This document shows, piece by piece, positions 1 to 64,000 of a stretch of 64,000 bases of DNA (positions are counted from its first letter, which is position 1; every line of letters starts with the position of its first letter). The stretch is taken from positions 63,206 through 127,205 of the forward strand of contig NZ_LMDI01000045.1 of assembly GCF_001425785.1 (NCBI RefSeq), in the 5' to 3' direction. The position numbers and the translations under genes are program-made. The DNA is from Rhizobacter sp. Root1221 (GTDB lineage Bacteria > Pseudomonadota > Gammaproteobacteria > Burkholderiales > Burkholderiaceae_C). The notes beneath the pieces were generated by a model. It did not search any database and had not been told where the DNA came from. It worked only from the letters and a program-made list of their open reading frames with translations.

Positions 1-21
1 CCGCATTTTTTTGCGCCAGCC

Positions 22-61
22 TTCTACACTTGTTGACATCACAAGTTCTACGTTTGTAGAA
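22..61. promoter_or_regulatory. Overlapping palindromes over the early promoter (candidate repressor operator)
   Basis: TTCTAC(46-51)-GTTT-GTAGAA(56-61) is a perfect inverted repeat covering the -10 region. ACTTGT(28-33) and ACAAGT(41-46) form a second inverted repeat around the -35. TTCTAC also occurs directly repeated at 22-27. Such an arrangement is expected of a dimeric phage or ICE repressor that blocks RNA polymerase. The repressor gene is not in the window and would lie to the left, so its family cannot be named. Confidence 0.55.
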
Positions 62-62
62 T
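33..62 (+). promoter_or_regulatory. Sigma70-type promoter of the element's early operon
   Basis: A perfect -35 hexamer TTGACA (33-38) is followed after 18 bp by TAGAAT (57-62), five of six matches to the -10 consensus. It lies about 40 bp before the first gene of a long co-directional chain. The surrounding sequence is clearly more AT-rich than the rest of the window. No experimental start site is known; the assignment rests on the hexamers and their position. Confidence 0.65.
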
Positions 63-99
63 TCGCTCCGTTGACCAATTCCGGTCCTCGGGAGCGCAA

Positions 100-411
100 A
101 TGCAAACCATCGCCAGCCGGCCCCCGGCACTCTCCAAGCCACGCCAGACCCCTCGGCGCCGCCTCCCCCCCATCGTCGGCTCGCGCATCGCGGGCCATCA
201 ATCGGGCACTGGAGTGGAGTCCGACCAGATCTACTTCGGCCCCACCTCCGCTCTCGGCGAGTTGGGGTCCGCGTTCTGGTATCGCATGCGCGAGGCCACC
301 TCCTGGAGCCGCGCCGATGCGTGGCGCATTCGCCAGGAAATCTGCGGCACCAGCATCTATCTCGACGCCGTCATCGATGACTTCGGCAGCCTGGTGGTGG
401 TGTCGCAATGA
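100..411 (+). CDS. Hypothetical phage/ICE early protein, 103 aa
   Basis: This is the first gene after the promoter. ATG at 100 has a GGAG ribosome site at 91-94. The N-terminal third is rich in Pro, Arg and Ser and probably disordered. The C-terminal half (from about residue 48, YFGPTSALGELGSAFWYRM) looks folded and contains Trp/Tyr-rich helices. The stop overlaps the next start by 4 bp (ATGA), indicating translational coupling. I recognise no domain. The high Arg content of the N-terminus could mean nucleic-acid binding, which is only inference. Confidence 0.55.
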   Translation: MQTIASRPPALSKPRQTPRRRLPPIVGSRIAGHQSGTGVESDQIYFGPTSALGELGSAFWYRMREATSWSRADAWRIRQEICGTSIYLDAVIDDFGSLVVVSQ

Positions 412-695
412 ACATCGACATCCGGCTCACCGATCCACGACTTCCCGGTCGCATTGACATCGTCGTCACCGTCCATCGGGCCCCTGACAGCGCGTCGTCG
501 CCCCTCCCCGGCCGACTCGCGGTCTCCATCACCACCGACAACGGTTCGCTGTGCGCATACCCGACGGCGAGCGAGGCGCGCGCGTTGGCAGCTGCGCTGA
601 ACTGCGCGGCCACTGAACTCGACGCCGTGACGGCCGACGATGAGGCCGCGTTCCAGCGCGCCGGCGAAGGCTATACAGCGCGGAGCCGCACATGA
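408..695 (+). CDS. Hypothetical phage/ICE early protein, 95 aa
   Basis: The start overlaps the upstream stop (ATGA at 408-411) and its own stop overlaps the next start in the same way (692-695). The product has a predicted beta-strand-rich N-terminal half followed by an Ala/Glu-rich helix (about residues 50-85). No catalytic motif or membrane segment is visible. Its place in the coupled chain is the main evidence that it is a real gene. The function is unknown. Confidence 0.55.
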   Translation: MNIDIRLTDPRLPGRIDIVVTVHRAPDSASSPLPGRLAVSITTDNGSLCAYPTASEARALAAALNCAATELDAVTADDEAAFQRAGEGYTARSRT

Positions 696-856
696 AGCCC
701 GCCCGCCTCTTCTTGGCCAAGTACACCCTGCGCAACGGCGCCCGCGGCACGTTGCACGTGATCGCGACGTGTAGCTGCGATGCGGTGGTGGTAGCCATCG
801 ACACCTTCGGCGGAAATCTGCGCACCTGCAGCGTTTGCGCCCACCCCTCCCCCTGA
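692..856 (+). CDS. Small CxC/CxxC protein of phage type, 54 aa
   Basis: ATG at 692 overlaps the previous stop by 4 bp and the frame is open to TGA at 854-856. The product contains a CSC motif (Cys27, Cys29) and a CSVC motif (Cys46, Cys49) flanking an AIDTFG segment. This arrangement could bind a single zinc ion. Small proteins with a similar 'CDAV..AIDTFG..LRTCS' pattern occur in proteobacterial prophages (general knowledge, not searched here). Length and coupling support a real gene; function unknown. Confidence 0.55.
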   Translation: MKPARLFLAKYTLRNGARGTLHVIATCSCDAVVVAIDTFGGNLRTCSVCAHPSP

Positions 857-909
857 CCCGCCCTCTTCGCCCCGCGGGCGTGCAGACGCCTGCACAACCA
901 GGAGCCCAT

Positions 910-1248
910 ATGGCCGACTTCGCCGCCACCGAGTTTCACGCCGACCCCGACCTGGCAGAGCGCCCGCCAGCGCTGGCCCACGTCAGGCCCGTTCGCAATC
1001 CGATCGCGTTCCCGGCCGAAGACGCGGCCCGGCGGCGGGCCGAGGCCGCGCGCCTGGCCGAAGAGGTGGCGATCAAGCGACACGAGCGGCTGCAGGCGCT
1101 CTTCGACAACGCCAAGCGGCAGGCACACGCCGCCGGCCGCGCGCAAGGCCGCGAAGAGCGGCAGTTGACGGTCTGGCTCTGGGGCGCCAGCACGGGCCTC
1201 CTGCTGGCCGCCACGCCCATCCTCTACGTCTTCACCAAGGCTGCTTGA
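910..1248 (+). CDS. Small coiled-coil membrane-anchored protein, 112 aa
   Basis: The start at 910 has GGAG at 901-904 with 5 bp spacing; an in-frame upstream ATG at 835 lacks such a site. Residues about 40-85 are a charged Ala/Arg/Glu helix, probably coiled coil. A single hydrophobic segment near the C-terminus (about 91-108, containing LWGASTGLLLAATPILYV) is a likely membrane anchor with a short tail. This is the only gene in the early chain with a clear transmembrane segment. The function is unknown; holin or spanin roles are not supported by length and position. Confidence 0.6.
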   Translation: MADFAATEFHADPDLAERPPALAHVRPVRNPIAFPAEDAARRRAEAARLAEEVAIKRHERLQALFDNAKRQAHAAGRAQGREERQLTVWLWGASTGLLLAATPILYVFTKAA

Positions 1249-1249
1249 C

Positions 1250-1657
1250 GTGGGCGCCGTGCAAGCCAGCCCGCGCGTCGCGCCGGCTCCTTTGCAAGCC
1301 GAGTCAGCCTCGGTCGAATTCGGCCCGCTCAAGTGCTCCGTGGCGGGCTTCCTGCTCAAGCACTCGGAGGTGCGCATCAGCACCGACGGCGGCGGACACC
1401 TGATCGTCCAGGTGCTGCAACCTGGCGACGCGTTGCCCTTCGTGGCCGTGCAGCACGTGAAGGCAGACGAGCTGGAGAGCCTCAAGGAGCGCGCCGCACT
1501 TCTCCGCAAGCACTCTGCCGTCCTCATCCTCGGCAGCGGCATCGGCCTGTCCACCCACGACGGCAACGCCGTCCTCAAGCTGCGGCACGTGCGCGGCATT
1601 CAGCCGGTGAACTCCGGCGACTACTTCACCACCCTCGACTGGAAGGACCCCTCGTGA
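1250..1657 (+). CDS. Hypothetical phage/ICE protein, GTG start, 135 aa
   Basis: GTG at 1250 begins one base after the previous stop codon. The product alternates beta strands and short helices, with a Leu/Lys/Glu helix near residues 72-90. It has no Cys cluster, P-loop or membrane segment. The stop overlaps the next start as GTGA at 1654-1657. The function is unknown. Its gene is part of the same transcriptional unit as the HD phosphohydrolase and ParB-like genes. Confidence 0.55.
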   Translation: MGAVQASPRVAPAPLQAESASVEFGPLKCSVAGFLLKHSEVRISTDGGGHLIVQVLQPGDALPFVAVQHVKADELESLKERAALLRKHSAVLILGSGIGLSTHDGNAVLKLRHVRGIQPVNSGDYFTTLDWKDPS

Positions 1658-1995
1658 CCCTGAACCGCCCCGATCACCACGAGTTCACCGTGGGCGCCCA
1701 ACGCAGCGAGATCATGCTGCGTGATGGCTCTGCGGTGACCTTGCTCCCCGTGTTCCAACATGGCGAGCCCTGCCCGTACCACCGAGCGGTCAAGCTGAAC
1801 GGTGCCGTGCGTGTGATCGACATCCGCCACCTGGTGCGCCAGCTCGGCGACGACATCGCCGCGGCCCCGTCGCGCGATGTGCCCGGCCTGGTGTTTTTCA
1901 CCCTGCGTGCCGCATTCCCGTCCGCCGTGTGCCTGCTCGACCGGGTCAACACGCTGGGCGCACTGGTGCACCTCGAACCCGGGGTGCCGGCATGA
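1654..1995 (+). CDS. Hypothetical phage/ICE protein, GTG start, 113 aa
   Basis: The frame is open much further upstream, but GTG at 1654 overlaps the preceding stop (GTGA), fitting the coupling pattern of the whole chain. The product is a compact alpha/beta protein with a central IDIRHLVRQLGDDI helix and a hydrophobic VFFTLRAAFPSAVCLL segment too polar at its ends to be a clear membrane span. The stop overlaps the next start by 4 bp (ATGA). No family is recognised. Confidence 0.55.
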   Translation: MTLNRPDHHEFTVGAQRSEIMLRDGSAVTLLPVFQHGEPCPYHRAVKLNGAVRVIDIRHLVRQLGDDIAAAPSRDVPGLVFFTLRAAFPSAVCLLDRVNTLGALVHLEPGVPA

Positions 1996-2633
1996 CCTGG
2001 ATGCTCACCATCACCGGCGCCATCGTCGATCTCCGGTACATGGAGGCCGCAACCATCGACATCCTGGACATCGCCCAAGGTTTGTCCCAGATCAACCGAT
2101 ACACCGGCCAGGCCTCGCGCCCGTACTCGGTGGCCGAGCACAGCTTGCTCGTCGTTGAGCTGCTCGAACGGCAGGCCGGTGCGACGAACCCCAACGTGCT
2201 CCTGGCCGCACTGATGCACGACGCCCACGAGGCGTACTTCGGCGACATGTCCGCGCCCCTCAAGCAGACGCTGGACATGGCCACCGGTGGCGCGCTGCGC
2301 CGCGAGGAACAACGCGTGCAGTCCAGCGTCCTTCGCAAGTTCCGATTGATCACGCCGTTCTATTCATCCAGCCGCGAGATCCACTGGGCGGACATGACCG
2401 CACTGAGCACCGAGCGCGAGGCCCTCATGCCGAACCAGGGGCCCACCTGGGCGTGTACCAGGTCGTATCCGCCCGTCACGTGGAAGAACTTCGAAGCCGA
2501 CGGTGACCGCGACTGGCAGCACTGGCGCGCGGCCTTCCTCATGAAGTTCGCCGAACTCGATGCGGCGCGGCAGGCCAAGGCCATCGCGCTCGCGTCCGCC
2601 CCCCTGTCCGCCGCGGCGGACGCATCCTCTTGA
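1992..2633 (+). CDS. HD-domain phosphohydrolase (YfbR-like, phage type)
   Basis: The 213-residue product has the HD-superfamily metal site: His50 in PYSVAEHSLLV, the HD pair His76-Asp77 in LMHDAHEAYFGDM, and a later Asp in IHWADMTAL (about residue 132). The segment 'INRYTGQ...PYSVAEHS' is typical of phage and ICE relatives of 5'-deoxynucleotidase YfbR, which hydrolyse nucleotide monophosphates in the cytoplasm. A role in nucleotide-pool metabolism or defence evasion is inference. The start overlaps the previous stop by 4 bp. An upstream in-frame start at 1929 would overlap the preceding gene more and is less likely. Confidence 0.8.
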   Translation: MTWMLTITGAIVDLRYMEAATIDILDIAQGLSQINRYTGQASRPYSVAEHSLLVVELLERQAGATNPNVLLAALMHDAHEAYFGDMSAPLKQTLDMATGGALRREEQRVQSSVLRKFRLITPFYSSSREIHWADMTALSTEREALMPNQGPTWACTRSYPPVTWKNFEADGDRDWQHWRAAFLMKFAELDAARQAKAIALASAPLSAAADASS

Positions 2634-2642
2634 GATTCCCTC

Positions 2643-4439
2643 ATGACCGACACCATCATCACCATCGGGATCGCCGACCTTCACGAGAGCCCGTTCAACC
2701 CTCGCAAGAACTTCGTCGACACGACGCTGCTGGAACTGGCCGCTGACATTCGGGCGCATGGCCGCATCCTCCAACCGCTGCTCGTTCGCCCACGTGTGCC
2801 GCCTCTCTTCGCAGGCGACGCTGACGCGACTGTCGGTCACGAGATCGTGTTCGGCCATCGCCGCTTCCGAGCTGCCCGTCTGGCCGGTTTGGTGGAGGTG
2901 CCAGTCATGGTGCGGCACATGACCGACGAGGAAGTGAAGCGGGCGCAGATCTCCGAGAACCTGCAGCGGGAAGACGTGCACCCGATCGAGGAGGCTGAAG
3001 GCTTCCAAGCGCTGATCGACGAGCACAACATGACGGCCGACTTGCTGGCTGAGCAGCACGGGAAGAGCCGCAGCTACGTCTACGGCCGACTGAAGCTTCT
3101 GGCCTTGTGCCCCGAAGTGCGCAAGGCCTGCCTGGCCGGCGAGATCGGCAGCGAAGTCGGCCTGTTGATCGCACGCGTGGGCGGCACGAAGCTGCAGCAG
3201 AAGGCGCTGTCCGACATCAAGGGGCGCAACGGCGATCCGACGGACGGCGGCAAGCGAAGCTTCCGCAGCATCCGCGATTTGCTGAACGAACGATTCACCC
3301 TCAAGCTCAAGGGCGCGATGTTCGACATCGAGGACGAGATGCTCGTGCCGGCGGCAGGCCATTGCGTGCGATGCACGAAACGCAGCGGTAACGCGCCTGA
3401 ATTCGAGGATCTTCTGGACGACAAGGGGAGCCACCGCTGGTCACACACGAACACCGGTCCAGACGTTTGCACGGACCCGGACTGCTTCGACAGCAAGAAG
3501 AAGGCGCACCTGAAGCGCGAGGCCGCCAAGCTGCAAGAAGCCGGCAAGGTGGTCGTCGAAGGCACCAAGGCGCGCCAGGCGATCGACGCGTACGGCAAGC
3601 TCAAGGGCGGATTCATCGCTGTCACAGCGGTTCGCGCCGAACTGAAGAAGGTCGCCGGCGACAAGAAGCCTCAGGTGTTCACGATCCAAGATCAGCGCAC
3701 CGGCCAGACGGTCGAGGCAGTGAAGGTCGCCGACATGCAGGCCGCGGGTATGAAGTCCACCGCGCCTGCCCCCTCGCCTCAACACGCCCTCGACTCCGAG
3801 GCCAGGCGGCGGCAAGCGAAGGAGGACGAGGCCAACGTCAAACGCGAGCACGAGCGCCGCCAAGGCCTGTTCAAGCGCGCACTCGAAGTCGTCCAGGGTC
3901 GTGAGCGCACCGAGTTCGACATGCGGTTGATCGCCCGCTACGTCGTTTCGCAGATGGACTACGACGACGACGAGACCCTGCTTGAGGCCTACGGTGCCTC
4001 CGACCGCAACGAACTGACCGAGCGCCTCGCGGCGATGTCGGCCTTCGAGATCGGCACGCTCATGCTCGCGGTCGCGATGTCGGTGAACGCCGAGTGCCAC
4101 TACAAGAACGCCGCTCCTGCGGAGTACCTCGAAGCCGTGGCCACCGAGTACCGCATCGCCCTGGACGAACTCGTCGAAGGCGCTTCCACCCCTGCTTTGG
4201 CTGCGCGCGCGCCGGAGGAGAGCGAGCCGACCGGCGATGACCAGGTGCGCGATGCCGGGCCCGGTGCTTGGCCCTTCCCCCGCACCGGGGCCGAGACGAA
4301 GAAGCCGCGCAAGAGCAAGGCGAAGGCCACTGCGCCTTCGGCGCAAGAACAGAAGGACGAAGCCGGCTCCGCCGGCGCCGAGCCGGTGCTGCAAGCCGCA
4401 TGGCCTTTCCCTCGCTCGATCACTACGGAGGCCGCATGA
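2643..4439 (+). CDS. ParB/Spo0J-family nuclease-like/partition protein of a mobile element
   Basis: This 598-residue protein has an N-terminal ParB domain with the two CTP-binding motifs GHRRF (71-75) and ENLQR (105-109), the latter followed by HPIEEAEGF. A helix-turn-helix follows at about 130-155 (LLAEQHGKSRSYVYGRLKLL). It is about twice the length of chromosomal ParB. The extra part has a Cys-containing segment (about 240-285, HCVRC and CTDPDCF), a charged coiled-coil region (about 380-430) and a low-complexity tail in which AWPFPR occurs twice. No parA partner lies nearby, so a role in element gene control or DNA handling is as likely as partition. The next gene overlaps its stop (ATGA). 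Confidence 0.8.
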   Translation: MTDTIITIGIADLHESPFNPRKNFVDTTLLELAADIRAHGRILQPLLVRPRVPPLFAGDADATVGHEIVFGHRRFRAARLAGLVEVPVMVRHMTDEEVKRAQISENLQREDVHPIEEAEGFQALIDEHNMTADLLAEQHGKSRSYVYGRLKLLALCPEVRKACLAGEIGSEVGLLIARVGGTKLQQKALSDIKGRNGDPTDGGKRSFRSIRDLLNERFTLKLKGAMFDIEDEMLVPAAGHCVRCTKRSGNAPEFEDLLDDKGSHRWSHTNTGPDVCTDPDCFDSKKKAHLKREAAKLQEAGKVVVEGTKARQAIDAYGKLKGGFIAVTAVRAELKKVAGDKKPQVFTIQDQRTGQTVEAVKVADMQAAGMKSTAPAPSPQHALDSEARRRQAKEDEANVKREHERRQGLFKRALEVVQGRERTEFDMRLIARYVVSQMDYDDDETLLEAYGASDRNELTERLAAMSAFEIGTLMLAVAMSVNAECHYKNAAPAEYLEAVATEYRIALDELVEGASTPALAARAPEESEPTGDDQVRDAGPGAWPFPRTGAETKKPRKSKAKATAPSAQEQKDEAGSAGAEPVLQAAWPFPRSITTEAA

Positions 4440-4708
4440 CCCCAAGTCAGCTCGCCACGCTGGATGCGGCCGCGGAGTCCCTAGGGCTGAACGTCGGCGG
4501 CCAACTGGCCGCGGACGTCCGTGCGCTCGCAGCGGCAGCGCGCATCGACGCGGCACCCGTCGCCATGTTGAAGCGCGTGCGCAACGAGTTGCACGCCTGC
4601 CAGGCGGTGATCCACCTCGCTGGTGGATTCGACCCTCGCTACGTCGCCGATGCGAAAGCTGCTCTCAAGGAATTGGACGCGGCGATTGCGCTGAAGGAGC
4701 CGTCGTGA
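4436..4708 (+). CDS. Hypothetical helical protein, 90 aa
   Basis: ATG at 4436 overlaps the ParB-like stop codon (4437-4439). The product is almost entirely predicted helix, rich in Ala and Leu, with one Cys and no metal or nucleotide motif. The stop overlaps the next GTG start (GTGA at 4705-4708). The sequence gives no clue to function. Its conservation of coupling on both sides is the reason for accepting it. Confidence 0.55.
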   Translation: MTPSQLATLDAAAESLGLNVGGQLAADVRALAAAARIDAAPVAMLKRVRNELHACQAVIHLAGGFDPRYVADAKAALKELDAAIALKEPS

Positions 4709-4980
4709 GCAAGGCTGCCTACGTGAAGTCCCAAGCCCAGACACGCCGGCATCACTGCCACTGGCCGGGCTGCGAGCGGCAGGTGCCGCCAGCGATGTGG
4801 GGTTGCCGGCCGCACTGGTGCGCCCTGCCACAAGAGCTGCGCGATCGCATCTGGCGGACGTTCCAGCTTGGCCAAGAAGTGAACGGCACGCCCAGCTGCG
4901 ACTACGTCGAGGCCGCCCGTGCGGTCCAGGCCTGGATCGCTCAGCAGCCACGGCCGCCCGAACAGGGAGCGCTGCTGTGA
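4705..4980 (+). CDS. Phage-type Cys/His (zinc-finger-like) protein, 91 aa
   Basis: GTG at 4705 overlaps the upstream stop. Residues 17-40 hold HCHWPGCERQVPPAMWGC followed by a PHWC segment: a cluster of four Cys with several His that could bind zinc. It continues into LPQELRDRIWRTF and a helix ending in VQAWI. Proteins with 'CHWPGC...VPPAMWGC..HW..LP..LR..IW' are widespread small prophage proteins (recalled, not searched). Biochemical function is unknown; DNA binding is plausible. Confidence 0.65.
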   Translation: MSKAAYVKSQAQTRRHHCHWPGCERQVPPAMWGCRPHWCALPQELRDRIWRTFQLGQEVNGTPSCDYVEAARAVQAWIAQQPRPPEQGALL

Positions 4981-5429
4981 AGCGCCGCACTCCGAGCCGC
5001 AGCGAGTTGCTCAACCGACTGCCGCGAGCGTTTCGCCCGAAACTCGTCCCAGACCAGGTGCGCGACTTGGCCCTAGCCCACGTCGTCAACCTCGACGCGA
5101 TCGCCACCGGCCAGGCCGACGAGTCGATCCTCTGGCAGCAGGTTGGCGGAACGCTCACCTGGTGCCGCGTCGCCGAGCTCCTCGGCATGGGCGAACCGGA
5201 GATGGCCGAGCAGCTGCAGCTGCTTGAGCAGGTCGTTGCCCGCTACCGCAGCACTGGCCGCTTGGTGTTCGCCGGCCCCGAGTACCAGCTCGCGAAGAGG
5301 GGCCTGCAGGTGATGGACCAGCTGGCAGCGATCGTCGACCGGCCCACGGCCCTGCAGGCGGCCGAGTGGGGCGAGCAGCGAATGAACACGATGGCCCGAG
5401 GGGCCGAAAAGCAGGAGCAGCCGACATGA
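4977..5429 (+). CDS. Hypothetical phage/ICE protein, 150 aa
   Basis: GTG at 4977 overlaps the preceding stop (GTGA). The product begins with an Arg-rich segment and a 'LNRLPRAFRPKLVPDQ' motif. Helices follow, with 'GGTLTWCRVAELLG' near the middle and 'FAGPEYQLAKRGLQVMD' in the C-terminal half. No enzyme motif is visible. The pattern resembles conserved hypothetical proteins in proteobacterial prophages and ICEs. The stop overlaps the next ATG. Confidence 0.55.
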   Translation: MKRRTPSRSELLNRLPRAFRPKLVPDQVRDLALAHVVNLDAIATGQADESILWQQVGGTLTWCRVAELLGMGEPEMAEQLQLLEQVVARYRSTGRLVFAGPEYQLAKRGLQVMDQLAAIVDRPTALQAAEWGEQRMNTMARGAEKQEQPT

Positions 5430-5680
5430 ACGCCCACCGCTTGACTTACCCCGCCGGAGCCCTCGTGCGCGCCACCGAGATCTGCCGCAATACCAAGACC
5501 GGCCAGCCAGGGCTGCTGCCCATTAACCGAGCCACCTGGTACAAATGGCTGGCAGCCGGCAAGGTGCCGAAGGGGACGCACCTAGCGGGTAGCCGCACGG
5601 TGGTGTGGCCCATAGAGGTCGTACGCTCGTTGGGGCAGCCGGCCGCACAGGTCGCGCCAGAGAGCGCACCAGCAACCTGA
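5426..5680 (+). CDS. AlpA/excisionase-like helix-turn-helix protein, 84 aa
   Basis: The last gene of the chain; its ATG overlaps the previous stop. The middle of the product (about residues 30-70: LLPINRATWYKWLAAGKVPK followed by GSRTVVWPIEVVRSL) is a MerR/AlpA-type winged helix-turn-helix: start-helix, recognition helix with 'WYKWLAAG', a wing and a final 'W....V..W/L' segment. AlpA-family proteins activate integrase or act as excision directionality factors in P4-like elements. That role fits here because the integrase is the next-but-one gene, in the opposite direction. Confidence 0.65.
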   Translation: MNAHRLTYPAGALVRATEICRNTKTGQPGLLPINRATWYKWLAAGKVPKGTHLAGSRTVVWPIEVVRSLGQPAAQVAPESAPAT

Positions 5681-5689
5681 CGGGGTGCT

Positions 5690-6328
5690 TCACGCCCCGG
5701 CTTCTTGCTTGGCTTGCCGCTGCTGCATCCGCGTTTCGCGTTCGCTTTGGCGCTCGTTAAGGAACGCCAGTCTCTCCGCCATTCGGGATGCGCGCTCGCG
5801 ACCGGCAGTCGCATCAATCTCGAGCGGGAGGTCTGCAGCCCGCCGCAACCGACGCACCAAATCGGCAGCGTAGATCGCGAGGGAGAGGTACTTGTACTGG
5901 CGGACCGCGAATTCATCGTAGTACTCCGGCCAGTCCCCGTACTCAAAGTGTCTATCGATCTCGACCGCCAATCCGTCGGCCTTGTATGGCAAATGCAGGA
6001 TCTCGAACATGAGTTTGGACGGCAACGACTTCCAGTCGACGTCGAACGTCATGGGCTCGAACGTCGGGGCCTGCACCGTGATTTGGTGGAAGCCTTGCTC
6101 CCCTGCGGGTCTGCCCTCTGCCGTGCCATCGTCGAATGACACCGCCCAGCATCCGTCGACGAAGCGCTCCAAGTGACCACCCACGAGGATGGCCAAGTAC
6201 GCAGCATCCTTCTCACGGTTCGTTCGGACCGTCACCCAGTCTTTAATCGCCCCGATGCACTGCCCCAGCACAACGCCGCTGATGGCCGCCACTGCACCCA
6301 CAACGGCCGATCCAGTTGCTGCTTCCAT
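5690..6328 (-). CDS. Membrane-anchored hypothetical protein, 212 aa
   Basis: The start at 6328 has a GGGGAGAG ribosome site. Residues about 5-25 (SAVVGAVAAISGVVLGQC) form one transmembrane helix or uncleaved signal anchor, followed by a long soluble part with several Trp and Tyr and a C-terminal charged helix rich in Glu, Arg and Gln (about 175-210). Its base composition is visibly lower in GC than that of its neighbours. It is co-directional with and 41 bp downstream of the integrase. It has the look of accessory (morphon-like) cargo; the function is unknown. Confidence 0.6.
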   Translation of the reverse strand: MEAATGSAVVGAVAAISGVVLGQCIGAIKDWVTVRTNREKDAAYLAILVGGHLERFVDGCWAVSFDDGTAEGRPAGEQGFHQITVQAPTFEPMTFDVDWKSLPSKLMFEILHLPYKADGLAVEIDRHFEYGDWPEYYDEFAVRQYKYLSLAIYAADLVRRLRRAADLPLEIDATAGRERASRMAERLAFLNERQSERETRMQQRQAKQEAGA

Positions 6329-6369
6329 ACTCTCCCCCCTGTCGTTGTTGACGGTGAGTTTCGAAGTGA

Positions 6370-7599
6370 TCAGCTCACGGCGCGAAGCGGGATAACCCTT
6401 GCGCCGGAGGCCGCGAGCTCTACGCGGTCTGCCAGAAACTGAAGCGCGGTTCGCCGTTCATCGGCCAGCTCGTGGTGCAGGTAAGCGGCCTTTGTCTTGT
6501 CCTTCTCCGCATGAGCCAGCAGCAATTCCACCACATCCTTCCGAACCTTGTGCTCGAGGAGTAGTGTCGCGGCCGTGCCGCGCGTTCCGTGCGGGCTGAA
6601 GCCTGAAACGCCGTACGCCATCCGACTGAACAGGTGATTGAGGGTGACGTCCCCCATCGGCACGCGGCGGCGAAAAACCGAGGGAAAGACCCAGTCACTG
6701 CCGGCACTGAAGTGGAACATTTGCCGCAACAGGTCGACGGCTTGGCGCGACAGGTACACCCGGTGCGCCTTCTTCATCTTCATGCGCTCCGCCGGGATGT
6801 CCCAGACCCCGGCATCGAGGTCGAACTCGGCATGCTGTGAACGCAGCAGCTCGCTCTTGCGAACCATCGTCAGGAACAGGAGTTTGGTCGCGATGATCGT
6901 CGCCGCGTGAGCACCAGCCTGCTGATCGAGGCACCGCAGGAACGCGCCGAGCTGTTTCTCGGTCAGGTGCTTGTGGTGGGTCGCCGGCGGCACCACCACC
7001 GCCCCCTTCAAGCCGAACGCCGGATTCGCCTTCACGACGAGCTTGCGCATGGCGAAGCTGAACACCTGCTGGATCACCCTGCGCACGCCGTCGGCCGTTG
7101 TCGGCTTGTCCAGCAGTCCGTCGAGGATCTCGAGGATGTGCCCGGCGCCGACGTCCGGCATGTCGAGGTCGCCAATCACCGGGTTGACGAACGTGTCGAG
7201 CCAGCGGTTGATCTGCGCGCGGTACGTCTCCGATCGGTAGAACAGCGTCTCGTCCACCCAGCGCGCACTGAAGGCTCTGAACGACACGGCCGCGGCCGCG
7301 GCGGCCTTCGCGGAGCGCACAGACGTCTGCTTGCCCTTGGCGGGACTGTGACCCTGGTCGACCTGCAGGCGCATCTCGTCGTGCTTCTCCCGCGCCTGCT
7401 TCACCGAGAGCGCCGGGTAGTTCCCGAGGGTCACCTTTTCACGCTTGCCGTTGAGGTGGTACTTGTACCGCCATGTCTTCGTGCCCGAGGGTAGGATCTC
7501 GACGAGCAGGCCGCCCCCGTCGGTCAGCGAATAGGGTTTATCGCGTGGCTTCGCGTTGTCGAGCGTGATGGGTTTGAGCGTGTAGTTGACGTGACGCAC
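6370..7599 (-). CDS. int: Tyrosine recombinase (P4-type integrase)
   Basis: The 409-residue protein carries the N-terminal arm-binding domain of P4-type integrases (about 1-90: 'DGGGLLVEILPSGTKTWRY', 'REKVTLGNYPALSVKQAR'). A core-binding domain (about 115-200) and a catalytic domain follow. The catalytic residues include the HGTRGTAA box (His and Arg near 345-348) and a final 'LLLAHAEKDKTKAAYLHHE' segment with the Tyr nucleophile. Length is normal for the family and the reading frame is intact. It sits at the border between mobile DNA and icd, so it probably integrated this element. The AlpA-like gene at 5426 is the likely directionality partner. Confidence 0.93.
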   Translation of the reverse strand: MRHVNYTLKPITLDNAKPRDKPYSLTDGGGLLVEILPSGTKTWRYKYHLNGKREKVTLGNYPALSVKQAREKHDEMRLQVDQGHSPAKGKQTSVRSAKAAAAAAVSFRAFSARWVDETLFYRSETYRAQINRWLDTFVNPVIGDLDMPDVGAGHILEILDGLLDKPTTADGVRRVIQQVFSFAMRKLVVKANPAFGLKGAVVVPPATHHKHLTEKQLGAFLRCLDQQAGAHAATIIATKLLFLTMVRKSELLRSQHAEFDLDAGVWDIPAERMKMKKAHRVYLSRQAVDLLRQMFHFSAGSDWVFPSVFRRRVPMGDVTLNHLFSRMAYGVSGFSPHGTRGTAATLLLEHKVRKDVVELLLAHAEKDKTKAAYLHHELADERRTALQFLADRVELAASGARVIPLRAVS

Positions 7600-7621
7600 G
7601 GGGCAGTATCAGTAGCCATCC

Positions 7622-7652
7622 ATGGCCCCATTATGGCCCCTGAAATGGCCCC
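7622..7652. repeat. Three ATGGCCCC repeats beside int (candidate integrase arm sites/att region)
   Basis: ATGGCCCC occurs at 7622-7629, 7633-7640 and 7645-7652, with periods of 11 and 12 bp, between the integrase start and the icd terminator. Repeats at about one helical turn next to int are typical of arm-type binding sites. The attachment core itself cannot be identified because the other element end is outside the window. Confidence 0.5.
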
Positions 7653-7694
7653 GTTTTTTGGCGATGCAGGGCGACCAAAGGCGACAACGGGCAA

Positions 7695-7730
7695 CAAAAA
7701 AGCCCCGCTCCTCATAGGCAGCGGGGCTTC
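7695..7730 (-). terminator. Rho-independent terminator of icd
   Basis: Reading the minus strand, a 9-bp GC-rich stem (AGCCCCGCT at 7701-7709 pairing with AGCGGGGCT at 7720-7728) is followed by a T run. It lies 34 bp after the icd stop codon. Confidence 0.85.
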
Positions 7731-7763
7731 GGATCAGATTCCGGGCGATGCCCGGAAACCCGA

Positions 7764-9017
7764 TCACATGTGGTCGATCATCACTTGACCGAAGCCCGAG
7801 CACGACACTTGGGTCGCGCCTTCCATCAGGCGGGCGAAGTCGTACGTGACCTTCTTCGACGCGATGGACTTTTCCATCGAGCTGATGATCAGGTCGGCCG
7901 CTTCGGTCCAGCCCATGTGGCGCAGCATCATTTCGGCGGACAGGATCTCGGAACCCGGGTTCACGTAGTCCTTGCCAGCGTACTTCGGTGCGGTGCCGTG
8001 GGTGGCTTCGAACATGGCGACGGAGTCGCTCAGGTTCGCACCCGGGGCGATGCCGATGCCACCCACCTGGGCGGCCAGCGCGTCGGACACGTAGTCGCCG
8101 TTCAGGTTCAGCGTGGCGATCACCGAGTACTCGGCCGGGCGCAGCAGGATCTGCTGGAGGAACGCGTCGGCGATGGAGTCCTTGACCGTGATTTCACGAC
8201 CCGTGACCGGGTTCTTGAACTTGCACCAAGGGCCGCCGTCGATCAGCTGGGCACCGAATTCCTTCTGGGCCAGGTTGTACGCCCAATCACGGAAGCCACC
8301 TTCGGTGTACTTCATGATGTTGCCCTTGTGCACGATCGTGACGCTCGACTTGTCGTTGTCGATGGCGTACTGGATCGCCTTGCGGACCAGGCGCTCGGTG
8401 CCTTCGCGCGAGACCGGCTTGATGCCGATGCCCGACGTTTCCGGGAAGCGGATCTTCTTGACGCCGAAGTCTTCCTGCAGCACCTTGATCAGGCGCTTGG
8501 CCTTTTCGCTTTCGGCTTCGAATTCGATGCCGGCGTAGATGTCTTCCGAGTTCTCGCGGAAGATGACCATGTTGGTCTTCTCGGGTTCCTTGACCGGCGA
8601 CGGCACACCCTTGAAGTACTGGATGGGGCGCAGGCAGACGTACAGGTCGAGTTCCTGGCGCAGGGCCACGTTCAGCGAGCGTATGCCGCCACCGACCGGG
8701 GTGGTCAGCGGACCCTTGATCGACACGACGTAGTCGCGGAGCACTTGCAGCGTTTCTTCGGGCAGCCACACGTCGGGGCCGTACACCTTGGTGGACTTCT
8801 CGCCGGCGTAGATCTCCATCCACTGGATCTGCTTCTTGCCACCGTAGGCCTTGGCCACGGCCGCATCGACCACCTTGATCATCACGGGCGTGATGTCGGC
8901 ACCGGTGCCGTCGCCTTCAATGAACGGGATGATGGGCTGATCCGGAACGTTCAATGAGAAATCGGCGTTGACGGTGATCTTCTGCCCGCTGGTGGGCACT
9001 TTGATGTGCTGATACAT
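7764..9017 (-). CDS. icd: Isocitrate dehydrogenase, NADP-dependent
   Basis: Converts isocitrate and NADP+ to 2-oxoglutarate, CO2 and NADPH in the TCA cycle. The 417-residue length matches the E. coli enzyme (416). Visible signatures are [13 protein letters not shown] near the N-terminus, the substrate serine region [13 protein letters not shown] (about 110-125; the phosphorylated Ser of E. coli lies here) and the metal/NADP region [15 protein letters not shown] with [11 protein letters not shown]. The frame extends upstream, but ATG at 9017 has a GGAG site 8 bp away and gives the family N-terminus. The gene ends beside the integrated element, which recalls the icd 3' end used as attB by phage 21 and e14. 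The coding end is intact. Confidence 0.97.
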
Positions 9018-9134
9018 GAGATTGCTCCGGTCGATGCAATGGAAAATAGTGGAACTGGATAAGCCCTCTCCGATTCTATGCCACGCATGAGCCCCCTTGC
9101 GCCGGAGACCGCGCCCCCGAATGGGGCGCTCGAC

Positions 9135-9146
9135 GCCATAATCGCC
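9135..9146 (+). promoter_or_regulatory. Candidate -10 region (GCCATAATCGCC) of the DUF192 gene
   Basis: CATAAT (9137-9142) matches the -10 consensus at five of six positions and lies about 30 bp before the start codon. The same 12-mer occurs upstream of exbB (12128-12139). No good -35 is visible at 17 bp. Confidence 0.4.
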
Positions 9147-9172
9147 ACAGCCCACCGCCCCCGCCCGTCCCG

Positions 9173-9619
9173 ATGACCCTCCTTCGCACCCTCGCCTGCC
9201 TCCTCGCCACCTCGTGGGCCATCTCCTCTGCCCAGGCGCAGGCCCCACAGGACCTGCCCACCATCAAGCTCGGCGCGGGCATCTACAACATCCGTGCGCA
9301 GGTCGCCCAGACCGACGAGCAGCGCATGACCGGCCTGATGCACCGGCCCGCCATGCCCAACAACGACGGCATGCTGTTCGTGTTCAACGAGGCCACCCAG
9401 CAGTGCTTCTGGATGAAGAACACGCTGCTGCCCTTGTCGGCCGCGTTCATCGCCGACGACGGCACGGTCATCAACATCGAGGACATGAAGCCGCAGACGC
9501 TCGACTCGCATTGCTCGAAGAAGCCCGTGCGTTTCGTGCTCGAGATGAACGTGGGCTGGTTTGCCAAGCGGGGCATCAAGCCGGGCGCGCGCCTGACCGG
9601 CGAGCCATTCAAGCCCTGA
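9173..9619 (+). CDS. Secreted DUF192 protein
   Basis: The 148-residue product has a cleavable signal peptide (about residues 1-22, ending AQAQA). The DUF192 domain follows, with hallmarks [38 protein letters not shown] and a C-terminal [14 protein letters not shown]. Proteins of this family are small exported proteins of unknown biochemical role, often near core metabolic genes. The gene is divergent from icd (155 bp between) and is followed by a strong terminator. Cys residues in CFWMKN and DSHCSKK could form a disulphide. Confidence 0.9.
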
Positions 9620-9633
9620 GACACACGAACAGA

Positions 9634-9666
9634 AAAAAAGGGCCGGTCAGTGACCGGCCCTTTTTC
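9634..9666. terminator. Bidirectional terminator between the DUF192 gene and sodB
   Basis: A run of A's, the stem AGGGCCGGTCA / TGACCGGCCCT (about 9639-9661) and a run of T's form a symmetric intrinsic terminator between two convergent genes. Confidence 0.88.
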
Positions 9667-9673
9667 CTTGCAA

Positions 9674-9780
9674 GGCGAGCGAAGCAAAGCCGCCCATCAA
9701 GCCACACGCGAGGACGGGTCCCCCGGCCGACCCGTGGCGCCCCTTGGGGGCAGGAGGCGCCAGCCGACTGGGGGGCCCCA
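9674..9780. repeat. Dispersed intergenic repeat, copy A
   Basis: This stretch shares an ordered set of blocks with 51594-51698: GCnAGCGAAGCnAAGC, ATCAAGC, CGGGTCCCCC, GGCGCCCC, GGGGGCAGGAG and a final TGGGGnCC. Spacing differs by only a few bases. It carries no plausible gene and ends directly at the sodB stop. It contains the short palindromic block GCGCCCCTTGGGGGC. Function unknown. Confidence 0.6.
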
Positions 9781-9783
9781 TCC

Positions 9784-10365
9784 TCAGGCGAAGTTCTTTT
9801 CAGCGAAGTCCCAGTTCGCGAGCGACGTCAGGAACGTCTCGACGAACTTCGGGCGCAGGTTGCGGTAGTCGATGTAGTAGGCGTGTTCCCACACGTCGAT
9901 GGTCAGCAGCGCCTTGTCGGCGGTGGTCAGCGGCGTGCCGGCGGCGCCGGTGTTGACGATGTCGACCGAACCGTCGGGCTTCTTCACGAGCCACGTCCAG
10001 CCGGAACCGAAGTTGCCGACGGCGCTTTTCGTGAACGCTTCCTTGAACGCGGCGAAGCTGCCGAACTTGGCCTCGATGGCTGCAGCCAGCGCGCCCTTGG
10101 GCTCGCCGCCGCCGGCCGGCTTCATGCTGCTCCAGAAGAACGTGTGGTTCCAGATCTGGGCTGCGTTGTTGTAGATGCCGCCCGACGACTTCTTGATGAT
10201 CTCTTCGAGGGACAGGCTCTCGAACTCCGTGCCCTTCTGGAGGTTGTTCAGGTTCGTGACGTAGGCGTTGTGGTGCTTGCCGTAGTGGTACTCGAGCGTT
10301 TCCTTGCTGAGGTGCGGAGCGAGCGCATCCTGGGCATACGGCAGCGGTGGCAGGGTGTGTTCCAT
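9784..10365 (-). CDS. sodB: Superoxide dismutase [Fe]
   Basis: Disproportionates superoxide to oxygen and hydrogen peroxide in the cytoplasm. The 193-residue protein has the Fe/Mn-SOD fold signatures: N-terminal [16 protein letters not shown], first His ligands in [31 protein letters not shown] and the [11 protein letters not shown] metal motif. The NHTFFW context and overall pattern favour iron. The start at 10365 has AAGGA 9 bp upstream. A TACAAT hexamer on the minus strand (10406-10411) is a candidate -10. Frames extending far upstream run through xseA antisense and are not used. Confidence 0.95.
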
Positions 10366-10445
10366 GCTTGTTCCTTTCGGTGTTTCGAGGGGGTCTGACT
10401 CAGCGATTGTAGGCAGCGCGAACGCCCTTCGCCGGCACAGCGGTA

Positions 10446-11810
10446 TCAGGGACTGGTCATGACCACCTGGGTGACCTCGGCCGACACTTCCCCATCGGCC
10501 AGCACGGCCCGCACGGCCTGGCCCGCACTCAGGCTGGCGGCCGACGTGACGGCCTGCCCGCCCGCATCCTCGAGCCAGGCGTAGCCCCGCGACAGCACGC
10601 GCTTCGGGTCGAGCCCCTCGAGCCGTGCCCCGAGCGCGGCGAGGCGCGCCTGGCGGCTGTCGTGGGCCACGCCCACCGCGCGCTGCAGCCGCGCGGCCAG
10701 CGCGTCCAGGCGTGCCGGCTGCGCCGCGTGCGACACGGTGGCTGCCCGCACGAGCCGTGCCGACAGCGCATCGTGCCGCTGCGACTGCGTGCGCACCACC
10801 TGGCGCGTGGACGCCCCGAGCCGCTGTGCGAGCAGCGTGAGGCGCTGCGCATGCCGGCGCACGCCGTCGGCCGGGCGCATCAGGCGCAGCGTGGCGCGGT
10901 CGAGGCGCTGGGCCTGTGTGTCGAGCACCTGGTGCACGCGGTTCGACATGGCCAACGCGAACCCGGCCAGGTCGTCGAGGCAGGCGTCGCGCGTGGGCGC
11001 CACGAGTTCGGCCGCGGCCGTGGGCGTGGGCGCGCGCACGTCGGCGGCCAGGTCGGACAAGGTGATGTCGGTCTCGTGGCCCACGCCACACACCACGGGA
11101 ATCGCACAACCCGCGATGGCCCGCACCACCCGTTCGTCATTGAAGGACCACAGGTCCTCGAGGGAACCACCACCCCGGCACACGATGAGTGCATCCACCT
11201 CGGCGCGCTGCCCGGCGGACTCGATGGCCGCCACCAGCGAGGCCGGCGCGTCGGCCCCTTGCACGAGGCTCGGGTACAGCACGACCGCCACGTGTGGCGC
11301 ACGCCGGCGCAGCGCCGTCAACACGTCGTGCAAGGCGGCGGCGCCGAGCGACGTGACCACCCCCACGGTGCGAGGGAACGGCGGCAGCGGGCGCTTCAGG
11401 TCGGCGTCGAACAGGCCTTCCGCCTCCAGCCGCGCCTTCAGGCGGAGGAACTGCTCGAAGAGCGCCCCCGCCCCCGCGGGCCGCATGGCCTCGACGACGA
11501 ACTGCAGGTCGCCACGCGGTTCGTACACGGCCACGCGCCCGCGCACCTCGACGAGCTGGCCATCGGTGGGCACGAAGTCGAGCATGGCCGCCGTGCGGCG
11601 GAACATCGCACAGCGCAGCAGCGCGTTGCCGCCGTCGGCGTCCTTCAGGCTCAGGTAGCAGTGGCCGCTGCCGGCTTTCGTGAATCCCGACAGTTCCCCA
11701 CGCACGGTGCAGGACGCGTAGCGGGCCGCGAGGGTGTCGGCCACAGCGTGAACCAGCGCCGCCACCCCCCACACCAGGCGCTCCCGCTGGGGGGTGCGGG
11801 GCTCAATCAT
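10446..11810 (-). CDS. xseA: Exodeoxyribonuclease VII large subunit
   Basis: The catalytic subunit of ExoVII, which degrades single-stranded DNA to oligonucleotides in mismatch and recombination repair. The 454-residue protein has the N-terminal OB fold (about 15-110: [22 protein letters not shown]), the catalytic domain (about 130-330: [58 protein letters not shown]) and a long Ala/Arg/Leu coiled-coil C-terminus. ATG at 11810 is chosen over TTG at 11849, but neither has a strong ribosome site. The small subunit gene xseB is not adjacent. Confidence 0.95.
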
Positions 11811-12015
11811 GGGGAAAGCCAGCGCTGGCGCGGCCTGAGAACTCCACAAGCCCGGCCTGCGGGGCCTGGCGGGCCTTCGGCGCCGTCATCGCGCTTTCAC
11901 AATCATGCAAGTGATTGATTTTCAACAGAATTTTCATGCCTAAACTTTGAGCAATTTGTTGGATGCCCTGATTTTTCGCGGCTTCCGGCACTTCCCAGCC
12001 CAGTTGCCCACAAAG

Positions 12016-12024
12016 TTATCCACA
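12016..12024 (+). promoter_or_regulatory. DnaA box TTATCCACA
   Basis: A perfect match to the strict DnaA-box consensus in an AT-rich part of the xseA/exbB intergenic region. It is a single site, so regulatory binding or chance is likelier than an origin. Confidence 0.45.
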
Positions 12025-12127
12025 GTTGCGGTGGACGGTAGCGGTGGGCGGCGGCAATCGTTTGGGGGCATACCCCAATGGCAACTACGAAGCGTTGCAC
12101 AAGGTCGCGAACTTGGCCCGCCTTCGG

Positions 12128-12139
12128 GCCATAATCGCC
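12128..12139 (+). promoter_or_regulatory. Candidate -10 region (GCCATAATCGCC) of exbB-exbD
   Basis: CATAAT (12130-12135) lies 66 bp before the exbB start, in a 12-mer identical to that upstream of the DUF192 gene (9135-9146). No convincing -35 is visible. Confidence 0.4.
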
Positions 12140-12200
12140 CGTCTCGCCCCGGCCCCCGGGGTGCATTTTCCCCGCGAACAACACTGCAAAGAGGACCGGA

Positions 12201-12851
12201 TTGTTTTCGATCATACAAGCCGCTGGCTGGCCGATTTGGCCCTTGATTCTCTGTTCCGTCGTCGCCCTGACGCTCATCATCGAACGGCTCTCGAGCCTGC
12301 GCCCGTCCCGCGTGGCGCCGGCCAAGCTGCTGGATGAGGTGGTCTCGGTCACGCGCGCCCACCTGCCCGCCGCCGACGTGGTGAACAAGCTGGCCGACAA
12401 CTCCGTCCTCGGCGCGGTGCTGGCCAATGGCCTGCGCGTCGTGATCGCCGACCCGCGCATCACGGAAGACGTGCTGCGCAACGCGTTCGAGAACGCCGGC
12501 CGCGCCGCGGTCCACAAGATGGAACGGTTCATGAACACGCTCGGCACCATCGCCTCGGCCGCGCCACTGCTGGGCCTGCTGGGCACCGTGATCGGCATGA
12601 TCGAGATCTTCGGCTCGCAGGCCCCCACGGGCGGCACCAACCCCGGCATGCTCGCCCACGGCATCTCCATCGCGCTGTACAACACGGCCTTCGGCCTGAT
12701 CATCGCGATCCCGTCGCTGATGTTCTACCGCTACTTCCGTGGCCAGATCGACGCCTACACGCTCGAGATGGAGCAGGCGTCGGAACGCATGGTGCCGCAC
12801 CTGATGCGCTTCTCGGTGAAGAAGCCCGTCGCTGCCACCGCCGCGGCCTGA
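12201..12851 (+). CDS. exbB: MotA/TolQ/ExbB proton channel protein
   Basis: Inner-membrane subunit that with ExbD uses the proton gradient to energise TonB (or TolA). The 216-residue product has three transmembrane segments: about 7-27 (WPIWPLILCSVVALTLI), about 113-135 (IASAAPLLGLLGTVIGMIEIF, the family signature) and about 155-178 (AFGLIIAIPSLMFYRYF). The start is TTG at 12201, with GAGGA at 12191-12195; no better ATG is near. exbD follows after 21 bp. Two TonB-dependent receptors in the window support the ExbB name, but TolQ cannot be excluded from sequence alone. Confidence 0.88.
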   Translation: MFSIIQAAGWPIWPLILCSVVALTLIIERLSSLRPSRVAPAKLLDEVVSVTRAHLPAADVVNKLADNSVLGAVLANGLRVVIADPRITEDVLRNAFENAGRAAVHKMERFMNTLGTIASAAPLLGLLGTVIGMIEIFGSQAPTGGTNPGMLAHGISIALYNTAFGLIIAIPSLMFYRYFRGQIDAYTLEMEQASERMVPHLMRFSVKKPVAATAAA

Positions 12852-12872
12852 AGAACCAAAGGGCACCGCACC

Positions 12873-13298
12873 ATGTCCATGAGGTTTCGCAAGCACCACC
12901 CCGAGGAGCCGGAGATCAACCTGATCCCGTTCATCGACGTGCTGCTCGTCGTACTGATCTTCCTGATGCTGTCCACCACGTACTCGAAGTTCACCGAACT
13001 GCAGGTCACCCTGCCGGTGGCTGACGCCGAACGCCCGCGCGACAACCCGCGCGAGGTGATCGTCGCGGTGTCCAGCGACGGCCGTTACGCCATCGACGGC
13101 CGGCCCATCGCCGCGCGCAGCGTCGAGGCACTGGCCAGTGAACTCCAATCCGCGTCCGGCGGCGCGAAGGACACCACGCTGATCGTGTCGGCCGATGCTG
13201 CGGCATCGCACCAGTCGGTCATCGCGGTGATGGATGCCGCCCGCCGTGCCGGCTTGCCCAAGCTGACCTTTGCCGCGCAAGGCTCGCAGTCCAACTGA
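12873..13298 (+). CDS. exbD: ExbD/TolR biopolymer transport protein
   Basis: Partner of the upstream channel protein. The 141-residue product has a short charged N-terminus, a single transmembrane helix (about 20-38) preceded by the conserved EINLIPFIDVLLVVLIFLM segment that includes the proton-carrying Asp (FID), and a periplasmic domain of about 95 residues. Length is typical of the family. It is 21 bp downstream of exbB and directly upstream of lpxK, an arrangement common in betaproteobacteria. Confidence 0.9.
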   Translation: MSMRFRKHHPEEPEINLIPFIDVLLVVLIFLMLSTTYSKFTELQVTLPVADAERPRDNPREVIVAVSSDGRYAIDGRPIAARSVEALASELQSASGGAKDTTLIVSADAAASHQSVIAVMDAARRAGLPKLTFAAQGSQSN

Positions 13299-13319
13299 CA
13301 AGGTGTGAACGGCGTCGAG

Positions 13320-14348
13320 ATGCGTTCACCAACCTTCGCCACGCGGCTTCAAGCCGCGTGGTTGCGCCGCGGCCCGCTGGCGGTGGTGTTGTGGCCGGTG
13401 TCGGTCGTCTACCGGGCCGTGTATGCCCTGCGCACGCTGGCGCACGCGGCCGGCTGGGTCCGCACCGAACGCCTGCCCGTGCCGGTGATCGTGGTGGGCA
13501 ACCTCGTGGCCGGCGGCGCCGGCAAGACCCCCACCACGCTCGCACTCGTCGAGTTGCTTCGCCGCCACGGCTACACCCCGGGGCTCGTCTCGCGCGGTTT
13601 CGGCCGCACTGGCGGCGACGTGCGCCTCGTCACGGCCGAGTCGTCGCCCCGTGACGTGGGTGACGAACCCCTGCTGATGCACCTGCGGTCCCTCGCCCCG
13701 GTGGCCGTGGGACGCGACCGCGCCGCCGCCGGGCGCGCGCTGCTGGCGGCCCATCCAACCATCGACGTGCTGGTGAGCGATGACGGCCTGCAGCACGTTC
13801 GCCTCGGCCGCGACGTGCAGGTCATCGTGTTCGACGAGCGGGGCGCAGGCAACGGCTGGCTGCTGCCGGCCGGGCCGCTGCGTGAACCGTTCCGCCGCAA
13901 TCCGCCCGCGCGCACCCTCGTGGTGTACAACGCGCCAGCCCCGTCCACACCGTGGCCTGGCCACGCCGCCACCCGCGGCCTGCGCGGCGTGGTGGACCTG
14001 ACCAACTGGTGGCGCGGCGCACCCGCCACCCGCGCCCACCTCGCCGCGCTGTGCGGCCGGCCCGTGGTGGCCGCCGCCGGGGTGGCCCGGCCGGGCCGCT
14101 TCTTCGGCATGCTGCACGCCGCCGGGCTTGAAGTGAAGGAGTTGCCGCTGCCCGACCACCACGACTTCGCCACCATCCCCTGGCCCCACGGCACACCCGA
14201 TGTTGTCGTGACCGAGAAGGATGCCGTGAAGCTGCGGCCTGCTGCGTGCGCCGGCACCCGCGTGCACGTCGCCACGCTAGACTTTGCCCTCGGCCCCGCC
14301 TTCGAGGCCGAACTCTTCCGCCTGCTGCCCCACCGGCCGCGGGCCTAG
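13320..14348 (+). CDS. lpxK: Tetraacyldisaccharide 4'-kinase
   Basis: Phosphorylates the 4' position of the tetraacyldisaccharide 1-phosphate precursor of lipid A at the inner membrane. The 342-residue protein starts with an amphipathic membrane-associated helix. Its P-loop [13 protein letters not shown] lies at about 55-67, and the family motifs [26 protein letters not shown] and VTEKDAVKL follow. GTG at 13305 is an alternative start 5 codons upstream; ATG at 13320 is preferred because the extra residues precede the conserved N-terminus. It is followed after 32 bp by the Trm112 gene and kdsB, forming an LPS-precursor operon. Confidence 0.95.
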
Positions 14349-14380
14349 TGCACTAGATGACCATCGCACCGGAGACATCC

Positions 14381-14587
14381 ATGGACACCCGATTGCTCGA
14401 CCTGCTGGTGTGCCCGATCTGCAAGGGCCCGCTGGAACACCGCCGCCCGCCCACCGACGAGCGCCACGAACTCGTCTGCAACGCAGACCGCCTCGCATTC
14501 CCCGTGCGCGACGACATGCCGCTGATGCTCGAATCCGAAGCCCGGTCGCTCGATGCCGCGCCGGCCGCCACAGGAGCGGCCGCGTGA
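14381..14587 (+). CDS. Trm112-family small protein (YcaR-like)
   Basis: A 68-residue protein with the family pattern [14 protein letters not shown], a Cys pair near the N-terminus, then [20 protein letters not shown]. Bacterial members usually lie between lpxK and kdsB, as here. Eukaryotic Trm112 activates methyltransferases; the bacterial role is not settled. ATG at 14381 has GGAGA 5 bp upstream and is preferred to ATG at 14357. Its stop overlaps the kdsB GTG start (GTGA at 14584-14587). The C-terminal tail is Ala-rich. Confidence 0.9.
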
Positions 14588-15336
14588 CCTTCACCGTCCT
14601 CGTTCCCGCACGGCTGCAGTCCACCCGGTTGCCCCGCAAGCCATTGGCCGACATCGCCGGCCTGCCCATGGTGGTGCGTGTGGCGCAGCGTGCCGCGCTG
14701 TCCGGCGCGTCGCGTGTGGTGGTGGCGGCTGACGACGCCGAGATCGTCGCGGCGTGCCAGTCGCACGGCATCGCGTGCGTGGCCACGCGGCCCGACCATG
14801 CCACTGGCAGCGACCGCCTGGCCGAAGCCTGCACCCTCCTCGGCCTGGACGGCACCGACGTGGTCGTCAACGTGCAAGGCGACGAACCGCTGATCGACCC
14901 CGCGCTGATCGACGCCTGCGCGGCCCTGCTGGCGCAGCGCCCCGAATGCGTGATGGGCACTGCCGCGCACGCCATCGATGCGGTCGACGAATTCGTGAAC
15001 CCGAACGTGGTGAAAGTGGTGCTCGACGGCGCCGGGCGTGCGTTGTATTTCTCCCGCGCGCCCATGCCGTGGTGGCGCGACGGCAATGCCGGCGGCGTGA
15101 CGGCCCTGCCTTCACCGGCCCCGCTGCGCCACATCGGCCTCTACGCCTACCAGGCCGGGTTCCTGCGGCGGTTCCCCACGCTGCCCGCCTGCCCGCTTGA
15201 AGCGGTGGAGTCGCTCGAGCAACTGCGTGTGCTGTGGCACGGCGAGCGCATCGCGGTGCACGTCACGCCGAGCCGGCCCGGACCGGGCGTGGACACCCCC
15301 GAGGACCTCGCGCGCGTGCGTGCCCTGTTCGCCTGA
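14584..15336 (+). CDS. kdsB: 3-deoxy-manno-octulosonate cytidylyltransferase
   Basis: Activates KDO with CTP to CMP-KDO for LPS inner-core synthesis. The 250-residue protein shows the nucleotidyltransferase motifs [17 protein letters not shown] (1-22), [27 protein letters not shown] and the C-terminal [12 protein letters not shown] with [13 protein letters not shown]. Length matches the family. The GTG start overlaps the preceding stop by 4 bp, so translation is coupled to the Trm112 gene. Confidence 0.96.
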
Positions 15337-15347
15337 CCGGGTGCTGA

Positions 15348-16142
<795 letters not shown>

Positions 16143-16165
16143 CGCGCCCCGGCGCTGCCCACGAC

Positions 16166-16190
16166 AAGCCGCTCATCGAGCGGCTTTTCT
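16166..16190 (+). terminator. Rho-independent terminator after adk
   Basis: AAGCCGCTC (16166-16174), loop ATC, GAGCGGCTT (16178-16186), then TTCT. The hairpin ends just before the ribosome site of the next gene. Confidence 0.8.
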
Positions 16191-16208
16191 TTGCCTGGAG
16201 ATCACCTG

Positions 16209-16967
16209 ATGGACATCGCGAACCACGTTTTCCTCGTCACCGGCGGGGCCTCGGGCCTCGGCGAAGGCACCGCCCGCATGTTTGCCGCACACGGCGGGCG
16301 CGTGGTGATCGCCGACGTGCAGGATGCCGCCGGCCAGGCGCTGGCCGCCGAACTGGGCGGTGTGTTCGTGCACTGCGACGTGACCAGCGAAACCGACGCC
16401 CAGGCGGCGGTGGCGGCCGCCGCCCAGCTCGGCACGTTGCGCGGGCTCGTCAACTGCGCGGGCATCGCCCCGGCCTCCAAGACGGTGGGCAAGGACGGCG
16501 CCCACCCGCTCGCCGTCTTCGACCGCACCGTGCGCGTGAACCTGATCGGCACGTTCAACATGATCCGCCTGGCCGCCGAGGCGATGAGCACCCACGAACC
16601 GCTGCCCACCGGCGAACGCGGCGTGCTGATCTCCACCGCGAGCGTGGCGGCCACCGACGGCCAGGTGGGCCAGGCGGCCTACGCCGCGTCGAAGGCGGGT
16701 GTGGTGGGCATGACACTGCCCATCGCCCGCGACCTCGCGCGCGTGGGCATCCGCAACATGACCATCGCCCCGGGCCTCTTCGGCACCCCGATGCTGTTCG
16801 GCATGCCGCAGGCCGTGCAGGATGCATTGGCCGCCAGCGTGCCGTTCCCGAGCCGGCTCGGCACGCCCGACGACTACGCGAAACTCGTTCGCCACATCGT
16901 GGAGAACGACATGCTCAACGGCGAGGTGATCCGGCTCGACGGGGCCATCCGGCTGGCCCCGCGCTGA
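16209..16967 (+). CDS. Short-chain dehydrogenase, 3-hydroxyacyl-CoA dehydrogenase type 2-like
   Basis: A 252-residue classical SDR: NAD-binding [14 protein letters not shown] (12-25), the IADVQD acidic residue favouring NAD+, NCAGIAPA, the catalytic Ser in LISTASVAA and YAASK (YxxxK). The order and the phrase '[16 protein letters not shown]' resemble type 2 L-3-hydroxyacyl-CoA dehydrogenases (HSD17B10/FadB2-like) that act in fatty-acid or branched-chain amino-acid degradation. ATG at 16209 follows GGAG at 16196-16199. It is a single-gene unit between a terminator and a convergent receptor gene. Substrate assignment is inference. Confidence 0.85.
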
Positions 16968-16980
16968 GCGTCTCAGTCAC

Positions 16981-19794
16981 TCAGAGGAACTTGTACTCGA
17001 GCGACACGCGCACGGTGCGGCGGTACACGTCGGCCAGGTTCTGCGGGATGGCCGAGCCGCCCAGTTCGTAGAACGCCCGCTGGTCCACGGGCGGGCGGGT
17101 GTTGAGCAGGTTGCGGACGCTGAGCGAGATGGTCAGGTCCTGCACGCCGGTGTAGCCGAGCGCATAGTCAAGCGTGAACGAACGGCGCACGCGGCAGTCG
17201 CCCAGGCTCCAGCCGCTGTCCAGGCAATCCTGGTCGGACCAGCCCACGTCGTAGAAGTCGCCCTGCAGTTTCGTGCGGCCGGTGAAGTTCAGGCGCAGCG
17301 CGTGCTGGAACCCACCGGTGTCGAGCCCGGTGGTCAGGTGCGCACGCCAGCGCGGGTAGCCATAGCGGCCCGCGAGGTTGTCGCCCCAGCCGCCGCGGAA
17401 CGTGCTGTATTGGTAGAAGTCGCTCAGGTACGAGGCCTGCAGCGACGTGGTGACCACGCCCCAGCCGGTGGGCATGCGGCTGCGCACGCCGAAGTCCACC
17501 CCGGCCGCCGCCGTCTTCGTGGTGTTTTCGTATTGGCTGTTGATGCCCGACAGCGCCCCGGCGGTGACACCGTAGGCGGCCTGTTCGTCGGCCGTGAACG
17601 ACCGGTCGCCCAGCAACGGCAGGCGGGTCACGCGGCCCGCGGCCAGCGTGTCTTCGGCATTGACGAGGGATTGCCCGCTCGAGGAGCCGATCTCGTTGCG
17701 GCGCACGATGCGCCAGTAGTCGGCCTCCACCAGGAACCGCTCGCTCGGCGAAAACACCAGGCCCACGGTCTTGCCCAGCGACTTCTCGGGCTGCAGGCCC
17801 GGGTTGCTGTTGCGGATGGCCGGCACGCTGCCGGCACATTCCAGCGACTGCACCACCAGGGCCCGGGTGACCAGCGCCGCGCGGGCGGCGTCGGTGAGCG
17901 CCGGGTTCTCGGCCTGCGTGGCGAGGTCGCTCGCGAGGCGGGCGGCCTGCTCGCAGCGCTTCGGGTCCGACACCGGGGAGTCGAACGAGTACAGCGTGGT
18001 ATTGGAACTCTCCACCAGGTTGGGCGCGCGGAAGCCCGACTCCACGTGCCCGCGCAACAGGAGTGCGCGCGACGCCTCGAAGCGCAGCCCGAGCTTCGGT
18101 GACACGTTGGCGCGGAACTGCTGGTACTTGTCCACCCGCGCGGCGGCCTGCAGTTCCAGGTGCTCCGCGAGCGGCACGTTGGCCTCGCTGAACACCGAGC
18201 CGAAGTTGCGGCTGCCCCGGGTCTGCGCCATGCCCCAGCCCACGATGTCGCCGTTGACCAGGTTGTCGGACGCCGCCACGTTGAGTGACTCGTGCCGGAA
18301 GTCGAAGCCCACCGCCACGTCGATGGGGCGGCCACGGAAGGTGCCCATGGGGCCGGACACGCGTCCGTCCAGGAAGGCCTGTTTCATGTGGCCGGTCTGG
18401 GTGTACCTGGGGAACAGCGTGTTCAGCACCTCGGCGCTGTTGCCGCCGCCGATGTGGTAGCCGCGGTTGAAGAACTGCGGGTCGTTGGCGAGGTTGTAGT
18501 CGCCGATCAGGCTCTTGAAGCCGCTGTCGCTGTAGCCGCCGCGGGCGCCGTAGCGCACGGTGCTGCCCGTCAGGCCCAGCGCGCCTTGCCAGTCGTAGCC
18601 GCGTTCGGTGCCCCGCAGGCCGGCGAGCGCGCGGTAGGCCACCGATTCCACGAGGATGTGCGAGTCGGCGTCGCTGAAGCGGTACGTGAGCGGCGCTTCA
18701 TCCTGGCCGGTGAAGTTCAGCGGGTGCCCCGCGGGCAGGCCCCGGCCGCGGAAGAGCTTGAGCTGCCCGGTGGACGGGTCGTACCACGGGATCACCGTCT
18801 CGACGTCGTACGCCGGGTCGGGCAGGATGTACATCGTCTTCGAGCGGCCGTACAGCGCCTCGGCAAACCCCTCGACACCGGGCTGGATGGCCAGGCGCCC
18901 GGTGAGGAACAGGCTGCCGCGGTCGCTTGCCGGCTGGGCTTCCAGCCGCTGGTACTTGTCGTAGGTGCAGGTGGGGCCCTCGAGGGCCGACGGATCGCAC
19001 CCCGCGAGCGCCACGCCGTTGATGTTGCCCGGGTTGCTCCAGCGCGAACGGGAACCCACCGCGAACCCGTACTTCGTGGACTCGGGATTGACGTCGTTCA
19101 GCACGTCGGCCCACGACACGGCGGACCGGCGGTAGAGCTCGACGTTGAGCATCACGTTGAAGCGGTCTTCCACCCAGTCGCCGACGCCGGCCGTCAGGCC
19201 CACGGTGGAGGTACGGAAGTCGCTCGAATTGGTGGAGCGCTCCTGGCTTGCGCGCAGCGTGGCGCCGCGGAAGTCCTTGCGCGTGATGATGTTGATGACC
19301 CCGGCGATGGCGTCCGAGCCGTAGATGGCCGACGCCCCGCTGCGCAGCACCTCGATGCGCTCCACCGCGTCGAGCGGCAGGGTGTTCAGGTCGGTGAACA
19401 TGCCCGGGTCGTCGTGCATCGCAAATGACGACAACCGCCGCGAGTTCAGCAGCACGAGCGTGGCCTGTGGCCCCAGGTGGCGCAGCGACACCGCCGAACC
19501 GCCGGCGGCGTACGAGTAGGAGCCTGTCATGTCCGACACCGTGCGGTTCGAGCCGGTCTGCAGCTGGCTCGAACCCACCAGCGTATCGAGCACCTCCTTC
19601 ACCGACGACAGGCCGGTGGCCTGGATCTCCTTGCGGGTGATGACGACGGTGGGGGCCGACGGCTCGGCCTCGATGCGGGGGATGTGGCTGCCCGTCACCT
19701 CGACCTTGGGCAGCTGGGTGGTTTCCTGGGCGTGTGCCACGTCCACGCCCGCGGACAAGGCAAACACGGCAAGGCTGATGGCGGATGGTTGCAT
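16981..19794 (-). CDS. TonB-dependent outer-membrane receptor
   Basis: A 937-residue receptor. A short signal peptide (about 1-23, ending AHA) is followed by the plug domain (about 30-190) with VEVTGSHIPR, VKEVLDTL, LRHLGPQATLVLLNSRRL and the conserved VERIEVLRSGASAIYGSDAIAGVINIIT. The beta barrel runs to a terminal LEYKFL with final aromatic residue. A possible TonB box is the 'TTQLPKVEVTG' segment. It would take up a large substrate energised by ExbBD/TonB. The C-terminal motif pattern and many loop Cys (for example CDPSALEGPTC) are typical of the large receptors found in Caulobacter and Xanthomonas; the ligand is unknown. The adjacent peptide ABC transporter hints at peptide or siderophore-like ligands. 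Confidence 0.9.
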   Translation of the reverse strand: MQPSAISLAVFALSAGVDVAHAQETTQLPKVEVTGSHIPRIEAEPSAPTVVITRKEIQATGLSSVKEVLDTLVGSSQLQTGSNRTVSDMTGSYSYAAGGSAVSLRHLGPQATLVLLNSRRLSSFAMHDDPGMFTDLNTLPLDAVERIEVLRSGASAIYGSDAIAGVINIITRKDFRGATLRASQERSTNSSDFRTSTVGLTAGVGDWVEDRFNVMLNVELYRRSAVSWADVLNDVNPESTKYGFAVGSRSRWSNPGNINGVALAGCDPSALEGPTCTYDKYQRLEAQPASDRGSLFLTGRLAIQPGVEGFAEALYGRSKTMYILPDPAYDVETVIPWYDPSTGQLKLFRGRGLPAGHPLNFTGQDEAPLTYRFSDADSHILVESVAYRALAGLRGTERGYDWQGALGLTGSTVRYGARGGYSDSGFKSLIGDYNLANDPQFFNRGYHIGGGNSAEVLNTLFPRYTQTGHMKQAFLDGRVSGPMGTFRGRPIDVAVGFDFRHESLNVAASDNLVNGDIVGWGMAQTRGSRNFGSVFSEANVPLAEHLELQAAARVDKYQQFRANVSPKLGLRFEASRALLLRGHVESGFRAPNLVESSNTTLYSFDSPVSDPKRCEQAARLASDLATQAENPALTDAARAALVTRALVVQSLECAGSVPAIRNSNPGLQPEKSLGKTVGLVFSPSERFLVEADYWRIVRRNEIGSSSGQSLVNAEDTLAAGRVTRLPLLGDRSFTADEQAAYGVTAGALSGINSQYENTTKTAAAGVDFGVRSRMPTGWGVVTTSLQASYLSDFYQYSTFRGGWGDNLAGRYGYPRWRAHLTTGLDTGGFQHALRLNFTGRTKLQGDFYDVGWSDQDCLDSGWSLGDCRVRRSFTLDYALGYTGVQDLTISLSVRNLLNTRPPVDQRAFYELGGSAIPQNLADVYRRTVRVSLEYKFL

Positions 19795-19867
19795 GCGTAC
19801 TTCTCGTTCTTGTCCCTGCGGGTGCGGCGCCCCCAAACCCGCCGCGCCGGCCCCGCCTCCTGCCGAA

Positions 19868-21690
<1,823 letters not shown>

Positions 21691-21691
<1 letters not shown>

Positions 21692-23118
21692 CAGGACACC
21701 TCCTTCGGTGGCGCCGGGCGGCGCACGCGAAACACCCGCGCCCGCGGGTCGAACGCGTCACGAACGCCGTCGGCGAACAGGTTGGCCACCAGCACCAGGC
21801 CCACCATGAACCCGAACGCCGCGGCGAACGACCACCACACCACCGGGTCGCGCGACATCTCGCTGCGCGCGAGGTTGATCATGCCGCCGAAGCTGTTCAT
21901 CGTGGGGTCGACGCCGACGCCCACGTACGACAGCACCGCCTCGTACAGCACGAGGGCCGAGAAATCGAGCACGGTGGTGATGATGACGAGGTGCACGACG
22001 TTCGGGAACACGTGGCGCACCATGATGCGCCACGGGCCCACGCCGAACGCCGTGGCCGCCTGCACGTACTCGAGTTCGCGCAGCTTCAGCGTCTCGGCGC
22101 GCAGCAGCCGGCACAGCCCGGCCCAACCGGTGAGGCCGAGGATCACGCACAGCAGGAACAGCCGCACGTCGGCGCGTTCGGCGCCGGTCTCGAACAGGTC
22201 CGGGTGGGTGTCGATGAACACCTGCATCATCAGCACACACGCGGCGATCAGCAGCACGTTCGGGATCGACGAAAGCACGGTGTAGGTGTACTGCACCACG
22301 TCGTCCACCCAGCCCCGGAAGTAGCCAGCGACGATGCCCAGGCCCACGGCCAGCGGCAGCGTGGCGATGGTGGACAAGGTGCCGATCACGAACGCGGTGC
22401 GCACGCTCTTGAGCGACTGGAACAGCACATCGTTCCCGGTGCGGTCGGTGCCGAGCAGGTGGTAGTGCGGCGCGAGCGCGGTGACCAGGCCCACGAGTGC
22501 GCCGAGCCCCAGCACGGTCCACAGCGCGGCGCGCCACGGCACCTCGGTGTCGTGACGCCAGGCCGCCACGAGCCCCTGGCGGCCGCGCAACGCCGCAAAC
22601 ACGCCCAGCGAGAGCACCGCCGACACGGCCAGGCCGGCCACGAGGCCCGCCCCTGCCCGCCACGCCACGTCGGGCACCCGCTCGGTGGTGTCGTCGCCCA
22701 GGTGCACGCCACCGTGCAGCAGGCGCGGGAACACCCGCTCGGTGCCTTGCGCGGCCTTGGCGAACGCGCGCGCGGCCAGCGGGGCCGAGTACGTCACCTC
22801 GCGGCTGCGGGCCAGCGGCGCGAGCACCAGGTCGAGCACCGACTCCACCTGCGTGCCGTACGCCTGCACCGATCCCGCGCCGCCGGCCGCGGGAAGCGCG
22901 CGCCGGAAGTGAATGCTGTCGGCCACGGCCACCGCGAGGAACGCCCCCAGCACCACGGCCGAACACAGCGCCGCCGGCTGGCGGAACACCTTGAGCCAGT
23001 CACGGCGGCGGCTGGCGTGGGCCCGCACGCGCCACCCGTAGGCGATCAGCGCGACGGCCAGCAGCAGCACGACCCCATCGGACCACAGCAGCACGAACAA
23101 CGGCCACGCGCCCGTCAT
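21691..23118 (-). CDS. Peptide ABC transporter permease (YejE/DppC-like)
   Basis: A 475-residue inner-membrane permease, longer than DppC because of an N-terminal part with two membrane segments separated by a periplasmic region (about 60-150), as in YejE. The permease core has about six helices and the EAA loop near 'LKLRELEYVQAATAFGVGPWRIMVRHVFPN'. ATG at 23118 overlaps the upstream permease stop (ATGA, 23115-23118). Its stop overlaps the ATPase start. The phrase HYHLLGTDRTGNDVLFQSL is typical of the C-type subunit. It probably imports short peptides. Confidence 0.93.
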
Positions 23119-24098
23119 GACAGCCTCACCCGCGGATCGACCCACGTGTACGCCACGTCGATGAGCACGTAGCTGGCCACGTAGAGCAGCGAGCCGATGA
23201 ACACCATCGACCGCACGATGGCAAAGTCCTGGCCCGAGATGGCATCGATGACGTACGCACCCAGGCCCGGAATGCCGAAGAAGCTCTCGAACACGAGGCT
23301 GCCGAGGAACACGTAGGGCAGGTAGCTGCCGGCGCTGGTGATGATGGGGATCAGTGCATTGCGCAACACGTGGCGGCCCAGCACCACGGCCTCGCCCAGC
23401 CCCTTCGCGCGGGCGGTGCGCACGTAGTCACGGCCGATCTCCTCGAGGAACATGGCCCGGTACAGGCGCCCTTCCCCTCCCAGGCGCGACAGCAGCGACA
23501 AGACGACCGGCAGCACGAGGAACCGCGCCGCATCGAGCCCCGGGGCCCAGCCCGAGATGGGCACGAGCCGCATCACACGCGAGAAGAGGAACTGCCCGAC
23601 GATGATGTAGAAGAGGCTGCTGACCGACAGCATCAGCACGCACAGCACCACGCCCCAGAAGTCGATGCGGCTGTTCTTGAAGAACACGAGCACGAGCGCG
23701 AACGCCACGCTGGCCACCACCTGCAGCACGAACAACGGCACCGCGAGCTGCAGGCTCACCACCATGCGCTCGCCGATCTCGTGGCCGATGTCGGTGGCGC
23801 CGCTTGCATCCGACCGGCCGAAGCGCAGCGCGAAGAGCGACACCGACCGTTCCCAGAACACCGTGTTCGTGACCTTCGCCGCCCCCTCGGCCCGGTCGTT
23901 CCAGTAGAGCGGCTTGTCGTAGCCGCGTTCGGCCTTCCACTTGGCGATCTGGTCCTGCGTGACCCGTTTGCCACCGATGTTCAGGCGGGCCATGTCGTCG
24001 GGGGTGTTGACGGTGAAGAACAGCGCGAAGGTGAGCAGGTTCACCCCGATGAGCACGAGCAGCCCGTACCAGGTGCGGCGAAGCAGGTAGCGGCCCAT
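23115..24098 (-). CDS. Peptide ABC transporter permease (YejB/DppB-like)
   Basis: The 327-residue B-type permease starts with the conserved MGRYLLRRTWYGLLVLIGVNLLTF... pattern (first helix about 8-28). A periplasmic loop of about 90 residues follows, then five further helices with the EAA loop around 'DYVRTARAKGLGEAVVLGRHVLRNALIP'. It forms the membrane channel with the downstream C-type permease. Only 3 bp separate its start from the binding-protein stop, so the four transporter genes form one unit. Confidence 0.93.
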   Translation of the reverse strand: MGRYLLRRTWYGLLVLIGVNLLTFALFFTVNTPDDMARLNIGGKRVTQDQIAKWKAERGYDKPLYWNDRAEGAAKVTNTVFWERSVSLFALRFGRSDASGATDIGHEIGERMVVSLQLAVPLFVLQVVASVAFALVLVFFKNSRIDFWGVVLCVLMLSVSSLFYIIVGQFLFSRVMRLVPISGWAPGLDAARFLVLPVVLSLLSRLGGEGRLYRAMFLEEIGRDYVRTARAKGLGEAVVLGRHVLRNALIPIITSAGSYLPYVFLGSLVFESFFGIPGLGAYVIDAISGQDFAIVRSMVFIGSLLYVASYVLIDVAYTWVDPRVRLS

Positions 24099-24101
24099 CG
24101 G

Positions 24102-26303
24102 TCAGCCCTTCCCGGCGAGCGCCACGGCGCCCTCGCGCCGGCGGTACGCCTGCCAGCCCAGCACCACGAGCACGAGGCCGGCGGCCGCACCGCCCCACAG
24201 CGGCCAGGTCACCGGCCGGTTCCATTCGGCCTGCCGCTGCGCGCGCAGGGCCGCGTCGATGCGGTGGTAGCGGATCACGTCGCGGCCCATCACCCCCGGT
24301 TTGCCGTTGTGCACCCAGGGGGCGTACGCGCCCGCGGCGAAGGGGTGGTAGCCGAAGATCCACGGCGCGTCGGCGCGGGCAATGGTGACCATCTCGTCGA
24401 TGAGCCGCTGCTTCTCGGGCCCGTCGTCGAGCAACTGCATTTGCCGGAAGCGCTTGTCGAACCCGGCGCTTTCGTAGTTGGCCACGTTTTCGCCCTCGTG
24501 TTTTGATTTGGAGTTGGGGCCGTAGAGCAGGAACAGGAAGTTCTCGGCATCGGGGTAGTCGGCCACCCAGCCGCCGAAGAAGATCTGGTGCTTGCCCTTG
24601 AGGGTTTTCTCCTGGTACTGGTTGAAGTCGGTGGCACGGATCTCGAGCTGCACGCCCACCTTCGCGAACTGCTTGACCGTCCAGTCGAGTTCGGCCTTCA
24701 GCTCCGGGGTGGGGGCGCGCTGGAAATCGTAGTTCAGCACAAGTGGCCGGCCCGTTCGGGCGTCGCGCCCGTCCGGGTACCCGGCCTCGGCCAGCAGCCG
24801 GCGCGCCTCCTCGACCGGGCGCCGCAGCACCTTGCCGTCCACCACGTGGTGGGTGACCGGGTTGTGCCCTTCCACCGTGCCATGGCGCGAGCCGAAGATG
24901 CCCGCGGGCAGCGGGCCATGTGCCGCGTCGCCAGCCTTGTACAGGAAGATGCGGCCGTACCCTTCCTCCCAATCCATCGCGATGGACAGCGCCTGGCGCA
25001 GTTTGCGGTTTTTCGCCTCGCGCTCCGGCGTGTCGCCTTTGCCGACCACCGGGTCGAGCATGTTGAAGCCCATGTACCAAGTGGTGAGGTCCACCGTCTG
25101 AGGGAACCGGAAGCCACGTTCGTCGAAGCGGTCGCGGGTGGCGTCGGCGTCGTTCATGTCGGCCAGGAACTCCACGCCCCAATCCACCCGCTCGATCTCG
25201 GGCACGTCGATGTACCCCTGCGCGAACTTGGACTTCAGCGGCACGCGCTCCTTCTCGACATTGAACTCGACGCGGTCGATGAACGGCATGGGTTTGCCGC
25301 AGTCGGCCAGCAGGCCCGCGGCGCGGTCCACGTCGTCGCCCTCGCACGGGTACGGGTCGAGGTGGTACAGCGGGTTGCGCACCAGCACGTGGCGGCGGTC
25401 CTGTTCGTACTCGCGCAGCATGTAGGGGCCGGTGCCCACGGGCCAGCGCGACAGCGCCATGCCGTTGCGGGCCATGCCGGGCTGCGCATAGAACTTCTCG
25501 GCCTCCCACGGGATGGGCGCGGCGAACGTCATCGCGAGCCAGTACTTCCACTGCGGGTACTTGCCCTTGATGCGGATGCGCAGCGTGTGCGGGTCGAGCG
25601 CCTGCACCCCGTCGAGCGGCCAGCGCCGGAAATCAAGGAACGGCTTGTCGCGGTCGGCCGGGTCGAGGTTGGCCCGCAGCGCCTTGTCCTCGGCACGGAT
25701 GCGCTCGCCGTAGGCCTTCAGCCCCACCACGTACTCCGCGAAGATGCCGAACACCGGCGCCTCGATGCGGGGCGTGGCGTGGCGCTTGAACGCGTAGACG
25801 AAGTCGTCGGCGACCAGCTCGCGGGTGCCGGTATGGGGGAAGTCGAACGGCGAACGCTTGCCCTCGGTGTCCTTCGCCGTCAGCGCGTGGTAGAGGTAGT
25901 GCCCTTGTTCGTCGCGGGCAAAGGCCGGGTGCGGCGCGTACATCACGCCGCGGCGGATGGGGATGTCGTACACGCTCTCGGCCACCCGGTCGCCAGGTGC
26001 GTCGTCGGGCAGTGGCTGGCCCTTGGCATCCAGGTAGTGCGGCTGCACGACCTCGGCGGCCGCCTTGGGCACCAGCGTGTACGGCCGCTTCAGGTAGTGG
26101 TACCCGTACAGCGGTTCGTGCACGTGGTAGACCACGGGGGTCTCGTTGTTGGCGTAGGACGCCGTGGGGTCCAGGTAACGCGGCGAGCGCTCCTGGAAGG
26201 CCATGAACAGCGTGTTGGTGCGCTCGCTCCCTTGCGGGTGCGGGCTGTTGTCACAGCCCGCCAGGCACACCAGCAAGACTGCCCACAGCCAGCGCGGGTT
26301 CAT
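24102..26303 (-). CDS. Peptide ABC transporter substrate-binding lipoprotein with C-terminal membrane anchor
   Basis: A 733-residue family-5 solute-binding protein (DppA/OppA/YejA type). A lipoprotein signal with LAGC (Cys17) is followed by the conserved 'LDPTASYANNE', 'ELVADDFVYAFKR', 'WPVGTGPYMLREY', 'RKLRQALSIAMDWEEGY' and 'IFFGGWVADYPDAENFL' segments. Unusually, after the binding domain there is a hydrophobic stretch (about 703-720, PLWGGAAAGLVLVVLGW) followed by Arg residues, which should be a second membrane anchor. The usual length is about 530-610 residues. The first gene-end overlap is with the LD-carboxypeptidase stop upstream (26300-26303). Confidence 0.92.
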   Translation of the reverse strand: MNPRWLWAVLLVCLAGCDNSPHPQGSERTNTLFMAFQERSPRYLDPTASYANNETPVVYHVHEPLYGYHYLKRPYTLVPKAAAEVVQPHYLDAKGQPLPDDAPGDRVAESVYDIPIRRGVMYAPHPAFARDEQGHYLYHALTAKDTEGKRSPFDFPHTGTRELVADDFVYAFKRHATPRIEAPVFGIFAEYVVGLKAYGERIRAEDKALRANLDPADRDKPFLDFRRWPLDGVQALDPHTLRIRIKGKYPQWKYWLAMTFAAPIPWEAEKFYAQPGMARNGMALSRWPVGTGPYMLREYEQDRRHVLVRNPLYHLDPYPCEGDDVDRAAGLLADCGKPMPFIDRVEFNVEKERVPLKSKFAQGYIDVPEIERVDWGVEFLADMNDADATRDRFDERGFRFPQTVDLTTWYMGFNMLDPVVGKGDTPEREAKNRKLRQALSIAMDWEEGYGRIFLYKAGDAAHGPLPAGIFGSRHGTVEGHNPVTHHVVDGKVLRRPVEEARRLLAEAGYPDGRDARTGRPLVLNYDFQRAPTPELKAELDWTVKQFAKVGVQLEIRATDFNQYQEKTLKGKHQIFFGGWVADYPDAENFLFLLYGPNSKSKHEGENVANYESAGFDKRFRQMQLLDDGPEKQRLIDEMVTIARADAPWIFGYHPFAAGAYAPWVHNGKPGVMGRDVIRYHRIDAALRAQRQAEWNRPVTWPLWGGAAAGLVLVVLGWQAYRRREGAVALAGKG

Positions 26304-27289
26304 CGCGCCCGCTTGCCGTTTGAAGGAACGTGGCCGCAGCCATCGCCGCAGTCGGGGCCATGCGTGTCGTCGTGTCCGTGGTGCGCGTGGTCATGCGGCG
26401 TGCCCCAGCCGAGGAAGGCGTCGCGGCCCTGGACGGCGAGCGAGGCCTTGCGCCCCACCGGCAGGCACACCTTCGTGGCCACATGGCCGTACGGCAGCCC
26501 GGTGACGATGGGCGTGCGCGTGAGGGAACGCAGGTGCGCCACCACCGTCTTGAGCGAGTAGCCGCGGTCGAGCGGCGACTTCGTGAAGTCGGTGAACGAC
26601 CCCAGCAGGATGGCCTTCTGCGCATCGAGCACCCCGGCCTGATGCAGCTGCAGCAGGTTGCGTTCGATGCGGTACGGGTGTTCGTTGACGTCCTCGAGGA
26701 ACAGGATGCCACCCTTGACCTTGGGCCAGTGGGGTGTGCCGAGCAGCGAGTTCAGCACGCACAGGTTGCCGCCCCACAGCGTGCCCTTGGCCTCGACACC
26801 GTCGAAGCCGTCTTCGGTGCGAAAGCCCACGGCCTCCAGCGCGCCCGTCATGGCCTCGACGAAACAGTCGGGGGTGACTTCATCGAGCGTGTCACCGCCG
26901 AAGTCGCTCACGGCCAGCGGCCCGGCCCACGATTCGGCCTTGCCGTGCGCAAGCAGGCCCAGCTGCAACGCGGTCATGTCGCTGTAACCCACCCAGCGTG
27001 TGCCGTGTTCGGCCGCGTGCACGAGCTTCTTCCAGTCGAGGCGGTCGAGCAGGCGGCTGAGCCCGTACCCGCCGCGCGTGGCCAGCGCGACCGACGGAGC
27101 CTGCGCGGCCACGCGGTGCAGTGCGGCCAGGCGCAGGTCGTCGTCACCGGCAAAGCGCTGGTGTTTCGCCAGCGCCGATTCGTCGACGGACACGTCGAAG
27201 CCGAAGCCCTTGAGGCGTTTGGCGGCCAGCCGCAGCGGTGCCGCCTTGGCCACGACGCCGGACGGGGTGAACAGGGTCAACGAGGTCAT
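26300..27289 (-). CDS. ldcA: LD-carboxypeptidase (S66 family) with His-rich tail
   Basis: Removes the terminal D-Ala from murein tetrapeptides, in the cytoplasm, for cell-wall recycling. The 329-residue protein has the S66 pattern: catalytic Ser in GYSDMTAL (about 102), the Glu region FLEDVNEHPYRIERN and the His in LPYGHVATK. GGYGLSRLLDRLDW is also typical. The normal domain ends near residue 300; it continues with a tail rich in His, Asp and Cys (HDHAHHGHDDTHG, then CGDGC) that could bind metal. The stop overlaps the start of the peptide-binding-protein gene by 4 bp, tying it to peptide import. Confidence 0.9.
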   Translation of the reverse strand: MTSLTLFTPSGVVAKAAPLRLAAKRLKGFGFDVSVDESALAKHQRFAGDDDLRLAALHRVAAQAPSVALATRGGYGLSRLLDRLDWKKLVHAAEHGTRWVGYSDMTALQLGLLAHGKAESWAGPLAVSDFGGDTLDEVTPDCFVEAMTGALEAVGFRTEDGFDGVEAKGTLWGGNLCVLNSLLGTPHWPKVKGGILFLEDVNEHPYRIERNLLQLHQAGVLDAQKAILLGSFTDFTKSPLDRGYSLKTVVAHLRSLTRTPIVTGLPYGHVATKVCLPVGRKASLAVQGRDAFLGWGTPHDHAHHGHDDTHGPDCGDGCGHVPSNGKRAR

Positions 27290-27306
27290 GGGGAGCAGTC
27301 AGCTTC

Positions 27307-27921
<615 letters not shown>

Positions 27922-28157
27922 TTATGCGACGGCCGCGCTGACACACCGAGGATCGGATGGAGATCGAACCCAGGAGCCGGGGTTGCGGCCTGACGGCACC
28001 CGGTCGAGGCGGGGAAAGCCGGCCGGGGTGTGGGTGCCGGCGGGTCGGGCACCGGTGGCGGCCGCGCTCGTCGTGCGGCGTGCCGGTCAATGAAGAACGC
28101 AAGCGAACCTGGGCCGCCACCGTCCCGGTGGGCCGAGGTCCGCTGGGGCAGAGACGG

Positions 28158-28517
28158 TCAGATCGTCAGTTCGCGCTCGACATCCTGCGCCTTGCGGCGA
28201 GCCATCGCCAAGTTCGACTTCGACTTGTCGAGCACGAAGTACACGAACACGCCCTCCTTGCGGGAGACCGGACGGATGATGTGGTACTGCTTGCCCAGCG
28301 TGATCAGGATGTCGTCGATCACATCGTTGATGCCCAGGGCGCGCATGGTCTTGAGTTTGGCGCGCACGACTTCCGTGTTGCCGGCCGCAGCCACTTCCAT
28401 GTCGACGCCAGATCCCGCGGAGCCGAGCATCATGCCGCTCGTGGAGTCGACAACGGCTGCGCACATGGCGCCGTCGACCAGAAGGAGTTCATCGAGAGTT
28501 TGTCGGATGGTAGCCAT
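28158..28517 (-). CDS. Roadblock/LC7 domain protein, 119 aa
   Basis: ATG at 28517 has AAGGAAA 7 bp upstream. The product is a single roadblock domain: 'TLDELLLVDGAMCAAVVDSTSGMML', a Gly/Ala-rich strand pair, and 'DILITLGKQYHIIRPV...VFVYFVLDK' with a C-terminal helix. Bacterial roadblock proteins (for example MglB) form dimers that act as GAPs or scaffolds for small GTPases. This is the last of three roadblock genes downstream of a GTPase gene; an 89-bp gap separates it from the previous one. Confidence 0.8.
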   Translation of the reverse strand: MATIRQTLDELLLVDGAMCAAVVDSTSGMMLGSAGSGVDMEVAAAGNTEVVRAKLKTMRALGINDVIDDILITLGKQYHIIRPVSRKEGVFVYFVLDKSKSNLAMARRKAQDVERELTI

Positions 28518-28606
28518 GGTATTTCCTTGGGTGAGTGAAATGAAGACCGGGCACGGTTTCGGGTGATCCCGAAGCGGCCTGGTGACGAGGGAAAACAGGT
28601 TCTGCG

Positions 28607-28981
28607 TCAGGAGCGCCCGTGCAACTGCACGAACCGTCCGAACTCGCGCACGCGTTTTTGCCAGGCGAGCCAGTCCACACCCCGGTGCTCGCCGAGGGAC
28701 ACCATCAGGATGTCCGGATCGCTGCAGCAAGGCAGCACCGCGAGCACGCCGCGCTCGTGGTACATCACGGCGGCGCCGAGTGGCCCGAGCCCGGCGAACT
28801 CCGCATGCTGGCGGCGGTGGAGGCGCCAGTAGCTCACGGCGGCCTCCCAGATGCGGTCGTCAGGCACCTGGCCGCTGGACAACCAGATCAGGCCCGTGTC
28901 GGTGTCCACCAGTGCGCAACCGGTGATGCCGGGCTGATCCATCAGGTCGTTCAGTCGCCGGGCAACGGGTTCGGATTTCAT
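28607..28981 (-). CDS. Roadblock-like protein, 124 aa
   Basis: The product matches the size and strand order of a roadblock domain: a first helix, 'ITGCALVDTDTGLIWLSSG', a long central helix with Trp and His, 'LGAAVMYHERGVLAVLPCC' and a final helix. It is more divergent than its neighbours. Its start overlaps the upstream roadblock stop (ATGA, 28978-28981). It is probably a partner of the GTPase encoded at 29370-29897. Confidence 0.7.
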   Translation of the reverse strand: MKSEPVARRLNDLMDQPGITGCALVDTDTGLIWLSSGQVPDDRIWEAAVSYWRLHRRQHAEFAGLGPLGAAVMYHERGVLAVLPCCSDPDILMVSLGEHRGVDWLAWQKRVREFGRFVQLHGRS

Positions 28982-29373
28982 GCGACAAGGAGAAGTCGTT
29001 CGGCGGATGCGAGCTGGTTCCAGACGAGGCCCAGCAAGACGGAACGATCGGTCAGCACGACGACAACCACCGCCTGGCCATGCGACTGCATGCAGCGCAC
29101 GACCAGCCGCCCCTCGCTCGACTCGACCACGAGGCAGCGCGTGGCGCCGATGCCGGTTTCAACGCTGGCCGCGTCGCCGAGCGCCGCGATGGAACTCACC
29201 ATCGCGGAGAGCCGCACGCGATTGACGGGCCGGCTGCCGGCCTCCGCCAGGTCGAAGCCGTCGATCGTGGCCACGACAACGACACCGTGCCCCTCCAGGC
29301 CCGCCAGCACGGCATCGGCGACACGCTGGGCGTCGGCCAGCAACCGGGCATCATGCATCGTGTGGGAGCTCAT
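28978..29373 (-). CDS. Roadblock/LC7-like protein, 131 aa
   Basis: The start at 29373 overlaps the GTPase stop by 4 bp. The product has the alternation expected of a roadblock domain: helix 'DAQRVADAVLAGLEG', strand 'VVVVATIDGFDLAEAG', helix 'RVRLSAMVSSIAALGDAAS', and strands 'RCLVVESSEGRLVVRCM' and 'AVVVVVLTDRSVLLGLV'. The pattern 'GVVVVATIDGFDLA' with a Ser/Ala helix is close to MglB-like proteins. Direct translational coupling to the GTPase suggests the two products form a pair. Confidence 0.78.
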   Translation of the reverse strand: MSSHTMHDARLLADAQRVADAVLAGLEGHGVVVVATIDGFDLAEAGSRPVNRVRLSAMVSSIAALGDAASVETGIGATRCLVVESSEGRLVVRCMQSHGQAVVVVVLTDRSVLLGLVWNQLASAERLLLVA

Positions 29374-29897
29374 TCCCGGGCCTCCGCTTGTGCCAGCACC
29401 GTGTCCACCAGCATCAGCACGTCCTCGCGCCGGCGCACGTCGACGGGCAGCACCGGCAGCACGAGGCCGCGCGCGTCGAGCACGTCGGCGAAGTCGTCGA
29501 GCGTGGGAACAGGGCACTCCTGCACGCGGCCAACGCCGACGGCACAGTTCATGGTGGGCAACATGTCCTTGTACGCCTCGAGGTAAACGTTCAGGTCGGC
29601 CAGCGGATCCGGCCGGGAGTTGTCGATGAGGATCACGAGACCCAGGGCGTCGGTCGCCACGATGCGCCACATGAATTCGAACCGCTGCTGTCCGGGGGTC
29701 CCGAACAAGCGCACGCTGCACCCATCCCCGAGGTTGCACAGGCCGAAGTCCATGCCCACGGTGGTGAACTCTTTTCCAAGTGCGGCATCGGTGTTCCGCA
29801 CATCGGTCGTGACCGGTGGTGTGTCACTCAGTGCGGCGATGGCGGTGGTCTTGCCCGCACCCGGTGTGCCGGTGAAGACGATCTTGTGCTGTTTCAT
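29370..29897 (-). CDS. Small Ras-like GTPase (COG2229/MglA-like)
   Basis: A 175-residue single-domain P-loop protein: GTPGAGKTT at about 9-17, a switch I region with FTTVGMDFG (about 44-52), and LFGTPGQQRFEFMW (switch II, with GTPGQ in place of DxxGQ as in the COG2229 family). The expected NKxD position is degenerate (CAVGVGRVQE). It resembles CvnD-type GTPases of actinobacterial conservons and MglA. It starts directly at the TAA stop of the preceding gene and overlaps the following roadblock gene. It is likely to be a polarity or signalling switch; the output is unknown. Confidence 0.85.
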   Translation of the reverse strand: MKQHKIVFTGTPGAGKTTAIAALSDTPPVTTDVRNTDAALGKEFTTVGMDFGLCNLGDGCSVRLFGTPGQQRFEFMWRIVATDALGLVILIDNSRPDPLADLNVYLEAYKDMLPTMNCAVGVGRVQECPVPTLDDFADVLDARGLVLPVLPVDVRRREDVLMLVDTVLAQAEARE

Positions 29898-30764
29898 TTA
29901 TTTGGAAGCGTCCAGGCCAAGCCGGCGTCGCAGCTTGCCGAAGAGGCCGATCTCGGGCCGTTGCCCGGGGCACGGGGCGGCGGCCCGAGGCGGCGGTGAC
30001 GGCAGCGACACCGGTGCCGGCACGACCTTGACGTCGAGCAGCCCCTCGGTACCCAGTGCCACGAGGAAAGACTGGCAGTCCGCGATGCTCACATTGCTCA
30101 GGCGGGCCAGTTCGTCGAGCCCCACATGGCGCACTGACATGAAACCGGAGAGGCGCGCGTGGTATCGGTGGCCCAGCAGCAGGCGGCTCGGTGGCCAACG
30201 GCGCAATCGGTAGGCGCCACGCGACTCCAGCATGAATGATGTCGCTTGGACTGCCACGGCTGGCGCCTTCACCGCGACGGGTGCGGCGACCGCGATGGGC
30301 GCCGCCACGGCGGCCACCGCGACAAGTGCCGCCACGGCAACCGGTGCGCGCGGCGGAACCGGCGTGGGCGCCATCTTGACGGCCGGCCCCATGATCTTGC
30401 CCTCCGCGGCCGCGAGCGCGTTCATGAAGTCCTCGAACTGCAACGGCCGCGCCAGCGCGTTCCGCTTCGCGGGCGTGTTCTCCGAGGCATCGACCAGGCG
30501 CAGTGTCGCCACCGGCTCGTCCAGCAGACCCGGTATGGTGTCGGGCCCGTCGCCGCCGTGCAGCAGCACGTCGACATCGCCGCTCGACACCAGCGCCCAG
30601 TCGCATTCCAGGCGATCGCTGCCCACCCGCAGGAAGGCCGCGGCCTTCGTGCGTTCGGTGTCGGGCACGTTCTGGATCAGCAGCGTCAATTCGGGCCGGG
30701 CACTGTCCGGCAAGCGCGTTGCGGAGTTCAAAGGAAAGACCTTTGCGGTTGAAGAGAACGACAT
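29898..30764 (-). CDS. Uncharacterised protein of the roadblock/GTPase operon, winged-helix-like C-terminus
   Basis: ATG at 30764 has GGAG 8-9 bp upstream; an in-frame start at 30806 is less likely. The 288-residue product has an N-terminal alpha/beta domain (about 20-130, including WALVSSGDVDVLLHGGDG), then an Ala/Pro/Val linker (about 140-180, repeating PVAV/PIAV). A C-terminal helical domain (about 190-250) contains 'LDELARLSNVSIADCQSFLVAL', which resembles a winged helix-turn-helix. I recognise no named family. As the first gene of the unit, it may be the regulator or effector of the GTPase system. Confidence 0.6.
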   Translation of the reverse strand: MSFSSTAKVFPLNSATRLPDSARPELTLLIQNVPDTERTKAAAFLRVGSDRLECDWALVSSGDVDVLLHGGDGPDTIPGLLDEPVATLRLVDASENTPAKRNALARPLQFEDFMNALAAAEGKIMGPAVKMAPTPVPPRAPVAVAALVAVAAVAAPIAVAAPVAVKAPAVAVQATSFMLESRGAYRLRRWPPSRLLLGHRYHARLSGFMSVRHVGLDELARLSNVSIADCQSFLVALGTEGLLDVKVVPAPVSLPSPPPRAAAPCPGQRPEIGLFGKLRRRLGLDASK

Positions 30765-30872
30765 CGAAGGCACTCCGTGACAGATCGATTGAGGTACGCC
30801 TTTCATTGAGCCTGATGCTAGGCACTCGCACCCTGTCCGTCATGATGGTTCGATGATGAAAACTGATTCATC

Positions 30873-30911
30873 CGTTACGCATCCGTTACGCACACGTTAC
30901 CCGTTCGTTAC
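30873..30911. promoter_or_regulatory. Four CGTTAC repeats with exact 11-bp period
   Basis: CGTTAC occurs at 30873, 30884, 30895 and 30906, each exactly 11 bp apart; three copies extend to CGTTACG. The array lies between the divergent roadblock/GTPase operon and the PEP-CTERM gene. Eleven-bp direct repeats are the usual target of OmpR/PhoB-type response regulators and SARP-type activators. Which flanking gene is controlled is not clear. Confidence 0.65.
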
Positions 30912-31046
30912 GCGCTCATGAGGCACGCGCTGGAGCCGTTTCGGGAAGTCGCGCACGCCCACGCGCATCGCGCGTTGCCGCTGTTTCTGGTTGAAGAAGG
31001 CGCTCGCGCCGCCTACCGTGGTTCATCCCCGCGCAGGAGACCTGCC

Positions 31047-31733
31047 ATGCCCTTCCTTCACCTCCCATGGCGCACGGTGTTGCTGGCCGTCGCCAGCGCA
31101 TGCACGTGCTGGCCTGCCCAAGCCATCGTGCTGCGTGGCACATTCGCCGGCATCGCGTCGGCCGAACCCCTGCCGCTGAACTTTCCGCCGCCCCGCCCCA
31201 TCGACGACTACGACGGCGCAACCATCACCGGCAGCTTCGAGGTGAACGTGCCGGATCCGGAATTCCACCTGAGCGGCGACGACGGTTCATTCGCCTACTT
31301 CCTCAACGGGCACGGCGGGTTCCTGTCGATGACCTTCCGGGTGCTTGGTGAGCAGTTCGACGTCCACCGGGCTTCCCCGCCTCCCGGCTCGAGCGACTTT
31401 CCGAGCCTCATCCTGCTGGGCGGCGGTGGGGCGGGCACCCAGACCGCGCAGTTCCTGACCGATTTCCGGCCGCGCTTCGGCGGTGGCATCCTGACGCTGA
31501 CCGGCCCCACCGGCAGCCTGTTCACCGGCCTAGATGCGTCCACGCTGCACCTCGACCCGGACGCCCTGCCCAGCCTGCAGACGTACTTCGCCGATTCACG
31601 CGCCGGGATGACCATCAGCTTCGAGGCCACCTCGGTGACCTTCGACCTGGCCACCCCGGTGCCCGAGGCCCCCGCCGTGTGGATGGGCCTCGCCGGCTTG
31701 GCGCTGGTGGCCGCGGCGCGACGCCGCCGCTGA
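31047..31733 (+). CDS. PEP-CTERM sorting-domain protein
   Basis: ATG at 31047 has AGGAGA at 31035-31040; the frame extends upstream without support. The 228-residue product has a signal peptide (about 1-24, ending WPAQA) and a beta-rich secreted domain with 'ITGSFEVNVPDPEFHLSGDDG'. It ends with a VPEAP motif, a hydrophobic helix and the Arg cluster RRRR: a PEP-CTERM signal recognised by exosortase, associated with exopolysaccharide or biofilm matrix. No exosortase gene is nearby. It converges on and almost abuts the proline-rich gene at 31738. Confidence 0.85.
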   Translation: MPFLHLPWRTVLLAVASACTCWPAQAIVLRGTFAGIASAEPLPLNFPPPRPIDDYDGATITGSFEVNVPDPEFHLSGDDGSFAYFLNGHGGFLSMTFRVLGEQFDVHRASPPPGSSDFPSLILLGGGGAGTQTAQFLTDFRPRFGGGILTLTGPTGSLFTGLDASTLHLDPDALPSLQTYFADSRAGMTISFEATSVTFDLATPVPEAPAVWMGLAGLALVAAARRRR

Positions 31734-31737
31734 CCCC

Positions 31738-33267
31738 TCACCACTTGCAGTCGCCGTCCTTGCTCAGCGCTGACTGGGCAAGTGGTATCACGGCCAGCAC
31801 GCCCATGTCCGCGTGCGCCTTGCGGCAGTCCGGCTTGCCGGCCTTCTGGATGTCGTCGGCCAGCTTCGACTTGCGTTCGGGCGGCGGTGGCATCAGGTTC
31901 AGCGCCCCCCGCGAGCCCGGGTTCGACGGCAGGCCGTTGCCGCGCGCCGGATTCAGGTCAAGCTTCAGCGGTGGTGTGGTCATCACCGGGGCTGGCGATG
32001 GTGCCGCCGCCGGCCCGCCCGTAGGGCCGCCGCGCAGGTCGACACCTCCTGCCGCGGGGCCCCCGCTGGGCGCGGGCGCCCGCGATGGGGCGGGTGATGC
32101 CGGTGCCGGTGCCGGTGCCGGTGCCGATGCCGGTGTTGGCGCGGGCGCTGGCGTGGGTGCCGGTGGTGCCGGTGTGGGCGCAGGAGGCACCGGCGCAGCC
32201 GGTGGTGGTGCAGGCACCGGAGGCGGTGGCACCGGTGCAGGCGGTGGTGGTGCAGGCACCGGGGGCGGCGGCACAGGCACGGGCGGCGGTGGCGCAGGCA
32301 CCGGGGGCGGTGGCTCGGGCACGGGCGGTGGCGGCGCAGGCACCGGAGGCGGCGGCACGGGCACAGGCGGTGGCGGCGCAGGCACCGGTGGCGCAGGCAC
32401 CGGGGGCGGTGGCACGGGCACGGGCGGCGGTGGCGCAGGCACCGGGGGCGGCGGCACGGGCACGGGCGGCGGCGGCGCAGGCACCGGGGGCGGCGGCACG
32501 GGCACGGGCGGCGGTGGCGCAGGCACCGGGGGCGGCGGCACGGGCACGGGCGGCGGTGGCACTGGCACTGGCACTGGCACTGGCACTGGCACTGGCACTG
32601 GCACTGGCACTGGCACTGGCACTGGCACTGGCACTGGCACTGGTGCTGGTGCTGGTGCTGGTGCTGGTGCTGGCGGTGGCGGTGGCGGTGGCGGCGCAGG
32701 CACCGGAGGCGGCGGCACGGGCACCGGCTGCGACGCGGCAAACACCGGCGGCTGCGGTTCGCGGCGGGCGGGGTTCCGGTCCACGGGCGGGATGCGGGGC
32801 GCGGCCGGCAAGTCGCGGCGCGGCGGGAGGTGGATGACGTCCCGCGAGGTGGCGGGTCGCGGCGGCGGTGCCGCTTCCTCGAACGGCGCAGCGGGAACCG
32901 GGTCGTCTTCAGGCACCGGCTGGTCGGGCGGTGGCGGTGGGAGGGGTGGCGGGGGCGCGAGCGTCACCGTCAACGGGCCGAACACCGTGCCGGTACGACC
33001 CGGCGCGCGGGCGCCGTCACCGCTGGCACTGCCGAACCACACCACCACCAGCACGTGCAACAGCAGCGACAGTGCCGCGAACTTCGGCAGCGACGGCGGT
33101 TCGGCACCGGGCGCGGGCACGCCCGCCAGCACCGCCCTCACCCGCACGCCCTCCGGGCCGGGCTGGACGTGGCCCGGGCGAGGCGGCGATGGGGCGGGTG
33201 TCGGGTCATGTGGCGGTGGGGAATCGGTGCCCACTGTATCAACGACCGGTGTCCTTGCCTCTCCCAT
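31738..33267 (-). CDS. Membrane-anchored proline-rich repeat protein
   Basis: ATG at 33267 gives 509 residues; TTG at 33309 would add 14. The N-terminus is Pro-rich and cytoplasmic, followed by one membrane helix (about 65-80, FAALSLLLHVLVVVWFG). Then come about 330 residues of Pro-rich repeats (PVPAPPPP, PVPVPPPP and a pure PV run) and a compact C-terminal segment (about 455-509) with KPDCRK and DGDCKW, whose two Cys may pair. The layout recalls TonB (membrane helix plus Pro-rich spacer), but the C-terminal TonB fold is absent. The spacer could span the periplasm. The gene's start lies 101 bp from the divergent aldo/keto reductase start. Confidence 0.7.
   Translation of the reverse strand: MGEARTPVVDTVGTDSPPPHDPTPAPSPPRPGHVQPGPEGVRVRAVLAGVPAPGAEPPSLPKFAALSLLLHVLVVVWFGSASGDGARAPGRTGTVFGPLTVTLAPPPPLPPPPPDQPVPEDDPVPAAPFEEAAPPPRPATSRDVIHLPPRRDLPAAPRIPPVDRNPARREPQPPVFAASQPVPVPPPPVPAPPPPPPPPAPAPAPAPAPVPVPVPVPVPVPVPVPVPVPVPVPVPVPPPPVPVPPPPVPAPPPPVPVPPPPVPAPPPPVPVPPPPVPAPPPPVPVPPPPVPAPPVPAPPPPVPVPPPPVPAPPPPVPEPPPPVPAPPPPVPVPPPPVPAPPPPAPVPPPPVPAPPPAAPVPPAPTPAPPAPTPAPAPTPASAPAPAPAPASPAPSRAPAPSGGPAAGGVDLRGGPTGGPAAAPSPAPVMTTPPLKLDLNPARGNGLPSNPGSRGALNLMPPPPERKSKLADDIQKAGKPDCRKAHADMGVLAVIPLAQSALSKDGDCKW
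32161..32700. repeat. Minisatellite within the proline-rich gene
   Basis: On the plus strand the region is built from blocks of GCAGGCACCGGnGGCGGnGGCACGGGCACG-type units (mostly 3-bp-multiple lengths). About 13 uninterrupted copies of ACTGGC follow (32561-32638), then GGTGCT and GGCGGT hexamer runs. All units keep the reading frame, so copy-number change would lengthen or shorten the Pro-rich spacer. Confidence 0.9.
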
Positions 33268-33368
33268 GCCGGGTTTGGCATGGCGCCGTGCGGGAATGTC
33301 ATTGGGCAATCGGTGCCGAAGTTCGTACGATGCGGCTCCCGCGCCGTGAGCGCCCCTTGGAGAGCACC

Positions 33369-34352
33369 GTGGAATACCGTGAGTTGGGCCGCACCGGCTG
33401 GAAGATCTCGACCATCAGTTTCGGCGCATGGGCCATCGGCGGCACCTGGGGCCAGGTGGACGACACCGAGTCGATGGCGGCGCTCCACCGCGCGCTCGAC
33501 CTCGGCGTGAACTTCTTCGACACCGCGGATGTGTATGGCGACGGCCACAGCGAGCGGCTCATCGCCCGCCTGCGCCGCGAGCGCACCGAGCCGTTCTACG
33601 TGGCCACGAAGGCCGGCCGCCGGCTGTCGCCCCACGTGGCCGGTGGCTACAACCGCGACAACCTCACCGCCTTCGTCGAACGCAGCCTCGGCAACCTGGG
33701 TGTCGAGGCGCTGGACCTGTTGCAGCTGCACTGCCCACCCACCGAGGTGTTCTACACCCCCGAGGTGTTCGGCGTGCTCGACGACCTGGTGCAGGCCGGC
33801 AAGCTGCGGCACTACGGTGTGTCGGTCGAGAAGGTCGAGGAGGCGCTGAAGGCCATCGAGTACCCCGGGGTGCAGTCGGTGCAGATCATCTACAACATCT
33901 TCCGCCAGCGTCCGGCCGAACTGCTGTTCGAGCAGACGCTCAAACGCCGCGTGGGCATCCTCGCGCGCCTGCCGCTGTCGTCGGGCCTGCTGTCGGGGCG
34001 CATGACCCGCACCACGCAGTTCAGCGCCGACGACCACCGCCAGTTCAACCGCGACGGCGCTGCGTTCGACAAGGGCGAGACCTTCTCGGGCCTCGATTAC
34101 GAACGAGGCCTCGAGGCGGTGGAAGCACTGCGCCCGCTGGTGCCGGCGGGCATGTCGCTGCCGCAGTTCGCGTTGCGCTGGATCGCGATGAACCCGGCGG
34201 TGACCTGCGCCATTCCAGGCGGCCGACGGGCTTCGCAGGTGGAGGACAACCTTGCCGCGGCCGACCTCCCGCCACTGTCGCCGGCACAGATGGCCGGCGT
34301 CGAGGACATCTACCGCCGGTTCGCCAGGTCCGAGGTGCATCACCGCTGGTGA
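33369..34352 (+). CDS. Aldo/keto reductase
   Basis: A 327-residue NADPH-dependent reductase with the catalytic tetrad Asp and Tyr in NFFDTADVYGDGHSE (about 48-62), Lys in YVATKAGR and His in LLQLHCPP. The C-terminal cofactor loop reads CAIPGGRRASQVEDNL. GTG at 33369 has GGAGAG 7 bp upstream and is preferred over ATG at 33330, which lacks a ribosome site. It converges on the luciferase-like monooxygenase gene; a role in reducing an aldehyde made by that operon is possible but only inference. Confidence 0.88.
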   Translation: MEYRELGRTGWKISTISFGAWAIGGTWGQVDDTESMAALHRALDLGVNFFDTADVYGDGHSERLIARLRRERTEPFYVATKAGRRLSPHVAGGYNRDNLTAFVERSLGNLGVEALDLLQLHCPPTEVFYTPEVFGVLDDLVQAGKLRHYGVSVEKVEEALKAIEYPGVQSVQIIYNIFRQRPAELLFEQTLKRRVGILARLPLSSGLLSGRMTRTTQFSADDHRQFNRDGAAFDKGETFSGLDYERGLEAVEALRPLVPAGMSLPQFALRWIAMNPAVTCAIPGGRRASQVEDNLAAADLPPLSPAQMAGVEDIYRRFARSEVHHRW

Positions 34353-34378
34353 ATGGCCGCGCGCGTGCGGCGGCCTGT

Positions 34379-35452
34379 TCAGGCATGCCGGGTTTCTCCA
34401 CACCGGCTGACCCGTCGCCGCACGAGTTCGAGAGACTCCAGGCCTTTCAGCGCCGTCGCCGTCGGCACCCCGAAGTCGATCAGGCAGGCGAGTTCGTCGA
34501 TGTCCATGGCGCGGAAGCGCTCGACCGCCTGCACGGCCCTTTCCACGCTGCCGAAGAGTCCCAGCGATTTGAAGTAGCGTTCGACGCTCAGGTCGATGAC
34601 TTGCTGCCGCTGGGCTTCCGTCACCTCGCGGCCACCGGGGCGCGCCGGTGCGGTGTTGCCGGTGCTGAACAGGCTGAGCGAGCCGCGCACATACTCGCGC
34701 ATCGGCTCGCGGATCTCGTCCAGCACGCCTTCATCGTGCCCCACGAAGGTATGGACCATCAGGGTGACATGGCCCCGCGCCCCCACGGCCGGGCCGTGGG
34801 GCACGAATGCCTCGCGGTACTCGGCAATGTTCGCCGCGAGCACATCGGCCCCCTGCTTGACGAGATGCGTCAGCAAACCCGTCCCCATGCGGCCGGCGGC
34901 CCGGAACGTGTCCGCCGAGCCCGCGCTGGTCAGCCAGATGGGAAGCTCCGGCTGGACCGGCGGCGGATACACCCGCACGGGAACGTCTGCGCCACTGCCG
35001 TTGATTCGCTGCACCGTCTCGCCGCGCCACAGTCGACGCACCGTGTCGATCGTGGCCTCGGTGATGGCATGCCGTTCGGCGTAGTGATCCGGGCGCAGCA
35101 CGAAGTCATGTGGATGCCAGCCCGAACCGAACGACACGGCAGCCCGGCCATCGGAAAGGTTGTCGACCACCGACCACTCCTCCGCCAGGCGAAGCGGATC
35201 CTGCAGCGGCGCCACCACGCTGCCGGCCCGGATGCCGATGCGGCGCGTGACCGAAGCGATGGCCGCGCCGGTCACCGCCGGATTGGGGTAAAGCCCGCCG
35301 AATGGATGGAAATGCCGCTCGGGGGTCCAGACCGCGCTGAAGCCGTGTGCGTCGGCAAACCGGGCTGCCTCCATCAACAGCTGATAGCGGCCGCCCGTTT
35401 CGCCCCGCGGCAGGGTGCTGTCGTTCGCAAAGAAAAAGAGGCTCAATTCCAT
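34379..35452 (-). CDS. Luciferase-like monooxygenase of natural-product type (MupA/Atu3671-like)
   Basis: A 357-residue FMN-dependent monooxygenase of the bacterial luciferase superfamily. Visible family features are the N-terminal LSLFFFANDS, 'AARFADAHGFSAVWTPERHFHPFGGLYPNP' and 'SFGSGWHPHDFVL'. These resemble the subfamily usually embedded in PKS/NRPS lines, where it oxidises a carrier-bound chain. Here it stands alone as the last gene of the operon, 12 bp after the SDR stop. A hydroxylation or Baeyer-Villiger role on the acyl chain is inference. Confidence 0.85.
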   Translation of the reverse strand: MELSLFFFANDSTLPRGETGGRYQLLMEAARFADAHGFSAVWTPERHFHPFGGLYPNPAVTGAAIASVTRRIGIRAGSVVAPLQDPLRLAEEWSVVDNLSDGRAAVSFGSGWHPHDFVLRPDHYAERHAITEATIDTVRRLWRGETVQRINGSGADVPVRVYPPPVQPELPIWLTSAGSADTFRAAGRMGTGLLTHLVKQGADVLAANIAEYREAFVPHGPAVGARGHVTLMVHTFVGHDEGVLDEIREPMREYVRGSLSLFSTGNTAPARPGGREVTEAQRQQVIDLSVERYFKSLGLFGSVERAVQAVERFRAMDIDELACLIDFGVPTATALKGLESLELVRRRVSRCGETRHA

Positions 35453-35464
35453 GCATCGGTCTCG

Positions 35465-36238
35465 TCAGGAGGTGTGAATGAATCCGGAGTGGCCGGTCGG
35501 GCCGTCACCGTCGGGTTCGGTCGAACCCACGTACACGGTGTCACCGCTGACCGCATCCGGGTCGTGGGAAGCGCGCGCCACGGCACGGGCAAACTCCTCG
35601 ACGCTCAACAACGAGCCGAGGCGCGCCCGCCGCCGGGCGAAGAGTTCGGGGCGGGCCCGCTCCAGCAGGACGGCGGTCACCGTGCGTTCGATGACATCGC
35701 CGCTCACCACCACCAGACGGATGCCACGCGCGGCAAGTTCCGGCATGCGTTCACGCAAGGCGGTCTCGCCCGCACGCTTGGTGGCGGCGACCGCCTCATA
35801 CTCACCGACGGTGCGCCGCTGCCCGTGGAAATGCGCGTGATGGCTGGTCACGAAGACGATCCGCCCCCCCTGCGGCATCATCGGCAAGGCCGCATCGACC
35901 GCACGCAACTGTGCGTCCACGTTGAGGCGCATCGCGTAGTCGGCAGGCTTGTCGATTTCAAGGCCGCCGCTGGCATTCAGCACCAACACGTCCAGCTTGC
36001 CGAAGCGCCGCGCGACGTCGCCGAACAGGCGGTGCGTGTCCTGTGGCACGGTCAGGTCCGCCCGCACGACCAGGGCCTGCGCGCCCAACCGGGTGATGCC
36101 TTCGGCCACCTTCCCGGCCAGCGGCGCGCGCTGCCGGCAGTGGATGACCAGGCGGGCACCCAGGCCTGCCAGCAAGGTTGCCACGCGGGCACCCACGCCG
36201 CGGGACGAACCGGTCACCAGGACGACCTTGTCCTTCAT
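35465..36238 (-). CDS. Short-chain dehydrogenase in the fatty-acyl operon
   Basis: A 257-residue SDR with TGSSRGVGARVATLL (9-23), LNASGG in place of NNAG, and the catalytic Ser in VFVTSHHAHF. The Tyr/Lys pair reads YEAVAATK, with more residues between Tyr and Lys than the usual YxxxK. ATG at 36238 overlaps the upstream stop by one base (TGATG). It is one of the tightly coupled genes and probably carries out a redox step on the acyl product. Its activity should not be assumed, given the unusual motif. Confidence 0.8.
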   Translation of the reverse strand: MKDKVVLVTGSSRGVGARVATLLAGLGARLVIHCRQRAPLAGKVAEGITRLGAQALVVRADLTVPQDTHRLFGDVARRFGKLDVLVLNASGGLEIDKPADYAMRLNVDAQLRAVDAALPMMPQGGRIVFVTSHHAHFHGQRRTVGEYEAVAATKRAGETALRERMPELAARGIRLVVVSGDVIERTVTAVLLERARPELFARRRARLGSLLSVEEFARAVARASHDPDAVSGDTVYVGSTEPDGDGPTGHSGFIHTS

Positions 36239-37998
36239 CAAGGCGCCCCGGTCCGGCCGGCCCCGGGATGAAGCGGGGTGCAGGCCAGGTCAAAGGAGAC
36301 CGCGGCGCGATGACGGCCCACCAACTCCTCGTACAAGCATGAGCGAAGCGGGCCGGACATGCCGGCGGAACGCCGGCCCAGCCGCACCGCCAGCCGGCTG
36401 AGCGCCGCGATGATCCAGGCGGGGTTGCCCATGAAGTCGCCCGCACCGGACGGGTTGTGACGCCACACATTCACGCAGCAACTGGCGGCCAGCAGCACGG
36501 CATAGCGGTCCGCCAGCGCGTAGCTGCGCCGTGCCGCCTGGGGCGCGAGCTCCAGGGGGCGGAGTTCGGCGCAGGTGCGCTTCAACTCGAGCAACTCGTC
36601 GACGAAGATCTCGGTGAGGCGCCGGATCTCGCGCGACTCCTCACTGCCGACAGGCAGTTGCTCGAAGGTCTCCAGCAACGCCTCCATCAGCGGATCCGCT
36701 CCGCCTGCCGAGAGCGAGAGGCGGTCGAAGTGCAAGGCGGGCAGCGCTTCACCGAGACGGAAGACCTGCGGTGGTGCGCCCTCCCCCGCGCCCCACGACC
36801 GTTTGGCGAGTTGCGGCAACTGGGCCAGGATGGCCAGTTGGCAACTGGCTCGCGATGCATGGACGTAGCCCAGCGGCTGGATGTCCCGCACGAGCTTCTG
36901 CATCAGGGCATGCGGGCCACTGCGCAGGTAGAACTGCGCACCGATGACGCTGGACAAGGCCACGGTGGCGCCGACCAGCAGGCGGGGCACCAGTGACTTC
37001 ACCGCCGACGCCGGCACGCTGGCCTGCCCCGGCAGGCAGTGCAAGGCCCGGGCCCCCACGGAAACCATGCAGTCACTGACCAGCAGGTCGACGAATGCGT
37101 CGACGAAAACGGCACGCGGGAGCGGCAGCTCCGCAACGGCGCGGCCGTACAGCGTGCGGTCCAGCGCGTAGCGCACGGTGGTGCGCAGGGCACTGTCCAG
37201 CACGCCGACGGTGATGCCGGACAGCGCGATGCGGGTGAGCTGGAATGCGCGCAAGGCGGTCTCGACCCCATGGCCGGGCGGCCCGATCACGGCGTCCTGC
37301 GGAACCGGGCAGTCCAGGAACTCGACGCCGCCGAGTTGCAGGCCGCGAACACCCGAGGTCGGCACCCGGGGCAACTGCCGGAAGCGCCCGGCAGGCAAGC
37401 CGGCCGGGTCGATCAGCAGGGGCGAGTGGCTGCGGCTGCCGACATGCTCGCCGGTGCGCGCGAACAGCACCATCGCCTTGGCCCGGCCGACGTTGCCGAT
37501 GACCTCCTTGCGGCCATTGAGCAGCAGGCCGCCGCCGGCCGGCCTGGCGGCAAACTCGATACCGGCCATGTCGTTGCCGTGCGCAAGTTCGTGGTACGCG
37601 CAGGCCAGCTTGCCCTTGCCCAGCAGCAGCCCGGCCACGTACCGGCATTGTGGAGGGCTCCCGACGGTCCAGACATGCGCCGCGGCCATCAGCGAACTCA
37701 TGCCGTAGCCAAAACCGAGGCAGGGGTCGCGGCGACAGGCTGCGCGGAGCAACTGGATCAGATGGTCCACGCGATGCAGGCCGCCACCGTGAACAGGCGG
37801 GACGAACGCCGCGGCGAGGTCGAATTCGTCGAGCAGCGCTTCCCCCGCATCCAGCACGTGGCCCCGCTCGTCGGCAGCAAGCACCGCCGAGACGCCAAGG
37901 GGGTTGCTTTCGTCCCAGGGGTCCCCCAGGCGCCGTTCGAACCGCGCCGCATCGGGATGGCCGATGCCACTTTCATTCATCGCATCGCGCCCGTTCAT
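36238..37998 (-). CDS. Acyl-CoA dehydrogenase-like protein, catalytic acid replaced by His
   Basis: A 586-residue protein with the acyl-CoA dehydrogenase fold (about 60-400) and a helical C-terminal extension, closely similar in layout to the product of the next gene upstream (37995-39728). In the region of the catalytic acid it reads QKLVRDIQPLGYVHASR, with His380 where the paralogue has Asp372 (IFDGST). The FAD-site segment RTLYGRAVAELP is present. It may be a non-catalytic partner in a heteromeric enzyme, as known for FadE-type heterotetramers. The start overlaps the paralogue's stop (ATGA). Confidence 0.82.
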   Translation of the reverse strand: MNGRDAMNESGIGHPDAARFERRLGDPWDESNPLGVSAVLAADERGHVLDAGEALLDEFDLAAAFVPPVHGGGLHRVDHLIQLLRAACRRDPCLGFGYGMSSLMAAAHVWTVGSPPQCRYVAGLLLGKGKLACAYHELAHGNDMAGIEFAARPAGGGLLLNGRKEVIGNVGRAKAMVLFARTGEHVGSRSHSPLLIDPAGLPAGRFRQLPRVPTSGVRGLQLGGVEFLDCPVPQDAVIGPPGHGVETALRAFQLTRIALSGITVGVLDSALRTTVRYALDRTLYGRAVAELPLPRAVFVDAFVDLLVSDCMVSVGARALHCLPGQASVPASAVKSLVPRLLVGATVALSSVIGAQFYLRSGPHALMQKLVRDIQPLGYVHASRASCQLAILAQLPQLAKRSWGAGEGAPPQVFRLGEALPALHFDRLSLSAGGADPLMEALLETFEQLPVGSEESREIRRLTEIFVDELLELKRTCAELRPLELAPQAARRSYALADRYAVLLAASCCVNVWRHNPSGAGDFMGNPAWIIAALSRLAVRLGRRSAGMSGPLRSCLYEELVGRHRAAVSFDLACTPLHPGAGRTGAP

Positions 37999-39728
37999 GG
38001 CTGCGTCTCCGGGTCGGTACCGCTCGCCAGCAGCGTCAGCGACTGGCCTTCGTTCAACGCCAACAGCACCTCGGCCACCTGCTCATACGCCGGTTCACCG
38101 TCCGCGGGCCTGCCCAGCAGCGTGAGCACATGCGCGAGGCATGCCGACACCCAGATGGCGTCGCGCCACAGCGCACCGCCGGATGTCGCATGGCGCCGGT
38201 CAGCCGGACGGTGCAACCACAGGCGCAGGCAAGCCGCCCCCGCAAAGCAGAGTTCATAGCGCCAGGCAAGTTCGAATGCCTCCGCCGGCACTTCGCGCGA
38301 TGAGGGCCTGCAGGAGGCCAGTTCGGCCATGACATCGACGGTGGCCGCTTCGAAGGCCTGCGCCAGGTCCTCGATCAACGGTATGCCGGCATTCGCCTGC
38401 CGCAGTTCGCGCACCGCTTCCGGCACGCTCTGCACCAGGCTGCAGCCCTGGCGCGACAGCAGCGACAAGCGGGTCGCGTCCAGCGCCGGCAGGGGCCGGG
38501 ATGGCGAAACTGCCACCTCGAGTCCGTCTGCGTTCCATCGGCCCTCGCCGTAGGCGCGGGCCAGGAGAGGAAACTGGTTGATCAGGCCATTGCGGTTGAC
38601 GACGGTGCTGCCGTCGAAGATCCCGACAATGCGATGGTCGCGTTCGAGCTTCTGGAACATGCCGTCCGCGTACTCATCCACCAGCACGGCACGGGCGCCC
38701 AGCAACTCTCCGGCTTGCGCGATCACCTCGTCGGCCACGCTTGGCACGAAAGCCTTGGTGATGGCCGCCACGACACTCATTTCATCAGGCAAGGCGTGGA
38801 TGCTGCGCGCCGCGACCAGGCTGACCGCCTCGCACAACAGCTGCCCCGTGGCCGCCCTGCCCAGGCACCAGCGAACGTTCGGCAGTTCGCTCAGGCGCCG
38901 TCCATGGGTACCGCGCCGCCGGATGAAACTCGCGGCAAGCCGCAAGGCGTGATCGCCCGCGCCGAGCGACAGCGAAACGCAGGCGGTACGTGTCAGCTGC
39001 ATCGTCTTGAGCACCACCTCGATGCCGGAGCCCGCCGTCCCCACCACGGCGTCAGCTCGCAGTGGAGCGCCGTGGAAGGCAATGCCGCTGATATCGGCAC
39101 CGCGAATGCCGTGCGTGCGCTCCTTGGGCAGGCAGGTGAAGCTGTCGGCAGTGAGCTGCCGCTTGTCCACCAGGAAGAGCGTGAAGCCCCGGGCGCCGCC
39201 CGCGACACGGGTGCGTGCCAGCAAACAGACCAGCGGCGCGCGCGTGGCATTGTTGATCAGCCATTTCTGCCCATCGAGCCGCCAGCCACCATGCGCCTCC
39301 GGCGCAGCGCTGAGTTCGCCGGCCATCAAGTCGCTGCCGTGGTGGCGTTCGGTCAGGGCCCAGGTCACCATCGTCGCAGCGCCAACTTGTCCTGCGAGCC
39401 ACGCCGCCTGCTCGGGCCGGCCGGCCACCCAGACGGGTGCCGAACCGAGGAAGGTCTTGCCGTAGGCGATGGCCACGGTGAGGTCACGGCGGGCGACGAC
39501 GCGCAACAGCTGCATCAGCTCGAACATGTCGTCGAGCCGGCCACCCAGCACGGCCGGCACGAAATACCGCGGCAGGCCAAAGTCGTCGAGCACACGACAG
39601 GCCTCGGCCGGAAAAGCCTCCAGGGCATCCAGCCTTGCGCTGCGGGCGGTGGAAAACGGGCCACCGTCGCGCGCAGCCTCGGCCAGCAGCGCGTCCAGTT
39701 CCACCGAAGGGGATTGCCGGTCCGTCAT
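37995..39728 (-). CDS. Acyl-CoA dehydrogenase-like protein (probable acyl-ACP dehydrogenase)
   Basis: A 577-residue flavoprotein: N-terminal helical domain, beta domain with TWALTERHHGSDL and KWLINNATRAP, and a helical domain with FIRRRGTHGRRLSELP. The catalytic acid segment is QKLERDHRIVGIFDGST (Asp372 in the place of the usual Glu). About 180 further residues form a C-terminal helical extension not found in short-chain dehydrogenases. ATG at 39728 overlaps the acyl-AMP ligase stop. In FAAL-ACP pathways such enzymes desaturate the carrier-bound acyl chain; that is the likely role here. Confidence 0.85.
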   Translation of the reverse strand: MTDRQSPSVELDALLAEAARDGGPFSTARSARLDALEAFPAEACRVLDDFGLPRYFVPAVLGGRLDDMFELMQLLRVVARRDLTVAIAYGKTFLGSAPVWVAGRPEQAAWLAGQVGAATMVTWALTERHHGSDLMAGELSAAPEAHGGWRLDGQKWLINNATRAPLVCLLARTRVAGGARGFTLFLVDKRQLTADSFTCLPKERTHGIRGADISGIAFHGAPLRADAVVGTAGSGIEVVLKTMQLTRTACVSLSLGAGDHALRLAASFIRRRGTHGRRLSELPNVRWCLGRAATGQLLCEAVSLVAARSIHALPDEMSVVAAITKAFVPSVADEVIAQAGELLGARAVLVDEYADGMFQKLERDHRIVGIFDGSTVVNRNGLINQFPLLARAYGEGRWNADGLEVAVSPSRPLPALDATRLSLLSRQGCSLVQSVPEAVRELRQANAGIPLIEDLAQAFEAATVDVMAELASCRPSSREVPAEAFELAWRYELCFAGAACLRLWLHRPADRRHATSGGALWRDAIWVSACLAHVLTLLGRPADGEPAYEQVAEVLLALNEGQSLTLLASGTDPETQP

Positions 39729-41485
39729 GTCGCCAGGCTCAGGTCGAGGTGCTGGTACAAGGGCGCGAGTGCACGGGCGAGGAACAGGTCGCGCATGCAG
39801 CCGCGCCGCACCTTGCCGCTGGTCGTGCGCAGCACGCTGTGTGACGGCAGCAGCAGCACGCCCACGGGATTGACGCCGAACTCCCGCGTCACCGTGGCCC
39901 GCATGGCCACGGCCATCTCCCTCAAGCGTTCCACGCTCCACGGTGCCCGGCGGATCTCGTGGCAGACGATGATGTCCTCCTGACCCTTGCCCGGAATCGA
40001 GAAGACCGCGCCGGCCAGCGTGGCCAGTTCTTCGTGCTGGTTGCGAAGTTCCTGCTCGATGTCCTGCGGATACAGGTTGCGGCCCTTGACGATGATGAGT
40101 TCCTTGATCCGCCCCGTCACGAACAACTCGCCCGCCAGGCAGGTGCCCAGGTCCCCGGTTCGCAGGAACGGTCCCTCCCCATCGATACAGCGTGCCTTGA
40201 AGATGTCGCGCGTCGCGGCCTCCTTGCGCCAGTAGCCTTGGGCAATGCCGCCGCCACGCAACCAGATTTCACCAATGCATCCCTCCGGGAGCGCCTGCCG
40301 TGTGCGTGGGTCCACGATGCGCAGGTCCACGCCGCAAGGCCGGCCGCTGCTGGCCATCGCCTGGCCCGGCACGTCATGCGCCACCGGCTGGAACTCGTGT
40401 GCCTCCCGCTTCACCGCGTCGATCACCCGAACCACGGGGGCTCGGCCTGAACTGCCCGAGACGAACAACGTGGCCTCGGCCATGCCGTAGCACGGAAAGA
40501 AGGATTCCGCCCGGAAGCCGGCATCGGCGAAGCGTGCCGCGAACGCCCGCAGCGTGCCGGGCTTGATCGGCTCCGATCCGTTGCAGGCGTATTTCCAGCG
40601 GGACAAGTCCAACCCGCCAATGGCCGCGTCGGCCGGCTGTTGCACGCAGCGCTCGTAGCCGAAGTTGGGCGACGCCGACAATTCGATGCCGTACTGGGCG
40701 ATCAACTGGAGCCAGCGCAAAGGCTTGCGCAGGAAGGCGTCGGCACTCATCAGCACGCAGCCCCCGCCCAGGCACAAGCCAGTCAACAGGTGGCCCATCA
40801 GCCCCATGTCGTGGTACAGCGGTATCCAGCCGCCAACACGCAGCGGCCTGGTCAGGCCCAGCCCGGTGGCGATGCTTTGGATGTTGCACAACAAGTTGCC
40901 GTGCGTGACCATCACGCCCTTGGGGTCGCCGGTCGAGCCGGAGGTGTACTGCAGCAATGCCAATGTCTCCCGGGTGACGGCGGGCATCGTCCAGGCCTGC
41001 GAATCACCGAGGTCACCCGGCCCGGCAGCGTCGGTGACGAAATGCGGGAGGGGGTCCCAGCCTTCGGTGTTCGCCCAATCGGACACCGATGGCCATTCAC
41101 TCTCCTCGGTCAGCACCGCGGCCACTTCGGCATCGGTGGCAATCGAGGTGACCCGGCGCCGTTGTTGCTGATAGGTTCCCGGAAGCGGCGCCGGCACGGC
41201 CACCATCGCCGCGTAGAGGCACCCCAGGAACGCCGAGGCGAATCGGGCGCCGGAGGCATAGAGCAGCAGAATCCGCGCCCCCTGCGGCGCCCGGGCCTGA
41301 AGCCACGACGCGATGCGCCGGGCTTCCTGGTCCAGCTGCTGGAAGGTCAGGAAGGTTTCGACCTGTCCTTGGCGGTGCGCTGCCGACAGCACCGCGATCT
41401 GGCCCGGCAGCTCCTCCGCGCGCAAACGCACCAGCGCGGGAATGCCTGCCGCCCGTTCCAGGGCAGCACTCATCGTGCTCGTCAT
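39725..41485 (-). CDS. Fatty acyl-AMP ligase (FAAL)
   Basis: A 586-residue adenylate-forming enzyme that activates a fatty acid with ATP for transfer to an ACP. Motifs: LQYTSGSTGDPKGVMVTH (about 178-195), GWIPLYHDMGLMGHLL (typical of FAALs rather than CoA ligases), SASPNFGYERCV, CYGMAEATLF, FLRTGDLG and the C-terminal GRIKELIIVKGRNLYPQDIE. The acceptor is probably the ACP domain of the protein encoded 13 bp upstream. Its stop overlaps the start of the dehydrogenase gene (ATGA at 39725-39728). Confidence 0.92.
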   Translation of the reverse strand: MTSTMSAALERAAGIPALVRLRAEELPGQIAVLSAAHRQGQVETFLTFQQLDQEARRIASWLQARAPQGARILLLYASGARFASAFLGCLYAAMVAVPAPLPGTYQQQRRRVTSIATDAEVAAVLTEESEWPSVSDWANTEGWDPLPHFVTDAAGPGDLGDSQAWTMPAVTRETLALLQYTSGSTGDPKGVMVTHGNLLCNIQSIATGLGLTRPLRVGGWIPLYHDMGLMGHLLTGLCLGGGCVLMSADAFLRKPLRWLQLIAQYGIELSASPNFGYERCVQQPADAAIGGLDLSRWKYACNGSEPIKPGTLRAFAARFADAGFRAESFFPCYGMAEATLFVSGSSGRAPVVRVIDAVKREAHEFQPVAHDVPGQAMASSGRPCGVDLRIVDPRTRQALPEGCIGEIWLRGGGIAQGYWRKEAATRDIFKARCIDGEGPFLRTGDLGTCLAGELFVTGRIKELIIVKGRNLYPQDIEQELRNQHEELATLAGAVFSIPGKGQEDIIVCHEIRRAPWSVERLREMAVAMRATVTREFGVNPVGVLLLPSHSVLRTTSGKVRRGCMRDLFLARALAPLYQHLDLSLAT

Positions 41486-41498
41486 GGGGCGGCCCCTC

Positions 41499-43058
41499 CT
41501 ACAGATCCGCGACGTCGGCGACGACGCTCTCTTCCACGTCGCGGCTCATCGCGTGTGCAAGGCCCGGAGGCGGCGGCAGATGGCCGATCGACCTGAAGTA
41601 GTCGAGGTAGGTCTCCATCAAGGATTCGTCGATCGCCCGGCATTCGATCCCCGTGCCTGCCAGGGCAGCATCGAGGTTGCCTGTGGCGATGCGTGGTTCG
41701 TTGCCGTGCACCCCGATGTCGACACTCGGCGCGTTTTTCTCGAACAGGGCCATGTAGGGCCGCAAGGCATTGTTCGCGGCCTCCGGCGCCGACAGTTTCG
41801 CGTACCACTCGCCATAGGGAATGGTCCGTACCGGGTAACCGCATCCATTGACCATGTCGATGAACTTGCGCCAGGGAAGGCGGCGTGCGCCGGGCATGTT
41901 GAAGATCACCCCGTGCCGCCGGCCGCCCAGCCCGATGTGCGCGATGGCGGCGGCGCAGAAATCGACCGGAATCAACAGCATGTCGATCTTGAACTCCATC
42001 GCGCTTCCAGCCTGGATGCAGCCCTTGAGCAAGTCGTTGATGATCGAATCGGTCGTGCATACCCCCGTGGTCTGTGTCCCGGTGATGTTGCCGGGCCGGT
42101 ACACGCAGACCGGCAAGCCACGCTGTCCAGCCAGGGTCACCAGCCGGTCCGCGACCCACTTCGACTGCCGGTAGCTGCCCATCACGCCGTCGGGCGCCAG
42201 CAGTTCCGTTTCATCGAAATGGTTCACCCCCGCGCGCTCCGGAAACACGCCCATCGACGAAACGAAGTGAACCGGCTTGATCCGGCGTCGGCAGGCCAAC
42301 CTGAGCACTTCCTGGGTGCCCAGCACGTTGACCGACTTGAGCCGGGCATACGGCAGCACGAAGTTGACCGCCGCACCGTTGTGGAAGATGACATCGATGC
42401 GTTCGGCCAAGTCCGCATACGCGTCGTCCGGGAGGCCGAAGCCGGGAAGGCCGAGATCGCCGGGAACGATCACCAGCCGCGGCGCATCGGCTTCGCGCCA
42501 AAGGCCGTAGCGGCGCAGGTTGTCCCTCACACGATCGAGGCCGGCGCCGGTGTCAGGCGCTCGGACGAGAGCGAAGACCCGGGCCTCCGAACGATCCAGG
42601 ATCTCTCGCAGCAAGAAGGCGCCGGCGAATCCGGTGGCGCCGGTGAGCAGGACATGGCGGTACGGTGCATCCGCGGCGGGAACGGCCGAGGGATCGGGAT
42701 GGATGTCGTCAGGCAGTTGCGCCTCGGCGGCCAGGGCACCGGAAGGCAGGCTCCGCCCATGGCCCGCCGTCAGGTGGTCCCGGCCAGAGTCCGTTCGGGC
42801 GGCCAGAAGCTTGACGAGCACACCCGTCAGGGCATCGATGCTCGGGTAGTCCCAGATGATGGTCGGCTCCAGCGACAAACCCAGCTTCTCTTCGATGTCG
42901 GTGCATACCGTCAGCGAGTAGACCGAATCCAGTCCGTACTCCGAAAGCGATTCACCCGGCACGATGGCACTCGGTGCACATTCGAGATAGCCGGCAACCA
43001 ATTCGACAAGCCAGGCACGCACGATGTCCGCATCGGGCGCCGATTCGATCTTTTCCAT
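41499..43058 (-). CDS. ACP-thioester reductase didomain protein
   Basis: A 519-residue protein. Residues about 8-85 are an acyl carrier protein with the phosphopantetheine site EYGLDS (Ser45). A linker and a C-terminal NAD(P)H-dependent thioester reductase follow: GATGFAGAFLLREI, FHNGAAVNF, SSMGVFPERAG and the SDR pair GSYRQSKW. Such R domains release the carrier-bound acyl chain as an aldehyde or alcohol. The ACP carries no condensation or ketosynthase module. ATG at 43058 has AAGGA about 10 bp upstream; TTG at 43097 is an alternative. It is the first gene of the operon. Confidence 0.92.
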   Translation of the reverse strand: MEKIESAPDADIVRAWLVELVAGYLECAPSAIVPGESLSEYGLDSVYSLTVCTDIEEKLGLSLEPTIIWDYPSIDALTGVLVKLLAARTDSGRDHLTAGHGRSLPSGALAAEAQLPDDIHPDPSAVPAADAPYRHVLLTGATGFAGAFLLREILDRSEARVFALVRAPDTGAGLDRVRDNLRRYGLWREADAPRLVIVPGDLGLPGFGLPDDAYADLAERIDVIFHNGAAVNFVLPYARLKSVNVLGTQEVLRLACRRRIKPVHFVSSMGVFPERAGVNHFDETELLAPDGVMGSYRQSKWVADRLVTLAGQRGLPVCVYRPGNITGTQTTGVCTTDSIINDLLKGCIQAGSAMEFKIDMLLIPVDFCAAAIAHIGLGGRRHGVIFNMPGARRLPWRKFIDMVNGCGYPVRTIPYGEWYAKLSAPEAANNALRPYMALFEKNAPSVDIGVHGNEPRIATGNLDAALAGTGIECRAIDESLMETYLDYFRSIGHLPPPPGLAHAMSRDVEESVVADVADL

Positions 43059-43547
43059 GGCGGAGAAATCCTTGTTTGAGTTGGGATCGTTGTGCAACGA
43101 TCGACCGACTGGAGCGCGCCACGGTATCGCCCAATCTGTCCATCGCCGAGACCGGTGCGGGGCGTTCGTCTTCGCACGCCCCTGGTGAAACCACCGCTTC
43201 GACCGGCACCGCGCTGGACTGTCACACGGTTTGCCGGCGAACTCATCCTGTAAAGCCTTGCAGTGGTTTCATCATTTGCGCGGCCTGCGAAGCCGCGACA
43301 GCGAACCACGGCGCTTTGTGAATCGCTTCGGCGGTCGCGGTGCGTTTCGCGGCGCGTTCGCATGCGGAACAAGCCCGCCGGCCTCGAGGGCCCGTCGTCG
43401 CGGCACGAGTTCGCCCACGGGCGACAGTCCGATCGACCTGATCGGCCCCGCGCCCGGGATCGCCGCCGGGAAGGTCGCGACGGACCACGACCTCCGGACG
43501 GCACGCCGACCGCACTGCGGGCAGCCGGCGCGACAGAGAGCCCTGGC
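43059..43547. other. Gene-free region upstream of the fatty-acyl operon
   Basis: About 490 bp between the ACP-reductase start and the SPW-protein stop, both on the minus strand. Apart from the inverted repeat at 43085-43102 I see no supportable gene; open frames here are shadows with ordinary high-GC bias. It should contain the operon promoter, but no good -35/-10 pair was found. Part of it may be the remnant of a lost regulator. Confidence 0.5.
43085..43102. promoter_or_regulatory. 18-bp inverted repeat in the leader of the fatty-acyl operon
   Basis: GATCGTTG-TG-CAACGATC is a perfect 8-bp inverted repeat, 27 bp before the start codon of the ACP-reductase gene. It may be an operator or a leader hairpin. 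It does not match the lux-box consensus. Confidence 0.5.
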
Positions 43548-43916
43548 TCAGTGCGCCATGCGGCCGCGCATCCAGCCGTTGTAGTCCTTGTCGGTGGCCA
43601 GCGTCCACGCCGCCAGCACCAGCACCACCACGCCCGCCCCCACCGTCATCCGCATGATGTCCATGCGGTCGGCGAACCCGAGCACCCACGGCGAAACGAC
43701 GAGCCACAGCCCGAGCGCCACTTCGGTCCATTCTTCCCAGGCCCGAGGCACCACCGTGGCCCCGATGGCCACCGCCATCAGCACGATGCCCACCAGCGCG
43801 GCGTTCGCGGCGGCGGTGGACTGGTTGGAGAAATCGAAGAGCCAGGGAGACAGGAACAGGCCCAACCCGATCAGCGCGTTGACCGGATCTTGCCAATGCT
43901 TGAAGAACTTCGTCAT
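43548..43916 (-). CDS. SPW-repeat membrane protein
   Basis: ATG at 43916 has a perfect AAGGAGG ribosome site. The 122-residue product has four membrane helices arranged as two repeats, each with the SPW motif (LFLSPWLFDFSN and LVVSPWVLGFAD) preceded by Trp residues (KHWQDPVNALIG, EEWTEVALG). SPW-repeat proteins are small inner-membrane proteins of unknown function, often near respiratory genes. It is 70 bp downstream of the cyoE/ctaB-like gene and may belong to the same unit. Confidence 0.88.
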   Translation of the reverse strand: MTKFFKHWQDPVNALIGLGLFLSPWLFDFSNQSTAAANAALVGIVLMAVAIGATVVPRAWEEWTEVALGLWLVVSPWVLGFADRMDIMRMTVGAGVVVLVLAAWTLATDKDYNGWMRGRMAH

Positions 43917-43986
43917 GGCGATAACCTCCTTCCGGCGACCCAATGGCCGGCTCCGGTTGGAGCCGGTTCGCAGGGGAGATGTTCCG

Positions 43987-44883
43987 TCAGCCGCCACCCG
44001 GCGTGAACCAGTGGTCCACGAGCAACAGTGCGAACAGGGCCGCGAGGTAGGCGATCGAGAAGCGGAACACCGGCATCGCCAGCCGGGTGTCCTGCCGCAG
44101 CCGCCACGCGAGCCACGTGAAGCGCCCGCCGAGCACGGCTGCTCCCACGAGGTACGGGAGGTGGGCCATCCCGATGGCCACCGGCAGCAGCGATACCGCC
44201 CACAGCAGCAGCGTGTAGCCGAGGATGCGCCGGCAAGTGAACGGCACGCCGTGTGTCACGGGCAGCATCGGCAGCGCAGCGCGGGCGTAGTCGTCTCGCC
44301 GATGGATCGCCAGGGCCCAGAAATGCGGCGGGGTCCACACCAGGATGATCAGGAACAGCACGATCCCGCCGGCGTCCAGGTGGCCGGTCACCGCCACCCA
44401 GCCGAGCAGTGGCGGCGCGGCGCCGGCCGCACCGCCGATCACGATGTTCTGCGGGGTGCTGCGTTTCAGGAACAGGCTGTAGACACCGGCATACCCCACC
44501 AGGGAGGCCAGCGTCAGCACCGCGCACAGGTTGTTCGTGAATGCCACCAGCAGCGCGGTGCCCCCGGCACCCAGCACGGCCGCGAACGCCGCGGCCTGCA
44601 CGCTCTGCAGCGTGCCGCTCGGGAGCGGCCGGGCACGGGTGCGTGCCATGACCGCATCCACCCGCCGGTCGATCAGGTGGTTCAGCGCCGCGGCCGAACA
44701 CGCGAGCATCGCGATGCCGGCGGTGCCGAACAATCCCACCCGCCACGGCACACCCTGCGGCGCGGCCAGCATCATGCCCACCGCGACGGTGAACACCATC
44801 AGCGCCACCACCCGCGGTTTGGTCAACTCGACGTACCGCCGCCAAGGGGCACGGGCAGCGGCAGTCCCGACGGCGTGGGCCAT
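43987..44883 (-). CDS. ctaB: Protoheme IX farnesyltransferase (heme O synthase)
   Basis: Converts heme B to heme O for the oxidase encoded upstream. The 298-residue polytopic UbiA-family prenyltransferase has about nine membrane helices and the Asp-rich motifs NHLIDRRVDAVMARTRARPLP (about 67-87) and the second conserved loop HRRDDYARAALPMLP. YVELTKPRVVALMVFT near the N-terminus is typical. It follows the subunit IV gene by 9 bp. A heme A synthase (ctaA) is not in the window. Confidence 0.94.
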   Translation of the reverse strand: MAHAVGTAAARAPWRRYVELTKPRVVALMVFTVAVGMMLAAPQGVPWRVGLFGTAGIAMLACSAAALNHLIDRRVDAVMARTRARPLPSGTLQSVQAAAFAAVLGAGGTALLVAFTNNLCAVLTLASLVGYAGVYSLFLKRSTPQNIVIGGAAGAAPPLLGWVAVTGHLDAGGIVLFLIILVWTPPHFWALAIHRRDDYARAALPMLPVTHGVPFTCRRILGYTLLLWAVSLLPVAIGMAHLPYLVGAAVLGGRFTWLAWRLRQDTRLAMPVFRFSIAYLAALFALLLVDHWFTPGGG

Positions 44884-44892
44884 GGGCGGTGG

Positions 44893-45207
44893 TCAGCGAA
44901 AGAACAGTTGGCGGATCGCGTGCGTGTGGCCGGCCTCGATGGCCATCAGCGCCACGAGCACGAGCAGGCCGAACGTGGGCAGCAGGATGGCCGTGACAAG
45001 TGCCAGCCGCTCCCACGCGAGGTGCATGAACACCGCGACGATCAGCCCCGCCTTCAGCATCATGAACAACAGGATCAGCCCCCACCGCAGGTAGCCGCTG
45101 AGGTGGAAGTAGTCGACCATGTACGACAGCGTGCTCAGCACGAACAGCAGCAGCCAGATCTTCAGGTAGAGCCCGATGGGGTGTTGTTGACCGGTCTTGG
45201 TGCTCAT
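44893..45207 (-). CDS. Cytochrome c oxidase subunit IV (CtaF/CyoD-like)
   Basis: A 104-residue protein with three membrane helices (about 12-30, 39-60 and 71-90) and the pattern 'LYLKIWLLLFVLSTLSYMVDYF', typical of prokaryotic cytochrome oxidase subunit IV. ATG at 45207 is preferred to a longer in-frame start in the coxIII coding end. It lies 8 bp downstream of the subunit III gene and belongs to the oxidase operon. It is probably needed for assembly or stability of the CuB site. Confidence 0.85.
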   Translation of the reverse strand: MSTKTGQQHPIGLYLKIWLLLFVLSTLSYMVDYFHLSGYLRWGLILLFMMLKAGLIVAVFMHLAWERLALVTAILLPTFGLLVLVALMAIEAGHTHAIRQLFFR

Positions 45208-45215
45208 GGATGGCC

Positions 45216-45884
45216 TCACCAGAGGTAGAAGAGCGCGAAGATGAAGACCCACACGAGGTCCACGAAGTGCCAGTAGAGGCCCACGATCTCCACAATCTGC
45301 TCGCTGCCAGCCGCGGCATAGTCACCCCGCAGCAGCTTGACCGCCACGACGAGGAGCAGGATGACCCCGCCCGTCACGTGCAGCCCGTGGAATCCGGTGA
45401 CCATGAAGAAGATGGACCCGAACTGTGCCGCGCCCCACGGGTTCTCCCAGGGCCGCATGCCCTCCATGATCAGCTTCGACCATTCGAACGCCTGCATGGC
45501 CACGAACAGTTCGCCGAAGCCGGCCGTGACGATCATCAGCGTGGCCGCGTTGGCCCGGTCACCGCGGTAGGCGCAGTTGACCGCCATCGCCATCGTGCCG
45601 CTGCTGGTGATCAGCACGAACGTCATGATGGCGATCAGCAACAACGGCACCTCGACCCCGCCCACGTGCAGCGCGAACACCTCGCTCGGGTTGGGCCAGG
45701 CCGCGGTGATGGACGCGCGCACCGTCATGTAGCCGGTGAGGAACGAACCGAAGATGAAGGTGTCGCTCAGCAGGAACACCCACATCATCGCCTTGCCCCA
45801 CGGCACGTGGAAAGCCTGGCGATCGGCCGACCAATCGGACACCAGGCCGCGGGCACCACTGCTGGTCACCGGCACCGCGCTCAT
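45216..45884 (-). CDS. ctaE: Cytochrome c oxidase subunit III
   Basis: The 222-residue protein has the subunit III pattern: a short N-terminus, then helices with 'AMMWVFLLSDTFIFGSFLTGYM', 'VLITSSGTMAMAV', 'GFHGLHVTGGVILLL' and 'GLYWHFVDLVWVFIFALFYLW'. The Glu and His of HGLHVTGG and YWHFVD are conserved. ATG at 45884 overlaps the preceding subunit III-like gene stop by 4 bp. It stabilises the oxidase core and may guide oxygen entry. Confidence 0.93.
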   Translation of the reverse strand: MSAVPVTSSGARGLVSDWSADRQAFHVPWGKAMMWVFLLSDTFIFGSFLTGYMTVRASITAAWPNPSEVFALHVGGVEVPLLLIAIMTFVLITSSGTMAMAVNCAYRGDRANAATLMIVTAGFGELFVAMQAFEWSKLIMEGMRPWENPWGAAQFGSIFFMVTGFHGLHVTGGVILLLVVAVKLLRGDYAAAGSEQIVEIVGLYWHFVDLVWVFIFALFYLW

Positions 45885-46432
45885 GCCGTCACCCCGCAGA
45901 TGGCGCGTGCCACGTCGGGCGTGATCCATGCGAACGCCGCGAACAGCACCACCCACAGCAACAGCAGGTAGTGCCAGTACCGCGCGCACAACGCGATGCG
46001 GCCTGGCGTGGGTTCGGCTTGCACGTTTGCCCAGGCCACGAGCCCCCCCGCCACGTGCAGGCCGTGCAACGCGGTGAGCAGGTAGAAGAAGCTCGCCGCC
46101 GGGTTGCCGGTGAGCACGACGTTGGCCGCCTGCAGCGCCTGCCAGGCCCACCACTGCACCACCAGGAATCCCAAGGCACACGCACCACCCGCGATCAACT
46201 GGCCCCGGTGCATCATCACGCTGCCGAGTGCCAGCACCGCGGTGCTGAGCCACAGCTGCCATGGCATCGGGATGGCGGTGGCATCCGGGCTGCTCAGCCG
46301 CATCACGTAAGCAGCCAGGAACAGCGAGAACAGGCTGGTGACCACCACCAGGAAAACCCACAACCCCGCGCTGAGCGCACGCTCACGCGCGGCCTCGCCG
46401 GGCTGTCCGAGGTGAAGCGCCGAGGTGTTCAT
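45881..46432 (-). CDS. Second subunit III-like heme-copper oxidase protein
   Basis: A 183-residue protein with about five membrane helices and the subunit III features 'LWVFLVVVTSLFSLFLAAYVM', 'FFYLLTALHGLHVAGGLVAW' and 'ARYWHYLLLLWVVLFAAFAW'. It is shorter than ctaE and lacks the first part of the sequence. Two subunit III-like genes in tandem are a feature of some caa3-type operons. The start at 46432 overlaps the subunit I stop (46429-46432); its stop overlaps the ctaE start. Confidence 0.85.
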   Translation of the reverse strand: MNTSALHLGQPGEAARERALSAGLWVFLVVVTSLFSLFLAAYVMRLSSPDATAIPMPWQLWLSTAVLALGSVMMHRGQLIAGGACALGFLVVQWWAWQALQAANVVLTGNPAASFFYLLTALHGLHVAGGLVAWANVQAEPTPGRIALCARYWHYLLLLWVVLFAAFAWITPDVARAICGVTA

Positions 46433-48186
46433 GAGTAACCTCCGTTGGCAGGTTCCTGGCCGCCGTCCTTCGATGGAGCGTCCTGGGGAATGAAGTCGCG
46501 GCGGGCACCGGGCACGCTGTAGGCGTAGGCCCACCGGTTCACGACAGGCAGGTCACGGCCCCAGTTGCCGTGGGCTGGCGGGGTCTCGGGCGTGGCCCAT
46601 TCGAGCGACGCCGCCTCCCACGGGTTCGGGTCGGCCTTGCGGCCACGGAACGCGCTCCACAGCAGGTTGAACACGAACACGAGTTGCACGGCGCCCACGA
46701 TCAGCGCGAGCACCGTGATCCACGCGTTGAACGTGTGGGCCGAGGCTGGGATGAACTCGTAGCCGACGTAGTTGTGGTACCGGCGCGGCATGCCCAGCAG
46801 CCCCAGGTAGTGCATCGGGAAGAAGATCGCGTAGGTGCCGAGGAACGTCACCCAGAAGTGCAGGTGGCCGAGCCGGTCGTCGAGCATGCGGCCGGTGACC
46901 TTCGGGAACCAGTGGTAGATGCCACCGAACACCACCAGCAACGGCGCCACGCCCATCACCATGTGGAAGTGCGCCACGACGAAGTACGTTCCAGACAGCG
47001 GGATGTCCACGCTGACGTTGCCGAGGAACAGCCCCGTCAGCCCGCCCAGCAGGAAGGTCAGCATGAACGCGAGGGCGAACAGCATCGGCACCGACAGGTG
47101 GATGTCGCCGCGCCACAGCGTCAGCAGCCAGTTGTAGACCTTGATGGCGGTGGGCACCGCGATGATCAGCGTGCTGGTGGCGAAGAAGAAGCCGAAGTAC
47201 GGGTTCATGCCACTCACGAACATGTGGTGCGCCCACACCACGAAGCTCAGGCCACCGATGGCCACGATGGCCCACACCATCGTGCGGTAGCCGAAGATGG
47301 CCTTGCGGGCGTGCACGCTGATCAGGTCCGACACGATGCCGAAGGCCGGCAGCGCCACGATGTACACCTCGGGGTGCCCGAAGAACCAGAACAGGTGCTG
47401 GAACAGCAGCGGGCTGCCGCCCTTGTGGGCCGACACCTGCCCCATCGACACCAGCGACGGCATGAAGAAGCTCGTGCCGAGGGTCTTGTCGAACAGCATC
47501 ATCACGCCGCTCACGAACAGCGCCGGGAACGCCAGCAGCGCCAGGATGGTGGCCACGAAGATGCCCCACACCGACAGCGGCAAACGCAGCAGCGTCATGC
47601 CTTCGCAGCGCGCCTGCAGCACGGTGGTGACGTAGTTCAGGCCCCCCATCGTGGCCGCCACGATGAAGATCAGCAGCGACACCAGCATCACGATGATGCC
47701 CCAGTCGTGCCCCGGCGTGCCCGGCAGGATGGCCTGTGGCGGGTACAGCGTCCAGCCCGCGCCGGTGGGCCCGCCCGGCACGAAAAAGCTCGTCATCAGC
47801 ACGATCACCGACAGGAAGTAGAACCAGAAGCTGAGCATGTTCAGGTACGGGAACACCATGTCCCGCGCCCCCACCATCAGCGGGATCAGGTAGTTGCCGA
47901 AACCGCCGAGGAACAACGCCGTGAGCAGGTAGATCACCATGATCATCCCGTGCATCGTGACGAACTGGTAGTACCGCTCGGCATTGATGAAGTCGAACAC
48001 GCCGGGGAACCCGATCTGCAACCGCATCAGGTTCGACAGCGCGAGACCCACCAGCCCCACCGCGATGGCGACGCAGCTGTACTGCACCGCGATTACCTTG
48101 TGGTCCTGGCTCCACACGTAGCGCATCCAGAAGCTCTGGGGTGCGTGGTGCGGTTCGTCAGGGTGGCTCGGGATGACGTAGGCCAT
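46429..48186 (-). CDS. ctaD: Cytochrome c oxidase subunit I
   Basis: The 585-residue catalytic subunit reduces O2 to water at the heme-CuB centre and pumps protons. Twelve membrane helices are visible with the heme ligands in TMHGMIMV (about 77) and AHFHMVMG, and the CuB ligands in FFGHPEVYIVALP and VWAHHMFVSG. The K-channel Tyr is in HPEVY. The C-terminal tail is hydrophilic. ATG at 48186 lies 9 bp after the ctaC stop. Confidence 0.97.
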   Translation of the reverse strand: MAYVIPSHPDEPHHAPQSFWMRYVWSQDHKVIAVQYSCVAIAVGLVGLALSNLMRLQIGFPGVFDFINAERYYQFVTMHGMIMVIYLLTALFLGGFGNYLIPLMVGARDMVFPYLNMLSFWFYFLSVIVLMTSFFVPGGPTGAGWTLYPPQAILPGTPGHDWGIIVMLVSLLIFIVAATMGGLNYVTTVLQARCEGMTLLRLPLSVWGIFVATILALLAFPALFVSGVMMLFDKTLGTSFFMPSLVSMGQVSAHKGGSPLLFQHLFWFFGHPEVYIVALPAFGIVSDLISVHARKAIFGYRTMVWAIVAIGGLSFVVWAHHMFVSGMNPYFGFFFATSTLIIAVPTAIKVYNWLLTLWRGDIHLSVPMLFALAFMLTFLLGGLTGLFLGNVSVDIPLSGTYFVVAHFHMVMGVAPLLVVFGGIYHWFPKVTGRMLDDRLGHLHFWVTFLGTYAIFFPMHYLGLLGMPRRYHNYVGYEFIPASAHTFNAWITVLALIVGAVQLVFVFNLLWSAFRGRKADPNPWEAASLEWATPETPPAHGNWGRDLPVVNRWAYAYSVPGARRDFIPQDAPSKDGGQEPANGGYS

Positions 48187-48195
48187 GTCGTGCCC

Positions 48196-49314
48196 TCATT
48201 GCGGCGCTTGCGCCTTGATGTACGCGACCAGCGCGTCAAGCTCGGGTTCGGTGAGTTCCACCTTGGGCATCACCGGCGGATAGCCCTTGACCGACCGGGC
48301 CGTGGGGTTGCGGATGAAGCCGCGCAGGAACTCCTCGTCGACCCTGGCGGTGGTGCCGTCGTCCATCGATTCCATCTTGCCGAAGAGGTCCTTCCACGTG
48401 GGACCCACCACCGCGCGGCCGTCGATGCTGTGGCATGCCAGGCAGCCCTTGGCGCCGGCCAGCGCCCGCCCCTGGTCCACGAGGGGTCCGCCGGCCACCG
48501 CCGACGCCTTGGCCTTCGCGGCTTCGGCCAGTGCGGTGGTGAACGTGCCCTGCTGCGCGAGCCACGCGTGGAACGCTGCCTCGGGTTCGACCACGACGAT
48601 GCCGCGCATGTTGGGGTGCCCCACGCCACAGAGCTGCGCGCACATCGATTCGTAGCGGCCAGCCACCGTGGGCGTGAACCAGAAGCTGCTCACCTGGCCC
48701 GGCACGATGTTCATGCGCGCGCGAAACGGTGGCACGTAGAAATCGTGCAGCACGTCGTGCGACCGGGCCAGCACATGGATGGGCCGGTTGAGCGGCACGT
48801 GCACCTCGTTGCCGGACACGAGCACGTCGTCGAGGCCCCGGGTGTCCGCCGGGTCGAGGCCGAACCGGTTGTCGGGGGTCACGAACCGTGCGTCGGTGCC
48901 GCCCAGCCGCCCGTCGGGGCCCTCGAAGCGGAAACGCCATTGCCACTGCTCCCCCACCACCTCGAGCACCATCGCGTCGTTCGGCGGGCGCACGTAGTCG
49001 GCGTACACCACGAGTCCCGGCGCCAGCAGGCCCACGATGCCCACCGTGGTGACGCCGATCAGCCAGCGTTCGAGCCGGTGGTTCTCGGGTTCATAGGCCG
49101 CCGTGTGGCCGGGGCGGTGGCGGTAGCGCCACAGGATCCACACCAGCGCGAAGGAAATGATGGCAAAGAAGATGCCGGTGATCACGAAGGTGATCGACAG
49201 CGTCTGGTCCATCCGGCCCCAGTTGGACGCGAGCGGGGTTGTCCACCACGGGGTGAGCCAATGGAACAGCAGCGACCCGATGACAACGAGGAGCAGGACG
49301 ACAGTGATTGCCAT
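48196..49314 (-). CDS. ctaC: Cytochrome c oxidase subunit II with fused cytochrome c domain (caa3 type)
   Basis: The 372-residue protein has two N-terminal membrane helices, a CuA domain (ligands in HDVLHDFYVP and the CAQLCGVGHPNM segment, about 195-245) and a C-terminal cytochrome c with the heme site CLACHSIDG (about 297-305) and a distal Met in the PVMPKVELT region. This is a caa3-type enzyme that can accept electrons through its own heme. There is no obvious cleavable signal peptide; the first helix probably serves as export signal. First gene of the oxidase unit. Confidence 0.95.
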   Translation of the reverse strand: MAITVVLLLVVIGSLLFHWLTPWWTTPLASNWGRMDQTLSITFVITGIFFAIISFALVWILWRYRHRPGHTAAYEPENHRLERWLIGVTTVGIVGLLAPGLVVYADYVRPPNDAMVLEVVGEQWQWRFRFEGPDGRLGGTDARFVTPDNRFGLDPADTRGLDDVLVSGNEVHVPLNRPIHVLARSHDVLHDFYVPPFRARMNIVPGQVSSFWFTPTVAGRYESMCAQLCGVGHPNMRGIVVVEPEAAFHAWLAQQGTFTTALAEAAKAKASAVAGGPLVDQGRALAGAKGCLACHSIDGRAVVGPTWKDLFGKMESMDDGTTARVDEEFLRGFIRNPTARSVKGYPPVMPKVELTEPELDALVAYIKAQAPQ

Positions 49315-49350
49315 GGTGGGAGCCTGCTGTGCGGTCCCGCGCCCCGCCCG

Positions 49351-49881
49351 TCAGAAGAGCCGCTGCCGCGCGGGTGCGCTTCGCGCCAGTTTCCAGTACA
49401 GCAGCGCCGCCGTGAGGCCGAACACCACGTGTGCCGTGAACGTGGGCCAGCCCTGCAACTCGATGAACCACGGGAACCACCGCACCATCACGTGAAAGTT
49501 CACGACATACAGCAGCGCCCCGAAGGCCGCACCGATGCCCGCCATGGCGCTGGCATTGGACTCGTAGTGGAACCCCGTGGCCACGAACCCCAGCAGCAGC
49601 CCGAACGCGATGCCGAGCAGGTAGTGCGTGAACAGCGCCGCGACCACGAGCCCCGCGTCGAAACCCGGCGACGCGCTCCACATGGCCTCTGGCCCCAGCA
49701 GCAATGCCGCCACGAGGTGCGACGTGCGCCACGGGCCCGCGTCACCCAGCGACATGCCGGACCAGACCAGCTCGAGCACCATCAGCACGGCGCCGCCTGC
49801 GAAACCGGCCACCGCGGCGGCGGTCCAGTCAGGGGTGCGCCGCTCCCAGCGATGCAGGTGCAGGTGAAGGGGAAATTCCAT
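49351..49881 (-). CDS. Polytopic membrane protein upstream of the oxidase operon
   Basis: ATG at 49881 has GGAGG 6 bp upstream. The 176-residue product has about four or five membrane helices and conserved-looking His and Trp in loops (HLHLHRWERRTPDW at the N-terminus; 'NFHVMVRWFPWFIELQGWP' near residue 130). I recognise no family. Its gene lies 36 bp upstream of ctaC on the same strand, so it could be part of the oxidase unit and may help assembly or metal supply. Confidence 0.7.
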   Translation of the reverse strand: MEFPLHLHLHRWERRTPDWTAAAVAGFAGGAVLMVLELVWSGMSLGDAGPWRTSHLVAALLLGPEAMWSASPGFDAGLVVAALFTHYLLGIAFGLLLGFVATGFHYESNASAMAGIGAAFGALLYVVNFHVMVRWFPWFIELQGWPTFTAHVVFGLTAALLYWKLARSAPARQRLF

Positions 49882-49926
49882 GGTCGCCTCCGGCAACAAC
49901 GGTCCGCCCGGGCGGGGCGGCGCGCC

Positions 49927-50442
49927 TCAAGGGAACGCGGGAATGTTGGGCTCCACGCCTTCGTGGCGGGCCTCGGGATGCAGGGCCTGCAACCGCGCTT
50001 CGATCTCGTCGATGCGGGAACGCGGCACATCGACCATCAGCAGGATCTGGCCCTTCTCGATGGCGGTCTCGAAACGTTTCAGCCGGTTGCTGGGGGTGGA
50101 CACGCCGATCATGCTCGACGCCCACGCGCCCACCGCCGCCCCTGCCATGGCCAGCACCGCGGCGATGCCCCATTGGGGCTGGTCACCGACGATGGGGAAG
50201 AACACCGCGGCCAGCACCCCGGCCACGACCCCGCCACCGCCACCGATGACCAACCCGGCCTGGGCCGCGCGGATGACGTCGGAGGTCTGCAGGAGGTTGG
50301 CGGCGTGGAGGCCCGTCATGTCAGCGTCCTCCTTTGCCACGAAGTGGATGTGCTGCTCCGCGATGCGGGCGAGCAACAGGTCGTTCATCGTCCGCCGGGC
50401 ACTGGCCAGGTCGGGCAGCAGCCAATAAATTCGTCTGCGCAT
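49927..50442 (-). CDS. Glycine-zipper membrane protein (DUF1269-like)
   Basis: ATG at 50442 has AAGGAG 6 bp upstream. The 171-residue product has a cytoplasmic N-terminus with 'DLASARRTMNDLLLARIAEQHIHFVA', two Gly/Ala-rich membrane helices (about 62-84, [21 protein letters not shown], and about 93-112) and a C-terminal strand/helix domain ending in 'QILLMVDVPRSRIDEIEARLQ'. The layout resembles DUF1269/general-stress membrane proteins. The first domain suggests an ACT- or ferredoxin-like fold, which is inference. Probably monocistronic or co-transcribed with the next gene. Confidence 0.7.
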   Translation of the reverse strand: MRRRIYWLLPDLASARRTMNDLLLARIAEQHIHFVAKEDADMTGLHAANLLQTSDVIRAAQAGLVIGGGGGVVAGVLAAVFFPIVGDQPQWGIAAVLAMAGAAVGAWASSMIGVSTPSNRLKRFETAIEKGQILLMVDVPRSRIDEIEARLQALHPEARHEGVEPNIPAFP

Positions 50443-50519
50443 GTGATGCTCCTTGATTCGCGATTTCAACGTGTGCGAATGAGCCGTTGGAAACCTTATA
50501 CACCTCGGGAGGCCGCGGT

Positions 50520-51317
50520 TCAAGCCGCCGGGGTCGGGGACGCCGCGCGTGCGGGCACGGCGAAATACCGGCCTGGCGTGGTGCCGAGCGTGCGGCGGAA
50601 CATCGCGATGAACGCGCTCACGTTGTCATAGCCGAGGTCGATCGCCACGGTGTTCACCGGCACGCCGGCCGCGAGCCACGCCATCGCCTGCATCAGGCGC
50701 GCGCGCTGGCGCCAGTCCGCGAGGCTGAAGCCGGTTTCCGAGGCAAAGCGCCGTGTCAGCGTGCGTGGCGCCATGGCCGCGGCGTCCGCCCAGTCTTCCA
50801 GGCCGCGCGAGTCCGCCAGATGGTCGAGGATCCCGGTCGCTATGGCCAGCAGCCGGGGGTCGCGCGGCATTTGCAGGCCGAACGGTTCGTGGGGCAACGC
50901 GCGGATCTCATCGAAGACGACTTCGGCGATGCGGCGCTGCGCGGAGTCCTTCGGGCCGCCCGCCCAATCCACTGCGCGCAACACCGCTTCGCGCAGCAGG
51001 CCCGAGGTGCGCACGACTCGCGGACTGTCCGGCAGCGTGCCGCAGGCGCCTTCCGCGATGTACACGCTGAAGCCCGAGAACGGGCCGTGCGGCCGCAAGC
51101 CATGCAACCGTTGGGGAGGCACCCAGATCGCGTGGCCGGGTGGCACCACCCACCGGCCGCCGTCCGCCTCCACCGACAGCACGCCCGCCCCCGTGCCCGA
51201 CAGCAGCCCCCTGGGGCGGCCGCCGGGGGCAGTGATGCGGCAGACCTCGTCGCCCGATTGCACGAAGGCGCGGAGCACGGCGGTGTCCGACTCGGACAGG
51301 GGGAAAACAGGCGACAT
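50520..51317 (-). CDS. AraC-family transcriptional regulator
   Basis: The 265-residue protein has an N-terminal cupin ligand domain (about 20-110, including VVPPGHAIWVPPQRLHGL) and a C-terminal double helix-turn-helix (about 165-260). The first helix-turn-helix reads 'LEDWADAAAMAPRTLTRRFASETG' and the second 'VNTVAIDLGYDNVSAFIAMFRRTLGTTPGRYF'. The phrase 'GYDNVSAFIAMFRR' is the AraC signature. It is most like cupin-type regulators that control efflux or transporter genes. Its target is unknown; the divergent region holds no obvious transporter. Confidence 0.9.
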   Translation of the reverse strand: MSPVFPLSESDTAVLRAFVQSGDEVCRITAPGGRPRGLLSGTGAGVLSVEADGGRWVVPPGHAIWVPPQRLHGLRPHGPFSGFSVYIAEGACGTLPDSPRVVRTSGLLREAVLRAVDWAGGPKDSAQRRIAEVVFDEIRALPHEPFGLQMPRDPRLLAIATGILDHLADSRGLEDWADAAAMAPRTLTRRFASETGFSLADWRQRARLMQAMAWLAAGVPVNTVAIDLGYDNVSAFIAMFRRTLGTTPGRYFAVPARAASPTPAA

Positions 51318-51698
51318 GGCTGGAAGAACACATTGAATGACCCCAATACCGTATCAGAGCCGGCCACGGCCGTCTGCGGGCCACCGCGGCGAAGTGGCAC
51401 ATCGAGCCGTTCGCGGCACTGGGTTCCCGGCCAGAGGTGACCGGGACGTCGCAGCGCCTGGACACGGTGGGTCCCGGCGTTCGCCGGGATGACCCGAGAT
51501 TTTGCCCGGACAGCCGGGACTGCGCCGGTGCGACAGCAGGCGCGGGGGCGAGCGAGCGCAGCGAGCAAAGCCCCGAACCGCGCACGCCAGGAGAGCAAGC
51601 GAAGCGAAGCGCCAGATCAAGCTACCGCCGAGCCCGGGTCCCCCGGGCGACCGCGGGCGCCCCCCTCGGGGGGGCAGGAGCAAAGCGACGTGGGGCCA
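51318..51698. other. Intergenic region with dispersed repeat copy B (51594-51698)
   Basis: 381 bp between the AraC gene and the kinase gene. The last 105 bp (51594-51698) share the block order of the repeat at 9674-9780: AGCGAAGCGAAGC, ATCAAGC, CGGGTCCCCC, GGCGCCCC, GGGGGGGCAGGAG and TGGGGCC. The kinase frame is open through the region but the repeat makes an upstream start unlikely. The remainder (51318-51593) has no supportable gene. Confidence 0.6.
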
Positions 51699-58529
<6,831 letters not shown>

Positions 58530-58587
58530 CCATGGCCGCACGCCGCGGGTACGATGGCCTTCCGAATGTGGACCAGGAAGGCACCCG

Positions 58588-59649
58588 ATGCGCCCGCGCT
58601 TCTCCTCCGCCATGGCCATCCCCTTGTTCGTCGCCTGGAGCGCCGTGGCGGCGCCGCTATGCGAAAAATCGCAGATCCGGCTGGTCAATTCGATGCGCGA
58701 ACTCGCGCAGCCCTACCACGCCAACCTCGACAAGGGTGGGCGCCTCTTTGCCCGGTGGGCCGGACTGGAACAGAACTACGTCCTGCAACTGAACCAGGGC
58801 GACTCCGACAAGCAGATCTCCCTGATGCGGGGGTTGTTGAGCACCAACCCGGCGTGCACGATCATCAATGTCGAGCCGAACGCCGATCTCGTCATCAAGC
58901 CCATGGTCGATGCGGCGAACCGGTCCGGCGCCTGGATCGTCAGCCACTGGGCTCACAACGAGGGGCTGCATCCGTTCAACGGCCATGACCAGTGGATCGC
59001 GCACGTGGCCGTGGACAGCCTGGAAGCCGGCGTTGCCATCTCCCGTCGCCTGGCCGACGCCATCGGCGGCAAGGGCGGCATCGTGGCGCTGCAGGGGCGG
59101 CTCGACACCGACCCGGCGCGCAAGCGCTTTGCCGGTTTGCAGCAGGTGCTCGGCAAACAGCCCGGGGTCAAGCTGCTCGACCAGCAGACCGCCAACTGGG
59201 ACCGCACCGCCGCCTTCCCGGTCATGCAGACCTGGCTGGCGAAGTACGGTAACCAGATCAAGGCGGTATGGGCCGCCAACGACGACATGGCCCTTGGCGC
59301 GCTCGAAGCCCTGCGGGCCGCGGGCCTCGCCGGCAAGATCCCGGTGGTGGGCGTCGACGGCATTCCCGAGGCCATCGAGGCGATCCGCAAGGGCGAAATG
59401 GTCGCGACGGTGTCCAGCGATGCCTACTACCAGGGGAGCATCGGCCTGGCGATGGGGGTGTGCGTTCTCACCGGGCAGGCGCCTCAGCCGAAGACCTGGC
59501 CCAAGGAGAAGCGCGAGTTCTATCTCGCCCTCCAGGTGATCACGAAAGAAAACGCAGCCTCGTTCAGCGGCGAGCCACAGGTCTCGGCGTACGCCCGCGA
59601 ATGGGATTGCGCCAATCTCTGGGGCCGAAGCACGGGCAAGGCATTTTGA
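58588..59649 (+). CDS. Sugar-type ABC transporter substrate-binding protein
   Basis: ATG at 58588 has AGGAAG 7 bp upstream. The 353-residue product has a signal peptide (about 1-21, ending AVAAP) and the periplasmic binding protein 1 fold: 'LLSTNPACTIINVEPNADLVIKPMVDAANRSGAWIV', 'GKGGIVALQGRLDTDPARKR', 'AVWAANDDMALGALEAL' and 'VVGVDGIPEAIEAIRKGEM'. These are typical of RbsB/XylF-type proteins. Next come two permeases and an RbsA-like ATPase; the stop overlaps the first permease start (TTGA). The sugar is unknown. Confidence 0.9.
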   Translation: MRPRFSSAMAIPLFVAWSAVAAPLCEKSQIRLVNSMRELAQPYHANLDKGGRLFARWAGLEQNYVLQLNQGDSDKQISLMRGLLSTNPACTIINVEPNADLVIKPMVDAANRSGAWIVSHWAHNEGLHPFNGHDQWIAHVAVDSLEAGVAISRRLADAIGGKGGIVALQGRLDTDPARKRFAGLQQVLGKQPGVKLLDQQTANWDRTAAFPVMQTWLAKYGNQIKAVWAANDDMALGALEALRAAGLAGKIPVVGVDGIPEAIEAIRKGEMVATVSSDAYYQGSIGLAMGVCVLTGQAPQPKTWPKEKREFYLALQVITKENAASFSGEPQVSAYAREWDCANLWGRSTGKAF

Positions 59650-60602
59650 GATTCGCCTCATTCCAGCAGTGGGGCCCTGGCGTCGCGCTGGTGGCCCTGT
59701 GCGTGGCATTCGGCCTGGCAGAGCCGCGCTTCGCGTCCGCGGAGAACCTGCGGGTGATCGCCGATCGTGCCGCCATCCCGTTGATCCTCGCGGTGGGGAT
59801 GACCTTCGTCGTGCAGCAGGGAGCGATCGACCTGTCCACCGAAGGCGTGATGGCCGTCAGCTCGCTGACCATGGCGCTCCTGGTGCTGAACAGCCGGGCC
59901 AGTTTCGATCTGGGCGCCCTCGGCATGCTGCTGGCCATCCTGCCGGGCCTCGGGATCGGCCTGCTGAGCGGCATCGCCGTCACGCGGCTCGGCGTGCCGT
60001 CCTTCATGGCCACGCTCGGTGCCTGGTCCGCCGCCTTGGGACTGGCGATGTTGCTGTCGGGCGGACAGCCGCCCCTGATCCGCGACCCGATGGTCCGCGA
60101 ATTCGGCCTCGGGCGCACGCTGGGCGCCTCGAACCTGACATGGGTCGCCATAGCCGTGGTGGCCCTCGGATGCGTGCTGCAGTACTACACCCGTTTCGGG
60201 CGCTACAGCCTCGCCATCGGAGGTGCCGAGCCCTTGGCCCGCGTCGCGGGCCTGCCCGTGGACCGGTACAAGGTGCTTGCGCTGGCGTTCTGCGGGCTGC
60301 TCGCGGGGCTGGGTGGGGTCCTGGGATCGGCGCGCATCGGGCTGGGCCATGTCGACATCGGACTCGGCCAGATGCTGGGAACCGTCACGGCCCTGGTCAT
60401 CGGGGGCACGTCGCTCAGCGGGGGCCGCGGCGGCGTGCTGCCATCGGCCGTCGGCACCCTGATGCTGGCGGTGCTGGCCAACGGCATGATCTTCGTCGGG
60501 ATCACGCCCGAATTGCAGAAGGCGGTCGAGGGCGCGATCATCCTCTCGGCCACGCTGCTCGCCACCTGGCACCTGCGCAGCCGGCTGCGCGTCATCACAT
60601 GA
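59646..60602 (+). CDS. Sugar ABC transporter permease (RbsC-like)
   Basis: The frame is open far upstream, but TTG at 59646 overlaps the binding-protein stop as TTGA and yields the normal N-terminus, 318 residues. About eight to nine membrane helices; signatures are 'IPLILAVGMTFVVQQGAIDLSTEGVMAV', 'LGVPSFMATLGAW' and 'GRYSLAIGGAEPLARVAGLPVDRYKVLALAFCG'. The ATPase gene overlaps its stop (ATGA). It forms the channel with the second permease encoded at 62121. Confidence 0.85.
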   Translation: MRFASFQQWGPGVALVALCVAFGLAEPRFASAENLRVIADRAAIPLILAVGMTFVVQQGAIDLSTEGVMAVSSLTMALLVLNSRASFDLGALGMLLAILPGLGIGLLSGIAVTRLGVPSFMATLGAWSAALGLAMLLSGGQPPLIRDPMVREFGLGRTLGASNLTWVAIAVVALGCVLQYYTRFGRYSLAIGGAEPLARVAGLPVDRYKVLALAFCGLLAGLGGVLGSARIGLGHVDIGLGQMLGTVTALVIGGTSLSGGRGGVLPSAVGTLMLAVLANGMIFVGITPELQKAVEGAIILSATLLATWHLRSRLRVIT

Positions 60603-62119
60603 CCGAAGCCGTGCTGCGTGTCGAGGGGTTGAGCAAGGCCTTCGCCGGCCCGCGCGTGCTCGATGGCGTCAGCCTGGACGTGGGGGCGCGCGAGGTGGTG
60701 GGGCTGGTTGGCGAGAACGGCGCGGGCAAGTCGACATTGCTCAAGGTGCTGGCCGGCGTCTACCGGCCCGATGGCGGGCGCATCGTGCTGCACGGGCGGC
60801 CGATCCGCCCGCGCAGCGTCTCCGAGGCCACGCGTGCCGGCATCGGCATGGTCTTCCAGGAGCAGTCGCTGCTGCCGAACCTGAGCGTCGCCGAGAACAT
60901 CCTGCTGGGCCACGAGGACGCCGCGCTGCGGGCCGGCCTGTACCACTGGAAAACGCTCGACGCCCTGGCCACGGTGCAGCTCGACAAGCTCGGCTCGCGC
61001 ATCGCGCCGTCGTCCCGCACCGACACCTTGTCGTTCGCGGAGCGCCAGGAAGTCGAACTGGCCAAGGTGCTCGCGATCGAGGAGCGCACCCGCAAGGAAC
61101 CCGTCATCCTGCTCGACGAACCGACCTCGATGCTCGATGCCTTGCAGATCGAGGCCGTGCTCGCGTTGATCGAGCGCTTGCGCGGCCGCGCCTCCGTGGT
61201 GTTCGTCTCGCACCGGTTCGACGAGATCCTGCGTGTCTGCGATCGCCTCTACGTGATGAACGGCGGCCGCTGCATCGCACAGCGCGCGTGCAACGACTGC
61301 GACGTCGCCGAAGTGCAGCGGCTCATGCTGGGCCACGAACCGGGCGCCGGGTTCGGCGGGCCGCCACCGCGGGCCCGGGCGGACCTGGCGGCACCGGCCC
61401 GATTGAGCGTGCGCGCGCTCGGCCGCGCCCGTGGCTACCGGTCGGTGAGCTTCGAACTGCACGCGGGCGAGGTGCTCGGGCTCGCCGGCGCCGGCAATTC
61501 CGGGCGAGAGAGCCTGTGCCGCGCGCTGTACGGCGCCGAACCGCCCGACCATGGAGAGATCGTGCTCGACGGCCGGCCCGTCCGTCCCGGCCAACCCGGC
61601 GACGCCGTTCGCCTGGGCATCGGTTATGTGCCGGCGGAGCGAGGGGCCGAGGGCATCGTGGCCGGCCTGAGCGTGCGCAAGAACATGACCCTGGCACGCC
61701 TGCGCGAACTGCGTCGCGGCCCGTTCATCGACCTGGCGCGCGAGCGCGGGATCGTGCGCCGCTGGATCGATCGGCTGCGGATCACGCCGCCGGCGCCCGA
61801 GACACCGGCACACCACCTCAGCGGCGGCAATCAACAAAAGCTCATGCTGGCCAAGTGGCTGGTCGCCCGCCCCCCGGACATCCTGATCCTCGACCACCCG
61901 CTGCGCGGGCTCGACGTAGGCGCCAAGGGCGAGATCGCCGCGCTGATCCGCGAACTCGCCGGCAACGGCATCGGCATCCTGCTGATCGCCGACACCGTGG
62001 AAGAACTCACCGCGTTGAGCGACAGCATCCTCGTCATGAAAGATGGTGAGGTGACAGGATGGTTCCCGGCCACGGCGGCCAGGCCGTCCGAGGCGCAGAT
62101 TCTCGAACGGATGGTCTGA
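60599..62119 (+). CDS. Sugar ABC transporter ATP-binding protein (RbsA/XylG-like)
   Basis: The 506-residue protein has two ATPase domains. Domain 1 has GENGAGKST (Lys44), the signature as LSFAERQEVE and LLDEPTSMLD. Domain 2 has the degenerate P-loop GAGNSGRES (normal for the family), an intact LSGGNQQK signature and LILDHPLRGLD, where the catalytic Glu after Walker B is His433. It therefore probably has one catalytic ATP site. ATG overlaps the permease stop by 4 bp. It energises import with the two permeases. Confidence 0.9.
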   Translation: MTEAVLRVEGLSKAFAGPRVLDGVSLDVGAREVVGLVGENGAGKSTLLKVLAGVYRPDGGRIVLHGRPIRPRSVSEATRAGIGMVFQEQSLLPNLSVAENILLGHEDAALRAGLYHWKTLDALATVQLDKLGSRIAPSSRTDTLSFAERQEVELAKVLAIEERTRKEPVILLDEPTSMLDALQIEAVLALIERLRGRASVVFVSHRFDEILRVCDRLYVMNGGRCIAQRACNDCDVAEVQRLMLGHEPGAGFGGPPPRARADLAAPARLSVRALGRARGYRSVSFELHAGEVLGLAGAGNSGRESLCRALYGAEPPDHGEIVLDGRPVRPGQPGDAVRLGIGYVPAERGAEGIVAGLSVRKNMTLARLRELRRGPFIDLARERGIVRRWIDRLRITPPAPETPAHHLSGGNQQKLMLAKWLVARPPDILILDHPLRGLDVGAKGEIAALIRELAGNGIGILLIADTVEELTALSDSILVMKDGEVTGWFPATAARPSEAQILERMV

Positions 62120-62120
62120 C

Positions 62121-63104
62121 GTGGGCCTTCCGCCGGCCCCCTCCAGCGGCCGGGGCCAGCGCGCCCGGGCGGCCGTCGGGCAGGCGATCGGCGCCTTCGC
62201 GCCGTTCGCCGTGCTGACCGCCCTCCTGGTCACCCTGGGGCTTGCCCACGGCAGCTTCCTGTCCCTGGACAACCTCGGCATGCTGGCCGGGGAATCCAGC
62301 GTGATCCTGCTCTTCGCCACCGCGCAGACGCTCGTGATCCTGCTGGGCGGCATCGACCTCTCGATGGCCGCGCTCGCGGCACTGGCCTCCGTGTTGATCG
62401 CGCTGGTGCTGCCTGCGGCCGGGCTGCCCGGCGTGCTGGGGGTCCTGGCACTGACCGGTCTCCTCGGCGCATTCCAGGGTTTCGTTCATGCGCGGGGCCA
62501 GATCCCCTCGGTCGTGGTGACGCTCGCGGGGCTGGGGATCTGGTCGGGCCTGGCCCTGTCCATCGGACACACCACCATCCCGGTGGACGCCGGCCACCCG
62601 GCGCTCGCCTGGCTCGACGGCACGAGCCTCGGCGTGCCACACGCCTTCGCCTTCGCCGCCGCGGCATTGGCCGGCCTGGGCCTCTGCATGCACTGGCTGC
62701 CCTTCGGGCGCCACGTCCGCGCGATCGGGGCCAATCCGCGCGCCGCCTTGATGTCGGGCATCTTCGTGGACCGGGTCAAGATCCTGGCGTTCGCGCTGAG
62801 CGGGTTGTTCTCGGGATTTGCCGGCATGGCCATGGTGGCGCGCACCTCCAGCGGCAATCCCGCGATCGCCGACAGCCTGCTGCTGCCGAGCATCGCGGCC
62901 GTCCTGATCGGCGGCACGGCGATGACGGGCGGCACGGGCGGGCTCGCCCGCACGCTGATCGGCGTGCTCACGGTCACGGTGCTCCGGGTGGGCATTGCCG
63001 CCGTCGGCATCGACCCGGCCTACGAGCCCATCGCCTATGGCGTGCTGGTGGTGGTTGCGGCGTCGCTGACGGTCAACCGCGCGGGCCGCGGCTGGCGAGG
63101 ATGA
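62121..63104 (+). CDS. Sugar ABC transporter permease, second subunit
   Basis: GTG at 62121 follows the ATPase stop by one base. The 327-residue protein has a Pro/Arg-rich N-terminus and about eight to nine membrane helices, with 'ILLFATAQTLVILLGGIDLSMAALAALASVLIAL', 'GQIPSVVVTLAGLGIWSGL' and 'FGRHVRAIGANPRAALMSGIFVDRVKILAFALSGLFSG', the loop that contacts the ATPase. Completes a four-gene importer. No terminator was recognised after it. Confidence 0.85.
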   Translation: MGLPPAPSSGRGQRARAAVGQAIGAFAPFAVLTALLVTLGLAHGSFLSLDNLGMLAGESSVILLFATAQTLVILLGGIDLSMAALAALASVLIALVLPAAGLPGVLGVLALTGLLGAFQGFVHARGQIPSVVVTLAGLGIWSGLALSIGHTTIPVDAGHPALAWLDGTSLGVPHAFAFAAAALAGLGLCMHWLPFGRHVRAIGANPRAALMSGIFVDRVKILAFALSGLFSGFAGMAMVARTSSGNPAIADSLLLPSIAAVLIGGTAMTGGTGGLARTLIGVLTVTVLRVGIAAVGIDPAYEPIAYGVLVVVAASLTVNRAGRGWRG

Positions 63105-63215
63105 ACGACGGCATTTCGCCGGAGGTACCGACGATCCAAGGAAGGCGCCTGCGACCCACCGATTCCTGCTCGCACGGAACTTGCTAAAAATGGACATGCG
63201 ACTGGAGAACGCCCC

Positions 63216-63293
63216 ATGATCAAGCATGACCACCTCTTCGGCATGGCCGTGCTGCTGGTTGCGCTGTGCGCGCTCCCGGCACTGCTGGCCTGA
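63216..63293 (+). CDS. Possible small hydrophobic peptide, 25 aa
   Basis: ATG at 63216 with GGAG at 63204-63207 opens a frame of 25 codons. It begins MIKHDHLFG and continues as one hydrophobic stretch (residues about 9-25, Ala/Leu/Val-rich) to a TGA stop. It lies in the 315-bp gap (63105-63419) between the importer and the next receptor gene; the rest of that gap shows nothing else. The size fits a single-pass membrane peptide. It could equally be chance; codon statistics are not conclusive at this length. Confidence 0.35.
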   Translation: MIKHDHLFGMAVLLVALCALPALLA

Positions 63294-63419
63294 CGACAAG
63301 ACCCCGATGCCGGTGCAACGGCGTGGAAACTCGCCCGGCTTCAGCGCGTGGACGAAACAGGCGAATCCAGGCTGGCATCGATGCCGGATCCGGGCACACT
63401 GCTCGCCAACGGAGTTGCC

Positions 63420-64000
63420 ATGTCCATCCGCTCGCAGTTTTTCCACCGGTCCGTCCTCTGCTCGATCGTCACCCCGGCCGCCGCCTTGGCGCAGGCCGAT
63501 GTCGCCCAGCTCCCGCCGGTCGTGGTGACCGCCACGCGCACCGAGGCGCCCGCCGACGACATCCCCGCCTCGATCGACCGGCTCGACGGGGCCGAGGTCC
63601 GGGCCGGCCGCGCGCAGGTCAACATCTCGGAGTCCCTCGGCGCCGTGCCCGGCGTGCTGGCGCGCGACCGCCAGAACTACGCCCAGGACGTGCAGGTCTC
63701 CGTGCGCGGCTTCGGCGCGCGGTCCACGTTCGGCATCCGCGGCGTACGCCTGTACGTCGACGGCATCCCGGCCACGTTGCCCGACGGCCAGGGGCAGATC
63801 ACGCACGTGGACATCGGCACCGTGGGCCACATCGAGGTGCTGCGCGGGCCGTTCTCGGCGCTGTACGGCAACTCGTCCGGTGGGGTGATCCAGGTGTTCA
63901 CCGAAGACCCCGCCGGCCCGCCGCGCATCGGTTTCGGCGTCACGGCCGGCAGCGACGGCCTGCTGCGCCTGGCCACGCAGGCGAGTGGCACCGGCGGCGA
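63420..64000 (+). CDS. TonB-dependent receptor, N-terminal part (cut by window edge)
   Basis: ATG at 63420 has GGAG at 63411-63414. The visible 193 codons encode a signal peptide (about 1-25, ending ALAQA), a possible TonB box region (VVVTATRTEA) and the plug domain: ISESLGAVPGVL, VRGFGARSTFGIRGVRLYVD, LPDGQGQITHVDIG and IEVLRGPFSALYGNSSGGVIQVF. This is a ferric-siderophore/PfeA-like pattern of TonB-dependent receptors. The beta barrel lies beyond the edge. The adjacent sugar importer does not fix the ligand. Confidence 0.92.
   Translation, partial: MSIRSQFFHRSVLCSIVTPAAALAQADVAQLPPVVVTATRTEAPADDIPASIDRLDGAEVRAGRAQVNISESLGAVPGVLARDRQNYAQDVQVSVRGFGARSTFGIRGVRLYVDGIPATLPDGQGQITHVDIGTVGHIEVLRGPFSALYGNSSGGVIQVFTEDPAGPPRIGFGVTAGSDGLLRLATQASGTGG

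Follow-up and report, generated by a model that had tools for sequence, protein, structure and literature searches.

The sequence considered here lies at the left end of a 64-kb stretch of DNA from Rhizobacter sp. Root1221 (the window), and positions to the left of the window, which carry negative numbers, were read from the same 6,865,017-base genome. Read directly, the letters are TTCTAC at 22-27, ACTTGT at 28-33, TTGACA at 33-38, ACAAGT at 41-46, TTCTAC again at 46-51, GTAGAA at 56-61, and TAGAAT at 57-62. The promoter scan recognizes TTGACA (33-38) and TAGAAT (57-62), with an 18-bp spacer, as a forward-strand promoter with 11/12 matches (PL, 33..62), in keeping with an earlier note on this DNA, which had placed a near-consensus promoter under a set of repeats; across the 2.5-kb region that includes PL, the scan returns 3 promoter-like sites, against 0.3 +/- 0.6 in shuffled sequences. 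Also as that note had described, an inverted repeat TTCTAC-N4-GTAGAA is present at 46-61 and a direct repeat of TTCTAC at 22-27. Two predicted 16-bp operators, one per promoter hexamer and 24 bp apart, cover the promoter on the forward strand: an upstream, OL2-like operator (TTCTACACTTGTTGAC, 22..37, score 24.9) that overlaps the -35 hexamer, and a downstream, OL1-like operator (TTCTACGTTTGTAGAA, 46..61, score 27.4) that overlaps the -10 hexamer, both scored with a symmetric matrix built solely from other phages (ten of them, contributing 20 PL operators). A terminator-like hairpin separates the cI unit from PL on the same strand (-20..5, with a T run to 15; terminator scan), although one such hairpin against 1.7 expected in shuffles is weak evidence on its own.

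PL is followed by twelve closely packed forward-strand genes at 100-5680, which bears out the chain of at least twelve coupled genes reported earlier (100-411, 408-695, 692-856, 910-1248, 1250-1657, 1654-1995, 1992-2633, 2643-4439, 4436-4708, 4705-4980, 4977-5429, and 5426-5680). At nine of the eleven junctions, neighbouring genes overlap or leave a gap of one base; the gaps at the remaining two measure 53 and 9 bases. The gene at 1992-2633 encodes an HD-domain protein, and that at 2643-4439 encodes a ParB-like protein, for which a search of genome contigs returned a single relative (L004), from another kind of organism. The last gene of the operon (5426-5680) has a possible AlpA-like product (E=0.0045, below the Pfam cut-off; absent at an E of 0.001) and occupies a position resembling that of the AlpA/MerR genes in the phages Aval and VarioGold; it may be AlpA-like, which would fit an excisionase.

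A tyrosine integrase gene (6370..7599, reverse strand; PF00589 and PF13356) faces this operon, with one gene between the two; for the product of this intervening gene (5690-6325, reverse strand), the matches are to PDC-S67, a candidate defence family (E=3.4e-56), and to the unannotated phrog_33426. The right attachment repeat (7692..7781, forward strand) falls on the 3' end of the reverse-strand gene icd (7764-9248; Iso_dh PF00180, E=9.9e-89), and its left partner lies at -32825..-32736; the two share exact direct repeats of 55 bp and 21 bp, in register and ~40.5 kb apart. Genes for a primase-helicase and terminases lie further left, beyond a CII gene. Judged by its gene content (terminases, primase-helicase, CII, and integrase) and its attachment repeats, the element is a temperate phage; among the features recognized, none pointed to a transfer element, the other option that the earlier note had offered. 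Just inside the left attachment site, at 7637-9940 of L231 (reverse strand; about -32360..-30060 in window numbering), is a gene for a 768-aa AAA_13 protein with a match to PDC-S06, a candidate defence family (E=1.8e-169), and a weak one to PrrC. A LexA-like box, CTGTACAAAATAACAG, lies ~0.2 kb upstream of it.

Left of the window, where a regulator gene was looked for, one is present, and the claim that a repressor is encoded directly to the left stands: a gene for a CI-like repressor of 138 aa occupies -682..-266 on the forward strand (HTH_3 E=1.3e-7, above the Pfam cut-off; phrog regulators). Its predicted structure has block means of at least 90 in the helix-turn-helix (HTH) and a low-confidence C terminus, with block means of 45-77. 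The earlier note was mistaken about orientation in that cI is co-directional with PL, and the gene divergent from cI encodes instead an 85-aa Cro of the YdaS family (-1022..-765, reverse strand; PF15943 E=9e-11, phrog_35 E=6.5e-14), whose structural-database matches, PDB 8co2 and 8c7k, are both named Cro (E ~3e-5). After cro comes a gene for a CII-like regulator of the Phage_CP76 type (-1597..-1115, reverse strand; PF06892 E=4.8e-20). The position that rexAB has in lambda, between cI and PL, is taken here by a gene for a 64-aa hydrophobic protein (-223..-29, forward strand), with one weak phrog whose annotation names no function.

Between cI and cro lie three further predicted operators (-755..-693), spaced 23 and 24 bp: an OR1-like operator (TTCTACATGTGTAGAA, -755..-740), detected both by the matrix and as a genomic match to TTCTACNNNNGTAGAA; an OR2-like operator (CTCAACAAGTGTATTT, -732..-717), the weakest of the three and below score 9 by the matrix; and an OR3-like operator (TTCAACAAGTGTTTAA, -708..-693), detected by the matrix over the likely -10 of PRM (TTTAAC, -697..-692, placed by eye). 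A PR-like promoter, TTGAGC-17-TAGAAT (-756..-728, reverse strand; promoter scan, 9/12), lies under the first two with the same geometry as PL under its own pair. The start codons of cI and cro each lie close behind their -10 (for cI, the likely one), so both genes may be leaderless. The region therefore presents the features of lambdoid-type immunity, namely, a CI-like HTH gene, a divergent Cro-like gene, a CII-like gene after cro, repeated operators over PR/PRM between cI and cro, and the same operators at OL/PL.

The predicted operators at both control regions are rare. TTCTACNNNNGTAGAA has 1 match in the 64-kb window and 0 in 100 shuffles, and genome-wide only 2 sites (-755 and 46), one per control region and both in the prophage, where the backward-pattern control gives 0; ACACTTGTTGA has 4 sites genome-wide, two before cI, one at window position 26, and one elsewhere, against 1 for its backward control. 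With the operator matrix at a score of at least 9, positions 22 and 46 are the only sites in the window, and 22, 46, -755, and -708 are the only sites in 30 kb of phage, -732 falling below this score. Among 399 family genomes, 16 (own included) have a TTCTACNNNNGTAGAA site, whereas ~58 have the backward control pattern, and only the present genome and G319, whose pair (L223) has the CI/Cro arrangement, carry the site twice on one contig; lone sites in 14 of the 16 genomes are probably due to chance, since the backward control is commoner. The motif TGTTGA-N9-TTCTACNNNTGTAGA occurs, among 399 genomes of the order, in the present genome only (the carrier G319 falls outside that sample). Exact TTCTACGTTTGTAGAA was found in 74 stretches: in 9 of them, 14-16 of 16 letters agree with the upstream operator, another 64 agree with it at 8 letters or fewer and are probably unrelated, and one is unscorable. 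For TTCTACANNTGTAGAA in viral contigs, we considered only the matches listed and drew no count from them. Among the papers listed by a literature search confined to those outside subscription, no earlier description of this operator was found.

The arrangement recurs in other phages. A composite of both operators, TTCTACNNNTGTTGA-N9-TTCTACNNNTGTAGAA, is present in 13 viral stretches (self included), although the pattern itself fixes the 24-bp spacing, which is thus no evidence there. A CI relative is present on 11 of the 13 composite-bearing contigs, and L052 and L227 show no CI/Cro match in the ~0.65 and 1.4 kb available upstream. The letters between the two PL operators vary among these loci, and the conserved operators predicted at PL are only TTCTAC-N4-GTAGAA and the degenerate TTCTACACTTGTTGAC.

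For a broader comparison, we assembled 41 CI-related viral loci (self included) from the CI alignment with two peptide patterns, one of which, VD[VTI]GTISA, lies in the recognition helix, so that the search favours repressors of like specificity; many of the 41 are near-copies and hence not independent, and 30 aligned repressors comprise 28 different HTH sequences. All 41 have an operator with a score of at least 20 positioned 61-82 bp before cI, as do only 2 of 2050 shuffled upstream stretches. Among the 24 loci with at least 3 kb to the right of the cI start, 22 have an OL-like pair (both scores at least 17) 22-24 bp apart and 0.5-1.9 kb downstream, in a scan that left the spacing free within 20-26 bp; L270 and L271 have the cI-side operator and lack the downstream pair. 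Eight of these 24 loci supplied the matrix or are near-copies of suppliers, and the pair is present in 14 of the other 16 (own included). Where under 3 kb to the right was available, 2/17 loci show the pair (L239 and L245). No further sites with a score of at least 20 occur across 217.5 kb.

Six remote CI relatives were found in family and order genomes, outside the recognition-helix search. L008, from another family genome and found without the motif, has a CI match of 41% over 63 residues, two sites ahead of cI (1429/1452), and two more at 2749/2773 that form a pair 24 bp apart (scores 16.1, 9.9, 17.6, and 19.7); L009 has sites near cI with scores of 14.9, 10.8, and 15.8; and L010-L013 have zero sites at a score of at least 8. 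The less similar the repressor, the weaker the operator code, which is what one would expect of a code read by CI. Searching annotated phages with CI (tblastn) gave nothing at 1e-5, and a Cro search returned three phage and three plasmid-collection records, all with <60% identity.

Several details vary around this conserved core. In 39/41 loci (not L260 or L263), the divergent open reading frame (ORF) starts with an ATG 7-10 bases away from the first operator and immediately beyond the -10 of PR, a position that suggests that cro, like cI, is leaderless. In 11 loci on contigs of 4-14.3 kb (L246, L247, L249, L250, L252, L253, and L255-L259), the usual cI-side operators are kept, and the divergent ORF is long, with a start that is not YdaS-like (read to 200 aa). 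L260, L263, and L266-L268 have three operators at PL instead of two, 22-23 bp apart. The gap between cI and PL holds different ORFs in different phages (L003 9777-9971, L016 5641-6267, L077 13360-14101, L080 4410-5084 [oriented], and L225 8059-8463), with no other ORF of at least 60 aa on the cI strand in L223 and L224, and is possibly a cargo spot; for the gene in L016 there is a weak match to PDC-S48, a candidate defence family (E=4.3e-7).

Taken with the layout to the left, the predicted operators point to an OR-like switch at -755..-693, 0.7 kb left of PL, of which PL is the second arm. The earlier note had seen in PL the main lysogeny switch, and what holds of this is a very likely repressor-controlled promoter; the word "main" does not, since PL belongs to the second (OL/PL) arm. 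With high confidence, then, we read 22-61 as the OL/PL arm, predicted to be bound by CI, of an immunity region of lambdoid type that belongs to a prophage of ~40.5 kb located at icd. From lambda and the tested prophage CP-933P, we infer by analogy how CI and Cro would bind, the dimer state, the filling order, repression, and competition by Cro. The CI-like repressor (-682..-266) would occupy 22-37 and 46-61, probably as dimers, and by sitting on the -35 and -10 of PL would silence the early operon of twelve genes. On -755 and -732, CI would likewise block PR and, at -708 over the likely PRM -10, would tune its own promoter. The YdaS-type Cro would compete for the same sites and push the phage toward the lytic state.

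Cro homologues accompany CI wherever CI was found in the composite-bearing loci, and because the two co-occur, sequence alone cannot say which protein reads a site. The palindromes might accordingly be primarily sites for the YdaS-type Cro, with CI binding elsewhere or only at OR. We regard this as unlikely: the 11 loci with a long, non-YdaS-like ORF in the place of Cro keep the cI-side operator, and the operators of lambda and CP-933P are overlapping or shared (PMC8630535).

Two other readings concern the letters themselves. The earlier note had set a second inverted repeat, ACTTGT-N7-ACAAGT (28-46), beside the first, and its perfect 6+6 match, with 1 occurrence in the window and 0 in 100 window shuffles, makes it real as letters and might speak for a separate functional site. 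Its left half, however, is part of the upstream operator TTCTACACTTGTTGAC, and its two halves are complementary at just 1-4 of 6 positions in 11 same-promoter loci, of which two are near-copies, compared with 6/6 here; we rejected it as an element because it is not conserved, and a function of its own is very improbable. Least credible of all is that a host regulator reads TTCTAC-N4-GTAGAA and that phage control is incidental: the host genome has only two sites, both inside the prophage, which rules against such a reader, and family genomes with the site are fewer than those with the backward control. The OL/PL arm predicted to be bound by CI remains the preferred reading throughout what follows.

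In lambda, one repressor reads two separated control regions, with operators ~24 bp apart on the promoter hexamers; an accessory gene lies between cI and PL, and int is in the PL operon. The present region is like lambda in its two control regions, the ~24-bp operator spacing on the hexamers, and the gene between cI and PL, and unlike lambda in its operator sequence, YdaS-type Cro, and short CI without S24, as well as in having int on the opposite strand, outside the PL operon.

The closest tested system is CP-933P, a cryptic prophage of E. coli O157:H7 with a PaaR2-YdaS-YdaT region, in which PaaR2 and YdaS each repress PL933P ~100-fold in reporters (PMC8630535). Both systems have a YdaS-type Cro divergent from a CI analogue, a CII analogue after cro, and operators (predicted ones here) both between cI and cro and at another promoter, PL; the repressor gene is leaderless in CP-933P and may be so here (PMC8630535). 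They differ in operator consensus (GTTTAGTAA in CP-933P, TTCTACAnnTGTAGAA here) and in operator number, the CP-933P OR having four 18-bp inverted repeats and three overlapping operators and its OL having three operators (PMC8630535), unlike the three (OR-like) plus two (OL-like) here. They also differ in CII, which is of the Phage_CP76 type here, and in the paaA2-parE2 toxin-antitoxin pair of CP-933P, no counterpart of which was recognized beside the present repressor.

Gene order is similar to that of the Variovorax phage VarioGold (OP296522) and the Acidovorax phage Aval (OP131589), in both of which int points towards an operon that includes AlpA/MerR-like and ParB-like genes, followed by CI, CII, and primase-helicase genes; unlike here, their CI is of the S24 type. 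TTCTACNNNNGTAGAA has 0 matches in either genome with up to 2 mismatches. Motifs were therefore picked by eye in the control regions of the two phages. For VarioGold, ATAGCNNNNGCTAT-like sites with no more than 2 mismatches number 9: two at PL (32895 and 32920, a spacing of 25 bp), three at cI/cro (33675, 33690, and 33714), and 4 elsewhere, each of these with 2 mismatches. For Aval, the 11 TAACGGNNNNCCGTTA-like sites with no more than 3 mismatches comprise a PL pair with a spacing of 24 bp (7935 and 7959), then 8011, 8709, 8723, and 8745, and 5 elsewhere, each of these with 3 mismatches. The condition that would have told against the earlier note, palindromes missing from homologous elements, has a split outcome and refutes nothing: the palindrome sequence differs along with the repressor, and the architecture is kept. 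A term search of the VarioGold paper gave 0 occurrences of the word "operator" (PMC9658991).

The 138-aa CI has no S24 domain, PF00717 being absent at E values of 0.01 and 0.001. Thirty of the 41 CI proteins were aligned (the remaining 11, including the fragment L269, were judged by eye to be look-alikes and dropped), and Peptidase_S24 is present in 15 and absent in 15 (own included, one cut by a contig end); the cI-side operator is present for all 30, with or without S24. A tree built on the HTH (68 residues) has poor resolution, with 15/25 inner branches open and 5 starred; on it, S24 was labelled as a length of at least 205 aa, which gives 15 proteins, equal in number to the Pfam count, with L236 (cut by a contig end) unlabelled. 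The length classes require at least 6 changes on this tree, two of them forced by well-supported branches, whereas shuffled labels average 9.9, which means that the classes cluster as well. It would seem, then, that phages with this one operator code have changed their trigger domain on more than one occasion. We advance only tentatively, as a proposal that falls somewhat short of an even chance, that TTCTACAnnTGTAGAA is one operator code of a broad set of temperate phages, read by both S24 and non-cleaving repressors, in which the induction domain has been swapped more than once.

Since the repressor shows no recognizable domain for self-cleavage, our guess, by analogy, is induction by an antirepressor in the style of the Gifsy phages. 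In Salmonella, the CI-like repressors of Gifsy-1, -2, and -3 are described as uncleaved on induction, which proceeds through LexA-controlled antirepressors (PMC3121763); the present CI, lacking an S24 match, may resemble them in escaping cleavage. Two LexA-like boxes (CTGTN8ACAG) were found in 52 kb, both in the prophage, a number counted without a shuffle control and given no weight in the reading above.

What had been an isolated palindrome becomes part of a predicted regulatory code comprising a repressor, a Cro, five operators, and two main promoters, and this predicted code is conserved in nearly 30 distinguishable viral loci. Its layout is much as in lambda, and its recognition sequence is different and common to other little-studied phages. 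The operator code could serve to predict immunity groups from sequence. With the same operators paired with repressors of two kinds of C terminus, a swap of trigger without a change of immunity becomes directly testable. If the proposal of a shared code is true, such phages would be homoimmune yet answer different triggers, and a non-cleaving resident could silence a co-resident, DNA-damage-inducible prophage in trans.
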